Shown one piece after another: positions 1-64,000 of a stretch of DNA of 64,000 nt; the stretch's first letter is position 1; each line of letters begins with the position of its first letter. The stretch comes from Bacillota bacterium (GTDB lineage: Bacteria; Bacillota; Sulfobacillia; JACIYH01): contig JASEFA010000001.1 in the NCBI GenBank assembly GCA_030019365.1, forward strand, positions 270,953-334,952, in the 5' to 3' direction. The notes under the pieces are model-generated. The model was not told the origin of the DNA and made no database searches. It worked only from the letters and a program-made list of their open reading frames with translations. The position numbers and the translations under genes are program-made.

Positions 1-339
1 GTGGAGGTGCTCCCTGCGCCCGGAGTTGACCTGCCCGAGTTTTATGCTTCCCTGCACCGCCAGCTACAGGAGGCCCTCGGCAACCGCCCCTTCGCGCTGC
101 GGGTTGAGGACCGCCGGGATGCGACGCTGCAGGAGGCCATGCGGGTGATGCGCCTGTACATCGAGGAGGCCCTGGTGAGCGGCCGCTTCTCCTGGGCGAA
201 CGACACGGTGCGGGAGATCGCGGCCCGCCAGGGACTGGAGTGGGCTCGCATGGGAGTGGATGCAGGCTATGTGTACGTTGAGCTCCGTCACGGTACGGCA
301 TATCTCTACGAAGTGATCCCACGTTTCAAGACCCCCTGA
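1..339 (+). CDS. Hypothetical protein, possibly 5'-truncated by the window edge
   Basis: The frame is open from base 1 (GTG) to a TGA at 337-339 and encodes 112 residues. The first base is the window edge, so the true start may lie upstream. The product is a mixed acidic/basic soluble protein with no signal peptide or membrane segment and no motif I recognise. It ends with aromatic residues (VYVELRHGTAYLYEV), which look like a small beta-rich terminus. A GC hairpin with a TTCG loop (349-362) follows the stop, but without a T-tract. Codon use matches the neighbouring genes. Function unknown. Confidence 0.5.
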   Translation: MEVLPAPGVDLPEFYASLHRQLQEALGNRPFALRVEDRRDATLQEAMRVMRLYIEEALVSGRFSWANDTVREIAARQGLEWARMGVDAGYVYVELRHGTAYLYEVIPRFKTP

Positions 340-452
340 CGTGGCCCGCCCGCTTCGGCGGGATGCGCTCGGCCAGACACCTTCGGCGGGAGAGGTTCCA
401 CGGGAAGGCGGGCGGCGGGAGAGGCTCGGCCGGAAACGGAGGAATGGGGCAG

Positions 453-2165
453 GTGCGTAAGAAGGAACTGCTGCAGTACGCGGCGCTGGGAGCAGGGGCG
501 GGAGCGGTGGCCTACCTGGCCACCCGGGATGTCAACCTGTTTCCGGTGGTGGTGCTGGGCGGCCTGCTCTACTTCCTCATTTACTCCACGGGTGCGGGAA
601 AGGCGCTGGGACGCCGTTTCGTGCTGCACCTTTCCGAAGGGATGTGCCCCCGGGTGACCTTTGACGACGTGGGGGGACAGGGGTCGGCCAAGAAGGAGCT
701 TCTGGAGGCCCTGGAACTGGTCAACCGGCCCGACCGGGCGCGACGCCTGGGCATCCGCCCCATCAAGGGTATCCTGCTGGCCGGCCCGCCCGGCACCGGC
801 AAGACTCTGCTGGCCAAAGCCGCTGCCAACTTCACCGGCTCCATCTTCCTGGCCACCTCCGGTTCGGAGTTCATCGAGGTCTACGCCGGCGTGGGCGCCC
901 AGCGGGTGCGGGAGCTGTTCCGGCGGGCCCGCGACCAGGCGCGCCGGGCCGGGAAGAAGAGCGCGGTGGTGTTCATCGACGAGCTGGAGGTGCTGGGAGG
1001 AAAGCGGGGCCGCTACTCCGCTCACCTGGAGTACGATCAAACCCTGAATCAGCTCCTGGTCGAAATGGATGGACTTTCCGTAGAGGACGAGGTACGCATC
1101 CTGCTCATCGGGGCCACCAACCGCCCCGACCTGCTGGACCCGGCCCTCCTGCGACCCGGTCGCTTCGACCGGGTGGTGCGCGTTGACCTGCCCGATCGCG
1201 AGGGCCGGCTCCAGATCCTCAAGGTACACACCCGGGGCAAGCCCCTGGCGGCTGACGTGAGCCTGCAGGCCATTGCCCGCGAGACCATGGGGTTTTCGGG
1301 AGCGCACCTGGAAAGCCTGGCCAATGAAGCGGCCATCCTGGCCATGCGCGAAGGTTCCGGGCAGGTGGAACAGAGGCACCTGCGGGAAGCCATCGACAAG
1401 GTGATGATGGGGGAAAAGGTGGACCGCAAGCCCCGCCACCAGGAGCTTTTCCGGGTGGCGGTGCACGAGGCCGGCCACGCGGTGGTGAGCGAGCTGGTCA
1501 CCCCGGGGTCCATTTCCTCCCTCACCATCTCGCCCCGCGGCAGTGCCCTGGGGTATGTGCGGCAGGCCCCCCAGGATGACTTTTACCTCTATTCCCGCAG
1601 CGAGCTGGAGGACCAGATCTGCGTGCTCCTGGCCGGTGCGGTGGCCGAAGAGCTGGTGCTGGGCGAGCCCAGCACGGGGGCGGCCAACGACTACGACGGG
1701 GCCTGCCAGGCCGCCCGCCGCATGGTATATGCGGGCCTCTCCGCCCTGGGGGCGGTTGACCCCGACCTGGTAGCGGGCGACTCGGTGCAGCGGGCCATGT
1801 CCGACATCATGACCCGGCAGAGGCAGCGCGCCCAGGAGCTGCTGGGGCCCAGGACCGAAGCCGTCCGCCGCCTGGCGGAACGGGTACTGGAGCGCGAAAC
1901 TCTGGCCGGAGAGGAGATCCGGGCCGTCCTCGGCTTCGGAGCGCACGCCCGGACCAAACCTGCCGTACACAGGGTGCGCCTGGTGCGACCCGCTCCCATG
2001 CGACCCGCTCCCCTGCGGCCCGCCGCCGCCATCCCATCGGCGGTGCAAAGCCGCCCGGGGTCCCCCGGCCATCGGCAGGCTGCCGGGCCAGCCCGGTTTC
2101 CCCGCGGAGCAGGAATCCGGTGGGGGGGACAGAATTATCCTGCCGGGGTGAAGAAGCCGGTTTGA
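453..2165 (+). CDS. FtsH-like AAA+ zinc metalloprotease, divergent N terminus
   Basis: About 570 aa. Two hydrophobic stretches lie within the first 45 residues. An AAA module follows with Walker A GPPGTGKT (about 111-118), Walker B VVFIDE (about 172-177) and a second region of homology ending LLRPGRFDR (about 240). An M41 peptidase domain carries HEAGH (about 338-342), and a later Asp in GAANDYD is the probable third zinc ligand. This is the FtsH architecture for ATP-driven degradation of membrane and cytosolic proteins. Classical FtsH has an extracytoplasmic domain of about 70 residues between its two helices, and here it is nearly absent. The C terminus is a Pro/Arg-rich tail. GTG 453 was chosen because GGAGG lies 10 nt upstream; ATG 444 sits too close to it. 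The stop overlaps the cinA start. It may be a second, specialised paralog of a housekeeping FtsH. Confidence 0.85.
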   Translation: MRKKELLQYAALGAGAGAVAYLATRDVNLFPVVVLGGLLYFLIYSTGAGKALGRRFVLHLSEGMCPRVTFDDVGGQGSAKKELLEALELVNRPDRARRLGIRPIKGILLAGPPGTGKTLLAKAAANFTGSIFLATSGSEFIEVYAGVGAQRVRELFRRARDQARRAGKKSAVVFIDELEVLGGKRGRYSAHLEYDQTLNQLLVEMDGLSVEDEVRILLIGATNRPDLLDPALLRPGRFDRVVRVDLPDREGRLQILKVHTRGKPLAADVSLQAIARETMGFSGAHLESLANEAAILAMREGSGQVEQRHLREAIDKVMMGEKVDRKPRHQELFRVAVHEAGHAVVSELVTPGSISSLTISPRGSALGYVRQAPQDDFYLYSRSELEDQICVLLAGAVAEELVLGEPSTGAANDYDGACQAARRMVYAGLSALGAVDPDLVAGDSVQRAMSDIMTRQRQRAQELLGPRTEAVRRLAERVLERETLAGEEIRAVLGFGAHARTKPAVHRVRLVRPAPMRPAPLRPAAAIPSAVQSRPGSPGHRQAAGPARFPRGAGIRWGGQNYPAGVKKPV

Positions 2166-3415
2166 TCGCGGAAATAGTGGCTGTGGGGACGGAGATCCTG
2201 CTGGGCGACATCGTCAACACCAATGCCCGGTTCCTGAGCCAGCGCCTGGCCGCCCTGGGCGTGGACGTCTACTACCAGGTAGCGGTGGGGGACAACCGGG
2301 ACCGCATGGCGGCTGCCTTCCGGCAGGCGCTGGGGCGCGCCCACCTGGTGGTGGTGAGCGGGGGACTGGGCCCTACCGAGGACGACCTGAGCAAAGAGGT
2401 GATGGCCCAGGTCCTGGGGCGGCCTCTGGATTTCGACCCGGGAGTGATGGCGGGGATCGAGGACTTCTTCCGCCGCCGGGGCAGGCCCCTGACCCCGAAC
2501 GCGCGCAAGCAGGCCCTGGTCCCGCGAGGGGCGCGGGTGCTGGAGAATCCCGTGGGGACGGCCCCCGGTCTCTTCCTGGAGGAAGCGGGGAGCCTGGTGG
2601 TGCTCCTGCCCGGACCGCCCGGAGAGCTGGTTCCCATCTGGGAGCGGCAGGTGGAGCCCTTGCTGCGCGAGCGGGGAGCCGGTACGCAGGTGATCCTCAG
2701 CCGCACCATCAAGGTTTGTGCCATGGGGGAGGCGGGGGTGGCCCATCTGGTGCGGGACCTGTTCGCGTCGGCCAACCCCACGGTGGCCCCCTACGCCAAG
2801 CCGGGTGAGGTGCACCTGCGGGTGACGGCGAAAGCTGCGGACGCCGCTGCGGCCCGAGAGCTCATCGCCCCCCTGGAAGATGAGGTCCGGCGCCGCCTGG
2901 GGTGGCGCGTGTTCGGGGCCGACGGGGAGACTCTGGCTCACGCCGCCGGCGAGAGGCTGGCAGCGGCCGGTCTCACCCTGGCGGTGGCGGAGAGTTGCAC
3001 GGGGGGCATGCTGGGCGCCCGTATTACCTCGGTGCCGGGATCGTCGCGCTACTTCCTGGGTGGGATCATCTCGTACGCCAACGAGGTGAAGGAGTCCCAG
3101 CTGGGGGTATCCGCCGGGGTGATCCGGGAGCACGGGGCCGTCTCCGAGCAGGTGGCGGGCGCCATGGCGGAAGGGGTGCGGGATCGCCTGGGTGCCTCCC
3201 TGGCCCTGGCCATCTCGGGAGTGGCCGGGCCGGGTGGGGGCAGGCCGGGCAAGCCGGTGGGTACGGTGTGCTTTGCTCTGGCGCGACCGGAGGGCACTTT
3301 CACCTGGTCGGATTCTCTGCGGGGTGATCGGGAAGAGGTACGCGAGCGAGCCTGCCAGATTGCCCTCACCACCCTCTATCGCTATCTGGCCACCGGCAGC
3401 CCCGAGGGGGAATAG
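2162..3415 (+). CDS. cinA: CinA: competence/damage-inducible protein, NMN amidohydrolase
   Basis: About 417 aa. The N-terminal MoCF-like domain has the signature GGLGPTEDDLSKEV and GTEILLGD near the start. The C-terminal PncC domain has AVAESCTGGMLGARIT and the ISGVAGPGGG motif, which deamidates nicotinamide mononucleotide in NAD salvage. The family member in Gram-positives commonly sits directly before recA, as here. TTG 2162 aligns with the usual family start (I-A-E-I-V-A-V-G-T-E) and overlaps the upstream TGA as TTGA, implying translational coupling. The length is normal for the two-domain form. Confidence 0.93.
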   Translation: MIAEIVAVGTEILLGDIVNTNARFLSQRLAALGVDVYYQVAVGDNRDRMAAAFRQALGRAHLVVVSGGLGPTEDDLSKEVMAQVLGRPLDFDPGVMAGIEDFFRRRGRPLTPNARKQALVPRGARVLENPVGTAPGLFLEEAGSLVVLLPGPPGELVPIWERQVEPLLRERGAGTQVILSRTIKVCAMGEAGVAHLVRDLFASANPTVAPYAKPGEVHLRVTAKAADAAAARELIAPLEDEVRRRLGWRVFGADGETLAHAAGERLAAAGLTLAVAESCTGGMLGARITSVPGSSRYFLGGIISYANEVKESQLGVSAGVIREHGAVSEQVAGAMAEGVRDRLGASLALAISGVAGPGGGRPGKPVGTVCFALARPEGTFTWSDSLRGDREEVRERACQIALTTLYRYLATGSPEGE

Positions 3416-3417
3416 GT

Positions 3418-3972
3418 TTGCGGCTTTTCGTGGCGGTGGAGTTGCCCCCTTCTTTGCGGCGCGCTCTGGGCGAACTGGTGCGCCACCTGGCGGAATCCCG
3501 GGCCGACGTCAAGTGGGTGGAGGAAGAGAACTTCCACCTCACCCTCAAGTTCCTGGGAGAGGTGGACCCGGCCCGCCTTGCCGAGCTGGCGGAGGCCTTG
3601 GCCCGGGCGGCCGGGGAAATGAAGCCATTCACCTTCGAGGCTGCCGGCACAGGCGCGTTCCCGTCCCCCGGGCGAGCGCGGGTGGTGTGGGTGGGGGTGG
3701 GCCGCGGGGCAGGAGAGCTGGGCCGGCTGGCTGCCGCAGTAGACTCCCAGCTCGCGGACCTGGGTTTTGCCCCCGAGAGCAGGCCCTTTTCGCCCCACCT
3801 CACCGTGGGCCGGGTGCGCTCACCCCGCGGGGCGACCGACCTGGCCAGAGCGCTCGAGCAGGCTTCCTTCCCCGCCCGGGAGGTTGCCGTGGAAGAAATC
3901 GTGCTGTTCCAGAGCGCGCTCGGGCGCTCCGGTCCGGTATACACTCCCCTGGGGCGCCACCGGCTGGGCTAG
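3418..3972 (+). CDS. thpR: RNA 2',3'-cyclic phosphodiesterase (ThpR / 2H phosphoesterase)
   Basis: 184 aa. The start reads RLFVAVELPP, typical of the family. Both 2H-phosphoesterase signatures are present: FHLTLKFLGE (HxTx, about residues 41-50) and SPHLTVGR (HxTx, about 122-129). These two histidines form the active site that opens 2',3'-cyclic phosphates on RNA ends. TTG 3418 lies two bases after the cinA stop, so the gene is in the cinA operon. In Bacillota this gene is often found between cinA and recA. Confidence 0.93.
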   Translation: MRLFVAVELPPSLRRALGELVRHLAESRADVKWVEEENFHLTLKFLGEVDPARLAELAEALARAAGEMKPFTFEAAGTGAFPSPGRARVVWVGVGRGAGELGRLAAAVDSQLADLGFAPESRPFSPHLTVGRVRSPRGATDLARALEQASFPAREVAVEEIVLFQSALGRSGPVYTPLGRHRLG

Positions 3973-4092
3973 CGAGCCGCCAGGCGGGCCGCGCCTGGTG
4001 GTTGGACAGGAGGCCCGCAGCGCACGAGGGGCTCGCCGGGGTGAGGCCGGGTCGGGGCGGTGGCCGGGGATGATGTCGGGCCGGGGTGGTGC

Positions 4093-4122
4093 TTGTCCCG
4101 GCGGCGAGCAGGATGATATACT
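4093..4122 (+). promoter_or_regulatory. Candidate sigma-A promoter of recA
   Basis: TTGTCC (4093-4098) and TATACT (4117-4122) are separated by 18 bp, and recA begins about 40 bp downstream. I could not find a Bacillus-type SOS box (CGAAC-N4-GTTCG) here, although lexA is present in the window. Inferred from spacing and consensus only. Confidence 0.4.
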
Positions 4123-4163
4123 CAGCGGAGGAAGCGGCTCCCGACCAGAAAGGAGGGGACCGC

Positions 4164-5186
4164 ATGGATAGAGAAAAGGCCCTGGAGATGGCCCTTTCCC
4201 AGATCGAAAGGCAGTTCGGGAAAGGGTCCGTCATGCGTTTGGGAGAGGCGTCGGCCCGCATGCAGGTGGACGTGATCCCCACCGGATCCCTCGCCCTGGA
4301 CATCGCCCTGGGGATCGGGGGGATCCCACGAGGGCGGGTGGTGGAGATTTACGGCCCGGAGGCGTCGGGCAAGACCACCGTGGCGCTCCACATCATCAGC
4401 GAAACCCAGAGGATGGGGGGAGTGGCCGCCTTCATCGACGCCGAGCACGCCCTGGATCCGGTGTACGCCCGCCGGGTGGGGGTGGACGTGGACAACCTCC
4501 TCATCTCCCAGCCGGACACCGGTGAGCAGGCCCTGGAGATCGCCGAGGCGCTGGTGCGCAGCGGTGCCGTCGACGTGGTGGTGGTGGACTCGGTGGCGGC
4601 TCTGGTGCCGCGGGCGGAGCTGGAAGGTGAGATGGGCGATTCGCACGTGGGTCTGCAGGCCCGGCTCATGTCCCAGGCCCTGCGCAAGCTGGCCGGCGCC
4701 ATCTCGAAAACCCGCTGCGTGGCCGTCTTCATCAACCAGTTGCGCGAGAAAGTGGGGGTAATGTTCGGGAATCCCGAGGTGACCCCCGGGGGCCGGGCCC
4801 TCAAGTTCTATGCCTCCATTCGCCTGGAGGTGCGCAAGCAGGAGTCCATCAAGCACGGGACGGAAGTGGTGGGCTCGCGCACCCGCGTCAAGGTGGTGAA
4901 GAACAAGCTCGCTCCCCCCTTCCGGCAGGCCGACTTCGACATCATCTACGGCGAGGGGATCTCGCGCGAGGGCAGCATCCTGGACGTGGGCGTGGATATG
5001 GGCGTTCTACAGAAGGTGGGTACCTGGTACGCCTTCGGTGACGTGCGCCTGGGACAGGGTAGGGAGAACGCCCGTGACTACCTTCGCTCCCACCCGGAGA
5101 CGGCGACGGAGGTAGAGCGCAAGGCGCGGGAAGCCCTCAGCCTGGGCGCGGTGAAGACGGCAGCCGCCAGTGATGACGAGGCCTGA
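4164..5186 (+). CDS. recA: RecA recombinase
   Basis: 340 aa. RecA forms nucleoprotein filaments for homologous recombination and activates LexA self-cleavage. It starts with [21 protein letters not shown]. Walker A is GPEASGKTT (about 67-75), followed by the conserved INQLREK with GVMFGNPE (loop L1/L2 region) and the C-terminal [13 protein letters not shown] segment. ATG 4164 has AGGAGG 7 nt upstream. The window's ordinary frame upstream of this ATG is not conserved in the family. Its stop lies inside the start of recX, so the two are co-translated. Confidence 0.98.
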
Positions 5187-5787
5187 CCGCGCCGCCCGCA
5201 GGGGAGCGGGCGGGGGCTCGCAGATCGATGCCGCGCGGGAGTACGCCTTGCGGCTGCTCGAGCGTCCCCGCACCGAGTACCAGGTCAGGATGGCCCTGGC
5301 CCGGCGGGGATTCGACGGGGCCGTACAGGACGAGGTGGTGGGCCGCCTGCGGGGGCTGGGACTGCTGGATGATGTGGCGTACGCTCGGGCCTACATAGAA
5401 GAGACGCTGGTACGTCGGCCCATGGGCAGGAGGGCCCTGGCGGTCGCCCTGGCCCGGCGCGGGGTGAGCAGGGAACACGTCCGGCTGGCCCTCGCCCAGG
5501 TGGAGGAGAGCATGAGGATGGATGTGGGGGCGGATGCGGGTCCCGCGGGCCGCGAGGGGGAGCCGGACGCAGGTGCCGCGGGCCCGGAGGGGGAGCCGGG
5601 AGACCTGGAAGAGGTGGCTGCCCGGCGGGCGGGACAGGCCTGGTTGCGGCGCAACCGGCACCGTCCCGACGCCTGCCGCCTGCAGGGCTACCTCATGAGG
5701 CGCGGGTTCGGTAGGGAGCTGGCGGTGCGCACGGTGAGAGAACTGCTGGGCGAGGAGAGTGACGATGCGTTTCCTGGTGGTGGCTGA
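5170..5787 (+). CDS. recX: RecX regulatory protein
   Basis: 205 aa. RecX binds and modulates RecA filaments. The product shows the triple three-helix repeats of the family: [18 protein letters not shown] (first), [14 protein letters not shown] (second) and a third ending [16 protein letters not shown]. The gene overlaps the end of recA by 17 bp. Between repeats two and three there is an unusual Gly/Pro/Glu-rich linker encoded by a 33-bp tandem duplication (5536-5601). Start GTG 5170 is possible and ATG 5173 is equally so. Confidence 0.92.
5536..5601 (+). repeat. 33-bp tandem duplication inside recX
   Basis: Two imperfect 33-bp units (5536-5568 and 5569-5601), each ending GGGGGAGCCGGA/G, encode the acidic linker (G-P-A/E-G-E-P) of RecX. 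In-frame slippage expansion is the simplest explanation. Confidence 0.7.
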
Positions 5788-6775
5788 CACCCACCTCCGC
5801 GGCACTTCTCCCCAGGGCCGGCGGGACGACTTCTTCGCCACCTGCCGCGCCAAACTGGAGGAAGTGGTGAACCTGGCGGAGGACCTGGGGGTGAGCGCCC
5901 TCCTGCACCTGGGGGACGTGTTCGACCGCCCCGACCTGGCTCCCGGCGTGGCACGGGAATTCATGCTTGTCCTGCGCCGCTGCCGGGTGCCCGTGTACGG
6001 CATCGTCGGCAACCACGATGTTTACGGTCACAACCCGGACAGCCTCCCCCGCACCCTGCTCGGGCTGGTGGAGGCACTGGGTGGGCTGCGGCTCCTGCGG
6101 TGCGGCGAGGTGGAGCTGCTGGGAGGTCCGGGGCAGTTGAAGGTGCAGCTCACCGGGGCCCCCTTCCAGCACGACATCGACAGCAGGGACGGGGCGGACT
6201 ACGTGGTCAGCAGGGATGCCCGCGCGGACGTGGCCATCCACATGGCTCACGGCATGCTTCTCGAGAAACCCTGGGTGTCCGGGATGGACTATACGCTCAT
6301 CGAACGGGTGGCACCGCGCACCGGTGCCGATCTCACCCTGGTGGGGCACTACCACCTGGGGTACTCCCGGCTTCCCCTCGAGCCCGTACCGGGGCGCCTC
6401 TTCGTCAACCCCGGTGCCATGGTGCGCCTGGAAGCCAGCCTGGCGGAGATTGCCCGTCACCCGCAGGTGGTGCTGGTGGAAGTGGAGGGGAGTGGCATCT
6501 CGGTGCGCGGCATCCCTCTGCGGAGCGCGCTCCCGGGGGATGAGGTGCTGGACCGTTCGCTCATCGAAGCGGCCGCCTACCGGGATACCCAGCTGGCCGA
6601 CTTCATCCAGCGGGTGAAAGGGGCCTGGGACGGGCGCCGCCTGTTTGACCTGGAGGACATGGTGGCCGCCATCGCCGGCGGCGAAGGATACCCGGAGGAA
6701 GTGAAGAGGGAGGCGCTGCAGCGGGTGGGGATGGCTCGGGAACGCCTGGCGGGGAGGAGCGGGAGGGAAAGGTGA
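5765..6775 (+). CDS. DNA repair exonuclease, Mre11/SbcD-like metallophosphoesterase
   Basis: 336 aa. All calcineurin-like metal motifs are visible: [11 protein letters not shown] (DxH, residues 3-13), LLHLGDVFD (GD), YGIVGNHDVYG (GNHD), IHMAHG (H) and LVGHYHLGYSR (GHxH). This is the Mre11/SbcD nuclease fold that works with Rad50/SbcC ATPases in DNA end processing. ATG 5765 has GAGGAG 7 nt upstream and overlaps the end of recX. The stop overlaps the next start (GTGA), coupling it to a Rad50-type ATPase half. It is shorter than E. coli SbcD, as in minimal nuclease versions. Confidence 0.85.
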   Translation: MRFLVVADTHLRGTSPQGRRDDFFATCRAKLEEVVNLAEDLGVSALLHLGDVFDRPDLAPGVAREFMLVLRRCRVPVYGIVGNHDVYGHNPDSLPRTLLGLVEALGGLRLLRCGEVELLGGPGQLKVQLTGAPFQHDIDSRDGADYVVSRDARADVAIHMAHGMLLEKPWVSGMDYTLIERVAPRTGADLTLVGHYHLGYSRLPLEPVPGRLFVNPGAMVRLEASLAEIARHPQVVLVEVEGSGISVRGIPLRSALPGDEVLDRSLIEAAAYRDTQLADFIQRVKGAWDGRRLFDLEDMVAAIAGGEGYPEEVKREALQRVGMARERLAGRSGRER

Positions 6776-7941
6776 GGTACATAGCCAGTCTGGAGCTGGA
6801 GAACTTCCAGTGCCACGCCCGCACCCTGCTCACCTTCAGCCCGGGGCTGAACGTGATCGTGGGCCCCTCCGACCAGGGCAAGACCGCCATCATCAGGGGC
6901 CTGCGCTGGGTGCTGTACAACGAGCCGCGTGGGAGCGACTTCGTGCGCGTGGGTGCCGAGTCCTGCCGTGTAACCGTCACCTTCGACGACGGCACCCGTA
7001 TCAGCCGGGAGAAAGGGCCCCGCACCAACCGCTACCTTATCGAGAAGGATGGGGAAAGACGTGAGTTCAACTCGGTCAACGCGACCGTGGAGAGCGAGGT
7101 CTGCGCCGCCCACGGCATGGCACCCCTTGCCCTCGATGAAGACCGGGAGCTGAGGCTCAATCTGGGTGGCCAACTGGAAGCTCCCTTCCTCCTGGAGGAG
7201 CCGGGTGCGCTGCGGGCTAAGGCAGTGAGCCAGATCGTGGGCGTCCACATAATCGACGCTGCCATCCGGGACGTGCTGGCGGACGAGGGGCGGGCCGCCC
7301 GCGAGGAAGCCGATCTCGGCAGGGATATCGCAGTCTGGGAGGAAAAGCTGGCCCGGTACGACGACCTGCCCGCCCACGAGCAGGCGTTGCAGCAGGCGGA
7401 AGCGGTGCTGGCCCGGGCGCGGGGGCAGCGGGAGCGGGCGGAGCGGTTGTTCGACCTGAAGAAGAGCTGGGAACGCGCCCGGGAGGATGCGGAGAGGCTG
7501 AGCCGGCTGGTGCACCTCCTGGGGGGCCTGCCCCAGGCGGAAGACCTGGCGGGGCGGGCAGGGGCGCTGGTGGATCGGTACGGTCGCCTGCGCCAGCTGT
7601 CGCTGCGGTGGCGCGAGAGCGGCTCTCGCAAGGCCCACTGGGAGCGGGTGGCGGCCGGCCTGGCGGGGGCGCCCCGGGCCGAGGGCCTGCTCGAGAGGGC
7701 GGCAGAGCTGCAATCCCGGTGGCAGAGGCTGCGGGAGGTACGGTCCCGCCTCGCCCAGGTCCGGGAGCGGATCGGGAAAGCCGTGGCCGGGCGGGACCGG
7801 GCCCGCTACCAGGAGAGAGAGGTGGGGACCCGGTACGGCGAACTGCTGGTGCGCCTGGGCAGGTGTCCCACCTGCGGGGCCGCCATCAAGCCGGACCAGG
7901 TTCCCGCCATCCTGGCGGAAATATGCGGAGGGGGGCGGTAG
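6772..7941 (+). CDS. Rad50/SbcC-like ATPase, N-terminal half
   Basis: 389 aa. The N terminus YIASLELENFQCHARTLLTF and Walker A GPSDQGKT (about 32-39) match Rad50/SMC N-lobes. A charged coiled coil follows (about 160-365), and the protein ends with CPTCGAAIKPDQ, a CxxC resembling the zinc hook at the coil apex of Rad50. There is no Walker B or ABC signature; those occur two genes downstream. The protein therefore looks like half of a Rad50, from the head to the hook. It overlaps the nuclease gene (GTGA) and is followed after one base by a coiled-coil ORF. Confidence 0.82.
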   Translation: MRYIASLELENFQCHARTLLTFSPGLNVIVGPSDQGKTAIIRGLRWVLYNEPRGSDFVRVGAESCRVTVTFDDGTRISREKGPRTNRYLIEKDGERREFNSVNATVESEVCAAHGMAPLALDEDRELRLNLGGQLEAPFLLEEPGALRAKAVSQIVGVHIIDAAIRDVLADEGRAAREEADLGRDIAVWEEKLARYDDLPAHEQALQQAEAVLARARGQRERAERLFDLKKSWERAREDAERLSRLVHLLGGLPQAEDLAGRAGALVDRYGRLRQLSLRWRESGSRKAHWERVAAGLAGAPRAEGLLERAAELQSRWQRLREVRSRLAQVRERIGKAVAGRDRARYQEREVGTRYGELLVRLGRCPTCGAAIKPDQVPAILAEICGGGR

Positions 7942-7942
7942 C

Positions 7943-8206
7943 TTGAGCCTGGAGAGTGACCTGGCCCTGCTGAAGCAACAGCTTCAGCAGGCCAGGACGG
8001 TGAAAGCGCGGGCGGAGGGGCAGCTTGAGGCTCTGGAGCAGGATAGGCAGCGCATCCTGGCGGAGATGGGAGAGCTGGGAGTGACGCCCGATACCATCGA
8101 CGGCGAGGTGGCCCGGCTGGAGAAGGACATCGCCGGCCTCCTGGAACAGGCCCGGCGCCTCATCCCGCGAGAGCTCCTGGGCGGCCCGGGGCCGGCGGGG
8201 GCATGA
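7943..8206 (+). CDS. Small coiled-coil protein between the two ATPase halves
   Basis: 87 aa starting at TTG 7943, one base after the previous stop. It is almost wholly predicted coiled coil, with heptad-like Leu/Ala spacing and many Lys/Glu/Gln (LALLKQQLQQARTVKARAEG), ending in a Gly/Pro tail. No catalytic motif. Its position between the two Rad50-like halves suggests a segment of the coil or a linker subunit; this is inference. Confidence 0.65.
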   Translation: MSLESDLALLKQQLQQARTVKARAEGQLEALEQDRQRILAEMGELGVTPDTIDGEVARLEKDIAGLLEQARRLIPRELLGGPGPAGA

Positions 8207-8219
8207 CGGGAGACGATCC

Positions 8220-8885
8220 GTGGTGATGGCGGCGGAGCAAGAAATACAGGACATGGCCGGCCGGGCCCGGAAGGCCCTGGAGCAACGCAGGGGCCAGCAG
8301 CGGCAGGTGGAGGAGGAACTGGCTCGCCTGCGGCAGAGTCTGGCCGACAGGCAAAGGCGGCGGGAGCTGTACGGCCAGGTGGCTGCCCTGCTGCGCACGG
8401 TAGCGGAACGGGCCCGGGAGGATGCCCGCGAGCAGGTGGAGATCCTGGTAACCGACGCCCTGCGCTACGTGTTCGGACCTCACCTGGAGTTCCAGGTGCT
8501 GACCGAGCAGCGGGCGGGCAGGTCTGAGGCGGACTTCTACGTGGTGTCCAGCTACGGGAGTCACCGGGTGCAGAACAGGCCCCAGGATGCCCGCGGGGGT
8601 GGGGTGGTGGACGTGGTCTCCCTGGCTCTGCGCGCGGCCCTGCTCCTCCTGGCGCGGCCTCCCCTGGCGGGTCCGGTAGTGCTGGACGAGCCGGCCAAGC
8701 ATGTTTCGGAGGAGTACATCGCCCGCGTGGCTTCGTTCCTCAAGGAAACCAGTTCGTCTTTTGGACGGCAGGTGATCATGATAACCCACAACCAGCACCT
8801 GGCCCATACGGGAGACAAGGCATACCTGGTGGAAATGAAGGATGGCATCTCGCAGGTCCGGGAGCTGGCCGTATCCTTGACTTAG
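8220..8885 (+). CDS. Rad50/SbcC-like ATPase, C-terminal half
   Basis: 221 aa. An N-terminal coiled coil (about 5-75) leads into a C-lobe of an ABC/SMC ATPase. GGGVVDVVSLALRAALLLL sits where the ABC signature is expected, Walker B is GPVVLDEPAKHVS, and the switch region is VIMITHN. There is no Walker A, so it must pair with the N-half two genes upstream. GTG 8220 has GGGAG about 8 nt upstream; GTG 8223 and ATG 8226 are alternatives. It is the last gene of the apparent recX-nuclease-ATPase run, and a promoter for rny overlaps its 3' end. Confidence 0.8.
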   Translation: MVMAAEQEIQDMAGRARKALEQRRGQQRQVEEELARLRQSLADRQRRRELYGQVAALLRTVAERAREDAREQVEILVTDALRYVFGPHLEFQVLTEQRAGRSEADFYVVSSYGSHRVQNRPQDARGGGVVDVVSLALRAALLLLARPPLAGPVVLDEPAKHVSEEYIARVASFLKETSSSFGRQVIMITHNQHLAHTGDKAYLVEMKDGISQVRELAVSLT

Positions 8886-8905
8886 GGAAGGAAAATAGCT
8901 AGAAT
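8877..8905 (+). promoter_or_regulatory. Candidate sigma-A promoter of rny
   Basis: TTGACT (8877-8882) and TAGAAT (8900-8905) with 17-bp spacing overlap the end of the preceding gene. If used, it gives an untranslated leader of about 140 nt before the rny GTG. Confidence 0.55.
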
Positions 8906-8933
8906 TCCTACGGATGGGAGCGCAGAGTACCGC

Positions 8934-8992
8934 TGTTTATCGATAAAGCTTCGGACATCCCGTGTCCGCAGGGACGGACGCATCGATAGGCA
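8934..8992 (+). promoter_or_regulatory. Structured leader RNA element upstream of rny
   Basis: An 11-bp stem can form between 8934-8944 and 8982-8992 (it includes TATCGAT/ATCGATA and two G-U pairs). It encloses an inner hairpin CGGACA-TCCCG-TGTCCG (8952-8968). I do not recognise a known riboswitch class. Its place in the leader before a terminator-like hairpin suggests cis regulation, but this is inference from folding by eye. Confidence 0.4.
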
Positions 8993-9004
8993 CGTGGTAA
9001 TCTG

Positions 9005-9024
9005 GCCGGAAGCTTCCGGCTTTT
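9005..9024 (+). terminator. Terminator-like palindrome plus TTTT before rny
   Basis: GCCGGAAGCTTCCGGC (9005-9020) is a perfect palindrome that folds with a GCCGG/CCGGC stem and is followed by TTTT. It either ends the upstream ATPase operon or acts as an attenuator in the rny leader; it lies 27 bp before the rny start. Confidence 0.45.
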
Positions 9025-9051
9025 GTGTATGTGCCCAGAGGGGAGGTGACG

Positions 9052-10593
9052 GTGATCAACTGGTACACCGTCCTCGCGATGGTGGTTTCTCTGGTGGCGG
9101 GCCTGTTCACGGGGTATTTCGTCCGGCGGGTCATGGCCGAGGCGAAGATAGGGTCGGCGGAAACACAGGCCAAACGCGTCCTGGAAGAGGCGGTCGAGCA
9201 GGGGGAGGCCAGGAAGAAGGAGCTCCTCCTGGAGGCCAAAGAGGAAGTCCACCGTTTGCGGTCGGAGTTCGAGCGCGAAACCCGGGAGCGGAGGGTGGAG
9301 CTGCAGCGCATGGAGCGCCGGCTCATGTCCAGAGAGGAACAACTGGACCGCAAGCTGGACAACCTGGAGCGGCGCGAGGAGACCCTGGCAGCCCGGGAAA
9401 AGGAGCTGGCGACTGCCCAGAAAGAGCTGGCGGCCCTGCAGGCCCGGCAACGTGAGGAACTGGAGAGGATTTGCGGGATCACGGCCGAAGAGGCCCGGCA
9501 AATCCTGCTCAAGAGTGTGGAAGAGGAAGTCCGGCACGAAGCGGCCCTGCTCATCCGGCAGGTGGAGCAGGAAGCCAGGGATGAGGCGGAGAAGCGGGCC
9601 CGGGAAGTGGTGTCCCTGGCCATCCAGCGCTGCGCCGCCGACCACGTGGCGGAAACCACCGTATCGGTTGTGGAGCTGCCCAACGAGGAGATGAAGGGAC
9701 GGATCATCGGGAGGGAGGGCCGCAATATCAGGACTCTGGAGACGCTCACCGGGATCGACCTCATCATCGACGATACCCCGGAGGCCGTCATCCTTTCCGG
9801 ATTCGATCCCGTGCGGCGCGAGGTGGCCCGCGTGGCCCTGGAGAGGCTGGTGGCCGACGGCCGCATCCATCCGGCACGCATTGAGGAGATGGTGGAGAAG
9901 GCCCAGAGGGAAGTGGAAACCCGCATCCGGGAAGAGGGCGAACAGGCCGCCCTGGAGGTGGGCGTGCACGGGGTTCATCCCGAGCTGATCAAGCTCCTGG
10001 GCCGGCTGAAGTTCCGCTCTTCGTACGGGCAGAATGTCCTGCGGCATTCCCTGGAAGTAGCCCACCTGGCGAGCGTGATGGCGGCCGAGCTGGGCGTGGA
10101 CGTGCAGGTGGCCAGGCGGGCCGGGCTGCTTCATGACGTGGGTAAAGCCATAGACCACCAGATGGAAGGTTCTCACACGGCCATCGGGGTGAACCTGCTG
10201 CGCAAGTACCGGGAATCGCCGGAAGTGACCCACGCGGTGGAGTGCCACCATGGCGATGTGGAGCCGCACACGGTGGAGGCGGTGCTGGTGGCGGCCGCTG
10301 ATGCCATCTCCGCCGCCCGGCCCGGAGCGCGCAGGGAGACCCTGGAAGCCTATGTGAAGCGCCTGCAGAAGCTGGAGGAAATCGCGGATTCCTTCGAAGG
10401 GGTGGACAAGGCCTACGCCATCCAGGCCGGCCGGGAAGTGCGCATTATCGTACAGCCCGAGAAGGTTGACGACCTGGGGGCCGTGCGCCTGGCCCGCGAC
10501 ATGGTGAAGAAGATCGAGAGCGAGCTGGAATATCCCGGCCAGGTCAAGGTAATCGTGATCCGGGAAACCAGGGCCGTGGATTATGCCAGGTGA
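9052..10593 (+). CDS. rny: Ribonuclease Y
   Basis: 513 aa, normal length. An N-terminal membrane anchor (about residues 4-23) is followed by a long coiled coil (about 30-200). A KH domain contains [15 protein letters not shown], and an HD domain contains [13 protein letters not shown] with GLLHDVGKA. RNase Y is the membrane-bound endoribonuclease that starts mRNA decay in Bacillota. GTG 9052 was chosen because GGAGG ends 5 nt upstream; the GTG at 9025 lacks a ribosome site. A strong intrinsic terminator follows the stop immediately. Confidence 0.97.
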
Positions 10594-10597
10594 GAGC

Positions 10598-10625
10598 GGG
10601 GGGCCGCAAGGCCCCCCTTCTCCTT
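10598..10625 (+). terminator. Intrinsic terminator of rny
   Basis: Stem GGGGGGCC (10598-10605), GCAA tetraloop, GGCCCCCC (10610-10617), then TTCTCCTT. It begins four bases after the rny stop. Confidence 0.75.
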
Positions 10626-10647
10626 GGGGAAGGGAGCATACATACGG

Positions 10648-11460
10648 GTGCAGATACTGTTCGTGGGGGACGTGGTGGGGAAGCCGGGCCGGCAGTTGCT
10701 GGCCCAGCTTCTTCCATCTTACCTGGAGAAGGAGCAACTGGATCTGGTGGTGGTGAACGGAGAAAACGCGGCCGGCGGGCTGGGCGTCACCCCCGAGGTG
10801 GCGGCGGAACTGTTTGCCATGGGGGTGGACGTGCTCACCAGCGGCAACCACCTCTGGGACAAGAAAGAGGTGATGCCCTTCCTGGACAGGGAAGAGCGTC
10901 TCCTCCGCCCCCTCAACTGGCCGGGTGACCCGCCCGGCCGGGGATCCCTGGTGCTGCAGGGCCGGTCAGGCATCCCGGTGGCGGTGGTGTGTGCCATGGG
11001 GAGGGTTTTCGCCCCCGTTCTGCTCGACTGCCCTTTCCGTAGCCTGGCCCGCGAGGCGGAGGGCCTGCGGGCGCACACCCCGGTGATCCTGGTGGACTTC
11101 CACGCGGAGGCCACTTCCGAGAAGGTGGCCATGGGGTGGTTCCTGGATGGCCGGGTGAGCGCCGTCATCGGTACCCACACCCACGTGCAGACGGCGGACG
11201 AGGTGGTACTGCCGGGCGGGACGGCATACATCACCGATGCGGGGATGACCGGCCCCTGGCAGTCGGTGATCGGCATGCGCACTGAGACCATCGTACAGCG
11301 TTTTCTGGACCAGCTACCCAGCCGCTTCGACGTGGCCCGGGGACCGCGTCAGTTCAATGCCGTGTGCGTCGACGTGGACGAAGGGTCCGGTCGCGCCCGG
11401 TCAATCCGTCGCATCTGGTGGCGCGAAGGCAGCTCCACTGCGGACGCCGATGATTCATGA
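10648..11460 (+). CDS. ymdB: YmdB-family metallophosphoesterase (TIGR00282)
   Basis: 270 aa. The start QILFVGDVVGKPGR is diagnostic. Other metal-site motifs are VVNGENAAGG, TSGNHLWDKKE, VDFHAEATSEK and IGTHTHVQTADE. B. subtilis YmdB hydrolyses 2',3'-cAMP and affects biofilm and motility choices; that role is known for the family and is not shown here. The rny-ymdB-spoVS order is conserved in Bacillota. GTG 10648 was chosen by family alignment, with GGGAG 11 nt upstream. Confidence 0.93.
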   Translation: MQILFVGDVVGKPGRQLLAQLLPSYLEKEQLDLVVVNGENAAGGLGVTPEVAAELFAMGVDVLTSGNHLWDKKEVMPFLDREERLLRPLNWPGDPPGRGSLVLQGRSGIPVAVVCAMGRVFAPVLLDCPFRSLAREAEGLRAHTPVILVDFHAEATSEKVAMGWFLDGRVSAVIGTHTHVQTADEVVLPGGTAYITDAGMTGPWQSVIGMRTETIVQRFLDQLPSRFDVARGPRQFNAVCVDVDEGSGRARSIRRIWWREGSSTADADDS

Positions 11461-11570
11461 GCGGCGGGGGCCAGCCCCCGACGCCCCGGGCCAGCGGGCG
11501 GGGCGGCCGGGGGTCGGGCGCCAAACGCCCATGGCCGCCGCAGCGGGATTTCGGCACAATTGTTTTTCTA

Positions 11571-11599
11571 TTGCCAAGACAGGTCACATATGGTAAGAT
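11571..11599 (+). promoter_or_regulatory. Candidate promoter of spoVS
   Basis: TTGCCA (11571-11576) and TAAGAT (11594-11599) are 17 bp apart, about 47 bp before the spoVS start, in a locally AT-rich patch. In B. subtilis spoVS is under SigH; I see no clear SigH match, so the SigA-like call is tentative. Confidence 0.45.
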
Positions 11600-11645
11600 A
11601 ACGTCCAGAGCCAAGCCCAAAACACTCTGCGGGGAGGTAAGGGAC

Positions 11646-11909
11646 GTGGCAGAGGTCTTGAAAGTATCGTCGCGGTCGAGCCCCAATGCGGTGGCGGGAG
11701 CACTGGCGGGAGTAATCAGGGAGAAGGGGTCGGCAGAGGTACAGGCCATCGGGGCGGGTGCCATCAACCAGGCGGTGAAGGCAGTGGCGATTGCCCGGGG
11801 GTTCGTGGCGCCGGGCGGGATCGATCTCATCTGCATCCCCGCGTTCACCGACGTGAACATCAACGGGGAGGAGAGGACGGCCATCAAGTTCATCGTCGAG
11901 CCTCGTTGA
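11646..11909 (+). CDS. spoVS: Stage V sporulation protein S
   Basis: 87 aa, the full family length. The sequence MAEVLKVSSRSSPNAVAGAL and the segment ending FTDVNINGEERTAIKF are nearly invariant in SpoVS, a small Alba-like protein needed for spore coat assembly and stage V progression in Bacillus. GTG 11646 has GGGGAGG 8 nt upstream; the longer open frame upstream is GC-rich spacer. Supports an endospore former. It has its own promoter and terminator, so it is probably a single-gene transcript. Confidence 0.97.
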   Translation: MAEVLKVSSRSSPNAVAGALAGVIREKGSAEVQAIGAGAINQAVKAVAIARGFVAPGGIDLICIPAFTDVNINGEERTAIKFIVEPR

Positions 11910-11944
11910 GGATGCATCCGGCACCTTCGAGGACCGGCATGCTG

Positions 11945-11971
11945 GCCCGCCTACCGGCGGGCTTTGCTTTT
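11945..11971 (+). terminator. Intrinsic terminator of spoVS
   Basis: Stem GCCCGCC (11945-11951), loop TACC, GGCGGGC (11956-11962), then TTTGCTTTT. Confidence 0.72.
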
Positions 11972-12101
11972 GATGCGCACCGGCGTGGCGGCACGGGCCC
12001 CTGGATTGCCGGGCCGGTCCCCGGGACGGGGGTGGCAGGTATTCGTGCGGCCCGGGAAGAAATACCCTCCGTCAGGGTACGCACGAAGGAGGGGTGTATC
12101 G

Positions 12102-13298
12102 GTGGATTTTGCACTGACCGATGAGCACCGCATGGTCAGGGAGATGGTGCGCCAGTTCGCAGAGAAAGAAGCCGCACCACGCATCAAGGAGCTGGACCAG
12201 CAGGGTCAGTGGGACGTGGGCCTCATCAAGCGCATGGGCGATCTGGGTATCCTGGGGCTGGTCTTCCCCGAAAAGTACGGGGGCGGAGGCATGGACTACG
12301 TCAGCCTGGCCATCGCCTGCGAGGAGCTGGAACGGATCGACACCTCCCTGCGGGTGGTGATGTCGGTGCATGTGGGCCTGTGCGGCCTGGGCATCCTGCA
12401 GTGGGGCACGGAAGAACAGAAGCAGAAGTATCTCACCCGCCTGTCCACGGGTGAGCTGATCGGCGCTTACGGGCTCACCGAGCCCAACGCGGGCACCGAC
12501 GCGGCCGCCCTGGAGGCCACCGCCACCCGCACGGCGGATGGGTACATCCTGAACGGCGAGAAGACCTGGATTTCGCTGGCCGACGTGGCCGACGTGTTCC
12601 TGTTCTTCGCTCGCACCGAGCCCCCCGAGGCGGGTCACCGGGGGATTTCCGGTTTCATCGTCGAGCGCGGCATGCCGGGGTTTTCTTCGCAGCCCATCCA
12701 CGGCAAGATGGGCATCCGGGCGGGGAACACCGGCTCCTTCGTGTGCCAGGACGTGTTCGTGCCGAAAGAGAACCTGCTCGGGCAGGAGGGCGAGGGGTTC
12801 AAGATCGCCATGTCCTGCCTGGATAACGGCCGCTACACGGTCGCTGCTGGCGCCACCGGACTCATCGCGGCCTCAATTGAGGCTTCCGTGAAGTACGGCA
12901 AAGAACGCAAGACCTTCGGGGTGCCCCTGGGCAAGCACCAGCTGGTGCAGCGCATGATCGGCCACATGGTGCGCGACTACGAGGCCGCCAGGCTGCTGGT
13001 ATGGCGGGCGGGCTGGATGAAGAACCAGGGTATGCGCAACACCCGCGAGACCGCGCTGGCCAAGTGGTACGCCACCTGTGCTTCCTTTGATGCCGCTTCC
13101 GACGCGGTGCAGATCCACGGTGCCTACGGCTATTCGGACGAGTATCCGGTGGAGCGGTTCCTGCGCAACAGCAAGGGCGCGGTGATATACGAGGGGACCC
13201 GCGAGATCCTGGAGATCATGGTGGGCGAGTATGCCCTGGGCTACCGGCAGGACCGGCCGCTGCGCTGCGAGCTGCCGGGCTGGCCGTACGAAGGATAG
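12102..13298 (+). CDS. Acyl-CoA dehydrogenase
   Basis: 398 aa. FAD-dependent alpha,beta-dehydrogenation of acyl-CoA thioesters. The N-terminal helical domain starts VDFALTDEHRMVREMVRQF. The middle domain has the flavin signature GAYGLTEPNAGTDA, and the C-terminal domain carries YEGTREIL, in which the Glu is the catalytic base position of short/medium-chain enzymes. GTG 12102 follows AAGGAGGGG. No electron-transfer flavoprotein genes are adjacent. It lies 19 bp before a 2-oxoacid:ferredoxin oxidoreductase, suggesting shared amino-acid or branched-acid catabolism; the substrate cannot be read from sequence. Confidence 0.92.
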   Translation: MDFALTDEHRMVREMVRQFAEKEAAPRIKELDQQGQWDVGLIKRMGDLGILGLVFPEKYGGGGMDYVSLAIACEELERIDTSLRVVMSVHVGLCGLGILQWGTEEQKQKYLTRLSTGELIGAYGLTEPNAGTDAAALEATATRTADGYILNGEKTWISLADVADVFLFFARTEPPEAGHRGISGFIVERGMPGFSSQPIHGKMGIRAGNTGSFVCQDVFVPKENLLGQEGEGFKIAMSCLDNGRYTVAAGATGLIAASIEASVKYGKERKTFGVPLGKHQLVQRMIGHMVRDYEAARLLVWRAGWMKNQGMRNTRETALAKWYATCASFDAASDAVQIHGAYGYSDEYPVERFLRNSKGAVIYEGTREILEIMVGEYALGYRQDRPLRCELPGWPYEG

Positions 13299-13317
13299 GG
13301 GGGATCGGGCCCTGGCG

Positions 13318-14481
13318 GTGAGGATAGAGTTCTGGCAGGGTAACGAGGCTATCCTGGAGGGGGCGCTGGCTGCCGGCGCCCGGCTTTTTGCCGGTTATCC
13401 CATCACACCCTCTTCGGAGATCGCGGAACTGGCCTCTCTTCGCCTCCCCGCCGTGGGGGGCGTGTACCTGCAGATGGAAGACGAGATCGGCAGCATGGCG
13501 GCCCTGGTGGGGGCTTCCCTGGCCGGGGCGCGGGCGTTTACGGCCACCAGCGGCCCCGGTTTCTCCCTCATGCAGGAGAACCTGGGCCTGGCCATCGCCC
13601 TGGAGATCCCCTGCGTGGTAGTGGACATCCAGCGCAGCGGACCTTCCACCGGGCTGGCCACCCGGCCCGCCCAGGCCGACCTCATGCAGGCCCGCTGGGG
13701 AACTCACGGTGATCACCCGGCGGTGGCCCTGGCCCCTGCCACGGTGCAGGATTGCTACGACCTGACCGTACGGGCCTTCCACCTGGCCGATCTGCTGCGC
13801 CACCCCGTGATCCTCCTCGGGGACGAGGTCATCGCCCACGCCCGGGAGCGGGTGGTGGTGCCCGAACCCGGGGCCGGGCGGGGCGACGGCGGGGCAGCCG
13901 GCGGGCAGGGGCCCGGAGTGGGGGGACGGCCGGAACCGGACTGCCCTCCGGAAGAGTACCTGCCTTTCGGCCCCGGGCCGGACGGGGTGGCACCCCTGGC
14001 TCGCTTCGGTTCCCGCTATGTGTTTCACGTATCCAGCTCCATGCACGACGAAACGGGGTTCCCCAACTCGCGCCCCGAGAACGCAGCCCGGGTGATCGCC
14101 CGCCTGCACGAGAAGATCACCCGTCACGCCGGCGACCTGGAACTCTACCGTACCTACCACTGTGGTGGCGCCCGTTACCTGGTGGTGGCGTACGGGGCGG
14201 CGGCCCGGGCGGCCCGGGCGGCGGTGGACGAGGCCCGCGCTGCCGGCGTGCCGGCCGGGCTCTTCGTGCCCCTCGTGGTATGGCCTTTCCCGGCGGCCGC
14301 CCTGCGCCGGGCGGCGGCAGAGGCCGGCCGGGTGTTGGTGGCGGAGATGAGCCACGGCCAGCTGGCTCTGGAGGTGGAGCGCATCCTGCGCGGGGAAGTG
14401 GTGGGTATCCACCGCTACGACGGGGAGATGCTCACTCCGGAGGAAGTGCTGGCCGGGCTGGAGGGAGGGACGGCAAGGTGA
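13318..14481 (+). CDS. 2-oxoacid:acceptor oxidoreductase, alpha subunit (KorA-type)
   Basis: 387 aa. The N-terminal pyrimidine-binding domain shows GYPITPSSEIAE, typical of KorA/VorB alpha subunits, then TSGPGFSLMQENLG and an S-G-P-S-T-G-L motif. The enzyme oxidatively decarboxylates 2-oxoacids to acyl-CoA with TPP and passes electrons to ferredoxin. GTG 13318 matches the family start (RIEFWQGNEAI). The stop overlaps the beta-subunit start. The frame contains an Arg/Gly-rich stretch near residues 183-203 that is longer than usual. Confidence 0.92.
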   Translation: MRIEFWQGNEAILEGALAAGARLFAGYPITPSSEIAELASLRLPAVGGVYLQMEDEIGSMAALVGASLAGARAFTATSGPGFSLMQENLGLAIALEIPCVVVDIQRSGPSTGLATRPAQADLMQARWGTHGDHPAVALAPATVQDCYDLTVRAFHLADLLRHPVILLGDEVIAHARERVVVPEPGAGRGDGGAAGGQGPGVGGRPEPDCPPEEYLPFGPGPDGVAPLARFGSRYVFHVSSSMHDETGFPNSRPENAARVIARLHEKITRHAGDLELYRTYHCGGARYLVVAYGAAARAARAAVDEARAAGVPAGLFVPLVVWPFPAAALRRAAAEAGRVLVAEMSHGQLALEVERILRGEVVGIHRYDGEMLTPEEVLAGLEGGTAR

Positions 14482-15395
14482 TGAGGGAAGGGATCCGCCC
14501 GGCGGATCCCGCCGCGGATACACCCCCGGAGGATACCCGCCCCGCGGAGGATACCCGCCCGGGGGAGGCTCGTTCCTACCTGGTGGCCCGCAACCTGCCT
14601 CACTTCTGGTGCCCGGGATGCGGCAACGGGGTGATTCTCGCGGCGGTGGCGCGGGCTTTCGCCCGGCTGGGCCTGGACCGGACCGAGACCGTGGTGGTCA
14701 CCGGGATCGGCTGTTTCGGGCGGGCGGACGACTATCTGGACGTGAATGCCGTGCATGGCACCCACGGCCGGGCCCTGGCCATCGCCACCGGGATCAAGGC
14801 CGTCAATCCCGCCCTGCGGGTGGTCGCTCTCATGGGGGACGGGGACTGTGCCACCATAGGGGGAAATCACTTCCTCCATGCCTGCCGGCGCAACCTGACC
14901 ATCACCGCCGTGGTGGCCAACAACCTCAACTACGGGATGACGGGAGGCCAGTACTCCGGTACCACACCCGCGGGCAGCACCACCTCCACCTCTCCCCTGG
15001 GTCATGCCGAAGAGGGGTTTGACCTCTGCCGGGTGGCGGCGGCGGCGGGAGCCATGTACGTGGCGCGGACCACTGTCTACCACGTCCACCTTCTGGACCG
15101 CTACCTGGAGGCCGCCCTCACCCACCCGGGGTTTTCCCTGGTGGAAGTGATGTCCTCCTGCCCGGTGTACTTCGGTCGCTACAACCGCCTGGGCGGCCCG
15201 GTGGAGATGATGGAGCACTGGCGCCAGGTGGCCGTCCCCCTGGAGAGGTTCCGCCAGTTGCCGGAAGGCGAACAGCGGGGAAGGGTGGCCGTCGGTGTGT
15301 TCCAGGACCGGGCCGGCATTCCCTTCGAAGAGAGGTACTGGGCGGTGCAACAGGCCGCCCGCGGGACCGGGGCCCGTGAGGTGAGCGAGAGATGA
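14481..15395 (+). CDS. 2-oxoacid:acceptor oxidoreductase, beta subunit (KorB-type)
   Basis: About 304 aa. The TPP-binding subunit has FWCPGCGNG near residue 47, GCFGRADDYL, VALMGDGDCATIGG (Mg/TPP GDG motif) and NNLNYGMTGGQYS. ATG 14481 overlaps the alpha stop (TGATG); GTG 14478 is an alternative. The first 35 residues are a Pro/Asp-rich extension with a repeated P-E-D-T-R-P motif that is not seen in the usual family. Couples to the gamma gene by ATGA overlap. Confidence 0.92.
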   Translation: MREGIRPADPAADTPPEDTRPAEDTRPGEARSYLVARNLPHFWCPGCGNGVILAAVARAFARLGLDRTETVVVTGIGCFGRADDYLDVNAVHGTHGRALAIATGIKAVNPALRVVALMGDGDCATIGGNHFLHACRRNLTITAVVANNLNYGMTGGQYSGTTPAGSTTSTSPLGHAEEGFDLCRVAAAAGAMYVARTTVYHVHLLDRYLEAALTHPGFSLVEVMSSCPVYFGRYNRLGGPVEMMEHWRQVAVPLERFRQLPEGEQRGRVAVGVFQDRAGIPFEERYWAVQQAARGTGAREVSER

Positions 15396-16021
15396 GGGGA
15401 AATGGGGCCGACCCGGTGACGACGGCACCGCCTGCCGGCGGAACGGGGCGGGAGTGGCAGGTGATCATAGGGGGTGAGGGCGGGCAGGGGGTAGTGCTGG
15501 CCGGTGCCCTGCTGGGGGAGGCGGCGGTACGGGCGGGTCTGAACGCCACTCACACCTCCGCGTACGGGATAGCCACCCGAGGCGGTTTCACGCGATCGGA
15601 CGTGGTCGTGGCGCCCGCCGACCGGGAGATCGCCTACCCCCGCGTGCGCCACCCCGACCTGATGGTGGCCCTGTCCGGAGACGCCTACGCGCGCCTGCTG
15701 GCCATGTGCCGGCCCGGCGCCATTCTCATCAGGGAGGCGGGCCTGAGCGGCGTTGCCGCGAGCGCTGACGGAGGGCCGGGGGGAGCCACACCCCGGTGCC
15801 GCGAGATGGCCCTGCCGCTTGAGCAGGCAGCCGGGCAGGCGGGCGGGCCGAGGACGATCAACATGGTGGCCCTGGGCGCCGTGCTGGGTGCCACCGGCAT
15901 GTTTCCACCCGCGTTTCTGGAGGAGGTGCTCCGCCACCGTTTCGGCGCCGGCCGGGGGGAGACCAACTGCCGGGCCGTGCGCGCCGGGTACCATCTGGCA
16001 ACCGGCCACCAGGGCGCCTGA
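15392..16021 (+). CDS. 2-oxoacid:acceptor oxidoreductase, gamma subunit (KorC-type)
   Basis: 209 aa. IIGGEGGQGVVLAGALLGEA near residue 25 is the gamma-domain signature, followed by TSAYGIATRGG, which contacts the catalytic subunits. It begins with an ATGA overlap with the beta gene. The alpha-beta-gamma order is complete, but no ferredoxin-like delta subunit is adjacent, so the 4Fe-4S partner must be encoded elsewhere or be a free ferredoxin. Confidence 0.92.
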   Translation: MRGNGADPVTTAPPAGGTGREWQVIIGGEGGQGVVLAGALLGEAAVRAGLNATHTSAYGIATRGGFTRSDVVVAPADREIAYPRVRHPDLMVALSGDAYARLLAMCRPGAILIREAGLSGVAASADGGPGGATPRCREMALPLEQAAGQAGGPRTINMVALGAVLGATGMFPPAFLEEVLRHRFGAGRGETNCRAVRAGYHLATGHQGA

Positions 16022-16132
16022 CCTCGCCGGTGGGCCATGATATCGGGCAGGCGGGGACGACGTCCGGTGGTCGGGGATGGCATTGGGTCGACGGAATGCC
16101 CACCCCTCGGCCCCGGGGACGGAGCGAAAGGA

Positions 16133-17218
16133 GTGAGGAGGACGACAGAGGCGGAAAAGCTCCATCATGAGTGCCTGGTGGTGGACGGTCATTGCGACAC
16201 GCTGCTGCGGCTGTGGGAGACGCGAGCCAGCCTGGCCCAGCGCCGGACCGAGGGTCACCTGGACCTACCCCGCATGAGGGAGGGCGGCGTGGATATCCAG
16301 GTGTTTGCCTGCTACATCGAACCCCAGTACAAGCCCGATCGCGGGCTGGAGCGAGCCCTGCAACTGGTTGATTTCTTCCATCAGCAACTCGAGGCGTGCC
16401 CGGAGCTTTTCCTGATCAGGACCGCCGGGGACATCGCGCGGGTCAGAGGGGAAGGCCGGCTGGGGGCGATGCTGGCCATCGAGGGCGGAGAGGGGGTCGG
16501 GGACGACCTCTCGTACCTGCGCACCCTTTACCGCCTGGGGGTGCGGCTGATCACCCTCACCTGGAACCAGCGCAACCTCATCGCGGACGGGGTGGCGGAA
16601 GAACGCACCGGGGGAGGCCTGTCCACTTTCGGAGTGCAGGTTGTTGAAGAAATGAACAGACTGGGGATGATGGTGGACGTCTCCCACCTCTCCGAAGCGG
16701 GGTTCTGGCACGTGGCGGCAACGTGCCGGGCTCCCTTTGTGGCGTCTCATTCCTGCTGCCGGGCCCTGTGCGACCACCGCCGGAACCTCACCGATGATCA
16801 GATCAGGGCTCTGGCCCGGGCGGGTGGGGTGGTGGGCATCAACTTTGCCCCCAACTTCCTGAGGGAGGACGGGCGGGCGACCTGGGAGGACGTGTTGCGG
16901 CACATCGAGCACGTGATCTCCCTGGTGGGGCCCGCCCACGTGGGGCTGGGCTCTGATTACGATGGCATCGGCGCCGCGCCGACGGGTGTGGAGGACGTAT
17001 CCCGCCTTCCCGTACTCACCCGCGGCATGCTGGAAAGGGGCTTCAGCGAGGACGATGTCAGGAAGATCCTGGGAGAGAACTTCCTGCGCGTGCTGGAGCA
17101 GGTGATGGACCAGGGGACGGCGCCAGCAACGGACCAGGAGACCGCGCCAGCGACGGGACGAGCGCCGGCGACCGGTGAGGTAGCAGCTCCGGCAGGAGGG
17201 CGGGACCCGGGGCCGTGA
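16133..17218 (+). CDS. Membrane dipeptidase (renal dipeptidase, M19 family)
   Basis: 361 aa. Zinc-site motifs: VVDGHCDTLLR (HxD), LAIEGGEG (bridging Glu), VDVSHLS and ASHSCCRALCDHRRN (His ligands) and LGSDYDGIG (Asp). Bacterial M19 enzymes cleave dipeptides, including D-amino acid types; the exact substrate is not predictable. There is no signal peptide, so it is probably cytosolic. GTG 16133 has GGAGC about 6 nt upstream; a longer start at 16037 is possible. The last 35 residues are a low-complexity Thr/Ala/Pro/Gln repeat (T-A-P-A-T). It overlaps the next gene by GTGA. Confidence 0.88.
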   Translation: MRRTTEAEKLHHECLVVDGHCDTLLRLWETRASLAQRRTEGHLDLPRMREGGVDIQVFACYIEPQYKPDRGLERALQLVDFFHQQLEACPELFLIRTAGDIARVRGEGRLGAMLAIEGGEGVGDDLSYLRTLYRLGVRLITLTWNQRNLIADGVAEERTGGGLSTFGVQVVEEMNRLGMMVDVSHLSEAGFWHVAATCRAPFVASHSCCRALCDHRRNLTDDQIRALARAGGVVGINFAPNFLREDGRATWEDVLRHIEHVISLVGPAHVGLGSDYDGIGAAPTGVEDVSRLPVLTRGMLERGFSEDDVRKILGENFLRVLEQVMDQGTAPATDQETAPATGRAPATGEVAAPAGGRDPGP

Positions 17219-18123
17219 GTGCGATCGCCGTGGACCGGGGGACCGAAGAGGGACGCAGGGCTGCCGGTGTCGGCGGGGCCGATATGGGAGCCGGGCCGGG
17301 GGAGGGACGGTTCGACCTCCACGTGCACACCACCGCTTCCGACGGCACCTGGGATCCTGCCCGCGTGGTCCGGGAGGCGGCCCGGCTGGGCTTGGCCGGG
17401 GTGGCTATCACCGACCACGACACGGTGGCGGGAGTCGCCGAGGGGGTGGCAGAAGGTGCGCGGGCGGGGATCACCGTGGTACCCGGGGTGGAGGTGGGGG
17501 CCGAGCGGGGCAGCGAAGAAGTGCACGTGCTCGGGTACTTCGTAGACGTCGACCACCGGGGCCTGCGCGCGACACTGCTCCGGTTGCAGGGTAGCAGGGA
17601 GCGGCGGATGGAACGCATGGCAGAGAGGGTGGCCCGGTTGGGAATGCCGGTTTCCCTCCAGCGGGTGAGGGAGTTGGCCGCAGGGGGTGCCCTCGGTCGC
17701 CCCCACATGGCCCGCGCCCTGGTAGAGGCGGGATACGCGACTTCGGTGAAAGAGGCTTTTGAGCGTTTCCTGGAACGGGGACGTCCCGGATATGTGCCGC
17801 GGGAGCACATCTCCCCGGAGGCGGCCGTGGGGGTGATCCGGGAGGCGGGCGGTGCGGGCGTGCTGGCCCATCCGGGTTTGTTGCGCGACGACAGCTTCAT
17901 CCCGGACCTGGTGGCCTGTGGCCTGGCGGGGATCGAGGTGTACTACCCGGAGCACGGACCGGAAGCGGTGGCCAGGTACAGGGCGATGGCCCGCAGGCTG
18001 GGATTGATGGCGACGGGAGGCTCCGACTTCCACGGCGGTCCGGACTATCCGGCCAGATTGGGCCAGGTGACAGTGCCGGCGCGCGTGGTGGCGGACCTGG
18101 CCCGGCTGGCCCGGGTTCCCTGA
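17215..18123 (+). CDS. PHP-domain phosphoesterase (RNase AM / YciV-like)
   Basis: 302 aa. PHP metal motifs: FDLHVHTTASDG (about 33-44), AITDHDTVAG, PGVEV, a central H (GRPHMARAL), AHPGLL and GGSDFHGG. This arrangement matches the YciV/TrpH group (5'-3' exoribonuclease RNase AM, 3',5'-nucleoside bisphosphate phosphatase). The first about 30 residues are a Gly-rich extension. GTG 17215 overlaps the dipeptidase stop, and the stop overlaps tldD (ATGA), so the three genes form a coupled operon. Confidence 0.85.
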   Translation: MSAIAVDRGTEEGRRAAGVGGADMGAGPGEGRFDLHVHTTASDGTWDPARVVREAARLGLAGVAITDHDTVAGVAEGVAEGARAGITVVPGVEVGAERGSEEVHVLGYFVDVDHRGLRATLLRLQGSRERRMERMAERVARLGMPVSLQRVRELAAGGALGRPHMARALVEAGYATSVKEAFERFLERGRPGYVPREHISPEAAVGVIREAGGAGVLAHPGLLRDDSFIPDLVACGLAGIEVYYPEHGPEAVARYRAMARRLGLMATGGSDFHGGPDYPARLGQVTVPARVVADLARLARVP

Positions 18124-19628
18124 TGGGGGTGAGTGCGGTGAAGATAGGGCCCATGACGGCCGCCATCGGCCCGCGTCTCGAAACCGTGCTGGAGGCGTGT
18201 CGCGCTCAGGGGTGCAGCTACGCCGACGTCCGCTGGGTGCGGCGCGAGCAGGAGGAGATCAGGTGGCGCAACGGCCGCCTGCTGGGGGTGAGCCGGCCGC
18301 GTAGCGAAGGCTACGGTATCCGGGTGCTGGTGGAGGGAAGCTGGGGCTTTGCCGCCACAGCTTCGGCCACGAGCGAGGATCTGGCCAGGACTGCCCGGGA
18401 GGCAGTGGCCATCGCCCGGGCCAGCCGTAGCGCGGGCGGGCCTGCGGTGCAGCTGGCGCCCCAGGAACCGCAGCACGGTTTCTACGCCACCCCGGTGAAG
18501 AGGGACCCTTTTGCGGTGCCGCTGGAGGAGAAGCTCGCTCTCCTGGAGGACGCAGACCGGCTCATGCGGGCCGTCGGCGGTGCCGTGCGGGTCACGGAGG
18601 CCATGGTGGGGGCACGGCGGGAGAGAAAGGTGCTGGCCACCAGCGAGGGCACGCTGGCGGAACAGGAACTGGTGAGCACGGGCGCGGGCATGCAGGCCAC
18701 TGCCGCCAGAAACGGGGAGGTCCAGTTCCGCAGCCATCCGAATGCCCACCGCGGCCACTGGGAGGCAGCCGGGTGGGAAGCGGTGGAGCGCATGCGCCTG
18801 CGCGAGCACGCGGAACGGGTAGGGCGGGAAGCCGGGCAGTTGCTGGATGCGCCTTCCTGCCCGGAGGGAATGACCACGCTTATCCTGGACGGCCGCCAGA
18901 TGGCCCTGCAGCTGCACGAGTCCTGCGGCCACCCCGTGGAACTGGACCGGGTGCTGGGTCAGGAAGCGGCATATGCGGGCACCAGCTTCCTGGAGCCGGG
19001 GCTGCGGGGCCGCTACCGCTACGGCTCGCCCGAGGTGAACATCGTGGCCGACGCCACCGTCCCCGGGGGTCTGGGCACATTCGGATGGGACGACGAGGGG
19101 GTTCCCGCGCAGCGCGTTGGCCTGGTGGACGGGGGCATGTTCACCGGCTTTCTCACCTCCCGGGAGACGGCGCCGCGGGTGGGAGAGAGGTCCAACGGGG
19201 CCATGCGCGGGGACGGCTGGAACCGCATTCCCCTCATCCGCATGACCAACATAAACCTGGAACCGGGTGACTGGACTCTGGACGAGATGGTCCGCGACAC
19301 GCCCCAGGGGATCTACATGGAGATCAACCGGTCCTGGTCCATCGACGATCGGCGCCTGAACTTCCAGTTCGGATGCGAGGCGGCCTGGGAGATCCGGGAC
19401 GGCTCCCGTGTCCGCATGCTCAAGAACCCCACCTACACGGGCATAACCCCCGAGTTCTGGGGAAGCTGTGATGCCGTGGGCGACCAGGACCACTGGCGCA
19501 TGTGGGGTACCCCCAACTGCGGCAAAGGTCAACCCGGCCAGGTGGTCAGCGTGGGCCACGGAGCCGCACCCGCTCGTTTCCACCGGGTCAGAGTAGGAGT
19601 GGGAACCCGCTCCACCCCGACCACCTGA
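18123..19628 (+). CDS. TldD-like metallopeptidase
   Basis: 501 aa. HEXXXH zinc motif LHESCGH (about residue 262), followed by ELDRVLGQEAAYAGTSF and a conserved C-terminal Gly-rich domain with NFQFGCEAAWEI. TldD normally acts with TldE to trim peptides and antitoxins. No tldE gene follows, so it either works alone, as some single-gene homologs do, or pairs with a distant partner. ATGA overlap with the PHP gene. Confidence 0.9.
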   Translation: MGVSAVKIGPMTAAIGPRLETVLEACRAQGCSYADVRWVRREQEEIRWRNGRLLGVSRPRSEGYGIRVLVEGSWGFAATASATSEDLARTAREAVAIARASRSAGGPAVQLAPQEPQHGFYATPVKRDPFAVPLEEKLALLEDADRLMRAVGGAVRVTEAMVGARRERKVLATSEGTLAEQELVSTGAGMQATAARNGEVQFRSHPNAHRGHWEAAGWEAVERMRLREHAERVGREAGQLLDAPSCPEGMTTLILDGRQMALQLHESCGHPVELDRVLGQEAAYAGTSFLEPGLRGRYRYGSPEVNIVADATVPGGLGTFGWDDEGVPAQRVGLVDGGMFTGFLTSRETAPRVGERSNGAMRGDGWNRIPLIRMTNINLEPGDWTLDEMVRDTPQGIYMEINRSWSIDDRRLNFQFGCEAAWEIRDGSRVRMLKNPTYTGITPEFWGSCDAVGDQDHWRMWGTPNCGKGQPGQVVSVGHGAAPARFHRVRVGVGTRSTPTT

Positions 19629-19818
19629 TGGGAGGATAGTCATCGTCCCAGGTGGCGGCGTCGTCATCCAGGGCTGCCGCGACGTCGCAGTCCCATGCCG
19701 TGAGGAGACGCCTGCCCGGGCAGCGCCGCGGCTGGCCGAAGTTCTCATCGTAGTATAGCGTCGCCCACCAGTCGAACCAGCCCGGCTCGTCCCCCTGCCG
19801 GTGGCGGGGTTGCAGCAT
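19588..19818 (-). CDS. Small Trp/Asp-rich hypothetical protein
   Basis: 76 aa on the minus strand. ATG at 19818 has GGAGGG about 8 nt upstream. The product is unusually rich in Trp, Tyr and Asp (GWFDWWATLYYDENFG, then ATWDDDYPP). It overlaps the last 41 bp of tldD tail to tail and lies in the 190-bp gap that otherwise holds no gene. Composition and ribosome site support a real small gene; I do not recognise the family. Confidence 0.4.
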   Translation of the reverse strand: MLQPRHRQGDEPGWFDWWATLYYDENFGQPRRCPGRRLLTAWDCDVAAALDDDAATWDDDYPPIRWSGWSGFPLLL

Positions 19819-19960
19819 GAGACGACCCTCCGGCCCTATTATGCAGGGGGGTGCCCTGCCCTATTTACGGGCCGGACACCCCGCGGCTGCGGGCCCGGTT
19901 CTTCCGGCAGGAAATCGCTCCATACAGAAAGAACCAAAGGGCGGGAAAGGGGCACCGTGC

Positions 19961-20767
19961 TTGTCTTCTGAACACGAGGAAGAAGATCTGGAAAAGCTGG
20001 CCGAGCTCCTCGACCGCCGCGAACGCGGGGACGTGCCTGCGGGTACTGCCGCGCCCGGGCCGGGTGCTCCTGGACCTGCCCCCGTCGTGACCGGACCGTC
20101 AGGCCAGGCGCGGGCTTCCGCAGAACCGCCGGATGGGATGCCGGCTCCGGCGCACCCGTTGGATCAGGGGCAGGTTTCGGCGGAGTCTCCGGAGCGGGGG
20201 CAGGCTGCCGCGGTGCCGCGGGCGGGGGCGGGGAGTTACACCTTTGCCGAAGTCTGTTCCCTCCTCAATCTCTCTCCCTACACGTTGCGGGGACTCCTGG
20301 CCGACTACGGGGATGTCCTGGGGGTGGCGGGGGCCGCTCAAGAGGAAGCACCAGCCGGCAAGCGGCGGCTTTCGGAATGGTCCTTTCGCCTGCTCAGGGA
20401 AGCGGTGACTCTCAGGAATGCGGGCATGTCTCGGGAGGAAATCCGGGACCGCCTGCGGGCCCTGGCCGAAGCGGCGGTGGGATTGGCGGTGGTGCCGGGC
20501 TACCAGGGCCCGGGTGGTTCCGGGCACCTGGTCCGCTACGTGGACCGAGCCACCGCCCGTGACCTTCTCCTCATCGAGAAAGTTGAGCAACTCAGCGAGC
20601 AGCTGGCCCGCAGCGAGCAAAAGCGGGTGGAGGACCGGGATCGCCTGCTCGTGGCCCTCCTGCGCACCCAGCAGGAAATCCAGCAGTTGCGTTACGAACT
20701 CGTGGCCCGGGGCACCCGTCGTGACCGCAAGCGCCGGGGGATTTGGGCCCGCCTGTTCGGCCAGTGA
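19961..20767 (+). CDS. MerR-like helix-turn-helix / coiled-coil protein
   Basis: About 268 aa. An acidic N terminus (SSEHEEEDLEKLAELL) and a Pro/Ala-rich linker lead to a predicted MerR-type winged helix (TFAEVCSLLNLSPYTLRGLL, about residues 95-115) and then an amphipathic coiled coil (VEQLSEQLARSEQKRVEDRD), ending in basic residues (RRDRKRRGIWARLFG). It resembles DNA-binding proteins of Bacillota that couple a MerR-like head to a coiled coil; the function is unknown. Start TTG 19961 is chosen because the upstream frame is spacer-like; the longer ATG at 19817 overlaps the minus-strand start at 19818. Confidence 0.65.
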   Translation: MSSEHEEEDLEKLAELLDRRERGDVPAGTAAPGPGAPGPAPVVTGPSGQARASAEPPDGMPAPAHPLDQGQVSAESPERGQAAAVPRAGAGSYTFAEVCSLLNLSPYTLRGLLADYGDVLGVAGAAQEEAPAGKRRLSEWSFRLLREAVTLRNAGMSREEIRDRLRALAEAAVGLAVVPGYQGPGGSGHLVRYVDRATARDLLLIEKVEQLSEQLARSEQKRVEDRDRLLVALLRTQQEIQQLRYELVARGTRRDRKRRGIWARLFGQ

Positions 20768-20985
20768 CGCTGGCACCTGTCTTTCGTCGAACCCGTGCCG
20801 GACGGTACGTTGCATACGCACAAACCCTGTCGGGGCGCTATATTGTAAGCTGCCGGCTTGAGCCGTTCGCGGCTTGTGGGTGTGGGGACTCCCAGGTAGC
20901 TGGGTAAGTGCCAGGGCAAGTGGCGGGACGAGTGCGCTGGAACCGCCGGGGAGTGGCTTGCTCCCGGGGGGTCACTCTGCTACAT

Positions 20986-22407
20986 TTGGGGGCGAACCGG
21001 AATAGGGGCGAAGAGGGTGAGCGGGAGCTGCGGCGCTATTACGTGGAAGCTTACGGCTGCCAGATGAACGTGCACGACGCCGAGAACGTGGCCGGCATGC
21101 TGGAGGGCCTGGGGTATGAGCCGGCCACCTCGGTGGACGACGCCGATGTGGTGGTGATTCTCACCTGCTGCGTGCGGCGCACGGCCGAGGACCGGGCCTG
21201 GGGCCGGGTGGGGGAACTGGCCCGGCTCAAGCAGCGGCGGCCCGGGGTGGTGCTGGCCCTGGGCGGCTGTATGACCCAGCAGTCGGGTGTGGTGGAGGAG
21301 GCGCGCCGGCGGGCACCCCACCTGGACCTCATCTTCGGGACCCACAACCTGTACCGCTTGCCGGAACTGCTGGGCCTGGTGCGGCCGGGGAACACGGTGG
21401 CCGAGGTATGGCAGGAGGACGGCAGCCTTCCCCCGCCCCTGCCCGTGCGGCGGGGAGCGGGCGTGCGAGCCTGGATCACCATCATGTATGGGTGCGACAA
21501 CTACTGCAGCTACTGCATCGTGCCCTACGTGCGGGGACGCCAGCGCAGCCGGGCCGCCGAGGAGGTGCTGAGGGAGGCAGAAGACGCGGTGCGCGACGGC
21601 TATCGGGAGGTGTTCCTCCTGGGGCAGAACGTCAACGATTACGGACGCGACCTGCCCGGCGGGCCGGACTTCGCGGAGTTGCTGCGACGGCTGGATCGGA
21701 TACCGGACCTGGACCGGCTGCGCTACACCACCTCGCACCCCCGCGACTTCACCGATGCCATGATCGAGGCGGTGGCGGAGTGCCCCAGCGTGTGCGAGCA
21801 CTTCCACCTGCCCGTGCAGGCGGGTTCCGACCGCATCCTCGCCCTCATGAACCGGGGCTACACCCGCGACCAGTACCTGGACCTGCTCCGTCGCATCCGC
21901 GCCCGTGTGCCCGGTTGCAGCGTGACCACGGACATGATCGTGGGTTTCCCCGGCGAGACTGACGGGGAGTTCGCCGACACCCTGGACCTGGTGAGGAAGG
22001 CACAGTTCGACGCCGCTTTCACCTTCATGTTCTCGCCCCGCCGGGGAACCCCGGCCGCTTCCCTGCCCGGCCAGCTGCCGGTGGTCGAGAAGAAGAGGCG
22101 GCTGGCCGAACTCAATCGTCTCCAGAACAGTATTTCCCTGGAAAAGAACCGGGAGCTCGTGGGAAGCGACGTGGACGTGCTGGTAGAGGGCGTTTCCGAG
22201 CGGGACCCCGGGTATCTCACCGGGCGCACCCGCACGGGTAAGGTGACCGTATTCCCGGGACCGGCCGGGTGGGCGGCGAAGATGGTGGTGGTGAGGGTGG
22301 AGAAGGCTCTCACCTGGACCCTGCACGGCCGGGCGGTGGGTGGTGAGGTGCGCGTTGACGCCGGTGCTGAGGCAGTACCGGGCTCTCAAGGAGAAACACC
22401 GGGATAG
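20986..22407 (+). CDS. miaB: tRNA-2-methylthio-N6-dimethylallyladenosine synthase
   Basis: About 473 aa. Radical-SAM methylthiotransferase acting on i6A37 of tRNA. N-terminal cluster cysteines: AYGCQMN, TCCVR and GGCMTQQ. Radical SAM cluster: GCDNYCSYCIVPYVRGRQ. The C-terminal TRAM domain ends near residue 465. The start is uncertain: no ATG/GTG lies right before the conserved YYVEAYGC, so TTG 20986 or GTG 20953 are candidates. miaB overlaps mutS by 53 bp; miaA, which makes its substrate, lies three genes downstream. Confidence 0.92.
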   Translation: MGANRNRGEEGERELRRYYVEAYGCQMNVHDAENVAGMLEGLGYEPATSVDDADVVVILTCCVRRTAEDRAWGRVGELARLKQRRPGVVLALGGCMTQQSGVVEEARRRAPHLDLIFGTHNLYRLPELLGLVRPGNTVAEVWQEDGSLPPPLPVRRGAGVRAWITIMYGCDNYCSYCIVPYVRGRQRSRAAEEVLREAEDAVRDGYREVFLLGQNVNDYGRDLPGGPDFAELLRRLDRIPDLDRLRYTTSHPRDFTDAMIEAVAECPSVCEHFHLPVQAGSDRILALMNRGYTRDQYLDLLRRIRARVPGCSVTTDMIVGFPGETDGEFADTLDLVRKAQFDAAFTFMFSPRRGTPAASLPGQLPVVEKKRRLAELNRLQNSISLEKNRELVGSDVDVLVEGVSERDPGYLTGRTRTGKVTVFPGPAGWAAKMVVVRVEKALTWTLHGRAVGGEVRVDAGAEAVPGSQGETPG

Positions 22408-25009
22408 CATCCTGCTCTTTCGCCTGGGTGACTTCTACGAGGGGTTCTATGAGGACGCCGAGGTGATGGCCCGCGAGTTGGGCATCACCCTCACCTCCCG
22501 CGAGATGGGGAAGGGGAACCGGGCCCCCATGGCGGGCATCCCCTACCGCGCCGCGGAAGGGTACATATCCCGGCTGGTGGAGCGCGGCCACCGGGTGGCC
22601 ATCTGTGAGCAGGTGGAGGACGCCGGCAAGGCACGGGGCCTGGTGCGCCGGGAAGTGGTGCGTACGGTCACGCCGGGCACGGTGAGCGAGGGCCGCCTGC
22701 TGGAGGACAGGGGTCACCGCTGGCTGGCAGGCCTGTGCGTCCACCGCCGGGCCTGGGGGCTGGCCAGTGCCGATGCCTCCACCGGCGAGTTCCGCGTCAC
22801 CCAGCTGGAGGGGCCGGACGCGGCCCGCCTGGCCCTGGAGGAACTGGCCCGGCTGGCTCCCGCCGAGTGTCTGGTGCCCGCTTCCCTGGCGGCCGACCCG
22901 GGCATAGGGCAGGTGATGCGAGAGGCGGGAGGCATCCTCACCCCCCGCGACGAGCCGGAGTTCGCCCCCGAGGAGGCGCGCAGCCGCCTGCTATCCCACT
23001 TCCAGGTGGCGTCCCTGGGCGGCTACGGCTGCGAAGGGCAAGCTGCCGCCGTGGGCGCGGCGGGGGCCGTTCTCAAGTACCTGGGGGAAACCCAGGGAAC
23101 GTGTGCCCACGTGCGCGAGTTGGTGGCATATCAGGTGGGCGAGCATCTGGTGATCGACCCCACCGCGCGGCGTAACCTGGAGCTGTTCCACCGCTGGCCC
23201 GATGGCAGGACGGAGGGCACCCTGTGCTGGGTGCTGGATCAGACCGTCACCCCGGCGGCGGGGCGACGGCTGCGCTCCTGGCTGGAGCGTCCTCTCACCG
23301 AGCCGGCCCGCATCGAAGAGCGGCTCGACGCAGTGGAGGAGATGGCCGGCGATGCTCTCCTGCGGGAAGAGCTCCGGGACCTGCTCAGGCACACCTGCGA
23401 CGGGGAACGGCTGCTGGCCCGCGCAGCCACGGGTGCCCTGACACCTCGGGAACTGGGGCATGTCCGCCGGACCCTGGGCATCCTGCCCCGCGTGCGGGAA
23501 GTGGTATCCCGCGCCACTTCCAACCTGGTGGGGCGACTGGGCGGGCGCCTGGACGCTCCCGCGGAACTGGTTGATCTCCTCAACCGCGCCCTGGGGGATG
23601 ACCCCCCGGTGTCGCCCCACGAGGGGGGCATCATTCGGGAGGGGTTTTCCCCGGAAGTGGATGGACTGCGCCAGGCGGCGCGGGAAGGGCGCACCTGGCT
23701 GGCCCGGCTGGAGGCCGAGGAGCGGGAACGCACGGGCATCAAATCCCTCAAGATAGGCTACAACCAGGTGTTTGGCTACTACTTTGAGGTTACCCGGGCC
23801 AATCTCTCCCTGGTGCCGGCCGATTGGACGCGGCAGCAGACCCTGGCGGGGGCGGAGCGGTTCTTCACCGGCCGGCTGAAGGAGCTGGAGAGCACCATCC
23901 TGGGTGCCCAGGAGAAGCTGGAGCGGGTGGAGTGCGATCTCTTCTCCGGGCTACGGGAGAGGGTGGTCGATCACCGCGATACCCTGGCCGGCGCCTTCTC
24001 CGCCCTGGCCGACCTGGATGCCCTGGCCGCGCTGGCCGAGGTGGCCGTGCGCCACGGCTACGTCCGCCCCCTGGTGGACGACGGCGACGCCATCTGGATC
24101 GAGGACGGGCGCCACCCCGTCCTGGAGAGGATGATGGGCGAAGGCGAATTCGTGCCCAACAGCGTGGCCCTGGATGCGGGTTGCCGCCTGCTGGTGATCA
24201 CGGGACCCAACATGGCGGGGAAATCCACCTACATGCGCCAGGTGGCCCTGGTGGTCGTCATGGCCCAGATGGGTAGCTTCGTGCCCGCCCGGCGGGCCAG
24301 GGTGGGGGTGGTGGACCGGCTCTTCGTGCGCGTGGGAGCATACGACGACATCGCTTCCGGGCAGAGCACCTTCATGGTGGAGATGAGCGAAGTGGCCCGC
24401 GCCCTGCGCCACGCCACCGCCCGCAGCCTGGTGATCCTGGACGAGATCGGCCGGGGTACGGGTACCTTCGACGGCATGAGCATCGCCTGGGCGGTGGCCG
24501 AGCACCTGCACGACCGGGTGGGGTGCCATACCCTGCTCGCCACCCACTACCGGGAACTGATCGCCCTGGGAGAACGGCTTCCTGCCGCAGCCAACTGTTC
24601 GGTGGCGGTGCGCAGGCGGGGGCGGGACATCATCTTCCTGCGCCGGGTGGTACCCGGCGGCGCCGATGCCTCTTACGGGGTGGAGGTGGCCAAGCTGGCG
24701 GGGCTGCCCGAGGCGGTGGTGGAGCGGGCTGGGGACATCCTGGCCCGGCTGGAGGCCGGGGGGAGTCATCCCCACCGGGCGGCCCTGGAGGCCGCTGCCA
24801 CGAGCCCCGACCGGGCGGACCCCGGGATGGCGGGTCGGGTGCGCGAGCAGGCACCCTTGCAACTCACCTTCCTGTCCCCGCCTGCCAGTCCGCTGGTGCG
24901 GGAACTGGCCGAGCTGGACCCCCTGCGCATGACTCCTATCGAGGCCATTGCCCGGCTGCATGAACTGAGCGAGCGAGCGCGCCGCGAGATCGGCCACGGG
25001 ACCGGATGA
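22355..25009 (+). CDS. mutS: DNA mismatch repair protein MutS
   Basis: 884 aa. N-terminal mismatch-binding domain with FRLGDFYEGFYED (Phe-x-Glu reader). Core and clamp domains follow. The ATPase domain has Walker A GPNMAGKSTYMRQ and signature DEIGRGTGTFDGMSIAWA, then LLATHYREL. The C-terminal helix-turn-helix dimerisation tail is present. TTG 22355 aligns with the family start (LTPVLRQYRALKEKH) and has GAGG 6 nt upstream. The gene overlaps miaB by 53 bp. Confidence 0.97.
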   Translation: MTPVLRQYRALKEKHRDSILLFRLGDFYEGFYEDAEVMARELGITLTSREMGKGNRAPMAGIPYRAAEGYISRLVERGHRVAICEQVEDAGKARGLVRREVVRTVTPGTVSEGRLLEDRGHRWLAGLCVHRRAWGLASADASTGEFRVTQLEGPDAARLALEELARLAPAECLVPASLAADPGIGQVMREAGGILTPRDEPEFAPEEARSRLLSHFQVASLGGYGCEGQAAAVGAAGAVLKYLGETQGTCAHVRELVAYQVGEHLVIDPTARRNLELFHRWPDGRTEGTLCWVLDQTVTPAAGRRLRSWLERPLTEPARIEERLDAVEEMAGDALLREELRDLLRHTCDGERLLARAATGALTPRELGHVRRTLGILPRVREVVSRATSNLVGRLGGRLDAPAELVDLLNRALGDDPPVSPHEGGIIREGFSPEVDGLRQAAREGRTWLARLEAEERERTGIKSLKIGYNQVFGYYFEVTRANLSLVPADWTRQQTLAGAERFFTGRLKELESTILGAQEKLERVECDLFSGLRERVVDHRDTLAGAFSALADLDALAALAEVAVRHGYVRPLVDDGDAIWIEDGRHPVLERMMGEGEFVPNSVALDAGCRLLVITGPNMAGKSTYMRQVALVVVMAQMGSFVPARRARVGVVDRLFVRVGAYDDIASGQSTFMVEMSEVARALRHATARSLVILDEIGRGTGTFDGMSIAWAVAEHLHDRVGCHTLLATHYRELIALGERLPAAANCSVAVRRRGRDIIFLRRVVPGGADASYGVEVAKLAGLPEAVVERAGDILARLEAGGSHPHRAALEAAATSPDRADPGMAGRVREQAPLQLTFLSPPASPLVRELAELDPLRMTPIEAIARLHELSERARREIGHGTG

Positions 25010-25043
25010 CAGGGGGCGGGTAGATGGGAGTGATGGCGGTGGG

Positions 25044-26777
25044 GTGATCAGGCAGCTGGATGCGGGCACCGTGGCCAGGATAGCGGCCGGCGAGGTGGTG
25101 GAAAGGCCGGCCTCCGTGGTCAAGGAGCTGGTGGAGAACAGCATCGATGCCGGCGCCCGGCGCATCGTGATCACCTGTCGCCGGGGCGGGTTCGATCTCA
25201 TCCAGGTCACGGACGACGGCTGCGGCATGATGCCGGAAGACGCTCCCCTGGCCTTTGCCCGCCACAGCACCAGTAAGCTCGCCTCTGCGGAAGACCTGCC
25301 CCGGGTGGTCACCCTGGGATTCCGGGGTGAGGCCTTGCCCAGCATTGCCGCCGTGGCCCGGGTGGAGCTCGTCACCTGCCCTCCGGGCGCTCCCTGGGGC
25401 ACCAGGGTGGTGGTGGAAGGGGGCGAGGTGGTGCAGGTGGAGGAGGCCGCCGCCCGGGCGGGCACGCGGGTGACCGTGCGGGACGTGCTGGCGGAAGTGC
25501 CCGCCCGGCGGAAGTTCCTGGCCGATCCCCACCGGGAGGGCCTGCGCTGCGTGGACGTGGTGATGCGGCTGGGCGCGGGCTACCCGGGCACCGCCTTCCG
25601 CCTCGAGATGGACGGGCGGCTGGTCCTCAGCACCCCGGGGGACGGTCGGCTCCTGGACACCCTGGTGGCCCTGTACGGTCCGGAGACGGCCCGCGCGCTG
25701 ATTCCGCTGGCGGGCGCGGGCGACTCCGACGGGCACCCCGGAGAGCCGGCCGGCCGGGGAGGAGACCGGCCCGGGTCACCATCCGTGGCCGGATACGTGG
25801 GAGGCCCGGCCACCTTCCGCAGCCGGCGGTGGGCCCAGTTGCTGTACGTGAATGGCAGGCCGGTGCGCGCCCCTGCGCTGGTGGCAGCGGTGGAGTCGGC
25901 ATTCGGACCCCTCCTGCCGCCTGACCGCCACCCCTTCATCATCCTGTTCCTGGCTGTGGACCCGGGTGAGGTGGATGCCAACGTTCACCCCGCCAAGGTG
26001 GAAGTACGCCTGGCTCGGGAGGATGCGGTAAGGTCCCTCCTGGTGCGCGCCGCTACCCGGGCCCTGGCCTCCGCCGACATGTCCCGCCCGCTGCTGGGTG
26101 ATGCTGCAGTCTCCCCGTCCGTGGGGGCGGGGCCAGGTCCGGATGATGAGGCGGCAGCCGGGAGCGGGCGCCAGCAGGGCGCAGGTGACCTGGTGGCGCA
26201 GGCCGGGCCGGTGTGGGAAGCGGATCTCTCCGGGATGCGTGTGATCGGACAGGCTATGGGCACCTACGTTCTGGCAGAAGGGCCCGAGGGGGTATACGTG
26301 GTGGACCAGCACGCCGCCCACGAGAGGGTGTTCTACGAAACGATGGAGTTCCCCCAGCGGAGCCAGTTGCTCCTGGTGCCCCTGGTGGTCAGGACCGACC
26401 TCCGGGAAAGGGAAGTGCTGCGCGCCTTCCGGGAGGAGATCGGCCGGGCGGGCTTCGAGGTAGAAGAGTGGGAAGGGGACGCGGTGGCCCTGCGCGCCAT
26501 TCCCGCCTGGGCAGCGGGTCACGAGGAGAGAGCACTGCGGGATCTGCTGGAGGCACTGGACGAGCCCGGGCGGGGGGAGGTTCAGGAGCACCTGCGCCGG
26601 GCGACCGCGGCCTGCCGGGCGGCCGTGAAAGCGGCCATGACCCTGCACCAGGCGGAGGCGGAAGCTTTGCTTGCGCAGCTGGGTCGCTGCGAGAACCCCT
26701 GGGTGTGCCCCCACGGCAGGCCCACGGTGCTCAAAGTCACCCGGGCCGAACTGGAACACCACTTCGGAAGGCGATGA
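25044..26777 (+). CDS. mutL: DNA mismatch repair protein MutL (endonuclease type)
   Basis: 577 aa. GHKL ATPase motifs: ERPASVVKELVENSIDAGA, DDGCGM, RHSTSKL and TLGFRGEALPSIAAV. The C-terminal domain carries the metal-binding endonuclease motif DQHAAHERVFYE (DQHA-x2-E-x4-E) and CPHGRPT, so MutL nicks DNA itself; no mutH is needed. A Pro/Gly-rich linker with low-complexity repeats joins the domains. GTG 25044. The end overlaps miaA (ATGA). Confidence 0.96.
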   Translation: MIRQLDAGTVARIAAGEVVERPASVVKELVENSIDAGARRIVITCRRGGFDLIQVTDDGCGMMPEDAPLAFARHSTSKLASAEDLPRVVTLGFRGEALPSIAAVARVELVTCPPGAPWGTRVVVEGGEVVQVEEAAARAGTRVTVRDVLAEVPARRKFLADPHREGLRCVDVVMRLGAGYPGTAFRLEMDGRLVLSTPGDGRLLDTLVALYGPETARALIPLAGAGDSDGHPGEPAGRGGDRPGSPSVAGYVGGPATFRSRRWAQLLYVNGRPVRAPALVAAVESAFGPLLPPDRHPFIILFLAVDPGEVDANVHPAKVEVRLAREDAVRSLLVRAATRALASADMSRPLLGDAAVSPSVGAGPGPDDEAAAGSGRQQGAGDLVAQAGPVWEADLSGMRVIGQAMGTYVLAEGPEGVYVVDQHAAHERVFYETMEFPQRSQLLLVPLVVRTDLREREVLRAFREEIGRAGFEVEEWEGDAVALRAIPAWAAGHEERALRDLLEALDEPGRGEVQEHLRRATAACRAAVKAAMTLHQAEAEALLAQLGRCENPWVCPHGRPTVLKVTRAELEHHFGRR

Positions 26778-27715
26778 CCGGGTTGCCCCTGCTGCTGGTA
26801 ATATGCGGCCCCACGGCGGTGGGGAAGTCGGCTGTCGCCCTGGAACTGGCCCGTCGGCTGGGTGGGGAGATTATCTCCGGCGATTCCGCCCAGGTGTATC
26901 GTCACATGGACATCGGTACCGCCAAGCCGACCCCTGCGGAGCGGCGCGAGATCCCTCACCACCTGGTGGACATCCGGGACCCGGACCAGCGCTGGAGCGT
27001 GGCCGATTTCCGCAGTGCGGTGGACGAACTGGTCCCGCAGGTGGTCGCCCGCGGTCATCTCCCCATCCTGGCCGGAGGCACCATGCTCTACATCCGCGCG
27101 GTCACCGCGGGGTACCACTTCCCTTCGCCCGCCTGTGATCCCGGGCTACGTCAGCGGCTCTATGAGCAGGTGACCAGGGAGGGAGTGGCTTCCCTGCACG
27201 CACGGCTGGCCGGCCTGGACCCCGACACGGCAAGGCGTCTCCACCCCGGGGACGTGCGCCGCATCGTACGTGCCCTGGAAGTCTGTCTCCTCACGGGGGA
27301 GCGGATGTCGGTGCTCGCCGCCCGCCGGCAACCCGGCCCGTACCGTCCCCTGGTGGTGGGGCTGACGCGCCCCCGTCCCGTCCTTTACCGTCGCATCGAT
27401 GCCCGGGTGGACGACATGCTCCAGGCGGGGCTGGTGGAGGAGGTGAGGAGGCTGCTGGCGCGGGGCTACCACCCCGGGATCCCCAGCATGCGGGCCCTTG
27501 GCTACCGGGAGATGGTCGATTACCTTTACGGGAGGACGACCCTGGAGGAGGCCAGGCGGCTCTTTGCCCGCAACACCCGCCACTTCGCCCGCCGTCAGTT
27601 CACCTGGATGAGGCGGGAAAGGGGGATGACATGGATAGATCTGGGAGAAGATAAAGAAGAAGAAGCCATCCTGCGCGTCATGGAGCTGGTGGCAGGAAAT
27701 CGCTGGCCCCCGTAG
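26774..27715 (+). CDS. miaA: tRNA dimethylallyltransferase
   Basis: 313 aa. Walker [16 protein letters not shown] near the start, then [18 protein letters not shown] and [10 protein letters not shown], which bind DMAPP and the tRNA A37 site. [15 protein letters not shown] and [12 protein letters not shown] complete the catalytic domain. Makes i6A37, later methylthiolated by MiaB in the same cluster. ATG 26774 overlaps the mutL stop by ATGA; hfq follows after 47 bp. Confidence 0.96.
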
Positions 27716-27762
27716 AAGCAAAGGCAGGTCAGGAAGACCGCAGCAATCGGGAGGGGAAACCG

Positions 27763-28020
27763 TTGGCGAAGGATGCCGTGAACCTGCAGGATTTGTTCCT
27801 CAACCAGGTGCGTAAAGAAGGTATACCGGTTACCGTTTATCTTGTAAACGGCTTTCAGTTGAAGGGCCTGGTAAAGGGTTTTGACAACTTCACGGTGGTG
27901 CTGGACAACGAGGGCCGCCAGATGATGATTTACAAGCACGCCATATCCACGATCAGTCCCTCCCGCAGCGTGAACCTGGCCGCCCTGGTCTCGGAGGCGC
28001 GTAAGGACACAGCCACGTGA
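27763..28020 (+). CDS. hfq: RNA chaperone Hfq
   Basis: 85 aa. The Sm1 motif ([20 protein letters not shown]) and Sm2 motif ([11 protein letters not shown]) are intact. The protein forms a hexamer that pairs small RNAs with mRNAs. TTG 27763 is preceded by GGGAGGGG at about 6 nt. It converges on a minus-strand redox gene with a 2-bp gap between stops. Confidence 0.96.
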
Positions 28021-28022
28021 TG

Positions 28023-28361
28023 TTAGAGTTTGAGCTGGCGACCGGCCGCCTCGGAGAGGGCCTTCCTCACCATGGAGCCGGGGGGGGATCCCTGGGGTCC
28101 CAGGGGACCAGGATACACGCGGCAGGCCAGGCTCCATCCTGCCATGGTGCGGAAGGCCGCATCCACGTCCAGGCCGTCTACCCGCACGGTGGGTGACCCC
28201 AGAAAGCCGACGCGCTCGGCGGTGGCAGCGTCGGCCACCGGTATCATGGTGATGGGTACCTGGAGATTCATCTCGGACAGGGTCTTTTCCACGACCGCCC
28301 GGGTCGCTTCCACGTGGGGTCAGCCCGGGCTGTGGAGGAGCTCTATCCTCAGGTGCCTCAC
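28023..28361 (-). CDS. Thioredoxin-fold selenoprotein (UGA at the redox position)
   Basis: 112 aa if the in-frame UGA at 28322-28320 is read as selenocysteine. The frame is then open from GTG 28361: LRIELLHSPG-U-PHVEATRAVV, in which U replaces the redox cysteine expected in G-C-P-H motifs of the fold. Conserved features continue past the UGA (ITMIPVADAATAERVGFLG, SPTVRVDGLDV). A hairpin CGACC-loop-GGTCG (28292-28306) starts 13 nt after the UGA, as bacterial SECIS elements do. It is the fourth gene of the redox operon. A TGC-to-TGA error cannot be excluded, but a second gene in the operon shows the same pattern. Confidence 0.6.
28292..28306 (-). promoter_or_regulatory. Candidate SECIS hairpin of the thioredoxin-fold selenoprotein
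   Basis: Stem CGACC/GGTCG with a 5-nt loop, 13 nt downstream of the UGA at 28320-28322 on the minus strand. The distance suits bacterial SECIS elements. Folding judged by eye. Confidence 0.4.
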
Positions 28362-28371
28362 CCCCCGGTGA

Positions 28372-29151
28372 TCAGGTTCCCTGGCCGGCCAGGCGGACGT
28401 GGCGGCAGCGGGTGCATTCCAGGCACAGGATGCACTGGGAGGAGCGGGGATGGCGCCAGACCTCGTGATCCATGGGGCAGAGGTCCCGGCACCAGCCACA
28501 TTCCGTGCAGCGAGCGTCCACCTCCAGGTGTTGCCGGCTGAACCGGTTGGTCAGCCCGTAGAAGAGGCCGAGCGGGCACACGAAACGGCAGAACGGGCGC
28601 TTGACCACGAGCACCGCTGCCACCAGCCCCAGCAGGATGGCCAACTTGATCCCGAACAGGGCGCCTGCCATCTGCCGCAGCCCGGGATCGATGGCCAGCC
28701 AGGGTATGCCCGCTTCTAGAGTCCCCGCGGGGCAGAGCTTGCAAAACCAGGGCTCGTGCAGCACGAGCGGCAGGGCGACCACCAGCACTGCGGCCACCAC
28801 CCACCTGGTCCAGGCATGGCGGTTGGAAACGTGGAGGACGGGGAGGCGCAATCGCCGGCCCAGGCGGTGGCCCAGCTCCTGCAGGAAGCCGAAGGGGCAC
28901 AGCCACCCGCAGGCCCTACGTCCCCACCAGCTTCCCACCGCCCCCAGCGTTCCCAGGGTGAACAGGGGGGCGCGACCGAGGGCCAGAAAGTACTGGATGG
29001 TGCCGATGGGGCAGGCCCCGATCGCCAGCGGGCAGGCATAGCAGTGCAGGAACGGGTAGGGCAGGTGCTTCAGGAAGGGCAGGGCGTACAGGTTCGCCGC
29101 CACCAGGGAAACCAGCTGCCACAGCGTACGCCGGCCCTGGGCCTTCTTCAC
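28372..29151 (-). CDS. NapH/MauN-like 4Fe-4S membrane ferredoxin
   Basis: 259 aa. Hydrophobic segments alternate with cysteine motifs: CYACPLAIGACPIG, CGWLCPFGF, CKLCPAGTLEAG and CRFVCPLG. C-terminal ferredoxin sites are CTECGWCRDLCPMDHE and CILCLECTRC (two 4Fe-4S clusters). This is the NapH-type quinol/electron-transfer membrane family. GTG 29151 overlaps the stop of the preceding 45-aa gene (GTGA), so it is translated together with it. The upstream frame is a shadow of that gene. Confidence 0.85.
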   Translation of the reverse strand: MKKAQGRRTLWQLVSLVAANLYALPFLKHLPYPFLHCYACPLAIGACPIGTIQYFLALGRAPLFTLGTLGAVGSWWGRRACGWLCPFGFLQELGHRLGRRLRLPVLHVSNRHAWTRWVVAAVLVVALPLVLHEPWFCKLCPAGTLEAGIPWLAIDPGLRQMAGALFGIKLAILLGLVAAVLVVKRPFCRFVCPLGLFYGLTNRFSRQHLEVDARCTECGWCRDLCPMDHEVWRHPRSSQCILCLECTRCRHVRLAGQGT

Positions 29152-29285
29152 GGTGCCAGTCCGATGCAGGAGAGACACAGGGTTACGGCGTTGCGGTAGA
29201 TCAGGGCCAGTTCTCCCCGGGCTGCCCCCACCCCCAGGGCAAGCAGAGCCAGGAGCAGAGCGATCTTGCCTGTTCGCCAGTTCAA
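29148..29285 (-). CDS. CD1871A-like small CxxC membrane peptide
   Basis: 45 aa. TTG 29285 with GGAGG about 7 nt upstream; the start overlaps the stop of the selenoprotein gene (TTGA) and its own stop overlaps the NapH-like start. One membrane helix (KIALLLALLALGVG) is followed by RGELALIYRNAVTLCLSCIG with a CxxC. This matches the small CD1871A CxxC peptide family, whose genes often lie in such redox operons. Too short for usual gene calls. Confidence 0.7.
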   Translation of the reverse strand: MNWRTGKIALLLALLALGVGAARGELALIYRNAVTLCLSCIGLAP

Positions 29286-29830
29286 TTCCCCGCCTCCACA
29301 ATGAGCTCTTGCAGTTCCCGGGTCAGGTCGGCCGTACCCGGGTAGCCCTCGTGCCGGTAGCGGATGTTCCCCCGGTGGTCTATGAGCACCAGGGTGGGGA
29401 TGGCCCGGATGCGGTAAGCCGCCGCCACGGCGCCCTGCTGGTCTAGCAGGACGGTGAAAGTGAGACCCCGCGATGCCACAAACCGTTCCACCGGAGCGCG
29501 CTCGGGATCCAGGCTGGGTGCCAGGATGACGACCTCTTGACCGAAGCTCTGGTGTATCTGCTGCAACTGCAGCAGTTCCGTACGGCACGCGGGTCAGGTG
29601 GTGCCCCAGAAGTTGAGCAGCACTGGCCTGCCCCGCAGGGAGTCCAGGCTGACCTGGTTCCCCGCCAGGTCGGGCAGGGTGAAGTAGGGAGCCGCCTGCC
29701 CGCCGGATTCCTCCCGGGAGCGACATCCCCCGGGGAGGGTGGCCAGGATCAGGACCAGTGCCAGAGCAAGCACGATTCTTGCTGCGTGAGATGGGAATCG
29801 GCCCGCTGACGATCGGTGCGACAACTGCAT
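29282..29830 (-). CDS. TlpA/ResA-like thioredoxin selenoprotein
   Basis: 182 aa with the UGA at 29596-29594 read as Sec (residue 79). N-terminal membrane segment (LALALVLILATLPGGC, possible lipoprotein-like signal), then PYFTLPDLAGNQVSLDSLRG and VLLNFWGTT-U-P-A-C-R, where TlpA/ResA proteins have C-x-x-C; here U-P-A-C. Conserved sequence continues: AYRIRAIPTLVLIDHRG (cis-Pro loop). A 7-bp hairpin with loop AGTT lies 18 nt after the UGA. Probably an extracytoplasmic thiol-disulfide enzyme. Start ATG 29830; first gene of the operon. Confidence 0.65.
29558..29575 (-). promoter_or_regulatory. Candidate SECIS hairpin of the TlpA-like gene
   Basis: Perfect stem CTGCTGC/GCAGCAG with loop AGTT (minus strand), starting 18 nt downstream of the UGA at 29594-29596. 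Loop with G-U and the distance are as expected for bacterial SECIS. Confidence 0.45.
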
Positions 29831-29845
29831 ACCCCCCGGGGTTCT

Positions 29846-29874
29846 ATTTTAGCCGCTGGCGTCGCGGGCGGCAA
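29846..29874 (-). promoter_or_regulatory. Candidate promoter of the selenoprotein operon
   Basis: On the minus strand, TTGCCG (29869-29874) and TAAAAT (29846-29851) are 17 bp apart; the ATG at 29830 follows within 16 bp, giving a short leader. Confidence 0.45.
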
Positions 29875-29978
29875 GTTGGGTATCACCCGCTCACCGGCCA
29901 GGTGCTTACCGGCGCCGGCTGACCCGTTGCCACCCGCAATCTTCGGCTCCCGGGCTGCCGCCTGCGCCAGGCCGCGGT

Positions 29979-31736
29979 TCAGCGGAAGACCGGGCCCAGG
30001 AAGAGGCAGGTGAACAGCACATCCCACAGCACGAACCTGCCCACCCGGGCCAGGCCCTGAGCATCCCGGTGGCGAAGGGCGGTGGTGAGCCCGGCCAGCC
30101 CCGCCGCCCCCAGCAGGATGGGCAGGGTGAGGGCAGGTGTGACCCACGGCGGGGCCCGCATGGCCAGCACCGGGGCGTGTAGCAGGCGCCAGAGCAGCCA
30201 GCCCTTGCCGGCCAGGTATACCCCCAGGGCCAGTATGCCCAGAGGGCGGGGATGTTGCTCCGCCCAGTTGAGGGCCACGGCGTGGGCTGCCACCAGCACC
30301 AGGAGGGCCGGCACCGTCCAGCCCAGGGCAAACAGGAAAGGCAGGTACGAGAGAAACGCTCCCGCCAGGGTTTCGCCGAGAGCCGCAGTCAGGTCGGAAA
30401 GCCGCACCCTGGCCATGGCCTGGCGGTAGACGGGGACGGAGGCCGTGAAGCGCAGCCGGAATCGTCCCGTACCGGCGGTATCCACCCAGGTGAGGAAATA
30501 GCCCCCGTCGTCTATCGCGGGACCGGCGGGGGCGGGGACCAGGTGGGGCTGGCCGGCCGCGCCCCGGGTGAGGGCGGCAAACTGGCAGTCTACCATGCGG
30601 CCCCCCAGGAACCGCGCTACCAGCACGTCTTCATCCTGCCCGCGCCTGCCCCGGTTGAGGGCGGTGAAGGCCACGGGCAACCCTCCCTGCGGGGAAGGGG
30701 CGGGGTCCGGTTCCGCCAACCAGAGGATGTGCCGGGCGGCCACGGCCGTCGCCCGCAGGGGGGCAAGGCCCCCTGCCGCCCCGGCGGGAGGCCGGGTCGC
30801 AGGCCATGCCTGCCAGTAGGTGGTGATGTCCAGGTTGCCTCTCTGCCTCTTCTCCCGGGTGACGAACACGTACATCCACTCGCCGTCGGTGCCGCATCGT
30901 ACCTGCCGCAGGAGCTCGTGCTCCTCGAGGGGGTACTCCCCCAGCAGGACGGGATGCGCCGCCCCGGCGGTACCCCCCAGTTCCAGGTACTCCAGTTGGA
31001 AAGAGCCCCGTTCCTGGATCACGCCCACAACCGCCACCCGATCACGGGCGAGGGAGACCCCGTCCGCCAGCGTCATCCCCGGGCGGGGGACCCGCTGCGG
31101 CTGGCCGGGATGCCCGCTCGCGTCCAGCGGGAACCACAGGAGGCCCTCAGGACCGGCGGCCAGCAACCCGGCAGAACGTGCGGCCGGGGCGGCAGCCAGC
31201 GCGGAGGCACCACCGGCGGGTGGTGCGCCCGGACCGGCGGTGGGTGGCGCGCCCGGACCGGCGGTGGGTGGCGCGGATACGAGACGCACCATGCTGATGC
31301 CCCCGCCCAGGTGCACCGGGCTCCCGAGGGACGGTGCGGAGAGGGAAAGGGGCGCCCAGTAAAGCTCGGTGAGGGCCGGACCGGCCAGCCAGAAGAGGGC
31401 GGAGGAACCCGCCAGCAGGGAAGTGGGAGACCTGGTAGGGGTGTCGACCTGCAGGGGAATGTGGCCGCGGGCCTTCACCAGGGCCTGCGGGGAAACCAGG
31501 ATGTAGTCGATACCCCCCCGGACCGACCACAGTACGAGGAGGTCCCCGTCCGGAGCGGCCTGCGCGGCAGTGGACCCCGACATGTCCGACGACGCCAGTT
31601 CCAGGGGCCGGCCGAAGGAAGGGCCGGGCGGCCGCAGCTGCTCCTGCAGGAAACGCTGGTAGTGGAACGCCACCAGCAGCAGCACGACCAGGAATGGGAA
31701 GGCGGCCCAGAGCCGCCTCTTTCCTGCCTCTTTCAT
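29979..31736 (-). CDS. Large membrane protein with extracytoplasmic beta-rich region, unknown
   Basis: 585 aa. One N-terminal helix (LWAAFPFLVVLLLVAFHY, about 9-26), a long exported region of about 380 residues rich in Leu/Gly with repeated W/F-rich strands (beta-propeller-like), and about five C-terminal helices (about 430-580) beginning near LAGAFLSYLPFLFALGW. ATG 31736 has GGAGG 8 nt upstream. It has a tandem A-P-P-T-A-G-P-G repeat. No catalytic motif recognised; it may be a sensor or transport-associated protein. Confidence 0.7.
   Translation of the reverse strand: MKEAGKRRLWAAFPFLVVLLLVAFHYQRFLQEQLRPPGPSFGRPLELASSDMSGSTAAQAAPDGDLLVLWSVRGGIDYILVSPQALVKARGHIPLQVDTPTRSPTSLLAGSSALFWLAGPALTELYWAPLSLSAPSLGSPVHLGGGISMVRLVSAPPTAGPGAPPTAGPGAPPAGGASALAAAPAARSAGLLAAGPEGLLWFPLDASGHPGQPQRVPRPGMTLADGVSLARDRVAVVGVIQERGSFQLEYLELGGTAGAAHPVLLGEYPLEEHELLRQVRCGTDGEWMYVFVTREKRQRGNLDITTYWQAWPATRPPAGAAGGLAPLRATAVAARHILWLAEPDPAPSPQGGLPVAFTALNRGRRGQDEDVLVARFLGGRMVDCQFAALTRGAAGQPHLVPAPAGPAIDDGGYFLTWVDTAGTGRFRLRFTASVPVYRQAMARVRLSDLTAALGETLAGAFLSYLPFLFALGWTVPALLVLVAAHAVALNWAEQHPRPLGILALGVYLAGKGWLLWRLLHAPVLAMRAPPWVTPALTLPILLGAAGLAGLTTALRHRDAQGLARVGRFVLWDVLFTCLFLGPVFR
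31212..31278 (-). repeat. 24-bp tandem repeat in the membrane protein
   Basis: About 2.7 copies of a 24-bp unit starting GGACCGGCGG on the plus strand (31231-31254, 31255-31278, and a partial copy before). They encode an A-P-P-T-A-G-P-G repeat on the minus strand. Confidence 0.65.
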
Positions 31737-31959
31737 GTCGCCGACCTCCTTCCCGTGCTTCGATGGAGGCCGCACGCATTCCTGCTTTCCCGTCCGCGCG
31801 CCCGCGGACCGATTTTTCTCGAAACAGGGGGAGCCAGGAGGGGGAGCGCTCAGCGATGACGAATATAAAAGGCTGAATGGGCAGAGGGGGTGGTAGCCTG
31901 CACTGCGAGGATTGAACCGGTCATGGTTGCCGGCGGTATGACAAAGGGGGGTTGACAAG

Positions 31960-33648
31960 GTGAAGAGAAAGGTGGCATGGCTCGCCTGGCTGCTGGTGGT
32001 GGCGATGGTAGGTACCGTGGTGGTCACGGGCTGCGCGAAGAAGCCTGCGGAACCGGAGAAGAAGCCCCCGGTGGAGCAGGTGCTCAACCTGAACCTGGGC
32101 GAGGAGCCTCCGGACCTGGACGCCAACACTTCAACCGACCAGGTGTCCTTCGAGATCCTGAACAACGTCATGGAAGGCCTGGTCCGGGTGGGCGCGGGCG
32201 AGAAAATCGAGAAGGGCTCCGGGCTGGCCCTGGACTGGACGGTATCGGATGATGGGATGAAGTACACCTTCAAGCTGCGGGACGCCAGGTGGAGCGACGA
32301 CAAGCCCGTCACCGCCTATGACTTCGAGTATGGCTGGAAGCGGGCCCTGGATCCCAACACCGGGTCCCAGTACGCCTATATCATGTACCCCGTGAAGGGT
32401 GCCGAGGCCCTGAACAGTATCGACCCCAAGGCTCCGGACTCGGCGGCCAAGATCGAAGCGGCCAAGGCCGCTCTGGGTGTAAAGGCCCTGGACGAGAAGA
32501 CCCTGGAGGTCACCCTGGAGTCGCCCACGCCGTACTTCATCAGCCTGATGGCGTTCCCCACCTATTACCCCATCCGCAAGGACATCATCGAGAAGTTCGC
32601 AGACGCGTATGCTGCCGAGCCGGACAAGATGGTGTACTGCGGACCCTTCGTGATCCAGGAGTGGCAGCACGAGTCCAAGCTGGTGCTGGCCAAGAACCCC
32701 AAATACTGGGATGCTGACAAGGTTAAGCTCAGCCGCATCGAGTTCGTCATGATCAAGGACCACAACGCCTACATGAACATGTTCGAAGCGGGCGAACTCG
32801 ACGGGACTGGCGTTCCGGGCGACTTCATCCAGAAATACAAGGACGCCGGCAACCTGCAGACCATCCCCGAGGCCGTGACCTGGTACATCCTGTTCAACCT
32901 CAAGAGCCCCGTCTTCAAGAACAAGAACATGCGCAAGGCCTTCTCCCTGGCCATCGACCGCCAGGACTTCGTAGACAAGGTGCTGAAGAACATGTCTCTG
33001 CCGGCCACTTCTTACACGCCCCCCTCCATCACCACGCCTGACGGCAAATCCTTCGCCAAGGACATGGTGGGTGAACTGATCCCCAAGAAGGCGGACCCGG
33101 CGGCGGCCAAGGCCGCCCTTCAGCAGGGCATGAAGGAGCTCAAGCTCAAGAAGCTGCCCAAGATAGTGTTCTTGTCGTCCGACAGCAGCGTGGCGAAGAA
33201 GTACGCTGCCGCCTGGCAGGAGATGTGGAAGCAGAACCTGGGCGTGGAGGTCCAGGTGGATGCGGTGGCCTTCAAGGTGCGCATCGACCGCATGTCCAAG
33301 GGTGACTACGATGTGTGCATGGCGGGCTGGGGCGCCGACTTCAACGATCCCATGACCTTCATCGACATGTGGGTCACGGGTGGCGGCAACAACGATGCCG
33401 GCTACTCCAATCCCAAGTACGACCAGCTGGTCAAGGAAGCGAAGGCCACCGGCGATCAGGCCATCCGCTTCCGCAACATGCTGGAGTGCGAGAAGATCAT
33501 CGCCGAAGACCTGCCCATCGCTCCCGTGTGGTGGCCGGTGTGGAACTTCGTGGAGAAGCCTTACCTGAAGGGCGTCATCCGCCACCCGGTGGGACCCGAC
33601 CTCGACTGGAAGTACGTGACCGTCGAGGGCAAGCCGGAAAAGAAGTAG
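31960..33648 (+). CDS. oppA: Peptide ABC transporter substrate-binding lipoprotein (OppA)
   Basis: 562 aa. Signal peptide with lipobox VVTGC (Cys about residue 24), then the SBP_bac_5 domain: LNLGEEPPDLDANTS, LRDARWSDDKPVTAYDFEYGWKRALDP and PVYCGPF-type strands. Binds extracellular oligopeptides for import. GTG 31960, with a purine-rich site 9 nt upstream. First gene of a complete opp operon; about 223 bp separates it from the divergent membrane protein. Confidence 0.95.
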   Translation: MKRKVAWLAWLLVVAMVGTVVVTGCAKKPAEPEKKPPVEQVLNLNLGEEPPDLDANTSTDQVSFEILNNVMEGLVRVGAGEKIEKGSGLALDWTVSDDGMKYTFKLRDARWSDDKPVTAYDFEYGWKRALDPNTGSQYAYIMYPVKGAEALNSIDPKAPDSAAKIEAAKAALGVKALDEKTLEVTLESPTPYFISLMAFPTYYPIRKDIIEKFADAYAAEPDKMVYCGPFVIQEWQHESKLVLAKNPKYWDADKVKLSRIEFVMIKDHNAYMNMFEAGELDGTGVPGDFIQKYKDAGNLQTIPEAVTWYILFNLKSPVFKNKNMRKAFSLAIDRQDFVDKVLKNMSLPATSYTPPSITTPDGKSFAKDMVGELIPKKADPAAAKAALQQGMKELKLKKLPKIVFLSSDSSVAKKYAAAWQEMWKQNLGVEVQVDAVAFKVRIDRMSKGDYDVCMAGWGADFNDPMTFIDMWVTGGGNNDAGYSNPKYDQLVKEAKATGDQAIRFRNMLECEKIIAEDLPIAPVWWPVWNFVEKPYLKGVIRHPVGPDLDWKYVTVEGKPEKK

Positions 33649-33744
33649 CGGAGATCGAGCCGTGCGCGGGGCATCGCCGGGGGACCGGCGGTGCCCCGCA
33701 GCGCGCCCGGTCCTGGACGGGCGCGGCAATGGAGGTCACGGGAG

Positions 33745-34674
33745 TTGCTGGCATATACCTTACGTCGATTCGGATACATGGTTTTCACCCTTTGGCTCAT
33801 CATCACGCTGACTTTCCTGCTCATGCATGCCGTGCCCGGGGACCCCTTCACCAGCGAGAAGAAGGTCCCGGAGGCGATCAGGCAAAACCTGCTCCACAAG
33901 TACGGGCTTGATCTCCCGCTGCCCGTGCAGTACATCCGGTACCTGAACAACATCCTCCACGGCGACCTGGGCATATCCATGCGCTACCCCAACCGCACGG
34001 TGAACCAGATGATTGCCCAGGGCTTTCCGCATTCTGCGGACGTGGGTATGCGCGCCCTGGTGTTCGCCGTCAGCGTGGGGCTTACCCTGGGGGTGCTGGC
34101 CGCCTTCTATCGAGATCGCCCTCTTGACCGCACCGCCATGGTGATCGCGGTGATCGGCATATCCGTACCCAACTTTGTGGTGGGCACCCTGCTGCAGTAC
34201 CTGTTCAGCGTGCGCCTCAGGCTGCTCCCGGTGGTGGGGTGGGGAACCTTCAAGCAGTCCATCCTTCCTTCCTTTGCCCTGGGGCTGGGAACGCTGGCGG
34301 TGATGGCCCGCATGATGCGGGCCAGCCTGCTGGACGTGCTCAACCAGGATTACGTGCGCACGGCCCAGTCCAAGGGGCTTTCCAACCGGGAGGTGGTTCT
34401 GCGCCACACCATCAGGAACGCCATCCTGCCCATCGTCACCATCCTCGGGCCCCTCGTGATCAATATCATCACGGGGACCCTGGTGGTGGAGCAGATCTTC
34501 GGGATTCCCGGGCTGGGCAAGCATTACGTGCAATCCGTATACAACCTGGATTACACCCTCATCATGGGCACCACCATCTTCTACGCTGCCCTCCTGCTCT
34601 TCGCCATCTTCCTGGTGGACATCGCCTATGGCCTGGTGGACCCCCGCATCCGCCTGGTCAGGCCGAAGGAGTGA
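33745..34674 (+). CDS. oppB: Peptide ABC transporter permease OppB
   Basis: 309 aa, about six helices. Starts with TLRRFGYMVFTLWLIITLTF; the EAA loop reads ARMMRASLLDVLNQDYVRTA and SKGLSNREVVLRH, contacting OppD/F. GTG/ATG starts upstream are not conserved; TTG 33745 has GGAGG 9 nt upstream. Forms the translocation channel with OppC. Confidence 0.93.
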   Translation: MLAYTLRRFGYMVFTLWLIITLTFLLMHAVPGDPFTSEKKVPEAIRQNLLHKYGLDLPLPVQYIRYLNNILHGDLGISMRYPNRTVNQMIAQGFPHSADVGMRALVFAVSVGLTLGVLAAFYRDRPLDRTAMVIAVIGISVPNFVVGTLLQYLFSVRLRLLPVVGWGTFKQSILPSFALGLGTLAVMARMMRASLLDVLNQDYVRTAQSKGLSNREVVLRHTIRNAILPIVTILGPLVINIITGTLVVEQIFGIPGLGKHYVQSVYNLDYTLIMGTTIFYAALLLFAIFLVDIAYGLVDPRIRLVRPKE

Positions 34675-34680
34675 AGGCCC

Positions 34681-35604
34681 GTGGCGGACATCGAACTCAC
34701 TCCCGACCTGTTCGAACGGGAATTGGCGCCGGAAGAGGCAGCCGAAGTCATCACCCGCCCCTCCCTCACCTACTGGCAGGATGCCTGGCGGCGCTTCCGC
34801 AAGAACAGGCTGGCCTTGGTCGCCCTGGGCGTGCTGGCGTTGATCACCGTCATGGCCATCGTGGGCCCGTATATGCGTCCCTACAGCTTCTCCTACCAGG
34901 ATCTTGACCACACCGGTCAACCTCCGGACCGGAACCACTGGTTCGGCACCGACGAGTTGGGTCGCGACAGCTTCGTGCGGCTGTGGATGGGAGCGCGCAT
35001 CTCCCTGTTCATCGGCATCATGGCCGCCCTGCTCGACATGCTGGTGGGGGTGACTTACGGCGGCATCTCCGCCCACTTCGGTGGCTGGGTGGACGACATC
35101 ATGCAGCGCTTCATCGAAATCCTGTACGCCGTCCCCATGCTGCTGCTCATGATCCTGCTCATGGTGGTGATTGGGCCGGGTCTGTCCACCATGATCCTGG
35201 TGATGGTGATCGGCGGGTGGGTGGGCATGGCCCGGCTGGTGCGCGGCCAGGTGTTCCAGCTTAAGGCCCAGGAGTTCGTGCTGGCCGCGCGGGTGCTGGG
35301 GGCTTCGCCGTGGCGCATGATCATCCGGCACCTCTTACCCAACGCCATGGGGCCCATCGTCATCTCGGCCACCATGACCATCCCCGCCGCCATATTCTTC
35401 GAGGCATTCATGAGCTTCATCGGATTGGGTATCCCCATGCCACTGGCGAGCTGGGGTACCCTGGCCAACACCGGGTACGAGTACCTCCAGCTGTACCCCT
35501 GGTTGCTCATCTTCCCGGCGGTGGCCATCGCCCTCACCATGCTGGCCTTCAACGTCGTGGGTGACGCCCTGCGGGATGCCCTGGACCCGCGGCTGCGACA
35601 GTAG
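34681..35604 (+). CDS. oppC: Peptide ABC transporter permease OppC
   Basis: 307 aa. N-terminal cytoplasmic tail, then about six helices. Contains NHWFGTDELGRDSFVRLWMGAR, typical of OppC, and the EAA motif VLAARVLGASPWRMIIRHLL. GTG 34681 lies 6 bp after the oppB stop. Pairs with OppB in the inner-membrane channel. Confidence 0.94.
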   Translation: MADIELTPDLFERELAPEEAAEVITRPSLTYWQDAWRRFRKNRLALVALGVLALITVMAIVGPYMRPYSFSYQDLDHTGQPPDRNHWFGTDELGRDSFVRLWMGARISLFIGIMAALLDMLVGVTYGGISAHFGGWVDDIMQRFIEILYAVPMLLLMILLMVVIGPGLSTMILVMVIGGWVGMARLVRGQVFQLKAQEFVLAARVLGASPWRMIIRHLLPNAMGPIVISATMTIPAAIFFEAFMSFIGLGIPMPLASWGTLANTGYEYLQLYPWLLIFPAVAIALTMLAFNVVGDALRDALDPRLRQ

Positions 35605-35615
35605 GGGGAGCGTTG

Positions 35616-36638
35616 ATGGACAGACTCCTGGAAGTAAGCGATCTGGAGGTATCTTTCACCACGTACGGTGGAGAGGTTCAGGCGGTAAGGGGGGTGTCCT
35701 TCCAGCAATACCCGGGGGAGACCCTGGCCCTGGTGGGCGAATCGGGCTGCGGCAAGACGGTGACCGTGCACTCCATCGTGAAGCTCATCCCCATGCCGCC
35801 GGGCCGCATCAAGAAGGGGCAGATCCTCTTTGACGGCCGTGATCTCACCGCCCTCAGCGGAAGAGAGATAGAGCGGGTGAGGGGAAGGGAGATCGGTATC
35901 ATATTCCAGGACCCCATGACCGCCCTCAACCCCACCATGACCGTAGGGCGGCAGATATCGGAGGGCCTGATCAAGCACCAGGGTATGACCGCCCGGCGGG
36001 CCTGGGAGCGGTCCCTGGAGCTCATGCACATGGTGGGCATCCCCGCGCCCGAGGAACGCATCCGCAACTACCCCCACCAGTTTTCGGGCGGCATGCGCCA
36101 GCGGGTGATGATCGGCATCGCCCTGGCCTGCAACCCCAAGCTGCTCATAGCAGATGAGCCCACCACCGGGCTGGACGTCACCATCCAGGCCCAGATCCTG
36201 GACCTGCTCAAGGACCTGCAGAAGAAGCTGGGCACCTCCATCATCCTCATTACCCACGACCTGGGGGTGGTGGCGGGGATGGCCCACCGCACGGCGGTGA
36301 TGTACGCGGGCCGGATCGTGGAGTCGGGCACCAACGACGACATCTTCTACCGTCCCCACCACCCCTACACCTGGGGCCTGATGAGGGCCATGCCGCGGTT
36401 GGACCGCGACATCAGGGAAGACCTGCACTCCATTCCGGGGAGCCCGCCCGACCTGTTCCGGCCGCCGGCGGGATGCGCTTTCGCCGCCCGTTGCCCGTAC
36501 TCCATGAAGGTCTGCTTCCGGTACTATCCGGAAGAGGTGGAGGTTTCGCCCGGGCACTTCGTGTCCTGCTGGCTGGAGCATCCGGCGGCAGCCGGGGTGA
36601 GGCCGTCCCGGGAGGAGGTGGCCGCCGGTGCCCGCTGA
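35616..36638 (+). CDS. oppD: Peptide ABC transporter ATPase OppD
   Basis: About 340 aa. Walker [12 protein letters not shown] signature FSGGMRQRV, Walker [13 protein letters not shown] and the switch His in ITHDLGVV. The C-terminal oligopeptide_HPY extension ([14 protein letters not shown]) is typical of Opp/Dpp ATPases and may carry an iron-sulfur cluster. ATG 35616 has GGGGGAG 5 nt upstream; TTG 35613 is an alternative. Overlaps oppF by 11 bp. Confidence 0.95.
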
Positions 36639-37584
36639 CGAGGTCATCCTGCGCCTGGAAAACCTGAGCAAGTATTTCCGCGTGGGCGGGGCGCTCCTCA
36701 AGGCGGTGGAGAACGTTTCCTTCAGCGTGCGCAGGGGCGAGGTGTTCGGGCTGGTAGGTGAGTCAGGCTGCGGCAAGACCACCCTGGGTCGCACCGTCAT
36801 CAGGCTGTACGATCCCAGCCGGGGGCAAGTCTTCTATCGTGACCAGGACGTGCACGCGCTCACCGGACCCGACCTCAAGCGCTTCAACCGGAGCATGCAG
36901 ATGATCTTCCAGGACCCGTATGCCTCGCTGAATCCGCGCATGACCGTGGGTGACATCGTGGGCGAGCCTCTCGATATCCACGGGCTGGCCGCGGGTGCCG
37001 AGAGGAGGCGCCGGGTGGAAGAACTGCTGCGCACGGTGGGGCTGAGCGCGGAGCACGCCCTGCGGTTTCCCCACGAGTTCTCGGGGGGGCAGCGTCAGCG
37101 CATCGGCGTCGCCCGCGCCCTGGCCGTGGATCCCGAGTTCATCGTGGCCGACGAGCCCATATCGGCCCTGGACGTCTCCATCCAGGCCCAGGTGGTGAAC
37201 CTGCTCAGGCGGCTGCAGGAGGACCGGGGCCTCACCTACATGTTCATCGCCCACGACCTGTCCATGGTCAAGTACCTGAGTCACCGGGTGGCGGTGATGT
37301 ATCTGGGTCAGGTGGTGGAGATGGCCTCTTCCGCGGAGATGTACAGGGAGCCGCTCCACCCTTACACCCGGGCGCTCATGTCAGCCATCCCCATCCCCGA
37401 TCCCGGCATCGAGCGCACGCGCCGGCGCATCATGCTACCCGGCGAGGTGCCCAGCCCGCTCAAGCCGCCCCCGGGATGTCGTTTCCACAACCGCTGCCCG
37501 GACGTGCGGCCCATCTGCAAGGAAGCGGAGCCCGAACTCAAGGAGGCCGCCCCCGGCCACGTGGTATCCTGTCACCTGTACTAG
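36628..37584 (+). CDS. oppF: Peptide ABC transporter ATPase OppF
   Basis: 318 aa. Walker [10 protein letters not shown], signature [15 protein letters not shown], Walker [13 protein letters not shown], and the C-terminal CRFHNRCP cysteine motif. GTG 36628 with GGAGGAGGTGG upstream. Its TAG at 37582-37584 shares the palindromic CTAG with the stop of the convergent permease gene; no terminator is visible between them. Confidence 0.95.
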
Positions 37585-38969
37585 CCGCCCGCACGGCGGC
37601 GGCCCTGGGCGTAGATGATGACGCCCACCAGGATGGTGAGCAGGGTACCGCCTATGAGCTGGATTTCGTAGGCCCACACGTTGGTGGTCTCCTCGGGGGG
37701 CATGAAGAAGAAGACGATGGCGATCAGGATGAAGAACTCGCCCAGGATGGTGGAGAGCCAGGCCCCGGCGGCGCCGCCCGGCACGGTGAAGGGCCGCGGC
37801 TGGTCCGGGCGGCGCAGGCGCAGGCTCAGGAACGCGGGGAACATGAGCAGATAGGGAAGCAGGAACACCACCGACGAGAGGGCGAAGATGGTCCAGAACA
37901 CCGAGGCCGCGGTGGTGAAGGTGAGGTAGTTGCCCACCGCCAGGATGGTGGCCACCATCCCCATCATGATATAGGCGTAGTCCGGGCTGCCGTAGCGGGG
38001 GTGGATGTGCCCCAGGATGGAGGGCACCTGCCTGTCCAGGCCGGTGGCCGCGATCACCCGGTTCGCCCCCAGGCTCCAGGTCACCATGTTGGCGAGGAAG
38101 GTGGCCAGCAGCAGGGCCGCGGCCAGGTAAAACAGGCCGCCCAGCGCGGGCACGCCCTCAGTCATGGCCTTGAGGGCATCGGTGATCCCCGTCACGATGT
38201 TGATCTGCTCCAGGGGGATGGCGGCCAGCACCCCGAAGGTGGCCAGCATGTATACCCCGGCGATGACTATACCAGCCAGCAGGATGGCCAGGGGGACGTC
38301 CCGCCGGGGGTTGTGCATCTCTTCACCGGCAGCGCTCATGAGCTCGAAGCCCATATAGTTGTACACGATCACGGGCAGGAACGACAGAGTGGCGGACCAG
38401 CGGGGGACCCACTCCGCGGGGGTGAAGGAGTTGGCGGCGCCACGCGTGACGGCGTACCATGCCCCCATGCCCCCCAGCAGGAGGAGGAGCAGTACCTTGA
38501 TGATGGCGCCCAGGTTGGGGATCCACTTGGCCACGCGGATGTCCATGATGCCCAGGGCCACCGTGATCCACACCAGCACCACGGTGACGATGGCCTGGCC
38601 CGCGTTACTCAGGGGCCAGAAAACGGAGGCCAGTACGCCCGCGAAAAGGACGTATACCGACGGCATCCAGTAGGCTACGTTGATCCAGTACAGCCAGGAG
38701 GTGAGGGTCCCCCAGAAGGGCCCGTATGCCTCCCTGACCCATACGTAGATGCCGCCTTCCTGGGGCCAGGCGGAGCCCAACTCGGCGGTGACCAGGCCGT
38801 AGGGCAGGAAGAAGAGGACGATGCTGAGTACCCACCACCCCATGGCCTGGACGCCGATGGCCGCCGAGGCCGCCACCGTATCCGCCACTATGATGGCTGA
38901 GGCGGTGAAGAGGACCAGGTCCACCAGGCCCAGGGCTTTGCGCCAGGGTACCGTAGCCGCAGCTTCCAT
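37581..38969 (-). CDS. APC-family amino-acid permease
   Basis: 462 aa, about 12 helices. Starts KALGLVDLVLFTASAIIVAD and includes GWWVLSIVLFFLPYGLVTAELG and the motif EGGIYVWVREAYGPFWG, characteristic of APC transporters. A conserved GFELMSAAGEEMHNPRRDVP loop follows. ATG 38969 has GGGGGG 7 nt upstream. The stop overlaps that of oppF. Substrate not predictable; probably amino acids, in keeping with the peptide importer next to it. Confidence 0.92.
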   Translation of the reverse strand: MEAAATVPWRKALGLVDLVLFTASAIIVADTVAASAAIGVQAMGWWVLSIVLFFLPYGLVTAELGSAWPQEGGIYVWVREAYGPFWGTLTSWLYWINVAYWMPSVYVLFAGVLASVFWPLSNAGQAIVTVVLVWITVALGIMDIRVAKWIPNLGAIIKVLLLLLLGGMGAWYAVTRGAANSFTPAEWVPRWSATLSFLPVIVYNYMGFELMSAAGEEMHNPRRDVPLAILLAGIVIAGVYMLATFGVLAAIPLEQINIVTGITDALKAMTEGVPALGGLFYLAAALLLATFLANMVTWSLGANRVIAATGLDRQVPSILGHIHPRYGSPDYAYIMMGMVATILAVGNYLTFTTAASVFWTIFALSSVVFLLPYLLMFPAFLSLRLRRPDQPRPFTVPGGAAGAWLSTILGEFFILIAIVFFFMPPEETTNVWAYEIQLIGGTLLTILVGVIIYAQGRRRAGG

Positions 38970-39192
38970 CGCGTTACCCCCCAAGCATTGTCACCGTCTG
39001 AGACGCCACTATTCTTCCCCCGCATTTCCTGCAGTACCCAGGCCGGTTGCGCTCCCCACCGGGCTGCAGCCGGAGTCGGGCTTCGGCTTGGGGCTGTGGT
39101 CGGCGCTGGCTGGGCCAGGGGCTCGGGCTGGGGCGGGGGGCCGGGGCTGGAGTCGCCGTGTGGCTGTCCGATAACTACCAGAGAAGATCTCG

Positions 39193-39951
39193 GTGCGGGG
39201 GTGGGTGCTTGTGGCCGAATGCTCGGTGTGCGGGGCCAGCAACATGGGGATGGCCCGGGTGTCGCTGGCGGTGGTGGACAAACGCTGGTACTGCCGGCCC
39301 TGCCTGCAAAAGACGGAAGGGACGGTGAAGTGCGCCGTCTGCGGCAAGGAGGCCTTCGCGGGGGACGAGCACTTCAAGACCGTGGACGACAAGAGAATGT
39401 GCACCACCTGCCTGGAAAAAGCCGGCCTGGGCGACGCCTTCAGCGTGATCATGGAAGCGCGCATGGCCGCCCGGGCGCAGGGGCCTCAGGCGGTCACCGC
39501 AGGGGTGGGCCGGGCCGACGACCGCGCCCCGGGCGGGCCTTCCCGGGGAGGCGAGCGGGCCCAGGCGGGGCTGGACAGCGGCCTGGCCGCGCTGCTGCAG
39601 GAGAACCTCACCCGGGGGGAGCAGGTGGTAGAGGTCATCATCGGGAACGCCGGGGAAGCCGTGGCAGTGACCGATTCCCGGCTCCTCATCCTCAAAACGG
39701 GTATGGCGGCCGGTTCCCTGCTGGCCAGGCGGTGCACGGCCTTCCCGTACCGCGAGGTACGAGGCGTGGATCTGACCGTGGGTGCCGTGTACGGCTTCCT
39801 GCACGTGCTGACCACCGAGCATCCCGAAAAGGCCCAGGACGTGGTGGGAGCCAAGAAGGCCCCCAATGCGGTCACCTTCCTCGCCAACCGCCGCGGCCAG
39901 TTTGACGCTCTTATGGCTCGCCTGCGACAGGAAGGCAGGTGCCCGGCCTGA
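39193..39951 (+). CDS. Zinc-ribbon / bacterial PH-domain protein
   Basis: 252 aa. Two zinc ribbons: CSVCGAS with CRPC (about 10-35) and CAVCGKE with CTTC (about 46-75). A linker follows, then a PH-like domain (GLAALLQENLTRGEQVVEVI, VTDSRLLILKTG, about 130-235). No enzymatic motif. Resembles stress-response or membrane-associated scaffolds; function unknown. Start could be GTG 39193, 39205 or 39211. Confidence 0.7.
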   Translation: MRGWVLVAECSVCGASNMGMARVSLAVVDKRWYCRPCLQKTEGTVKCAVCGKEAFAGDEHFKTVDDKRMCTTCLEKAGLGDAFSVIMEARMAARAQGPQAVTAGVGRADDRAPGGPSRGGERAQAGLDSGLAALLQENLTRGEQVVEVIIGNAGEAVAVTDSRLLILKTGMAAGSLLARRCTAFPYREVRGVDLTVGAVYGFLHVLTTEHPEKAQDVVGAKKAPNAVTFLANRRGQFDALMARLRQEGRCPA

Positions 39952-40523
39952 CCGCCACGAGACCGTAACCCACCAGTCCAGGACGGGCACCACGACGGAC
40001 TCCATCCCCAGGTGACGGTACACGGAGACGGTTCCGAAGGCCACCGAGAGCAACCAGGCTGCCTCCATGGCCGCGAAACCTCCTCCGCCCACCAGCGCGG
40101 CGGGCAGAGCTACCGCATCGCAGGGCCGACGAGCCTGCCCCGGGGCGATGGAAGCGGCACCGGCCCGGTTCAAGACCTGTTCCATCCAGAGTGACCACCG
40201 CCGGCTTGCCAGGCCGGCAACGATGCCGGGCACGCGCAGTTCCCTCAGTGTATCGGGAACCCCCGGACCCGCATTCATTACGCGATAACCCGCCTGGTGA
40301 GAGTGTCTTCGCAGGCCGCAGTCCTTATCCCACGTTCGCGACCGCGGGCGTCCGGAAGGCGGCCCGAGTGATAGCACGTATGGCGTCCACGCGTGATGGC
40401 ACGGGCCGGCGACGACCTCACGAGCATGGCTCTATGAGCAGATGCCTTATGAGCAGATTGACTTCGCATCGCCTTCGGGGTACCCTGGACGGGGTAACCA
40501 GCAATTCCTCCAGGGGGATGGAT
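39952..40523 (+). other. Gap without a confident gene; promoter and repeats before arsR
   Basis: The minus strand holds a long open frame with a hydrophobic stretch (FAAMEAAWLLSVAFGTVSVY) that may be a relic of a membrane protein, but it has no ribosome site and runs through the gene downstream; I do not call it. A possible promoter TTGACT (40458-40463)-17-TACCCT (40481-40486) lies before arsR, with an 11-bp direct repeat TATGAGCAGAT (40433-40443 and 40448-40458). Confidence 0.4.
40458..40486 (+). promoter_or_regulatory. Candidate promoter of the first arsR
   Basis: TTGACT (40458-40463) and TACCCT (40481-40486) with 17-bp spacing, about 38 bp before the arsR start. The direct repeat TATGAGCAGAT just upstream could be an operator, which is inference. 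Confidence 0.35.
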
Positions 40524-40904
40524 ATGAGGAGATCGCTGACGGACGGGCAGGCGGCACTGTTGCGGGCCCTGGGGCATCCGGCCCGGCTGCGCATCATCCA
40601 GTTCCTGGCTGAGGGAGAAGGGTGCGCCGGAAGGGGCTGCACCGGCGAGAGGTGCGTGTGCGAGATCATCCCCGCGCTGGGCATGGAACAGTCCAGCGTA
40701 TCCAAGCACCTGGCCATCCTGCGGGAGCGGGGAGTGGTGGAGTCGCGGCGGGAGGGAACCCGCATCTTTTACTCGCTGGTGGACCCCCGCGTCCGGGACA
40801 TCCTCCGGCTGGCAGAGGAGGTCACCATGGGGCACCTGGCCCGGGCAGAGCGCATGCTGGCGGAGGCTCGCGCTGCCGCCGCCACCGAAGACATACCGGG
40901 GTGA
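40524..40904 (+). CDS. ArsR-family metalloregulator, Cys-rich
   Basis: 126 aa. Winged helix LRALGHPARLRIIQFL, then a four-cysteine segment (CAGRGCTGERCVCEIIPALG) ahead of the recognition helix SSVSKHLAILRERG. ATG 40524 has GGGGG 6 nt upstream. No resistance genes are adjacent. It is close to the ArsR at 62.4-62.8 kb in the same Cys pattern and recognition helix, so these are paralogs. Confidence 0.9.
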   Translation: MRRSLTDGQAALLRALGHPARLRIIQFLAEGEGCAGRGCTGERCVCEIIPALGMEQSSVSKHLAILRERGVVESRREGTRIFYSLVDPRVRDILRLAEEVTMGHLARAERMLAEARAAAATEDIPG

Positions 40905-41372
40905 CCCCCGGATCGGTAGCGGCCCCTTGCCGGCAGGGGTTGCGATCTTCATCGCCGCTGGCGTGGCCTGGGCAAACGGCATTCGCCCACCTTGGGCTGG
41001 GCCTGGCCCTGGTCGCCGGTCTAATTCGCTGTCAACACCGGGGGCGAGGACCAGCTGCCATCCCAGCCGCGGGGAGTTGCACCGCTCGGGTTCGGAGCAT
41101 GCCGGCCCGGAGGGCACCGGGTCGCATCGCACCGGGTCGGACTGCGGGGTGTCGAAGCGCATGGGGCCGGAGCGCAGGGTCAGGGCCTGGAAGCAGCGCC
41201 AGGGGGAGAATCCCAGCCGGGCGTAAAACCCGGTGGCTTCTTCCGCCGGCTCCACCGTGAGGCGGACGCAGCCAAAGTCCCGTGCCAGCCCGGCCGCAGC
41301 TACCACGCTCGCCAGGGCAACCAGGGGAAAGCTTGATTCTCCTGCCGCGCCGCAGAGGGCAGTTCCCCGAGG
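40905..41372 (+). other. Spacer holding a GNAT acetyltransferase relic
   Basis: No intact gene. The minus strand at about 41160-41336 reads GCVRLTVEPAEEATGFYARL, a GNAT C-terminal signature, with no start or complete domain. A promoter for the next gene overlaps the right end. Confidence 0.5.
41160..41336 (-). pseudogene. GNAT acetyltransferase fragment
   Basis: An open segment carries V-R-L-T-V-E-P, typical of acyl-CoA-binding GNAT cores, and YARLGFSPWRCF. The N-terminal half is missing and the frame continues into unrelated sequence, so this is probably a remnant. Confidence 0.4.
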
Positions 41373-41402
41373 GTGACCTGCTTTCTGCCGGGTCCGTATA
41401 CT
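41373..41402 (+). promoter_or_regulatory. Candidate promoter of the spoVK-like gene
   Basis: GTGACC (41373-41378) and TATACT (41397-41402) with 18-bp spacing. The same -10 hexamer is used before recA. Confidence 0.35.
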
Positions 41403-41430
41403 GTTAGCGGCCCGGCAGGAGGTACCCCGA

Positions 41431-42546
41431 TTGGCCACTCCCCAACCCCGCAACGCCGACCAGGTGCTGGAATGGGTCCGCCAGGGCGTGGTTTCACCCG
41501 TGGAGGCGCTCGAGCTCCTGTATCATCTGGGGCCCGAAGCGAGAGCACCCGCGGGCGTGCCCCGCCCGGCATACTCCCAGGTGACCGGTGCCGTCCCTGC
41601 CGGCCTGCCCAGCGCCCACGCGGGACGGAGGACCGCCGCGGACTTACGGCCTGCCGCCTTAGCCGGTGAGCAGGGACAGGCGGGAGCGTGGTCGCCCCAG
41701 CCCGGGGTCACGGCAGACAGGGGGATGCCTGACAGGCACGCGCTGGAGGCCATCTGGCGGGAGCTGGACTCGCTGGTGGGGCTGAGGGACATCAAGGACC
41801 TGATCCGGGAGATCTACGCCTTTGCCGAGATCCAGAAGCGACGGCAGCAGGAAAACCTGGCGGCGGAGCCTCCCGTCCTGCACATGATTTTCCGCGGCAA
41901 CCCGGGCACCGGCAAGACCACGGTGGCGCGCATCGTGGGCCGCATGTTCAAGGAGATGGGCATCCTGAGCAAGGGCCACCTGGTGGAGGTTGAGCGGGCC
42001 GACCTGGTGGGGGAGTACATCGGCCACACCGCCCAGAAAACCAGGGAGCAGATCAAGAGGGCCCTGGGGGGTGTTCTCTTTGTGGACGAGGCATATTCCC
42101 TGGCCCGGGGCGGAGAGAAGGACTTCGGCAAGGAGTCCATTGACGTGCTGGTAAAGGCGATGGAGGACCACCGTGACAACCTTATCGTCATCCTCGCCGG
42201 ATACCGTCACGAAATGGACCACTTCGTGCGTACTAACCCAGGGCTCAGGTCCCGGTTTCCCATCCACATGGATTTCCCGGACTACTCGCTGGAGGAACTG
42301 GTGGCCATCGCCGAGCAGATGGTGAGGCAGCGCCAGTACGTGCTCAGTCCGGCGGCTCGCGCCCGGCTGGAGCGCACCCTGGGCGGGCGCCTGCAGAGTG
42401 GGGAGGGGGCTACGGGGAATGCCCGCCTGGTGCGCAACCTGGTGGAGAAGGGCATCCGCAGGCAGGCCGTCCGCCTGGTGACGGCAGGGAAGTTCACCCG
42501 GGACGACCTGGTGCTGCTGACTGAGCAGGACCTGGGGGATGAGTGA
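41431..42546 (+). CDS. SpoVK-like AAA+ ATPase
   Basis: 371 aa. A Pro/Ala/Gly-rich N terminus, then the AAA core: Walker A GNPGTGKTT, Walker B GVLFVDEAYSL, sensor region DNLIVILAGYRHEM and SRFPIHMDFPDYS (arginine-finger region). Matches SpoVK/CbbX-type AAA proteins; SpoVK is a stage V sporulation protein in Bacillus. TTG 41431 has AGGAGGT 8 nt upstream. Lies in the conserved position before hflX. Confidence 0.85.
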   Translation: MATPQPRNADQVLEWVRQGVVSPVEALELLYHLGPEARAPAGVPRPAYSQVTGAVPAGLPSAHAGRRTAADLRPAALAGEQGQAGAWSPQPGVTADRGMPDRHALEAIWRELDSLVGLRDIKDLIREIYAFAEIQKRRQQENLAAEPPVLHMIFRGNPGTGKTTVARIVGRMFKEMGILSKGHLVEVERADLVGEYIGHTAQKTREQIKRALGGVLFVDEAYSLARGGEKDFGKESIDVLVKAMEDHRDNLIVILAGYRHEMDHFVRTNPGLRSRFPIHMDFPDYSLEELVAIAEQMVRQRQYVLSPAARARLERTLGGRLQSGEGATGNARLVRNLVEKGIRRQAVRLVTAGKFTRDDLVLLTEQDLGDE

Positions 42547-43142
42547 AGGTGGAGTGCATGCTGGTGGGGCGCCCCGGCAGCGGCAGAAGCTCTCTCCTGA
42601 CCGCTCTCCTCCGCTCCTGGGGATGCCGCAGTCTGCCCGTCACCACCTGGTTTCCCGGGGGAACACCTTCCCGCTGGCGCCTTCGCCTACCTGACGAGGA
42701 AAGGAAGCTCCAGCGCCTGAGGCCTCCGGCGGGATTCCTGGCGGTGGAGCTGGCCGCACCGCAACTGGGATTGCCCGGCCGGCGGTGGACCCTCGTGGAG
42801 ACACCGGGGATAGAGGAAGAGGCGGCGGATGACCCGGCCGCTCGCCAGGGGATGGCGGAGGCCCTGGGGAGGCTGCTGGCCACCGACCTGGTCATCCACG
42901 TGGTGGACGGGGCAGCCACGGGGGAAAGAGGAGAGGTATCAGCCCCGGACATGGCCCTGTGGCGCCTGGGGTGCCAGCGGCCCCGCTACCTGTCGGTGGT
43001 GTCCAGGATGGATTGTGCCTCGTCGGCCGCGGGGCTGGCACTGGTTCGGCAGATGGACCCGGGACTTGCACCCGTGGCAACATCGGCCTGGACGGGTCAG
43101 GGCATCCGCCAGTTGCGCAGCCTGCTCGCAGCCCGCCCGTGA
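42543..43142 (+). CDS. P-loop GTPase-like protein
   Basis: 199 aa. Degenerate Walker A GRPGSGRSS near residue 9 (Lys replaced by Arg), DxxG-like VETPG, and a DGAATG region. No clear NKxD motif is visible. It overlaps the SpoVK-like gene by GTGA, so it is co-translated. Might be an inactive or ATP/GTP-sensing partner of the AAA protein or HflX; unknown. Confidence 0.6.
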   Translation: MKVECMLVGRPGSGRSSLLTALLRSWGCRSLPVTTWFPGGTPSRWRLRLPDEERKLQRLRPPAGFLAVELAAPQLGLPGRRWTLVETPGIEEEAADDPAARQGMAEALGRLLATDLVIHVVDGAATGERGEVSAPDMALWRLGCQRPRYLSVVSRMDCASSAAGLALVRQMDPGLAPVATSAWTGQGIRQLRSLLAARP

Positions 43143-43170
43143 GGGACGTGGTGGCCGGGCCCGGCCATGG

Positions 43171-43176
43171 TATAAT
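43171..43176 (+). promoter_or_regulatory. Extended -10 promoter of hflX
   Basis: A perfect TATAAT preceded by TGG (extended -10); the -35 region is weak. It lies about 50 bp before the proposed hflX start, in the spacer after the GTPase-like gene. Confidence 0.55.
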
Positions 43177-43219
43177 GTAGGCGCGCCTTCGAGAGCGGCG
43201 TTCGGGGGAGGTGCCGTAG

Positions 43220-45016
43220 ATAGCAAGAAGCGCCGAGAAGACGCTGGAACTGGTCAAGGCGCTCCGCAAGAGGGACCTGGATGCGGGCAGGGTCGTGGAC
43301 AGCCAGTGGGCCCAGGACCTGGCGCGCCTGGTGGCGCGGGACAGGCAGGACTGGGCCGCCTTTTTTGACCGCCGCGGCCATCAGGTGGCCCTGTTGAGGG
43401 GTGAAGCCGCCTTCGCCCGGTGGGAACCACCTGTGCGTCGGGGGCTCTGCGGGATCCGCTGCATCCGGGCCAAGGCCGGAGGCAGTCTGGGCCGTGAGCT
43501 GGTGCTGGCGCAGGCGTGGCGCCTGGATTCCCTGGCCGTGGTCCAGGCGAAGAACGGTCGGCCCGCCGCAGTCGTGGTCGCTTACCCCAGGGCAGATGAG
43601 GCCTCGTCCCCTGTCTACCAGGTGGTGGGACCCGTCGCCGTTGAGGACGCGGCCTTCATGGATATCGCCGCGGAGGTGGAACGGGTCCACCGCATGCTGG
43701 ACCATGCACCGGCCGGAAGCCCGGGAAACCGGGTGCTGGTGGTATCCCTGCGCATGGGTGACGAGCCCCCCTGGCGGGCCGAGGACGTGGCCAACGAGAT
43801 GGTTCTCCTCGCCCGCAGCGCGGGAGCGGCAGCTGTTCATTCCGTCGTCGTAGACGTGCGCGAGCCCGATGCCGCCACCCTGGTGGGCAGGGGCAAGGCG
43901 CAGGAGATTGAGGCGGCCCGCCGGGAAGCGGGGGCCGACCTGGTTGCGTTCTCGTACGAGCTGGCTCCGGCCCACGTCCGCAACCTGGAGGGGATCATCG
44001 GGGGCAGGCTGCTGGACCGCACCGAGCTCATCCTGGACATCTTCGCCCAGCGGGCGCGCACCCGCGAAGGCAAGCTCCAGGTGGAGCTGGCTCAGCTCAA
44101 CTACCGGCTGCCCCGCCTGGTGCGGGCGCGACCGGAGCTGGACCGCCTGGGAGGCGGTATCGGCACCCGGGGTCCGGGCGAAACCCGGCTGGAAGTTGAT
44201 CGCCGCCGGGTGAGGGAACGCATCAGCCAGCTCGAGCGGGAAATCGAAGAGGTGCGCCGCACCCGCTCCCTGCAGAGGGCCGAGCGGCAGTCGGTGCCGT
44301 ATCCCCTGGTGGCCCTGGTGGGATACACCAACGCGGGCAAGTCGACGCTCCTCAACGCTCTCACCGGGGCTTCGGTGCTGACCGAGGACCGCCTTTTTGC
44401 CACCCTCGACCCCACCACCCGTCTTCTCGAGCTGCCTTCCGGCCAGCGCGTGCTCATTTCGGATACGGTGGGATTCATCCGCAACCTGCCCCACCATCTG
44501 GTGGCGGCCTTCCGGGCCACTCTGGAGGAGGTCGGGGTGGCGGACGTGCTGGTCCATGTGGTGGACGCCGCTCATCCGGCGCGGGAGGAGCAGGTGCGGG
44601 CGGTGGAGGAGGTGCTGGGCGAACTGGGGGCTGACCGCACGCCCCGCCTCACCGTGTACAACAAGATAGACCTGCTTGCCCCCGGCGAAGGACAGGGGTG
44701 GAACGGTAGGTCCGAGGGCGCGGCCGCCTCTGCCCTCACCGGGGAAGGACTCGATGTTCTGCTCGACAAGCTGGACGCCTTCTTCCGTAACGGACGGCAA
44801 CTGCTCGAGCTGACCCTGGCCTACGACGAGGGGTGGGCCGTATCCTGGATTCACCAGGCGGGCCGGGTGGTGGGGATTGACTATACACCCGAAAGCATGA
44901 ACGTGCGGGCGGAGATGGACGGGGTGCGGGCCGCCCGCCTGCTGCGGATGCTCGACCGGCGGCACATGGGCCGCCCGCCGGGAGCCAGCCAGCAGAGCAG
45001 GAGCAACCGGGCATGA
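43220..45016 (+). CDS. hflX: Ribosome-splitting GTPase HflX
   Basis: About 598 aa from AUA 43220. GTPase motifs: GYTNAGKSTLLN (G1), ISDTVGFIRNLPHHL (G3) and YNKIDLL (G4). The HflX domain ends in the conserved GGGIGTRGPGETRLE and a helical linker. HflX rescues stalled ribosomes. A GTG at 43295 is the first ordinary start, but conserved N-terminal sequence (E-K-T-L-E-L-V-K-A-L-R-K-R) continues upstream in frame to AUA 43220, which has GGGGGAGG exactly 8 nt before it; a stop lies directly upstream. Overlaps the next gene by ATGA. Confidence 0.93.
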   Translation: MARSAEKTLELVKALRKRDLDAGRVVDSQWAQDLARLVARDRQDWAAFFDRRGHQVALLRGEAAFARWEPPVRRGLCGIRCIRAKAGGSLGRELVLAQAWRLDSLAVVQAKNGRPAAVVVAYPRADEASSPVYQVVGPVAVEDAAFMDIAAEVERVHRMLDHAPAGSPGNRVLVVSLRMGDEPPWRAEDVANEMVLLARSAGAAAVHSVVVDVREPDAATLVGRGKAQEIEAARREAGADLVAFSYELAPAHVRNLEGIIGGRLLDRTELILDIFAQRARTREGKLQVELAQLNYRLPRLVRARPELDRLGGGIGTRGPGETRLEVDRRRVRERISQLEREIEEVRRTRSLQRAERQSVPYPLVALVGYTNAGKSTLLNALTGASVLTEDRLFATLDPTTRLLELPSGQRVLISDTVGFIRNLPHHLVAAFRATLEEVGVADVLVHVVDAAHPAREEQVRAVEEVLGELGADRTPRLTVYNKIDLLAPGEGQGWNGRSEGAAASALTGEGLDVLLDKLDAFFRNGRQLLELTLAYDEGWAVSWIHQAGRVVGIDYTPESMNVRAEMDGVRAARLLRMLDRRHMGRPPGASQQSRSNRA

Positions 45017-46344
45017 GCGTGCTGGGTTCATCTTTCTGGGAGGCGGCGGAGCCGGCCCTTTCCCTTGATGCCGACCTGGTAGCGGTGGCCAGGGAGGCCT
45101 GGCAAGAGAGCTGGCGGGAAAGAGAAGAATACGAAGAGCGGGCCGCCCTCAACCAGGTGCGGGTGGCAGTGGCCCTATCGCGTTCCGGCCTCGACGAATC
45201 GGGCCTGGCCGGCTCGTGGGGGTACGGATACGGGGATCGGGGCAGGGAAAGCCTGGAGCGGGCCTGGAGCGAGGCGTTTTCAACGGAGGCCGCCCTGGTG
45301 CGGCCCCAGATCGCCACCGGCACCCAGGCACTGGCGCTGTGCCTCCAGGCCTTGCTGCGACCGGGGGACGAGGTGCTCACTTGGCCCGGAGCACCGTACG
45401 ATACCATGCAGGGAGTGCTCGGGAATCTGGTGGAGTGGGGGATAGGGGCGCGTGCCGTATCCGTGGAACCTGAAGGAGACGCAGGGCAGTGGGTGGACGC
45501 GCTGGCAGCATCTCTTGAGCCGCGCACCAGGGTCGTCCTGGTCCAGAGGTCAAGGGGGTACTCCCTGCGTCGGGCCCTGAGGGTGGGGGAGATAGGGCAG
45601 GCGGTGGAAGTGGTGCGAACTGGGTCCCGCCGGGCAGTGGTGCTGGTGGACAACTGCTACGGTGAATTCGTGGAGGAAGCCGAACCCGGCGCGGTGGGGG
45701 CCGACCTGTGCGCCGGCTCCCTGATCAAGAATCCGGGGGGCGGTCTGGCTCCCACGGGCGGGTACATAGCGGGGAGGGCCGACCTGGTGGCACAGGTGGC
45801 CGCGAGGCTCTATGCACCCGGGCAGGGCGGAGAAGTGGGACCCACCGGGAGCTGGTTGCGAATGGCCGCTCAGGGACTTTTCCTGGCCCCTCACGCCGTG
45901 GGACAGGCCCTGGGCACGGCCGTGTTTGCCGCCCACTTCTTCGCCCGGCTGGGCATGCAGGTGGTGCCCGCGCCCGGTGAGGAGCGGGGCGACATCGTGC
46001 AGTCGGTGGTGCTGGGAACCCCTGCGCGCCTGCGCTCCTTCTGCCGGGGGCTGCAGCAGGCCGGGCCCGTGGACGCCCGCGCCCGCCCGGAACCCTGGGA
46101 AATGCCGGGTTACCGGGACCGGGTCATCATGGCGGGAGGGACTTTCGTGCCGGGGGCTTCCCTGGAGCTGGGGGCGGATGCCCCCCTCCGGCCGCCATAC
46201 GCCGCCTACCTGCAAGGTGGCACCGTCACCGCCCACGGAGTGCTCGGGTGCCTGCTGGCGGCCGCCCGCCTGCGGAAGGATCACCCCGACGGGTCAGATC
46301 GTCCCGAACGTTCGCGCCGGCAGCCACCGGAGGGTACGGCATGA
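45013..46344 (+). CDS. PLP-dependent enzyme, methionine gamma-lyase/YnbB (aluminium-resistance) family
   Basis: 443 aa. Fold type I PLP enzyme: RPQIATGTQALALCLQALLRP, VDNCYGEFVEE (Asp of the PLP ring) and SLIKNPGGG with the catalytic Lys. This is the cystathionine gamma-synthase-like protein often found next to hflX in Bacillota (YnbB). ATG 45013 overlaps the hflX stop. Exact reaction unknown. Ends in a Pro/Arg-rich tail. Confidence 0.87.
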   Translation: MSVLGSSFWEAAEPALSLDADLVAVAREAWQESWREREEYEERAALNQVRVAVALSRSGLDESGLAGSWGYGYGDRGRESLERAWSEAFSTEAALVRPQIATGTQALALCLQALLRPGDEVLTWPGAPYDTMQGVLGNLVEWGIGARAVSVEPEGDAGQWVDALAASLEPRTRVVLVQRSRGYSLRRALRVGEIGQAVEVVRTGSRRAVVLVDNCYGEFVEEAEPGAVGADLCAGSLIKNPGGGLAPTGGYIAGRADLVAQVAARLYAPGQGGEVGPTGSWLRMAAQGLFLAPHAVGQALGTAVFAAHFFARLGMQVVPAPGEERGDIVQSVVLGTPARLRSFCRGLQQAGPVDARARPEPWEMPGYRDRVIMAGGTFVPGASLELGADAPLRPPYAAYLQGGTVTAHGVLGCLLAAARLRKDHPDGSDRPERSRRQPPEGTA

Positions 46345-47927
46345 ACGCACGGGGGCGTCAGGAATCTCTCGTGCACGGAATCGCCGTGCTGGGGGTGGCC
46401 GGCTTTGTGGCCAAGCTCCTGGGAGCGGCCTACCGCATCCCCCTGACCCGCCTCATCGGGGCGGAGGGCGTGGGCATCTACCAGCTGGCCTATCCCGTCT
46501 ACGTCACCATCCTCTCGGTGGCGCGAGCCGGCATCCCCGTGGCGGTATCCAAGCTCATGGCCGAGTACCACGCTCTGGGAAAGGACTCCCATGCGCGCCG
46601 GGTGTTCCGGGTCAGCCTGTACCTCCTGGTCGCGAGCGGTCTCCTTTTCACCCTGGTGCTGGGGCTGGGTGCAACAACGGTAGCTCGCTGGCTGGGGGAT
46701 CCGCGGGCGGCGCTGGCGCTGGCCGCCGTGGCCCCTGCCATCCTGCTCGTGGCCGCGGGGTCGGCTTTCCGTGGCTACTTCCAGGGCCTGCGTCTCATGA
46801 CCCCCACCGCCATCGCCGACGTAGCCGAGCAATGCGTGCGGGTGGCGGTGATCCTGGGGCTGGCCTGGATGCTTGCGCCCCGGGGGGTGGAGGTGGCTGC
46901 TGCAGGGGCGGCCGGAGCTGCCGTGACCGGGAGCCTGGTGTCTCTGGCGTACGTGGCCGGCCTCTATCTCCGGGGCGGAAACCGGCTGCTCGCCCCGGGG
47001 CGCGCGCCCCGGGGCGAGGATGCTGTGCTGGTACGCAGGATCCTGGCCCTGGGGATTCCGGTGGCTGCTGCCTCTCTCGCCCTGCCGCTCATGGGTTTCC
47101 TGGACGCCGTGATCGTCCAGAACCGCTTGCGGGTGGCCGGGTTTTCTCTGCGCGAGGCCACCACTCTCTACGGTCGCCTCACCGGGCTGGCCATGACCCT
47201 GGTGAACCTCCCCGCAGTGCTGGCCACCGCCATCTCCGCCAACATGGTGCCCTGGGTCTCCCAGGCTTACGCCACCGGCAACCGGCAGGAGCTGGCGCGG
47301 CGTGCTTCGCTGGGCGTGCGGGCCTGCTGCCTCTTTTCGGTGCCGGCCGCGGCGGGACTGCTGGCGCTGGCCACGCCCATCACCAGCCTCCTCTACGCCG
47401 ATCCCCTGGCAGGGCCGGTCCTGGCCTGGGTGTCGCCGGCCGTGCTGTTCCTGAACCTGTACCTGGTGACCACGTCCATCCTGCAGGGCATGGGCATGCC
47501 CACCCTGCCCATATACCATATAGCGGCGGGGGGACTGGCCAAGGTCATCACGTCTTACACCTTGACCGCCATTCCGGCCTGGAATGTGCGCGGTGCTGCC
47601 CTGGGTTCGGTGCTGGCCGATCTGGTAGCCGGATTGCTGAACCTGCGGGCCGTGATGGCGAGAACCGGGCTGGCGCCCGACTGGCGGGGTTGGGTGGCAG
47701 TCCCCGCAGGCGGTTCGCTGGTCATGATACCGGTGGCCCTGGTGCTGGGGCGCTTCTGGCCGTGGGGCCGACACCCTGGTACGCTGGTAGCCATCTTTGC
47801 GGGCACCCTGGTGTACGGCGTGGTGGTCCTGCTGGCAGGTGGAGTGAAGAGGGAGGAAATCGCTTCCCTGCCCGGCGGAGCCAGGGTGCTTGATCTGGCC
47901 GGGCGCCTGCGACTCCCCATCCGCTAA
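46341..47927 (+). CDS. SpoVB/MurJ-type flippase (MOP superfamily)
   Basis: 528 aa, about 14 helices. Starts GIAVLGVAGFVAKLLGAAYR and RIPLTRLIGAEGVGIYQLAYP, the typical polysaccharide/lipid flippase N terminus (SpoVB, MurJ-like). Sporulating bacteria use such proteins for spore cortex lipid II transport. ATG 46341 overlaps the previous stop by ATGA and has GGAGG about 7 nt upstream. Confidence 0.85.
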   Translation: MNARGRQESLVHGIAVLGVAGFVAKLLGAAYRIPLTRLIGAEGVGIYQLAYPVYVTILSVARAGIPVAVSKLMAEYHALGKDSHARRVFRVSLYLLVASGLLFTLVLGLGATTVARWLGDPRAALALAAVAPAILLVAAGSAFRGYFQGLRLMTPTAIADVAEQCVRVAVILGLAWMLAPRGVEVAAAGAAGAAVTGSLVSLAYVAGLYLRGGNRLLAPGRAPRGEDAVLVRRILALGIPVAAASLALPLMGFLDAVIVQNRLRVAGFSLREATTLYGRLTGLAMTLVNLPAVLATAISANMVPWVSQAYATGNRQELARRASLGVRACCLFSVPAAAGLLALATPITSLLYADPLAGPVLAWVSPAVLFLNLYLVTTSILQGMGMPTLPIYHIAAGGLAKVITSYTLTAIPAWNVRGAALGSVLADLVAGLLNLRAVMARTGLAPDWRGWVAVPAGGSLVMIPVALVLGRFWPWGRHPGTLVAIFAGTLVYGVVVLLAGGVKREEIASLPGGARVLDLAGRLRLPIR

Positions 47928-47985
47928 ACGACGGTAGCTGTTGCCCATCCGCTGAAGGCGGTGGCTGAGGAGAGGTGCGGCACGG

Positions 47986-48810
47986 GTGGAAGAAGCGCGG
48001 CTAGAGGATACCGGCAAGGAGCGGCTAGAGGATACCGTCAAGGAGCGGGAGCGCCAGGTGGGCGCAGCCGGGGCGCCCGGCGTGGAAGGCCAGGTTGCAG
48101 CCACCCAGACCGAGGCGGCGGGGGTAGTTGCCTCCGACACCCGGGTAGTGGTGAGGGGTAGGATCTACCGCCGGCTGCTCGTGCGCACCCACGTCATCCG
48201 GACGGGCGAGGAAGTCCCCGCGCTCATGAAAAGATACCTCGGACCTTACGTGCAACCTGGCGACATCGTCTTCGTCGGCCAGAAGGCTGCTGCCGCAGCC
48301 CAGGGCCGCGCCTATCCCGTGGACCAGATCCGGCCCCGCCTGCTGGCCCGGTTTCTATGTCGCTTCGTCCGCAAAGTGGGATATGGTATCGGCCTCGGCA
48401 TCCCCGAGACCATGGAGATGGCCGTCCGGGAAGTGGGGGTATTCCGCATCCTGCTGGCGGCGGTGGTGGGAGCGATTGGCCGCCTTCTGGGCCGCCGCGG
48501 GGACTTCTACCGGGTGGCGGGGCGGGCGGTGGCGGCGATCGACGGCCCCACGCCCTACACGCTGCCTCCGTACAACCGTTACGTGGTGCTCGCCCCCCGC
48601 GACCCCGACGGTCTGGCCCGGCAAATCGCCTCGGCGTTTGCTCCCGTGCGGGTGGCCGCAGCCATCATCGATGCCAACGATATCGGTTGCAACGTGCTGG
48701 GCGCCAGCCCCCGCCTGGACCGGCGCCTGGTGGTGAGCATCATGGGCGACAACCCCATGGGGCAGGGGGTGCAGCGCACCCCCATCGGCATCATCAGGTG
48801 CGCCAGCTAA
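47986..48810 (+). CDS. CofE-like (coenzyme F420-0:glutamate ligase family) protein
   Basis: 274 aa. A basic/acidic N-terminal region encoded by a 24-bp duplication, then VRTHVIRTGEEVPALMKRYL, GDIVFVGQKAAAAAQGR and ASPRLDRRLVVSIMGDNPMGQG, as in the CofE family. In Bacillota many such proteins lack other F420 genes, and their role is unclear. GTG 47986. No other F420-related gene is seen in the window. Confidence 0.65.
   Translation: MEEARLEDTGKERLEDTVKERERQVGAAGAPGVEGQVAATQTEAAGVVASDTRVVVRGRIYRRLLVRTHVIRTGEEVPALMKRYLGPYVQPGDIVFVGQKAAAAAQGRAYPVDQIRPRLLARFLCRFVRKVGYGIGLGIPETMEMAVREVGVFRILLAAVVGAIGRLLGRRGDFYRVAGRAVAAIDGPTPYTLPPYNRYVVLAPRDPDGLARQIASAFAPVRVAAAIIDANDIGCNVLGASPRLDRRLVVSIMGDNPMGQGVQRTPIGIIRCAS
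47997..48044 (+). repeat. 24-bp tandem duplication at the start of the CofE-like gene
   Basis: Units 47997-48020 and 48021-48044 are identical except for one base and encode R-L-E-D-T-G/V-K-E twice. Confidence 0.7.
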
Positions 48811-48879
48811 CGCCCTGCGCGCGCCAGCCTGGAAGCTCCAGGAGGTCGTTCGGGAGGTGGCCGATGCCTTTGAACTCGC

Positions 48880-49071
48880 TTACAACCACCCAGCCGATCC
48901 GGTCCGGTCTTTCGGGCTGAGGTGCAGGTGGATCATCTCTTCTTCCCCGCCGATGCTCTCGCAATCGTCCTCGATGATCACGTCGGGGCCAAAACGCTGA
49001 ACTGCGTGTTGATACCCTTCAACGCTCTGACGAAAGAGCACCTCCCCGTCCGGAGACCCGTACCGGCGCAA
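48880..49071 (-). pseudogene. Short conserved-looking fragment, possibly a gene relic
   Basis: 63 aa from TTG 49071: FGPDVIIEDDCESIGGEEEM and HLHLSPKDRTG resemble the C-terminal part of a larger enzyme, perhaps a uroporphyrinogen-decarboxylase-like fold, but I cannot confirm it. The remaining gap 48811-49146 shows no other gene. Confidence 0.35.
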
Positions 49072-49146
49072 TACGGACCTATCCTTATGCCTGTTTGCGC
49101 AGCCGTTGGGGCCCGGGGGATCCGCCCCGGGCTCCCAGCGGTACGT

Positions 49147-49767
49147 CTAGATGCGGCGGTAGAGACCGATTACCTTGCCCAGTACCTTTACGTCTTTGGC
49201 GCGAATGGGTGCCATGGCCGGGTTCTCCGGCTGGAGCCGCACCCCGTCCTGTTCCTTGAAGAGCCGCTTCACGGTCGCTTCCTCGCCCATGAGCGCCACC
49301 ACGATGTCACCGTTGTCGGCCGACTCCTGCTGGCGGACCACCACGCGGTCGCCGTCCAGGATGCCGGCCCCGATCATGCTGTCGCCGCGCACGGTGAGGA
49401 CGAACATGTTGCCCTCCGTAGTGAGTTCGGGGGGAAGGGGGACGTAGTCTTCTATGTTCTCCACCGCCAGGATGGGTTCACCCGCCGTCACCTTGCCCAC
49501 CAGGGGTACCATGGCCACCTTACCGCGGTAGCGGGTGGTGCCCGGTCCCAGCACCTCGAGGGCGCGGGAAGTCATGCGACCCCGCCTGACCAGGCCCATC
49601 TTCTCCAGACGGTCGAGCTGGGTGTGCACCGACGCCGGCGACCTGAGCCCCACCGCGCGCGCGATCTCCCGCACCGACGGGGGATAGCCGCGCTCTTCCA
49701 GCGACCGCTGGATGAACTCCAGGATGCGCTCCTGCCGCTCGCTGAGTCCCTGCCTGTTCCTGGGCAC
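49147..49767 (-). CDS. lexA: SOS repressor LexA
   Basis: 206 aa. N-terminal winged helix (RQERILEFIQRSLEERGYPP, SPASVHTQLDRLEKMG). C-terminal S24 peptidase: cleavage site VTAGEP (Ala-Gly), catalytic Ser in VRGDSMIGAGI and Lys in EEATVKRL. RecA-stimulated self-cleavage derepresses DNA-repair genes. GTG 49767 has GGGAGG about 7 nt upstream; the longer frame is spacer. Confidence 0.96.
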   Translation of the reverse strand: MPRNRQGLSERQERILEFIQRSLEERGYPPSVREIARAVGLRSPASVHTQLDRLEKMGLVRRGRMTSRALEVLGPGTTRYRGKVAMVPLVGKVTAGEPILAVENIEDYVPLPPELTTEGNMFVLTVRGDSMIGAGILDGDRVVVRQQESADNGDIVVALMGEEATVKRLFKEQDGVRLQPENPAMAPIRAKDVKVLGKVIGLYRRI

Positions 49768-49808
49768 CCCAATTCCTCCCTCCGTACATAGATTCATACC
49801 GCCGGGCC

Positions 49809-49837
49809 ATTGTACCACGTCCCCGCCCCTTTGTAAA
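49809..49837 (-). promoter_or_regulatory. Promoter of lexA
   Basis: On the minus strand TTTACA (49832-49837) and TACAAT (49809-49814) are 17 bp apart, about 42 bp before the lexA start. An inverted repeat TTCGT-N5-ACGAA (49844-49858) lies just upstream of the -35 and may be an operator. Confidence 0.6.
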
Positions 49838-49843
49838 CATCCA

Positions 49844-49858
49844 TTCGTGGTGTACGAA
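49844..49858. promoter_or_regulatory. Candidate operator near lexA: TTCGT-N5-ACGAA
   Basis: Perfect 5-bp inverted repeat with 5-bp spacer next to the lexA -35. It does not match the Bacillus SOS box CGAAC-N4-GTTCG. A LexA site is possible but unproven. Confidence 0.35.
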
Positions 49859-50026
49859 GCCAGGTGGGCCGTCTGGAAGGTAGCTGCCAGTATGAAGGAG
49901 AATACTGCCGTGGCGTCGCCGGGTCCGGTGATGCTGTCCTCTGCGACAGACTCAGCGCCTGGCAAGCCGCCGAGGGCATCGGACGGGTGTATCGAGGAGG
50001 CGGTGGGCGGAAGAGGGGGTGGGCGA

Positions 50027-50995
50027 GTGGCTATCGTGGAGACGGAGCGGCTGGGCAAGACGTACCGCAAGACGTGGGCGGTGAGGGATCTCGACCTGGC
50101 AGTCAAGGAGGGGTGTATCTTTGCCCTCCTGGGGCCCAACGGTGCCGGCAAGACCACCACGGTGAGGATGCTCACTACAGCCATTCCTCCTCATACCGGG
50201 ACGGCCAGGGTGTGCGGATACGACGTGCGTACCCAGTCGTTCCAGGTGAGACGCAACATTGCCCTGGTCCCCCAGGGAGGAGGCCTTACCCACCAGTTCA
50301 ACGTGTATGACAACATCTGGCTCTATCTGGTATTGCGGGGTCTCTCGCCGTGGAAGGCGAAACGCCTGGCGCGCGAGGCCCTGGCACGCTTTGACCTGGC
50401 CGCCCACGCCCGCAAGCGGCCCTCGGAACTGTCGGGCGGGCTGCGGCGCCGGGTGGACGTGGGCCGGGTGCTTGCTTTGCCAGCACAGGTGGTCTTCCTG
50501 GACGAGCCCACCACCGGGCTGGATCCCGTAGCCCGGCGGACGGTGTGGAGCAGCATACGGGAGGCCCGGGAGCGGGGATCCACCGTGTTCCTCACCACCC
50601 AGGCCATGGACGAGGTGCAGGAGCTGGCCGACGAGGTTTGCTTCCTGAGGGAAGGCATGCTGGTCTGGCGGGGCTCCAAAAGGTCTCTGCTGGACGAGCT
50701 GGGGCAGACCGGTGCCTCCCTCGTACTGGAAGACGCGGGGAATGTGACAGGCGGCGTGAGCGCGTCCGAACTGGCGGAGAAAGTGCGTGCCGTGGAGGGC
50801 GTGTTGCGAGCGGAGGCGGTGGGGGAACAGCCTGTCACCCTGCGCCTGCAACTGCAGGGAAACGGGGCCTGCCTGCCCCAGGTGATTTCCCTCCTGTACG
50901 GGTGGGGCCACCGGCTGGCCGGGCTCCAGGTGGGGGCTCCCACCGTGGAGGAAGTCTACCTGCAACTTTTCGGAAGGAGGGAGGCCGGTGCTTAG
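50027..50995 (+). CDS. ABC exporter ATPase
   Basis: 322 aa. Walker A GPNGAGKTT, signature ELSGGLRRRVDVGRVLAL, Walker [14 protein letters not shown] and switch TTQAMDEVQEL. DrrA/NatA-type export ATPase. GTG 50027 has a G-rich ribosome site about 8 nt upstream; an earlier ATG at 49892 is possible. Overlaps the permease gene. Confidence 0.9.
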   Translation: MAIVETERLGKTYRKTWAVRDLDLAVKEGCIFALLGPNGAGKTTTVRMLTTAIPPHTGTARVCGYDVRTQSFQVRRNIALVPQGGGLTHQFNVYDNIWLYLVLRGLSPWKAKRLAREALARFDLAAHARKRPSELSGGLRRRVDVGRVLALPAQVVFLDEPTTGLDPVARRTVWSSIREARERGSTVFLTTQAMDEVQELADEVCFLREGMLVWRGSKRSLLDELGQTGASLVLEDAGNVTGGVSASELAEKVRAVEGVLRAEAVGEQPVTLRLQLQGNGACLPQVISLLYGWGHRLAGLQVGAPTVEEVYLQLFGRREAGA

Positions 50996-51749
50996 GGAGT
51001 TCGGGCTCGTCCTTTACCGGGACCTGCAGGGCCTGCTGAAATGGCCCATGCGGCTCACCGTCCTGGTAGGACCCATCCTGTCCTTCCTGCTGTTTGCCCC
51101 GGCCCTGGGCCGGGCGGTGGGGAACATCCGCGTGGGGACGGTGGAGATGAACTACGCCGCCTTCGTCGTACCCGGCCTGCTGGTGGCCAACTCCATGACC
51201 CTGGGCCAGCAGGCCTGCTTCTCGGTGTGGCTGGACAAGATCACCGGTCAGCTTGAGGTGCTCTTCGCCCTGCCCCTGCGCAGGGCCACCCTGCTGGCCT
51301 CGGGTGCGGCCAAAGCGGTGTTCGACGTGATCCTCGTGAACTCCGCCCTCATGCTCATATCCGTCCCCGTGCTGGCCGGCCAGGTGAGCTGGTCCCTGCG
51401 CGCGGTCCTGCAGGTGTGGGGGGTGTCGGCACTCTCTGCCACGGCCTGGGCCCTGCTGGCCATCGGCGCCTCCGCCATCATCGAGCGCAGCGAGTCTTTC
51501 AACCTTTTCATAAACCTGCTCATCACCCCCCTCATGTTCACCTCCAGCGCCTACTACCCCCTGGCGGCCATCCCGGAGTGGGTGCGGCCCCTGGCCTACG
51601 TGAACCCCCTGACTTACGCCGTCAACCTGCTCCGCGGCCTGCTCAGCGGTGCCCGCGGCTGGCTGGGCGTTGATCTCGCCGTGCTGCTGGTCTTCCTGGT
51701 CCTCTCGGCCGCCTTTGCCGCCATCCTCTATCCGCGTTCCATCAAGTAA
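50988..51749 (+). CDS. ABC-2 type exporter permease
   Basis: 253 aa, about six helices. ABC-2 permease signature: FNLFINLLITPLMFTSSAYY and EWVRPLAYVNPLTYAVNLLR. It pairs with the ATPase just upstream. GTG 50988 overlaps the ATPase stop. Substrate unknown (drug or lipid export is typical). Confidence 0.88.
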   Translation: MLREFGLVLYRDLQGLLKWPMRLTVLVGPILSFLLFAPALGRAVGNIRVGTVEMNYAAFVVPGLLVANSMTLGQQACFSVWLDKITGQLEVLFALPLRRATLLASGAAKAVFDVILVNSALMLISVPVLAGQVSWSLRAVLQVWGVSALSATAWALLAIGASAIIERSESFNLFINLLITPLMFTSSAYYPLAAIPEWVRPLAYVNPLTYAVNLLRGLLSGARGWLGVDLAVLLVFLVLSAAFAAILYPRSIK

Positions 51750-51855
51750 CCGGCGTGCAGAGTGGTGGCGCACCTTTGTCCCGGCGACCGCACGGAGGAG
51801 AGAGGAGGGCAGAACTGGCGTTCGCGAGCTTGGCACAATGGAGGAGGTCGGTGCC

Positions 51856-52590
51856 ATGGAGGATGCAGGGAAGTCGGTCTATTACTTCGCCAGGCCGGGC
51901 CCGGTGAACACGGAGAGGACCCTGGAGTTGGGTATCGCCCGGGCCGTGGAGCTGGGCGCCGGGCACCTGGTGGTGCCGTCACTGACGGGGGAAAGTGCCT
52001 GGCGCGCCTCTCAGAAACTGGAGCAACTCGGGGTGGGGGAGAAACCGGGGCTGGTATGCGTGACCTTTCGCGCCGGGGGCGCCTGGGACGTGACAGGTGA
52101 CCCACCCGACGCCGCCCACTGGAGGGAAGTGCCCGAACTGAGGGCGCGCTGGGAAGAGTGGCGGCGGGAGGGCTTGAGGAGGATCACCTTCGATCGGGCC
52201 ATCTGCGACAGGCTGGCGGGCCGGGGGGTACCCGTGATCCAGGGGACCGACCTGGGTTGCGAGATCGACGCTTCCATAGCCAGGCACCTCGGGGTGCCCG
52301 GGCCCAAGACGGTCATGAAGGAGACGCTGTTCCTCTTCTGCGCGGGGCTGAAGGTAGCGGTTTTCGCCACCCTGACGGCGGCCGACGCCGGGGCCATCCC
52401 GGTCGATGGGGAAGTGGTGGCCTTCGGGGGTATGGAGCAGGGCCTGGACACCGCCGTGGTCATAAAGCCCTCGTATTCCGACGTGGCATTCCATCCCAGG
52501 TACGGCCTGGAAATTCGCGAGTTGATCTGCAAGCCCCGCTCCATGCTCGGGCCGTCCGGCGTGTACTACGACCGGGCCTGGGGCGTCTGA
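51856..52590 (+). CDS. Pyruvate-kinase C-terminal-domain-like protein
   Basis: 244 aa. Begins VYYFARPGPVNTERTLELGI and contains HLVVPSLTGESAWRASQK, the fold of the pyruvate-kinase alpha/beta C-domain, without the catalytic barrel. Later motifs PKTVMKETLFLFCAGLKVAV and IVIKPSYSDVAF-like strands. Many Bacillota carry such stand-alone domains; function unknown. ATG 51856 has GAGGAGG 8 nt upstream. Confidence 0.72.
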   Translation: MEDAGKSVYYFARPGPVNTERTLELGIARAVELGAGHLVVPSLTGESAWRASQKLEQLGVGEKPGLVCVTFRAGGAWDVTGDPPDAAHWREVPELRARWEEWRREGLRRITFDRAICDRLAGRGVPVIQGTDLGCEIDASIARHLGVPGPKTVMKETLFLFCAGLKVAVFATLTAADAGAIPVDGEVVAFGGMEQGLDTAVVIKPSYSDVAFHPRYGLEIRELICKPRSMLGPSGVYYDRAWGV

Positions 52591-52666
52591 CGTTCGGACA
52601 CCGGGAGAGGCTGGCGTCCGGCAGGCGAGGGCCTTCCTGGTGACAACGACGGGGCTGGCCGATTGA

Positions 52667-53719
52667 CTACATCCCGTCAGCGGGGGTGGCGCGCATGGCT
52701 CCTGCCCGGCGGAGCAGGGTCGCGATCTCGGGCGGGGATGGCAGCTTGTGGAGGAGCATGCGCCCGTCGACGTAAACCCCATTGGCGACACCGTGCCAGC
52801 GCATGGCCGCCCGGTCGCGTGTGTCGATGCACTCCAGGCGGACACCCGGATAGCGGCCGAGCCCTGCTTCCAAAGTATGGCGGACCAGGACGGCTGCCGG
52901 GCAGCGACTGTGAAGCAGCACACGGACGTCAACGGTATCCGGCTGGCCGCCTTCGACCAGGGAGAGTTCCGCGGGTGAGAGTTCCGGCCGCGCCTTGATT
53001 AACCTGGGTGGGCCCTTAGTGATGCTACCTGCGCCGTGGGTGCGCGCCGGTGCCCTGACCCCGGCGGTGCTGCCCTGATGCGAAGGCAAGCGATCAGGGG
53101 CGGCGGCATGATACATCAACAGCCGCGGGCCGTCCCTGTCGATTGCTTCGAACCCCAGGCGGGCGAAGAAGGCAGCCGGCATGTAGTCGAAGTATCCCCA
53201 CCAGGTCTCGCGATCGTATGCGATCACCGCCATCGCGGGGGTCGGCCCGTCGCGGAGATCGGGGCAGCCCGGGTCCGCGCCCACGTCGCGCAGGACTTCC
53301 CTGACCAGCCGCCTGGCGATGCCCCGGCCGGCGTACGGCGGTATGACCCATACGCAGTGGATGACCCACGCGCCCTGCGCCTCGACCGGCTCCGCCGCGT
53401 AATCCCCGGGGGCGTACTCCACCAGGCCGGCGGGAATATGGCCGCCGCGGGCCAAAGCTTCGGTAGGGATGGGACCCACCCCCGGATAGTCGATGAACGG
53501 CTCAGAGGGAGCCGGTGCCAGGGCCAGCATCACGCGCAGCCGGTCGGATGCAAGCCCGTTGCGCAGCCAGGTTCTTCTGAGCCCTGCGGCTTCTTCGAGC
53601 CCCTCGGCGGTGCCGCAAGGGGGTTGGGGCGGAGGGTAGACGCAGGGGATCAGGACCACGTCCTCTTCGCCGGGGCGAGCCCGGCGCACCCATGCCTCCG
53701 CCTCAGGCACAAGCACCAC
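52667..53719 (-). CDS. GNAT acetyltransferase fused to a thioredoxin-like domain
   Basis: About 350 aa. The GNAT core shows WVIHCVWVIPPYAGRGIARRL (acetyl-CoA pyrophosphate loop) and YDRETWWGYFDYMPAAFFARLGF. After a basic linker, a C-terminal domain reads VDVRVLLHSRCPAAVLVRHT with a single Cys, like a thioredoxin fold lacking the second Cys. Start among three GTGs near 53719-53710. Substrate unknown. Confidence 0.7.
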   Translation of the reverse strand: MVLVPEAEAWVRRARPGEEDVVLIPCVYPPPQPPCGTAEGLEEAAGLRRTWLRNGLASDRLRVMLALAPAPSEPFIDYPGVGPIPTEALARGGHIPAGLVEYAPGDYAAEPVEAQGAWVIHCVWVIPPYAGRGIARRLVREVLRDVGADPGCPDLRDGPTPAMAVIAYDRETWWGYFDYMPAAFFARLGFEAIDRDGPRLLMYHAAAPDRLPSHQGSTAGVRAPARTHGAGSITKGPPRLIKARPELSPAELSLVEGGQPDTVDVRVLLHSRCPAAVLVRHTLEAGLGRYPGVRLECIDTRDRAAMRWHGVANGVYVDGRMLLHKLPSPPEIATLLRRAGAMRATPADGM

Positions 53720-53881
53720 CCCCCCGCAGGCCTGTCCGGCACGCTCAACGCCATTATACCGTCTTCCCACTCCGGCCGACCCCACCCGCTCAGCTGTTCC
53801 GACCGCAGGCTGGCGGACCCGCTGTTGGCAGGCAGCCCGCTATCCGACCCGCTGTTGCCCGACTGGTGGCGAGCCGCCGGC

Positions 53882-53915
53882 GTCACCTGGTCGCCGGTGT
53901 CACCTGGTCGCCGGT
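53882..53915 (+). repeat. 17-bp direct tandem repeat
   Basis: GTCACCTGGTCGCCGGT twice (53882-53898, 53899-53915), just before the Uma2 promoter; the second unit contributes to the -35 TTGACG. Confidence 0.65.
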
Positions 53916-53944
53916 TGACGGACCGAGGTTGCTGCCGGTAAGAT
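53915..53944 (+). promoter_or_regulatory. Candidate promoter of the Uma2 gene
   Basis: TTGACG (53915-53920) and TAAGAT (53939-53944), 18-bp spacing, about 37 bp before the gene. Confidence 0.45.
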
Positions 53945-53980
53945 CAAGGTACAAGAAGTCGCGGGTGACTCGGAAGCGGG

Positions 53981-54574
53981 GTGACCGCCCTGGAAAACTC
54001 TCACGTCGTGAGGCAAACGACGCCGGAATACCTGCCGGGTCCGCGTCTCACCTACGAGGATTACTGCCGGATGCCGGCCGGGCTGCGCTACGAACTGGTG
54101 GAGGGGGACCTGAGGATGACGCCGTCGCCGAGCACGATCCACCAGAAGATTTCCGGCAGGCTGGAGAGGATTCTGAGAGAGTGGGTTGAGGGACGCCAGC
54201 TGGGAGAAGTGTACGATGCTCCGACCGACGTGGTGTTGAGTGAGCACAACGTGGTCCAGCCCGACATCTTCTACATAAGCCGGGAACGGCTCGGCATCAT
54301 CAAAGAGGCGAACATCCAGGGAGCCCCGGATTTGGTGGTGGAAATCCTCTCACCGAACTCGCTGGAATGGGACCGGGTGACCAAGAGACATCTGTACGCA
54401 AAATACGGCGTGCGTGAGTTCTGGCTGGTCGACCCCGATGGCCGCACCATCGAGGTGGCCGTGCTCCGGGGTGGCGAGCTTGCCACGCTCCAGGTCTACC
54501 CGATGGGGACCACGCTCGCCAGCCCGCTGCTGCGGGGCCTCCAGGTTCCTCTCGACCAAGTGTTCGGGCAATAG
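53981..54574 (+). CDS. Uma2-family (DUF820) putative restriction endonuclease-fold protein
   Basis: 197 aa. PD-(D/E)xK-fold elements of Uma2: YELVEGDLRMTPSPSTIHQ, VVQPDIFYIS (the Asp) and APDLVVEILSPNSLEWD with the E-x-L core, then KRHLYAKYGVREFWLVDPDG. GTG 53981. Family members are often found in accessory regions; no cognate partner is visible. Function unknown. Confidence 0.85.
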   Translation: MTALENSHVVRQTTPEYLPGPRLTYEDYCRMPAGLRYELVEGDLRMTPSPSTIHQKISGRLERILREWVEGRQLGEVYDAPTDVVLSEHNVVQPDIFYISRERLGIIKEANIQGAPDLVVEILSPNSLEWDRVTKRHLYAKYGVREFWLVDPDGRTIEVAVLRGGELATLQVYPMGTTLASPLLRGLQVPLDQVFGQ

Positions 54575-54623
54575 GCCAGGATGCGACAGGTGCTCTGCGG
54601 TTTGCTGCGGTAAGGAAAAAGTC

Positions 54624-54915
54624 GTGTACGTTCTTGGTGTGATGGGTTCGCCGCGCAGACGCGGTAACAGCGATCTGCTGCTTGAGGCTGCCCTCGACGC
54701 CGTAGGGCAGGGGGCGCGGGGGGACAGAGTGTACCGTACGATCTAAACATCCGTCCGTGCCGGGCCTGCGAAGGCTGCCGCGCCGGAGACGGATGTATGC
54801 AGGAGGACGACATGCAACTCCTGTGTCCCGGATCCGGGATGCGGATGGCCCCGTCATCGCCACGCCCATGTACCGCTGGGCGCGGTGGCGGGCAAGCGCG
54901 GTGAGGTCGTAAACA
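54624..54915 (+). pseudogene. Iron-sulfur flavoprotein / NADPH-dependent FMN reductase pseudogene
   Basis: Starts YVLGVMGSPRRRGNSDLLLE, the flavodoxin-like FMN-binding loop, then a frame change gives RPCRACEGCRRAGDGC (cysteine cluster), and a second change gives DADGPVIATPMYRW (FMN-binding). At least two frameshifts; the gene is not functional. Confidence 0.65.
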
Positions 54916-54993
54916 ACCACCACGCCATGGCCAGAGCCGCTTCTAGGTCCTATAATATACATTATGTTTACATCACCAAATCGTTTACGGCGG

Positions 54994-56763
54994 TCACAGC
55001 GAGGCCTGGAATGTTGGGGCAGGCAATGCAAGGGTGAACAGCGAACCCTCCCCCGGCCGGCTCTGCACGGAAACGGTTCCCCCGTGCGCCTCCACGATCT
55101 GCTTCACGATAGCCAACCCCAGACCGGCGCCCCCGCTGGAACGGGTTCGGGACTTGTCCACGCGGTAAAAACGTTCCCAAATGCGCGGAAGGTCTTCGGG
55201 AGGAATGCCCGGCCCGGTATCCCTCACACCGATTATTACCCGAGTCCCCTGCCGCTCGGCGAATACCTCCACCTGACCTCCCCGCGGCGTGAACTGCACC
55301 GCGTTCGCGACCAGGTTGGTAAGGGCCTGCTCAAGTCGGTCTTCGTTCCCCAGGACCAGGAGTGGGTCACCAGGAATGCTGACGCGCGAAACGATCCCCC
55401 CTTCTGTTATCCTCGGGGCGAAGCTGGCCACCACCCGTTCCACGAGCGGCCTCACATCCACGGGGCCCACCGGCCAGCGAGTGCCGCCGGACTGCATGAG
55501 GGACAGGTCGAGCAGATCGCGGATGAGACGGTTCAGCCGTACGGTCTCCTCATGGATGGTGGCCAGATACCTGTCGCGAGTATCTTCGTCGTCCACAACC
55601 CGGTCTCTCAGAGCTTCGACGAATCCCTGGATAGAAGTCAAAGGTGTCCTCAGCTCGTGAGAGACGTCGGCCAGCAACTCCCTCCTGAGCTGCTCCAGGC
55701 GCATAAGCTCGGTTACGTCCTGCAGCACTACCACCACCCCGGAGGCCGACCCTCCGCAGCCGGACAGGGCCGAGGCATGCGCCACCAGCAAGGCGTCCCT
55801 GGTGTCGAATTCCACCGCGTCGGGGGTGCCGGAGGCGAGGACTCCCGACACCAGGTCTGCCAGGGCCGCCGCGTCCGGCAGTTCCCCTACGGGCCGCCCG
55901 ATGGCCTCCTCGCCGATTTTGAGCAAGTACCGGGCACGGTGGTTAATCATCACGAGCTCACCCTCGCTGTCGGTGGCCAGCACGCCCTCAGCCATGTTGC
56001 TGAGGATGTTCTCGATTCTGGCCTTCTCGTCGGCCAGAGCGGTCACGGTTCGATCCAGTGCCGCCGCCAGGTGGTTGAAGTTGGCGGCAAGCTGCCCGAC
56101 CTCGTCGTCGCGAGCAACTGCGAGTCTCTGCCGAAAGTTGCCCCTCGCCATTTCCAGCGCGGTGCGACTCATCTCGCGCAGGGGCCGGGAGATGGACCGG
56201 GACAGCAGGTATCCCACCACCCCCGCCAGCACGATGGCGCCACCGGCCGCGTAAAAGATCAGGCGCCTCACCGACGAAACCGTGGCGTTGAGCCCCGTCA
56301 GGGGGGCGTTCAACACCAGGCCGCCGACCACCTGGCCTCCCGCTTCCAGGGGTATGGCCACCGACAGCATCTCCTCGCCGAACCTGGGGTTAAAACCCAG
56401 GCTCCTCACGATCTGTCCTCTGAGGCAACCCGCCCCCTCGCCAGGAGCGAGCCGCATACCCCTGGGGGTGCGCTGCGATGTGGTGGCCAGGATGAGGCCG
56501 CTGGCATCCACCACGAGGAGCCTCGCATCCAGGAACTGATCCATCGCCTGCAGCCATATCTGGTCCGGAGGGTGCAACTGACCACCCCCGAACAGCTCCA
56601 TGACGCGGGCGATCTCCTGCCCCTTTCTGACCAGTTCTGCTTCCTTGGCGGAGAAGTAGTAATCGGAAAACAGCCGTGGCAGCACCACGCCCACGACGGC
56701 GAGGGTAGTCAATACCACCGCCACGTACGAAAGGAACAGCTTGCCGAACAGGGTCCTGGTCAT
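54994..56763 (-). CDS. Sensor histidine kinase (envelope-stress type)
   Basis: 589 aa. Two membrane helices (about 9-30 and 168-186) flanking an extracytoplasmic sensor, HAMP domain, PAS-like region (RIENILSNMAEGVLATDSEG), HisKA box VSHELRTPLTSIQGF with the phospho-His, and ATP-binding N (NLVANAVQFTPRGG), G1 (DTGPGIP) and G2 (GGAGLGLAIVKQI) motifs. Works with the response regulator just upstream. Similar in layout to WalK/ResE. Confidence 0.93.
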   Translation of the reverse strand: MTRTLFGKLFLSYVAVVLTTLAVVGVVLPRLFSDYYFSAKEAELVRKGQEIARVMELFGGGQLHPPDQIWLQAMDQFLDARLLVVDASGLILATTSQRTPRGMRLAPGEGAGCLRGQIVRSLGFNPRFGEEMLSVAIPLEAGGQVVGGLVLNAPLTGLNATVSSVRRLIFYAAGGAIVLAGVVGYLLSRSISRPLREMSRTALEMARGNFRQRLAVARDDEVGQLAANFNHLAAALDRTVTALADEKARIENILSNMAEGVLATDSEGELVMINHRARYLLKIGEEAIGRPVGELPDAAALADLVSGVLASGTPDAVEFDTRDALLVAHASALSGCGGSASGVVVVLQDVTELMRLEQLRRELLADVSHELRTPLTSIQGFVEALRDRVVDDEDTRDRYLATIHEETVRLNRLIRDLLDLSLMQSGGTRWPVGPVDVRPLVERVVASFAPRITEGGIVSRVSIPGDPLLVLGNEDRLEQALTNLVANAVQFTPRGGQVEVFAERQGTRVIIGVRDTGPGIPPEDLPRIWERFYRVDKSRTRSSGGAGLGLAIVKQIVEAHGGTVSVQSRPGEGSLFTLALPAPTFQASL

Positions 56764-56787
56764 CCCCTGCGCACCTGCCCCGGGAAT

Positions 56788-57495
56788 TCACCGATCCCGC
56801 CTGGGACCCGCTTCTCCGCCAACCTCAAATTTGTATCCCACTCCCCATACCGTTCGGATGTACTGTCTCCCCGCCACGCCCAGCTTCTCCCTGAGGTTCT
56901 TGACGTGGGTGTCCACGGTCCGCGCGTCCCCCAGGTACTCGTAGCCCCACACGTGTTCGAGCAACTTCTCCCGGGTGAACACCCTGCCGGGCGCTTTGGC
57001 CAGGAACCACAGCAGGTCGAATTCCTTGGGCGTGAGCGGTATCTCCGACGCGTGGCATACCACTCGCCGGCAATCGCGATCGATCAGCAGATCCCCGTAC
57101 TGCAGGACCTGCCCTCTCTCGGCCCTTGGACGCGTCCTCCTCAAGACCGCCTTCACCCGCGCCACCAGCTCCCGGGGGCTGAACGGCTTGGGGACGTAAT
57201 CGTCTGCCCCCATCTCCAGCCCCACCACCCGGTCGGTTTCTTCGCCCCGGGCGGTGAGCATGATGATGGGGACGGCAGAGGTCCTCCGTATCTGGCGGCA
57301 CACTTCCCAGCCGTCTACCCCGGGCAGCATCAGGTCAAGTATCACCAGTTGGGGGTTGAGCGCTTTCACCTTGGCCAGGGCCTGCTCGCCGTCTTCGGCC
57401 TCCTCAACGGCAAAACCGTCCCTCTGCAGGTAAACCCGCACGATCTCGCGGATCTTGGGTTCGTCATCGACTACCAGGATTCTATCTCCGGCCAC
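56788..57495 (-). CDS. OmpR-family response regulator
   Basis: 235 aa. Receiver domain with DDEP (acidic pocket), phosphorylated Asp in VILDLMLPG, and KPFSPRELVARVKAVL. The C-terminal winged helix has EFDLLWFLAKAPGRVFTREKLL and RTVDTHVKNLREKLG. GTG 57495 has GGAGG 8 nt upstream. The DNA just upstream carries a GNAT relic (57518-57552). Confidence 0.95.
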   Translation of the reverse strand: MAGDRILVVDDEPKIREIVRVYLQRDGFAVEEAEDGEQALAKVKALNPQLVILDLMLPGVDGWEVCRQIRRTSAVPIIMLTARGEETDRVVGLEMGADDYVPKPFSPRELVARVKAVLRRTRPRAERGQVLQYGDLLIDRDCRRVVCHASEIPLTPKEFDLLWFLAKAPGRVFTREKLLEHVWGYEYLGDARTVDTHVKNLREKLGVAGRQYIRTVWGVGYKFEVGGEAGPRRDR

Positions 57496-57517
57496 GCTCC
57501 TGTCCTCCCAGGGCTTA

Positions 57518-57552
57518 CCTGACCAGCCGCCTGGCGATGCCCCGGCCGGCGT
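57518..57552 (-). pseudogene. GNAT motif fragment, 35-bp copy of 53300-53334
   Basis: 35 bases are identical to the acetyl-CoA-binding loop in the GNAT gene at 53.3 kb, encoding AGRGIARRLVR on the minus strand. No further GNAT sequence surrounds it. Confidence 0.6.
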
Positions 57553-57556
57553 GTTG

Positions 57557-58474
57557 TCACCGCGGGGGACGGTACTCAATCCGCGCAGCGGCGCGCAGGC
57601 TGCTCAGCCACTCCGGGTACATCTCCGCGAGCTTCTCCTCCTGCAAACGCTCGATCACCCGATCCCTGACCTCCTCCAGGCTCACCTCCCTGGCTTCCCT
57701 TCTCTCCAGGACCTCGAGGATGTGAAAACCGTCGGCACCCTCGACGGGATCGCTCCACTCGCCGACCGGCAGGGTAAACGCCCTATCCTCCAGATCGGGT
57801 GGCAACTCGCCCCGCCCGACGAGTCCCATGTCGCCGCCTTCCGACGCCGTGGCTTTGTCGAGCGATCTCTCCCGTGCCAGCGCGGCGAAGTCCGCCCCCG
57901 CCCTCAGCTCGGCCAGGATTTGGCGCGCCTCGTCCTCGCTGCCCGCGACGATGCGGCGCAGGCGCACCGCTTCCTGCTGGTCGAACTCGTCCCGGTGTGC
58001 CTCGAAGTACGGCTGTATCTCCTCGTCCCCCACCTGGATCTGGGGCAAGAGCATCTTGCGGGCCGCCAGGTAGACGCGCCACTGGGCCTCCACGTCCACC
58101 CGCGTCATGCCGTAATAGTCCAGCGTCTCCAGAAACGCCTGCTCGGAGGAGTACTGCTCCTGGATCATGCGGTCGACTTCCTGCTTAACTTCCTCGTCGC
58201 TGACCACCACCCCCTGGCGGCGCGCCTCCTGCTCCACCAGGGCGGCATCGATCATCTCCTCGAGCACGTCCGCACCCACGCGGCTGTACATCTCCCGGTA
58301 AAGCTGGTCCCTGGTTATCACCTTCCCGTTCACAACGGCCGCCGCCTCCGGGGAGAGCGCCACCGCCAGGGCCGTGGCGACGCCCGCCACGCCGATACAC
58401 GCCACGAGGATCAGGACCAGCACGCGGTTACCCCGCGCGCGCCCGCCGGAATCCGTTACGTTCTTTCTGGCCAC
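57557..58474 (-). CDS. PpiC/PrsA-type peptidyl-prolyl isomerase (foldase)
   Basis: 305 aa. Membrane-anchored N terminus (RVLVLILVACIGVAGVATAL, about 18-37), a SurA/PrsA-like helical arm, and a parvulin domain (LRRIVAGSEDEARQIL, SEGGDMGLVGRGELPPDLED, VEGADGFHILEVLERREA). Helps fold exported proteins. GTG 58474 has AGAGGA 6 nt upstream. Belongs with the two-component system downstream. Confidence 0.88.
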   Translation of the reverse strand: MARKNVTDSGGRARGNRVLVLILVACIGVAGVATALAVALSPEAAAVVNGKVITRDQLYREMYSRVGADVLEEMIDAALVEQEARRQGVVVSDEEVKQEVDRMIQEQYSSEQAFLETLDYYGMTRVDVEAQWRVYLAARKMLLPQIQVGDEEIQPYFEAHRDEFDQQEAVRLRRIVAGSEDEARQILAELRAGADFAALARERSLDKATASEGGDMGLVGRGELPPDLEDRAFTLPVGEWSDPVEGADGFHILEVLERREAREVSLEEVRDRVIERLQEEKLAEMYPEWLSSLRAAARIEYRPPR

Positions 58475-58702
58475 CTCTTTCCTCTCTCCTCCCCATCCCT
58501 TGAGCCACCAAGATCCGCTCCCCCATGGGGACCGGCCACGCCGCCCCTGCGGATCGTCACCGCACCCACACGCTCGGGAAGTCAAGGCAAGGTGAGGGAG
58601 GGATGGCCCCTCCCCCACCGCCATCGGACCCTGCGGGGGGACATCGAGCCGGCGTATTGCCGTCCCCACTCGCAGCGCCCGGGGTCCGCGGGCAACGGCG
58701 TC

Positions 58703-59221
58703 CTACAGCCCGCCGGCCGTCGGGGACATGCCACCGCTCGGTGCGGGGGCACCGCGGCAGCCGCCGAAACCGCCCCATCCGTGCCGGCCGCAGCCGAAGC
58801 CCCTGATCTGGCCGAGCTTCGCCAGCTGCTCCTGGGTCAGGACAGAATTCATCTGCTCCCGGACCTCCTGGGCAACAGCATACATCTGCTGGCGAAGGGC
58901 GTTGACCTCAGACTGCTTGGCGGCGATGGCCTGCTGATCCGGGTTCTTCTGCCAGTATAGGCTCCTCAGCTCATACATCTTCTGGAAAAGCGCATCCCGG
59001 ATCTCGCGCTGCTTCTCATACGCGCTGGCCTGGATCTCCTGGATCTTACTCACCTGCTCGTCAGTCAGGTTGAGGTCCTGGACGACCGTTGCCCCCGCCG
59101 CCGGATTGGCTGCCGCGCCCCGGCGGCCGAACCCGCCACCCCAGGGGGCCGCGGCGGCTACCCCGACTACACCCACCACCATCAGCGCCACCAACCCAAC
59201 GAGGACAAGTTTCCTCGTCAC
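58703..59221 (-). CDS. Spy/CpxP-like LTXXQ-motif exported chaperone
   Basis: About 172 aa. Signal peptide (LVLVGLVALMVVGVVGVA), then LTDEQVSKIQEIQ and LTQEQLAKLGQI (LTXXQ motifs) in a helical region, and a Gly/His/Cys-rich C terminus (GCGRHGWGGFGGC), which may bind metals. Envelope-stress chaperone type. GTG 59221 has AAGGAGG about 10 nt upstream; an ATG at 59230 is also possible. Confidence 0.8.
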   Translation of the reverse strand: MTRKLVLVGLVALMVVGVVGVAAAAPWGGGFGRRGAAANPAAGATVVQDLNLTDEQVSKIQEIQASAYEKQREIRDALFQKMYELRSLYWQKNPDQQAIAAKQSEVNALRQQMYAVAQEVREQMNSVLTQEQLAKLGQIRGFGCGRHGWGGFGGCRGAPAPSGGMSPTAGGL

Positions 59222-59853
59222 CGATACCATTCCTCCTTCCGTTCGCTCAAACCGCCCTCCTGCGCTCATTGGCAACCGGTTCACTATGTCCTTCCCGCGC
59301 ACCCCCCTTCCCCCGGGAGACCCGGCTCCCTTTGCTCCGCTCCCTCCGCCACTATCCTACCCGGCGCCTGTGAGGATTTCGTGAAGGCCTCCCGAAGAAA
59401 AGGCGAAAAGTCCTCAGCGCCTGACCAGTTTTTCCGCGACGACACCCTTCAGGTCCTCGGCTGTCCACCCGGTGCCGAGGGCCACGGGAGGAATGGTCAG
59501 AAGACCTTGCTGAGCCCGCGGCGGTGGGCAATGTAAGCTGGAGAGAGAAACAGGGCGGCAAAACCGGTCGGGGCGGCGCAGTTGACAGACCAGGACACCG
59601 CACACGGGCGGCTGGCCGAAAGACACCCGGACTCTTTAGGAATGCTAGCCAGCAGGGCTCCCACAGCCCGAACAAACTCTGGCGGTACGCTCTTTCTTCG
59701 CTACCCCGCAGAACTCTCCGACGAACATCAGGTTGTCCCATGCGGTCATGTCGACGTACACGTTGGCCAGCTCGGGAACTACCCGGCCGGGCGGTCCTGC
59801 GACCGCCCGGCCTGCACGCTTGGGAAGCATTGCCCCCCGATTCGGACTCGGTT
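59222..59853 (-). other. Gap with decayed ABC transporter fragments
   Basis: The minus strand at 59645-59830 reads PELANVYVDMTAWDNLMFVG, an ABC-ATPase Q-loop-region signature, without Walker motifs. Downstream frames (about 59414-59626) carry only short suggestive pieces. No intact gene is seen here. Confidence 0.45.
59645..59830 (-). pseudogene. ABC transporter ATPase fragment
   Basis: 62 aa with N-V-Y-V-D-M-T-A-W-D-N-L, like the segment after the Q-loop of export ATPases (LYLDLTVWENL). Walker A, signature and Walker B are missing, so it is a relic. Confidence 0.5.
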
Positions 59854-60057
59854 CTACTTACTGGCTTCCAGCTCCTGGATCGCACGCTCTACCTGCTGGG
59901 CCTCCGCCCTCAAATTGTCCAGGTAGTCGCGCAGCCTGGCTAGCCGCTCGTCCTTACTGAAGAACCGGCGGCGCATCCCCTGGCCTCCGCAGCAACAGCC
60001 TCCGACTTCTGCAAACCCGTGCCAGCCGACTGACCCGTGCGGCGTACCGTGACACAT
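59854..60057 (-). CDS. Small Cys/His-rich coiled-coil protein (DUF5320-like)
   Basis: 67 aa. N terminus MCHGTPHGSVGWHGFAEVGG with a CCCGG cluster, then a coiled coil LRDYLDNLRAEAQQVERAI. Such proteins occur with PadR regulators and metal-related genes. ATG 60057 has GGAGG very close upstream, so the start is uncertain. Confidence 0.6.
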   Translation of the reverse strand: MCHGTPHGSVGWHGFAEVGGCCCGGQGMRRRFFSKDERLARLRDYLDNLRAEAQQVERAIQELEASK

Positions 60058-60264
60058 CCTCCTTCCCCCCTTTCTGTGACTCTCGCAGGCGGGACGGAAG
60101 CGGCACCGCCTGCCGCCACCCTTACTGGCGGTTGCCAGTAGGTGTAGCTCGCACATAGCTGCGCCCAGTATAACCGGCCGGGGTTACCCCTGTCAACCCC
60201 TCAATGGCAGCCCAACGGCAGTCTGAGCTTGACGCGTCTCGCAGAGATGAGCAGCGTGCCACTG

Positions 60265-60636
60265 CTACGCTCGTGTGCGCCCTGTCAGGTCAGCGTACAT
60301 ACTCAAGAAACGGTCCAGCCGGAAGCGGTAGTGTTCCACTTCGGCGGCCCACCCGTGAAGCAGTTCCTCCCCTTGCTCGGTCACGCGGTACAGCCGCCGC
60401 GGAGGGCCAGCAGCAGAGAAATCCCAGCTGGATGTCACCAGCCCCTCATCCTCCATCCGGCGGAGGTTTCTGTATAGCGTACCGGGGTCCGGAACCACCC
60501 CCTGACCCGTCGCCTGGCCCAGGCGCTCAAGCAACTCGTACCCATGAGAGGGCGAAACCCTAAGCAGGAGAAGCAGCCACGCCTCCAGGAATCCCTCATG
60601 GCGCGGCCCGCGACAACCACAATGCGACCCCCGCAT
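60265..60636 (-). CDS. PadR-family transcriptional regulator
   Basis: 123 aa. A short Cys/His-rich N terminus (RGSHCGCRGPRHEGF), then winged helix LEAWLLLLLRVSPSHGYELL, PDPGTLYRNLRRMEDEGLV and a C-terminal dimerisation helix. The Cys-rich lead resembles that of metal- or redox-linked PadR proteins. ATG 60636 fits family alignment. Upstream of the Cys-rich small protein on the same strand. Confidence 0.85.
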   Translation of the reverse strand: MRGSHCGCRGPRHEGFLEAWLLLLLRVSPSHGYELLERLGQATGQGVVPDPGTLYRNLRRMEDEGLVTSSWDFSAAGPPRRLYRVTEQGEELLHGWAAEVEHYRFRLDRFLSMYADLTGRTRA

Positions 60637-60711
60637 GTCCGCCCCGTTGCTGCCACACACGGACGAGCGCCTCCCGTTAGCTGCATTGTGCATATACCCG
60701 TGAACAGCATA

Positions 60712-60858
60712 TCAAACGGATGGGGAGCTGACAAGCGGCCAACGCCCCCACCTCCGGGATGCGGCCGGCAGTGCGGTCCATGAGATGACGAGCAGCGCCC
60801 CCGCCAGGGCCAGGTAGATGATCTCCGCCAACTGCTTGACCCCCACGACCAAGGCCAC
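60712..60858 (-). CDS. Possible small one-helix membrane peptide
   Basis: 48 aa from GTG 60858, three bases after the permease stop on the same strand: LAEIIYLALAGALLVISW (helix), then a basic tail ending SSPSV. Ribosome site weak. Composition suits a small membrane subunit of the permease operon, but it is not recognised. Confidence 0.35.
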   Translation of the reverse strand: MALVVGVKQLAEIIYLALAGALLVISWTALPAASRRWGRWPLVSSPSV

Positions 60859-60861
60859 AGT

Positions 60862-62043
60862 CTAGCCGGCCAAGGCCCCGAATACCATGCCTGTGACCGT
60901 GGCCATAACAACCACCAGGCCGAGGTACGTCAGCGTTTTCTTGGTGCCGATCACGCTGCGGATGACGAGCATGCTGGGCAGGCTCAGAGCTGGCCCCGCG
61001 AGGAGCAACGCCAGGGCCGGACCCTGGCCCATACCGGACCCTATCAGCCCCTGAAGGATGGGTACCTCCGTCAGGGTAGCGAAGTACATGAGAGCGCCGG
61101 CCACCGAAGCCAGCAGGTTAGCGGCCAGGGAATTGCCACCCACCGCGGCCTCGACCCACCGAGAGGGGATGAGCCCGGCATCGGTACCTGGCCGCCCCAT
61201 CAACGCGCCCGCCACCAGCACCCCGCCGAACAGGAGGGGCAGTATCTGCTGGGCAAACCCCCAGGTGGCGCTCACCCACGAGGAAAACTCCGCCCGCCGG
61301 AACCACCTCACCAGCGTGTACGCCAGGACCAGGAGCAGTGCCCCGGTGAGGTACCACTTCACCTCGAACACTGCGTTCCAGAACCCAACCGGCTGCGCCG
61401 GCTTGCCCCAGGCGGCGAACACCAGGATGCCCACCATGGTCGCAAAGTAGACCAGGTTCTGGACACCGCTGCGCGCCTCGCACTGCCGCATAGCTTCCGC
61501 CACCCGCTGCGACACCGCCTCGGTGCGCTCCCTCTCCTCGCCCCGGTAGATATAGGCCATGAGCAGACCGATCACCACCGAAAAGACCACTGCGCCAAGC
61601 GCGCGTGCCAGGCCCAGTTTCCAGCCCAAGACCCTGGCCGTCAGGATGATGGCCAGGATGTTGATGGCAGGACCCGAGTAGAGGAACGCTATGGCCGGCC
61701 CCAGCCCGGCCCCCCGCTGGTATATCCCCGCCAACAGGGGGAGAACGGTACAGGAACAAACCGCCAGCACCGCCCCCGATACCGAGGCCACGGAGTAGGA
61801 AAGCCACTTCTTAGCCTGGCCGCTGAAGTATTTGATGACGGAAGCCTGGGAGACGAAGTTGGCGATCGCCCCGGCGATGAAGAGTGCCGGCACCAGGCAG
61901 AACAGCACGTGCTGCCGCGCATACTCCTGCAGCATGTGGAACGCTTCCATGATGGCGCCCGACACGCGCGGGTGACCGAACGGCACGAAATAGGCGGCCA
62001 GGAACACAACTAGCAGCCCGAGGAACTTGCGCAACTCAGCCAT
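60862..62043 (-). CDS. ArsP/DUF318-type permease
   Basis: 393 aa, about 10 helices. CSCTVLPLLAGIYQRGAGLG and LYSGPAINILAIILTARVLG are the conserved helix motifs of the predicted permease family that includes ArsP, an organoarsenical exporter. A Gly/Ala-rich second half repeats the pattern (GPALSLPSMLVIRSVIGTKK). Probably an efflux permease acting with the redox protein and ArsR of the same operon. Confidence 0.8.
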   Translation of the reverse strand: MAELRKFLGLLVVFLAAYFVPFGHPRVSGAIMEAFHMLQEYARQHVLFCLVPALFIAGAIANFVSQASVIKYFSGQAKKWLSYSVASVSGAVLAVCSCTVLPLLAGIYQRGAGLGPAIAFLYSGPAINILAIILTARVLGWKLGLARALGAVVFSVVIGLLMAYIYRGEERERTEAVSQRVAEAMRQCEARSGVQNLVYFATMVGILVFAAWGKPAQPVGFWNAVFEVKWYLTGALLLVLAYTLVRWFRRAEFSSWVSATWGFAQQILPLLFGGVLVAGALMGRPGTDAGLIPSRWVEAAVGGNSLAANLLASVAGALMYFATLTEVPILQGLIGSGMGQGPALALLLAGPALSLPSMLVIRSVIGTKKTLTYLGLVVVMATVTGMVFGALAG

Positions 62044-62125
62044 GGTTTCCGCCCTCTTTCCCCTATGAGAAACGATTCATGATTCTGGCGTGGTAAAAGG
62101 CCACCCGCAGGTGGCCGTTAGCTCC

Positions 62126-62371
62126 TTACTTTCCTGTAATCCAGCTCAGGATCTCCCGCACCGTGGCCACGCGGCCCTGCAGCTTCAGGTCGCCGTCGAT
62201 GATAATGGCCGGTGTGCGGTTGACACCGCGCTGCATGATCTCGAACACGTCCTCTACCTTTACAACCTCTACAATCTCTGCCTCGAGCCCGGCCTGGGGA
62301 AGCGCTTCCTTCACGTTCCCCAGCAAAGCCTGACACTTCTGGCAGCCAGGACCCAGAACCTCGATCTTCAC
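62126..62371 (-). CDS. Redox-active disulfide protein (thioredoxin-like, TIGR00412)
   Basis: 81 aa. KIEVLGPGCQKCQALL with a CxxC near residue 9, GVNRTPAIIIDGDL (cis-Pro), EILSWITGK. Small thioredoxin-like protein often encoded next to ArsP-type permeases. GTG 62371 has AAAGGG upstream. In the arsR-redox-permease operon. Confidence 0.9.
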   Translation of the reverse strand: MKIEVLGPGCQKCQALLGNVKEALPQAGLEAEIVEVVKVEDVFEIMQRGVNRTPAIIIDGDLKLQGRVATVREILSWITGK

Positions 62372-62435
62372 GACCCTTTACCCCCTTCAACTGGTTCTTT
62401 GATGTTATGAGTCTTTGCTCATTATCGCCTAACGT

Positions 62436-62822
62436 TCAACATGTTGTCGTGGCCTCCGCGAGGCCCAGATGCTGTCGTGCTTCTGCCAGGACCTTTTCGG
62501 CCCTGACCAGGTGTCCCATACATACTTGCCGGGCCAGTCCGAGAATATCCAAAACCCGCGCATCGGCAAGAGAATAGAATGTGCGCGTTCCCTCTCGTCT
62601 GAAGTTGACGATCCCTCGATCCCGCAGTATGGCAAGGTGCTTGGAAACACTGGATTGCTCCATGCCAAGGGCCGGGATGATCTCGCACACGCATTTTTCC
62701 CCCGAGCAATCCCTGCCCGAGCATAGGTCCCCTTCGACAAGGAACTCCACGATCCGCAAACGGGCGGGGTGCCCCAGGGCCCTCAGCACCGCGGCCATCT
62801 GCTCAAGTAAAGCCTCAGTCAT
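62436..62822 (-). CDS. arsR: ArsR-family metalloregulator, Cys-rich (operon repressor)
   Basis: 128 aa. Winged helix LRALGHPARLRIVEFLVEGD with CSGRDCSGEKCVCEII (metal-binding Cys set), recognition helix SSVSKHLAILRDRG. ATG 62822. First gene of the minus-strand operon arsR-redox protein-permease, and likely controller of the divergent acr3. Close paralog of the ArsR at 40.5 kb. Confidence 0.92.
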   Translation of the reverse strand: MTEALLEQMAAVLRALGHPARLRIVEFLVEGDLCSGRDCSGEKCVCEIIPALGMEQSSVSKHLAILRDRGIVNFRREGTRTFYSLADARVLDILGLARQVCMGHLVRAEKVLAEARQHLGLAEATTTC

Positions 62823-62835
62823 TGAACCCACCACC

Positions 62836-62864
62836 ATCTTGGAATATAGTCTTAGCTTCAAGAT
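62836..62864. promoter_or_regulatory. Candidate ArsR operator: imperfect palindrome
   Basis: ATCTTGGAA (62836-62844) and TTCAAGAT (62857-62864) form an imperfect inverted repeat that overlaps the -10 of the arsR promoter. Typical location for an ArsR-type repressor site. Confidence 0.5.
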
Positions 62865-62888
62865 ACCCTCCCCATAGGAGGATGTCAA
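62860..62888 (-). promoter_or_regulatory. Promoter of the arsR operon
   Basis: Minus strand TTGACA (62883-62888)-17-TATCTT (62860-62865). Perfect -35. Confidence 0.6.
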
Positions 62889-62910
62889 GCCCTCATCGAC
62901 TAGCACCTCC

Positions 62911-62939
62911 TTGACAGGAGGGGTTAATGAAGATATGCT
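62911..62939 (+). promoter_or_regulatory. Promoter of acr3
   Basis: TTGACA (62911-62916)-17-TATGCT (62934-62939). The two divergent -35 elements form a 7-bp inverted repeat TGTCAAG/CTTGACA. Confidence 0.6.
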
Positions 62940-62999
62940 CAATCAGTGATAGCCCTGTACGAACTGCGGCAAACACCTGCGAAAGGAGTGCGAGCATCC

Positions 63000-64000
63000 T
63001 TGACGGACAACCGTGCTGTTCGGTTCTCCCTATTGGACCGTCTGCTTACCCTCTGGATTCTCCTGGCCATGGCTGCCGGGGTGGGGCTGGGGTACGTATT
63101 TCCGGGTGTGGCAGACCTCCTGGAGAGGCTGTCCATCGGCACCACCTCCATCCCCATAGCTATCGGCCTCATCGTCATGATGTACCCGCCCCTGGCCAGG
63201 GTCAGGTATGGCGAGTTGGGCAAGGTGTTTCGAAACACAAAGGTCCTCGCCCTTTCCCTGGTGCAGAACTGGATCATCGGCCCTATCCTGATGTTCATCC
63301 TGGCCATCACTCTCTTGCGCAACTACCCCGAATACATGGTGGGACTGATCCTCATCGGTCTCGCGCGGTGCATAGCCATGGTGATCGTCTGGAACAGCCT
63401 GGCCCACGGCGATAGCGAATATGCCGCCGCCCTGGTGGCGTTCAACTCCCTGTTCCAGGTCTTCTTCTATTCCGTTTACAGCTACGTCTTCATCACCATC
63501 CTGCCCACCGTCTTCGGACTGAAGGGAGCGGTTGTGCACGTCACCATCGGCGAGGTGGCCAAGAGCGTAGCCATCTACCTCGGGATTCCCTTCGTGGCGG
63601 GCTTCCTCACCAGGATGATCCTGGCGCCGGCCAAGGGCGAGAAATGGTACGAGGAACGGTTCGTCCCCCGCATCAGCCCCCTGGCCCTCATAGCCCTGCT
63701 CTTCACCATCGTGGTCATGTTCTCCCTCAAGGGCGGCTATATCGTCCGGCTCCCCCTGGACGTGGTCAGGATCGCCATACCCCTCATCGTGTACTTCGTG
63801 GTCATGTTCCTGGCCTCGTTCTTCCTGAGCATGCGCCTGGGCGTGAACTACCCGCAGACAACCAGCCTGTCGTTCACTGCCGCCAGCAACAACTTCGAGC
63901 TGGCCATCGCGGTGGCGGTGGCGGTGTTTGGACTCAACTCGGGCCAGGCCTTCGCCGCCGTGATCGGCCCCCTCATAGAGGTGCCCGTAATGCTGGCATT
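63000..64000 (+). CDS. acr3: Acr3-type arsenite efflux permease, 3' end beyond the window
   Basis: At least 333 aa, cut by the window end. Hydrophobic throughout (about 9 helices seen). [19 protein letters not shown] carries the Acr3 cysteine motif, and [21 protein letters not shown] is another signature. Exports arsenite or antimonite. TTG 63000 (AAGGAG about 11 nt upstream); GTG 62988 is in frame. Divergent from the arsR operon. Confidence 0.9.

Follow-up and report, generated by a model that had tools for sequence, protein, structure and literature searches.

The DNA analysed here (the window, 64,000 nucleotides in all) carries on its minus strand an operon of four genes in the order TlpA, micropeptide, NapH-like and DF. 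The first (29282..29830) codes for a TlpA/ResA-like thiol-disulfide oxidoreductase that is predicted to be a selenoprotein (U79), and is followed by a CxxC micropeptide of 45 residues (29148..29285), with one predicted helix and the ending CLSCIGLAP, by a NapH-like membrane 4Fe-4S protein (28372..29151) and, as the last gene of the operon, by a DF family (seleno)protein (28023..28361), the second predicted selenoprotein of the operon. The TTG start of the micropeptide overlaps the TlpA stop, and the GTG start of the NapH-like gene overlaps the stop of the micropeptide. The micropeptide passes the profile of the CD1871A family (NF040920; 33.9 bits, cut-off 32), and the NapH-like protein, which was also assigned by alignment, passes PF12801 (61.7 bits, cut-off 22) and fails TIGR02163 (NapH/MauN; 62.4 bits, cut-off 213.05). 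On the plus strand (22340-28020), mutS, mutL and miaA (recognized by eye), followed by hfq (family match), run convergently to the operon, the end of hfq lying two bases from the DF gene; upstream of the operon, on the minus strand (29979-32312), there is a 777-codon frame with no NCBIfam or Pfam match. A plasmid search with 28023-29850 gave no match.

Translated on the minus strand from 29830 to 29282, with its in-frame UGA (29594..29596) read as Sec, the TlpA gene gives MQLSH...VLLNFWGTT-U-PACRTELLQLQQ...IPTLVLIDHRGN...EAGN*, where U is residue 79, position one of a UPAC motif, and where the frame is closed by a TGA at 29284-29282; the plus strand of 29282-29830 does not encode TlpA. A preliminary description of this DNA had given the coordinates of the gene, the position of the UGA and the residue number correctly, leaving the strand unstated. 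The product passes the Pfam families AhpC-TSA (PF00578; 94 bits, gathering cut-off 26) and Redoxin (PF08534; 83.9 bits, gathering cut-off 26.6), and has a hydrophobic N-terminus with a possible lipobox, LPGGC (seen by eye). Codon 79 falls where the TlpA/ResA-type CxxC motif has its first Cys, exactly as the preliminary description had it: solved ResA, which aligns over TlpA residues 43-156 and so through the UGA site, has Cys at residue 79, and among the homologues, with which a comparison had been suggested, the metagenomic protein P0003 (72% identical) also has Cys at this position. The stretch beyond the UGA contains the other active-site Cys as well as the cis-Pro loop of the fold, and its dN/dS values (0.23, 0.17 and 0.23 for the three genome pairs of the genus) point to purifying selection. 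Both remaining genomes examined of this genus (congeners G001 and G002) have TGA at codon 79, which is therefore found in 3/3 genomes. Off-target rows (the Asn row of locus L075, the gapped rows of L027 and L028 and the opposite-strand rows) were left out of the comparison at the TlpA site. The preliminary description had also stressed that the frame is intact on both sides of the UGA; the open frame is real, but it makes a weak argument, since the GC-rich window contains 106 TGAs with >70 stop-free codons on either side. Because such frames are common here, the case for Sec must use other evidence, and what makes the TlpA frame credible is the homology across the codon, the selection downstream of the UGA and the retention of the codon throughout the genus.

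A contig scan with the NapH-like protein gave 108 loci, the best 80 of which were analysed. In 72 of these best 80 loci the NapH-like gene is directly preceded by the micropeptide (identified with a custom pattern), the other eight having no match to the pattern, and 51 of the 72 cassettes have a same-strand TlpA gene between -1.5 and +2.5 kb (33 upstream and 18 downstream). The pairing of the small CxxC peptide with the NapH-like protein, which the preliminary description had singled out as deserving attention, is thus a conserved cassette, with TlpA as its frequent neighbour. The 21 cassettes with no adjacent TlpA include L039, L040 and L053, that is, all the loci of this set in which the micropeptide itself contains a UGA. 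The first active-site codon of the 51 adjacent TlpA genes is TGC in 39, TGT in seven and TGA in five (L026, apparently the locus of congener G001, L028, L044, L047 and L071). L028 (4154-5600) is damaged, with a TAG in its NapH-like gene and a frameshift in its UGA-bearing TlpA, and neither SelA nor a tRNA-Sec was found in its 1.0-Mb assembly; it was kept in the counts and is not used as support. In L044, from a Tissierellia MAG, the TlpA gene contains another in-frame TGA near 6374, just before the cis-Pro loop (FELINFI-U-STPTAIVVD), and the hairpin after its first, active-site UGA is weak. Clustering of the neighbouring genes of the 72 cassettes revealed no constant partner besides TlpA, the largest cluster (ABC-transporter ATPase-like, by eye) being present in 10/72, and no fusion of cassette genes was found among the best 120 of 7902 NapH-like proteins (out of 7999 scored candidates); by eye, four long members seem to be internal duplications.

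The NapH-like protein contains invariant or nearly invariant Cys residues in a C-terminal ferredoxin part, with two Cx3CP motifs, and an invariant N-terminal CxxCx6CP motif (C37, C40, C47) that lies outside the match to the NapH profile (77-249). Cys 137 (FCKLCPAG), which is nearly invariant, is Ser in the Chloroflexota loci L039, L040 and L042, which comprise both UGA- and Cys-micropeptide genomes. A Foldseek search with a model of this protein (pLDDT 88.9) gave nothing below E = 0.001, and when its alignment was searched against the sequences of solved structures the best stretches fell within the ferredoxin part. The positive charges of its loops are only suggestive as a topology cue.

The 7-bp hairpin that the preliminary description had noticed 18 nt after the UGA of TlpA is present (29557..29575, minus strand; CTGCTGC-AGTT-GCAGCAG in the DNA, CUGCUGC-AGUU-GCAGCAG in the message), with its AGUU loop 25 nt from the UGA and an energy of -11.1 kcal/mol. 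The limits of bacterial SECIS elements (bSECIS) set out in the legend of Fig. 2 of PMC13188914 are a loop of 3-9 nt with G in its first two positions, a stem of 4-16 bp, a distance of 16-37 nt from the UGA to the loop and an energy <= -7.5, and this predicted bSECIS falls within all of them. An almost identical hairpin follows the UGA of the L071 TlpA gene, and that of L047 (Tepidibacter thalassicus) has a different 8-bp stem with the loop AGUUG at an equal distance. In a custom hairpin scan (not bSECISearch), 5/7 UGA TlpA sites reach -8 kcal/mol or lower, the failing ones being L028 and L044, as against 1/48 Cys TlpA genes at <= -5; at a laxer cut-off of -3 kcal/mol, a hairpin is also found in 15/48 Cys TlpA genes, and L028, L044 and one DF site score no better than these. 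Within the genus, all five amino-acid-identical codons under the hairpin are also identical in DNA, versus 46/94 elsewhere, which lends the predicted hairpin supportive, if modest, backing. An Rfam scan of 27500-30500 returned nothing SECIS-like, its two weak IRES_Bip matches being far below the family cut-off.

The DF gene is absent from the preliminary description. Its product, read from the GTG at 28361, passes NF049942 (90.9 bits, cut-off 70), and its in-frame UGA (28320..28322, minus strand), the predicted Sec codon 14, is present as TGA in 3/3 genomes of the genus (G000, G001 and G002), with dN/dS values of 0.28-0.37 after it. A possible bSECIS hairpin with the loop CGGGC (28291..28307, minus strand) has an energy of -7.7 kcal/mol in the window and is weaker in the congeners (-3.3 and -5.7). 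Among 107 loci, a DF relative adjoins the cassette in this genus only.

In some relatives it is the micropeptide that carries the UGA. Its first Cys codon is TGA in L039 and L040 (Chloroflexota) and in L053 (isolate Meg19_46_Bin_182), the ends reading NATLL-U-LSCIGIQ* and NGALI-U-LTCIGVG*, while the codon of the second Cys is either TGC or TGT, and never TGA, in 72/72 loci. Three more UGA forms, L114, L118 and L119, emerged when the search was extended to the L040 order (7 genomes) and the L053 phylum (20 genomes); Cys forms are also present in both groups. In total, UGA micropeptides of about 45 residues, each before a NapH-like gene (L039:4907, L040:4916, L053:3518, L114:1430, L118 and L119), are found in 6/85 loci, in six genomes of two lineages. 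From this set of 85, 13 repeat loci of genomes already counted were omitted, with the exception of L124 and L136, which come from one genome; L113 and L135, missed by the pattern, were read by eye as Cys, and L116 was left out. A SECIS-like hairpin at <= -8 kcal/mol is seen in 5/6 UGA forms versus 1/79 Cys forms (5/6 versus 6/79 at -5) and extends across the gene's own stop codon; in L039, the sole UGA form that fails, the hairpin is bulged. Comparison of L053 with L118/L119 shows U-A in place of a C-G pair in the stem, a compensatory change with one side beyond the stop codon. None of the five UGA micropeptides that were scored reaches the NF040920 cut-off of 32 (L039 17.5, L040 21.5 and L114 25 bits, no match for L053 and L118), and the Cys micropeptides of the same groups are also under it (L042 20 bits, L063 14.9 bits). 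On these features, the UGA form may be regarded as a candidate new selenoprotein microprotein. A literature search (CD1871A, Sec microprotein, TlpA + NapH cassette), with PMC12013261 and PMC9879109 outside its scope, found no report of a Sec form and, judging by titles and the openings of abstracts, no paper on this cassette, and the main text of the 2026 review PMC13188914 makes no mention of NF040920, CD1871A or a Sec form of the micropeptide.

The preliminary description had made its selenoprotein dependent on the presence of Sec machinery, and the claim survived: the genome of the window contains a tRNA-Sec (anticodon TCA), SelA, SelB and SelD. The selD gene (L016, on contig C11) has one in-frame TGA, so that SelD is probably itself a selenoprotein. 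SelA is found in 12/13 genomes with a UGA-bearing cassette (the exception being L028; G003 and G001 were counted as one) versus 15/64 genomes with Cys cassettes. For the first 72 genomes the figures are 7/8 UGA versus 15/64 Cys (Fisher p = 7e-4, uncorrected for kinship). All six UGA-micropeptide genomes have SelA, as do 7/9 further Cys genomes from the L040 and L053 groups, and within these groups the presence of SelA therefore fails to separate UGA from Cys forms. A tRNA-Sec scoring >60 bits was detected in 5/7 UGA genomes versus 9/37 Cys genomes tested; the two UGA genomes without one are L028 and L039, the latter having SelA.

We regard it as highly probable that residue 79 of TlpA is read as Sec, as the preliminary description had predicted, given the Sec machinery, the TGA throughout the genus, the Cys homologue and a hairpin within the bSECIS limits. 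If the UGA were instead a plain stop, leaving a 78-residue fragment, or the mark of a decaying gene or of a sequencing error, the chance open frames around the 106 TGAs of the window and the damaged appearance of L028 would be in keeping with it; yet the same TGA is present in three genomes of the genus, dN/dS is 0.17-0.23 beyond the UGA, the other active-site Cys is encoded there together with the cis-Pro loop, and the Sec machinery is complete, which makes this explanation very improbable. Sequencing error, which the preliminary description had itself named as a case against Sec, is unlikely since both congeners have TGA at the same codon. A changed genetic code, with UGA read as Trp or another residue, is more improbable still: the one observation in its favour is the continuation of the frame past the UGA, whereas UGA terminates the TlpA, micropeptide and NapH-like genes of the same operon, 46/51 adjacent TlpA genes have Cys at the site and the remaining five UGA, and the tRNA with a UCA anticodon that was found is tRNA-Sec.

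Selenoproteins with a UxxC motif and a TlpA-type fold are known, as the preliminary description had noted: Table 1 of PMC13188914 lists predicted UxxC proteins of the redoxin/TlpA fold as Prx-like (PF00578), Redoxin (PF08534) and thiol-disulfide isomerase-like (cd02966). The TlpA of the window resembles them in fold family and in having a predicted Sec first in UxxC, and differs in belonging to an operon of two predicted selenoproteins with a micropeptide and a NapH-like protein, an arrangement that does not appear in the consulted parts of that table or of the review's text on selenoprotein operons. It shares with ResA, StoA and TlpA the alignment to solved ResA and a presumed export, although it remains below the NCBIfam cut-offs for ResA (NF002854; 97.2 bits, cut-off 170) and StoA (67.8 bits, cut-off 210) and its first Cys is replaced by the predicted Sec. 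The window micropeptide is a CD1871A member by its score, and the UGA forms of its relatives, under the cut-off, are like it in motif and gene order. The NapH-like protein has the Fer4_5 domain, the Cx3CP motifs and the C-terminal ferredoxin part of NapH/MauN, but is far below the TIGR02163 cut-off and has the additional N-terminal CxxCx6CP. DF is a known predicted selenoprotein family (PMC13188914, Table 1) that the deep-Sep paper described, in the part consulted, as Sec-containing in a single organism and lacking TGA homologues elsewhere (PMC12013277); in contrast, the DF genes reported here, of which that of the window passes the family cut-off, have TGA in three species of another lineage. 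What would be new is thus the two-selenoprotein operon and the candidate Sec micropeptide of the relatives, the TlpA gene itself probably being an addition to a known family.

Proteins of the DsbD/CcdA type import cytoplasmic reducing power to extracytoplasmic thioredoxin-fold proteins by means of membrane cysteine pairs. The relay proposed here would do an equal job, carrying cytoplasmic electrons to exported dithiol proteins, with those pairs replaced by an Fe-S protein and a one-helix dithiol peptide. We infer that the Sec machinery of the cell, together with the hairpin just past the UGA, would decode codon 79 as Sec in a TlpA that is exported and likely lipid-anchored, and in which Sec would be the attacking residue, as it may be wherever it is found in the proteins of the cassette. 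TlpA and the CxxC of the micropeptide would lie at the outer face of the membrane; the NapH-like protein would take up electrons in the cytoplasm through its Fe-S clusters and pass them to the dithiol (or selenol-thiol) of the micropeptide and from there to TlpA, which would then act outside the cytoplasm as a reductant of disulfides or of some other oxidised substrate. Orientation, direction and substrate are proposed here from motifs. What speaks most for a shared dithiol chemistry, on sequence grounds, is that in two different proteins of the cassette the predicted Sec takes the place of the first Cys and not of the second. A Sec TlpA was not observed alongside a Sec micropeptide, as the UGA-micropeptide loci L039, L040 and L053 have no adjacent TlpA.

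Taken as a whole, a Sec-containing exported TlpA that is fed electrons across the membrane by the micropeptide and the NapH-like protein is the reading that we favour, with some reserve. For the direction from the cytoplasm to TlpA we see even chances, and likewise for the broader proposal that an Fe-S membrane protein and a one-helix CxxC micropeptide of about 45 residues form a relay, and that Sec entered the exported TlpA (in the genus of the window and in other Bacillota) and the micropeptide (in Chloroflexota and the L053 group) independently. It is conceivable, if less probable, that Sec in TlpA is right and the relay wrong, the NapH-like protein and the micropeptide being quinone-linked or oxidising, or the CxxC holding a metal or a cluster, with TlpA a mere frequent neighbour. 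NapH proteins are ferredoxin proteins of the quinol side, TlpA is absent beside 21/72 cassettes, and sequence cannot give a direction, all of which would suit such an arrangement. Against it, the micropeptide motif alternates between Sec and Cys at its first position and has Cys at its second in all 72 loci, a pattern that suits thiol exchange better than a structural metal site; moreover, a same-strand TlpA lies beside 51/72 cassettes, the genes of the window are joined by start-stop overlaps, and no other recurrent gene family surrounds the cassette.

Two predicted selenoproteins share an operon with an uncharacterised redox cassette of many anaerobe-type genomes, in which ordinary annotation would make TlpA appear truncated and would overlook the predicted micropeptide selenoproteins. 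The TlpA and micropeptide motifs both alternate between Sec and Cys at position one, which marks the residues that are likely to react and makes the proposed relay directly testable, and a hairpin lying across the stop codon of a tiny gene bears on SECIS-directed decoding at the end of a message. If the reading is true, the micropeptide would represent a new selenoprotein family, among the smallest, with its SECIS hairpin over its own stop codon.
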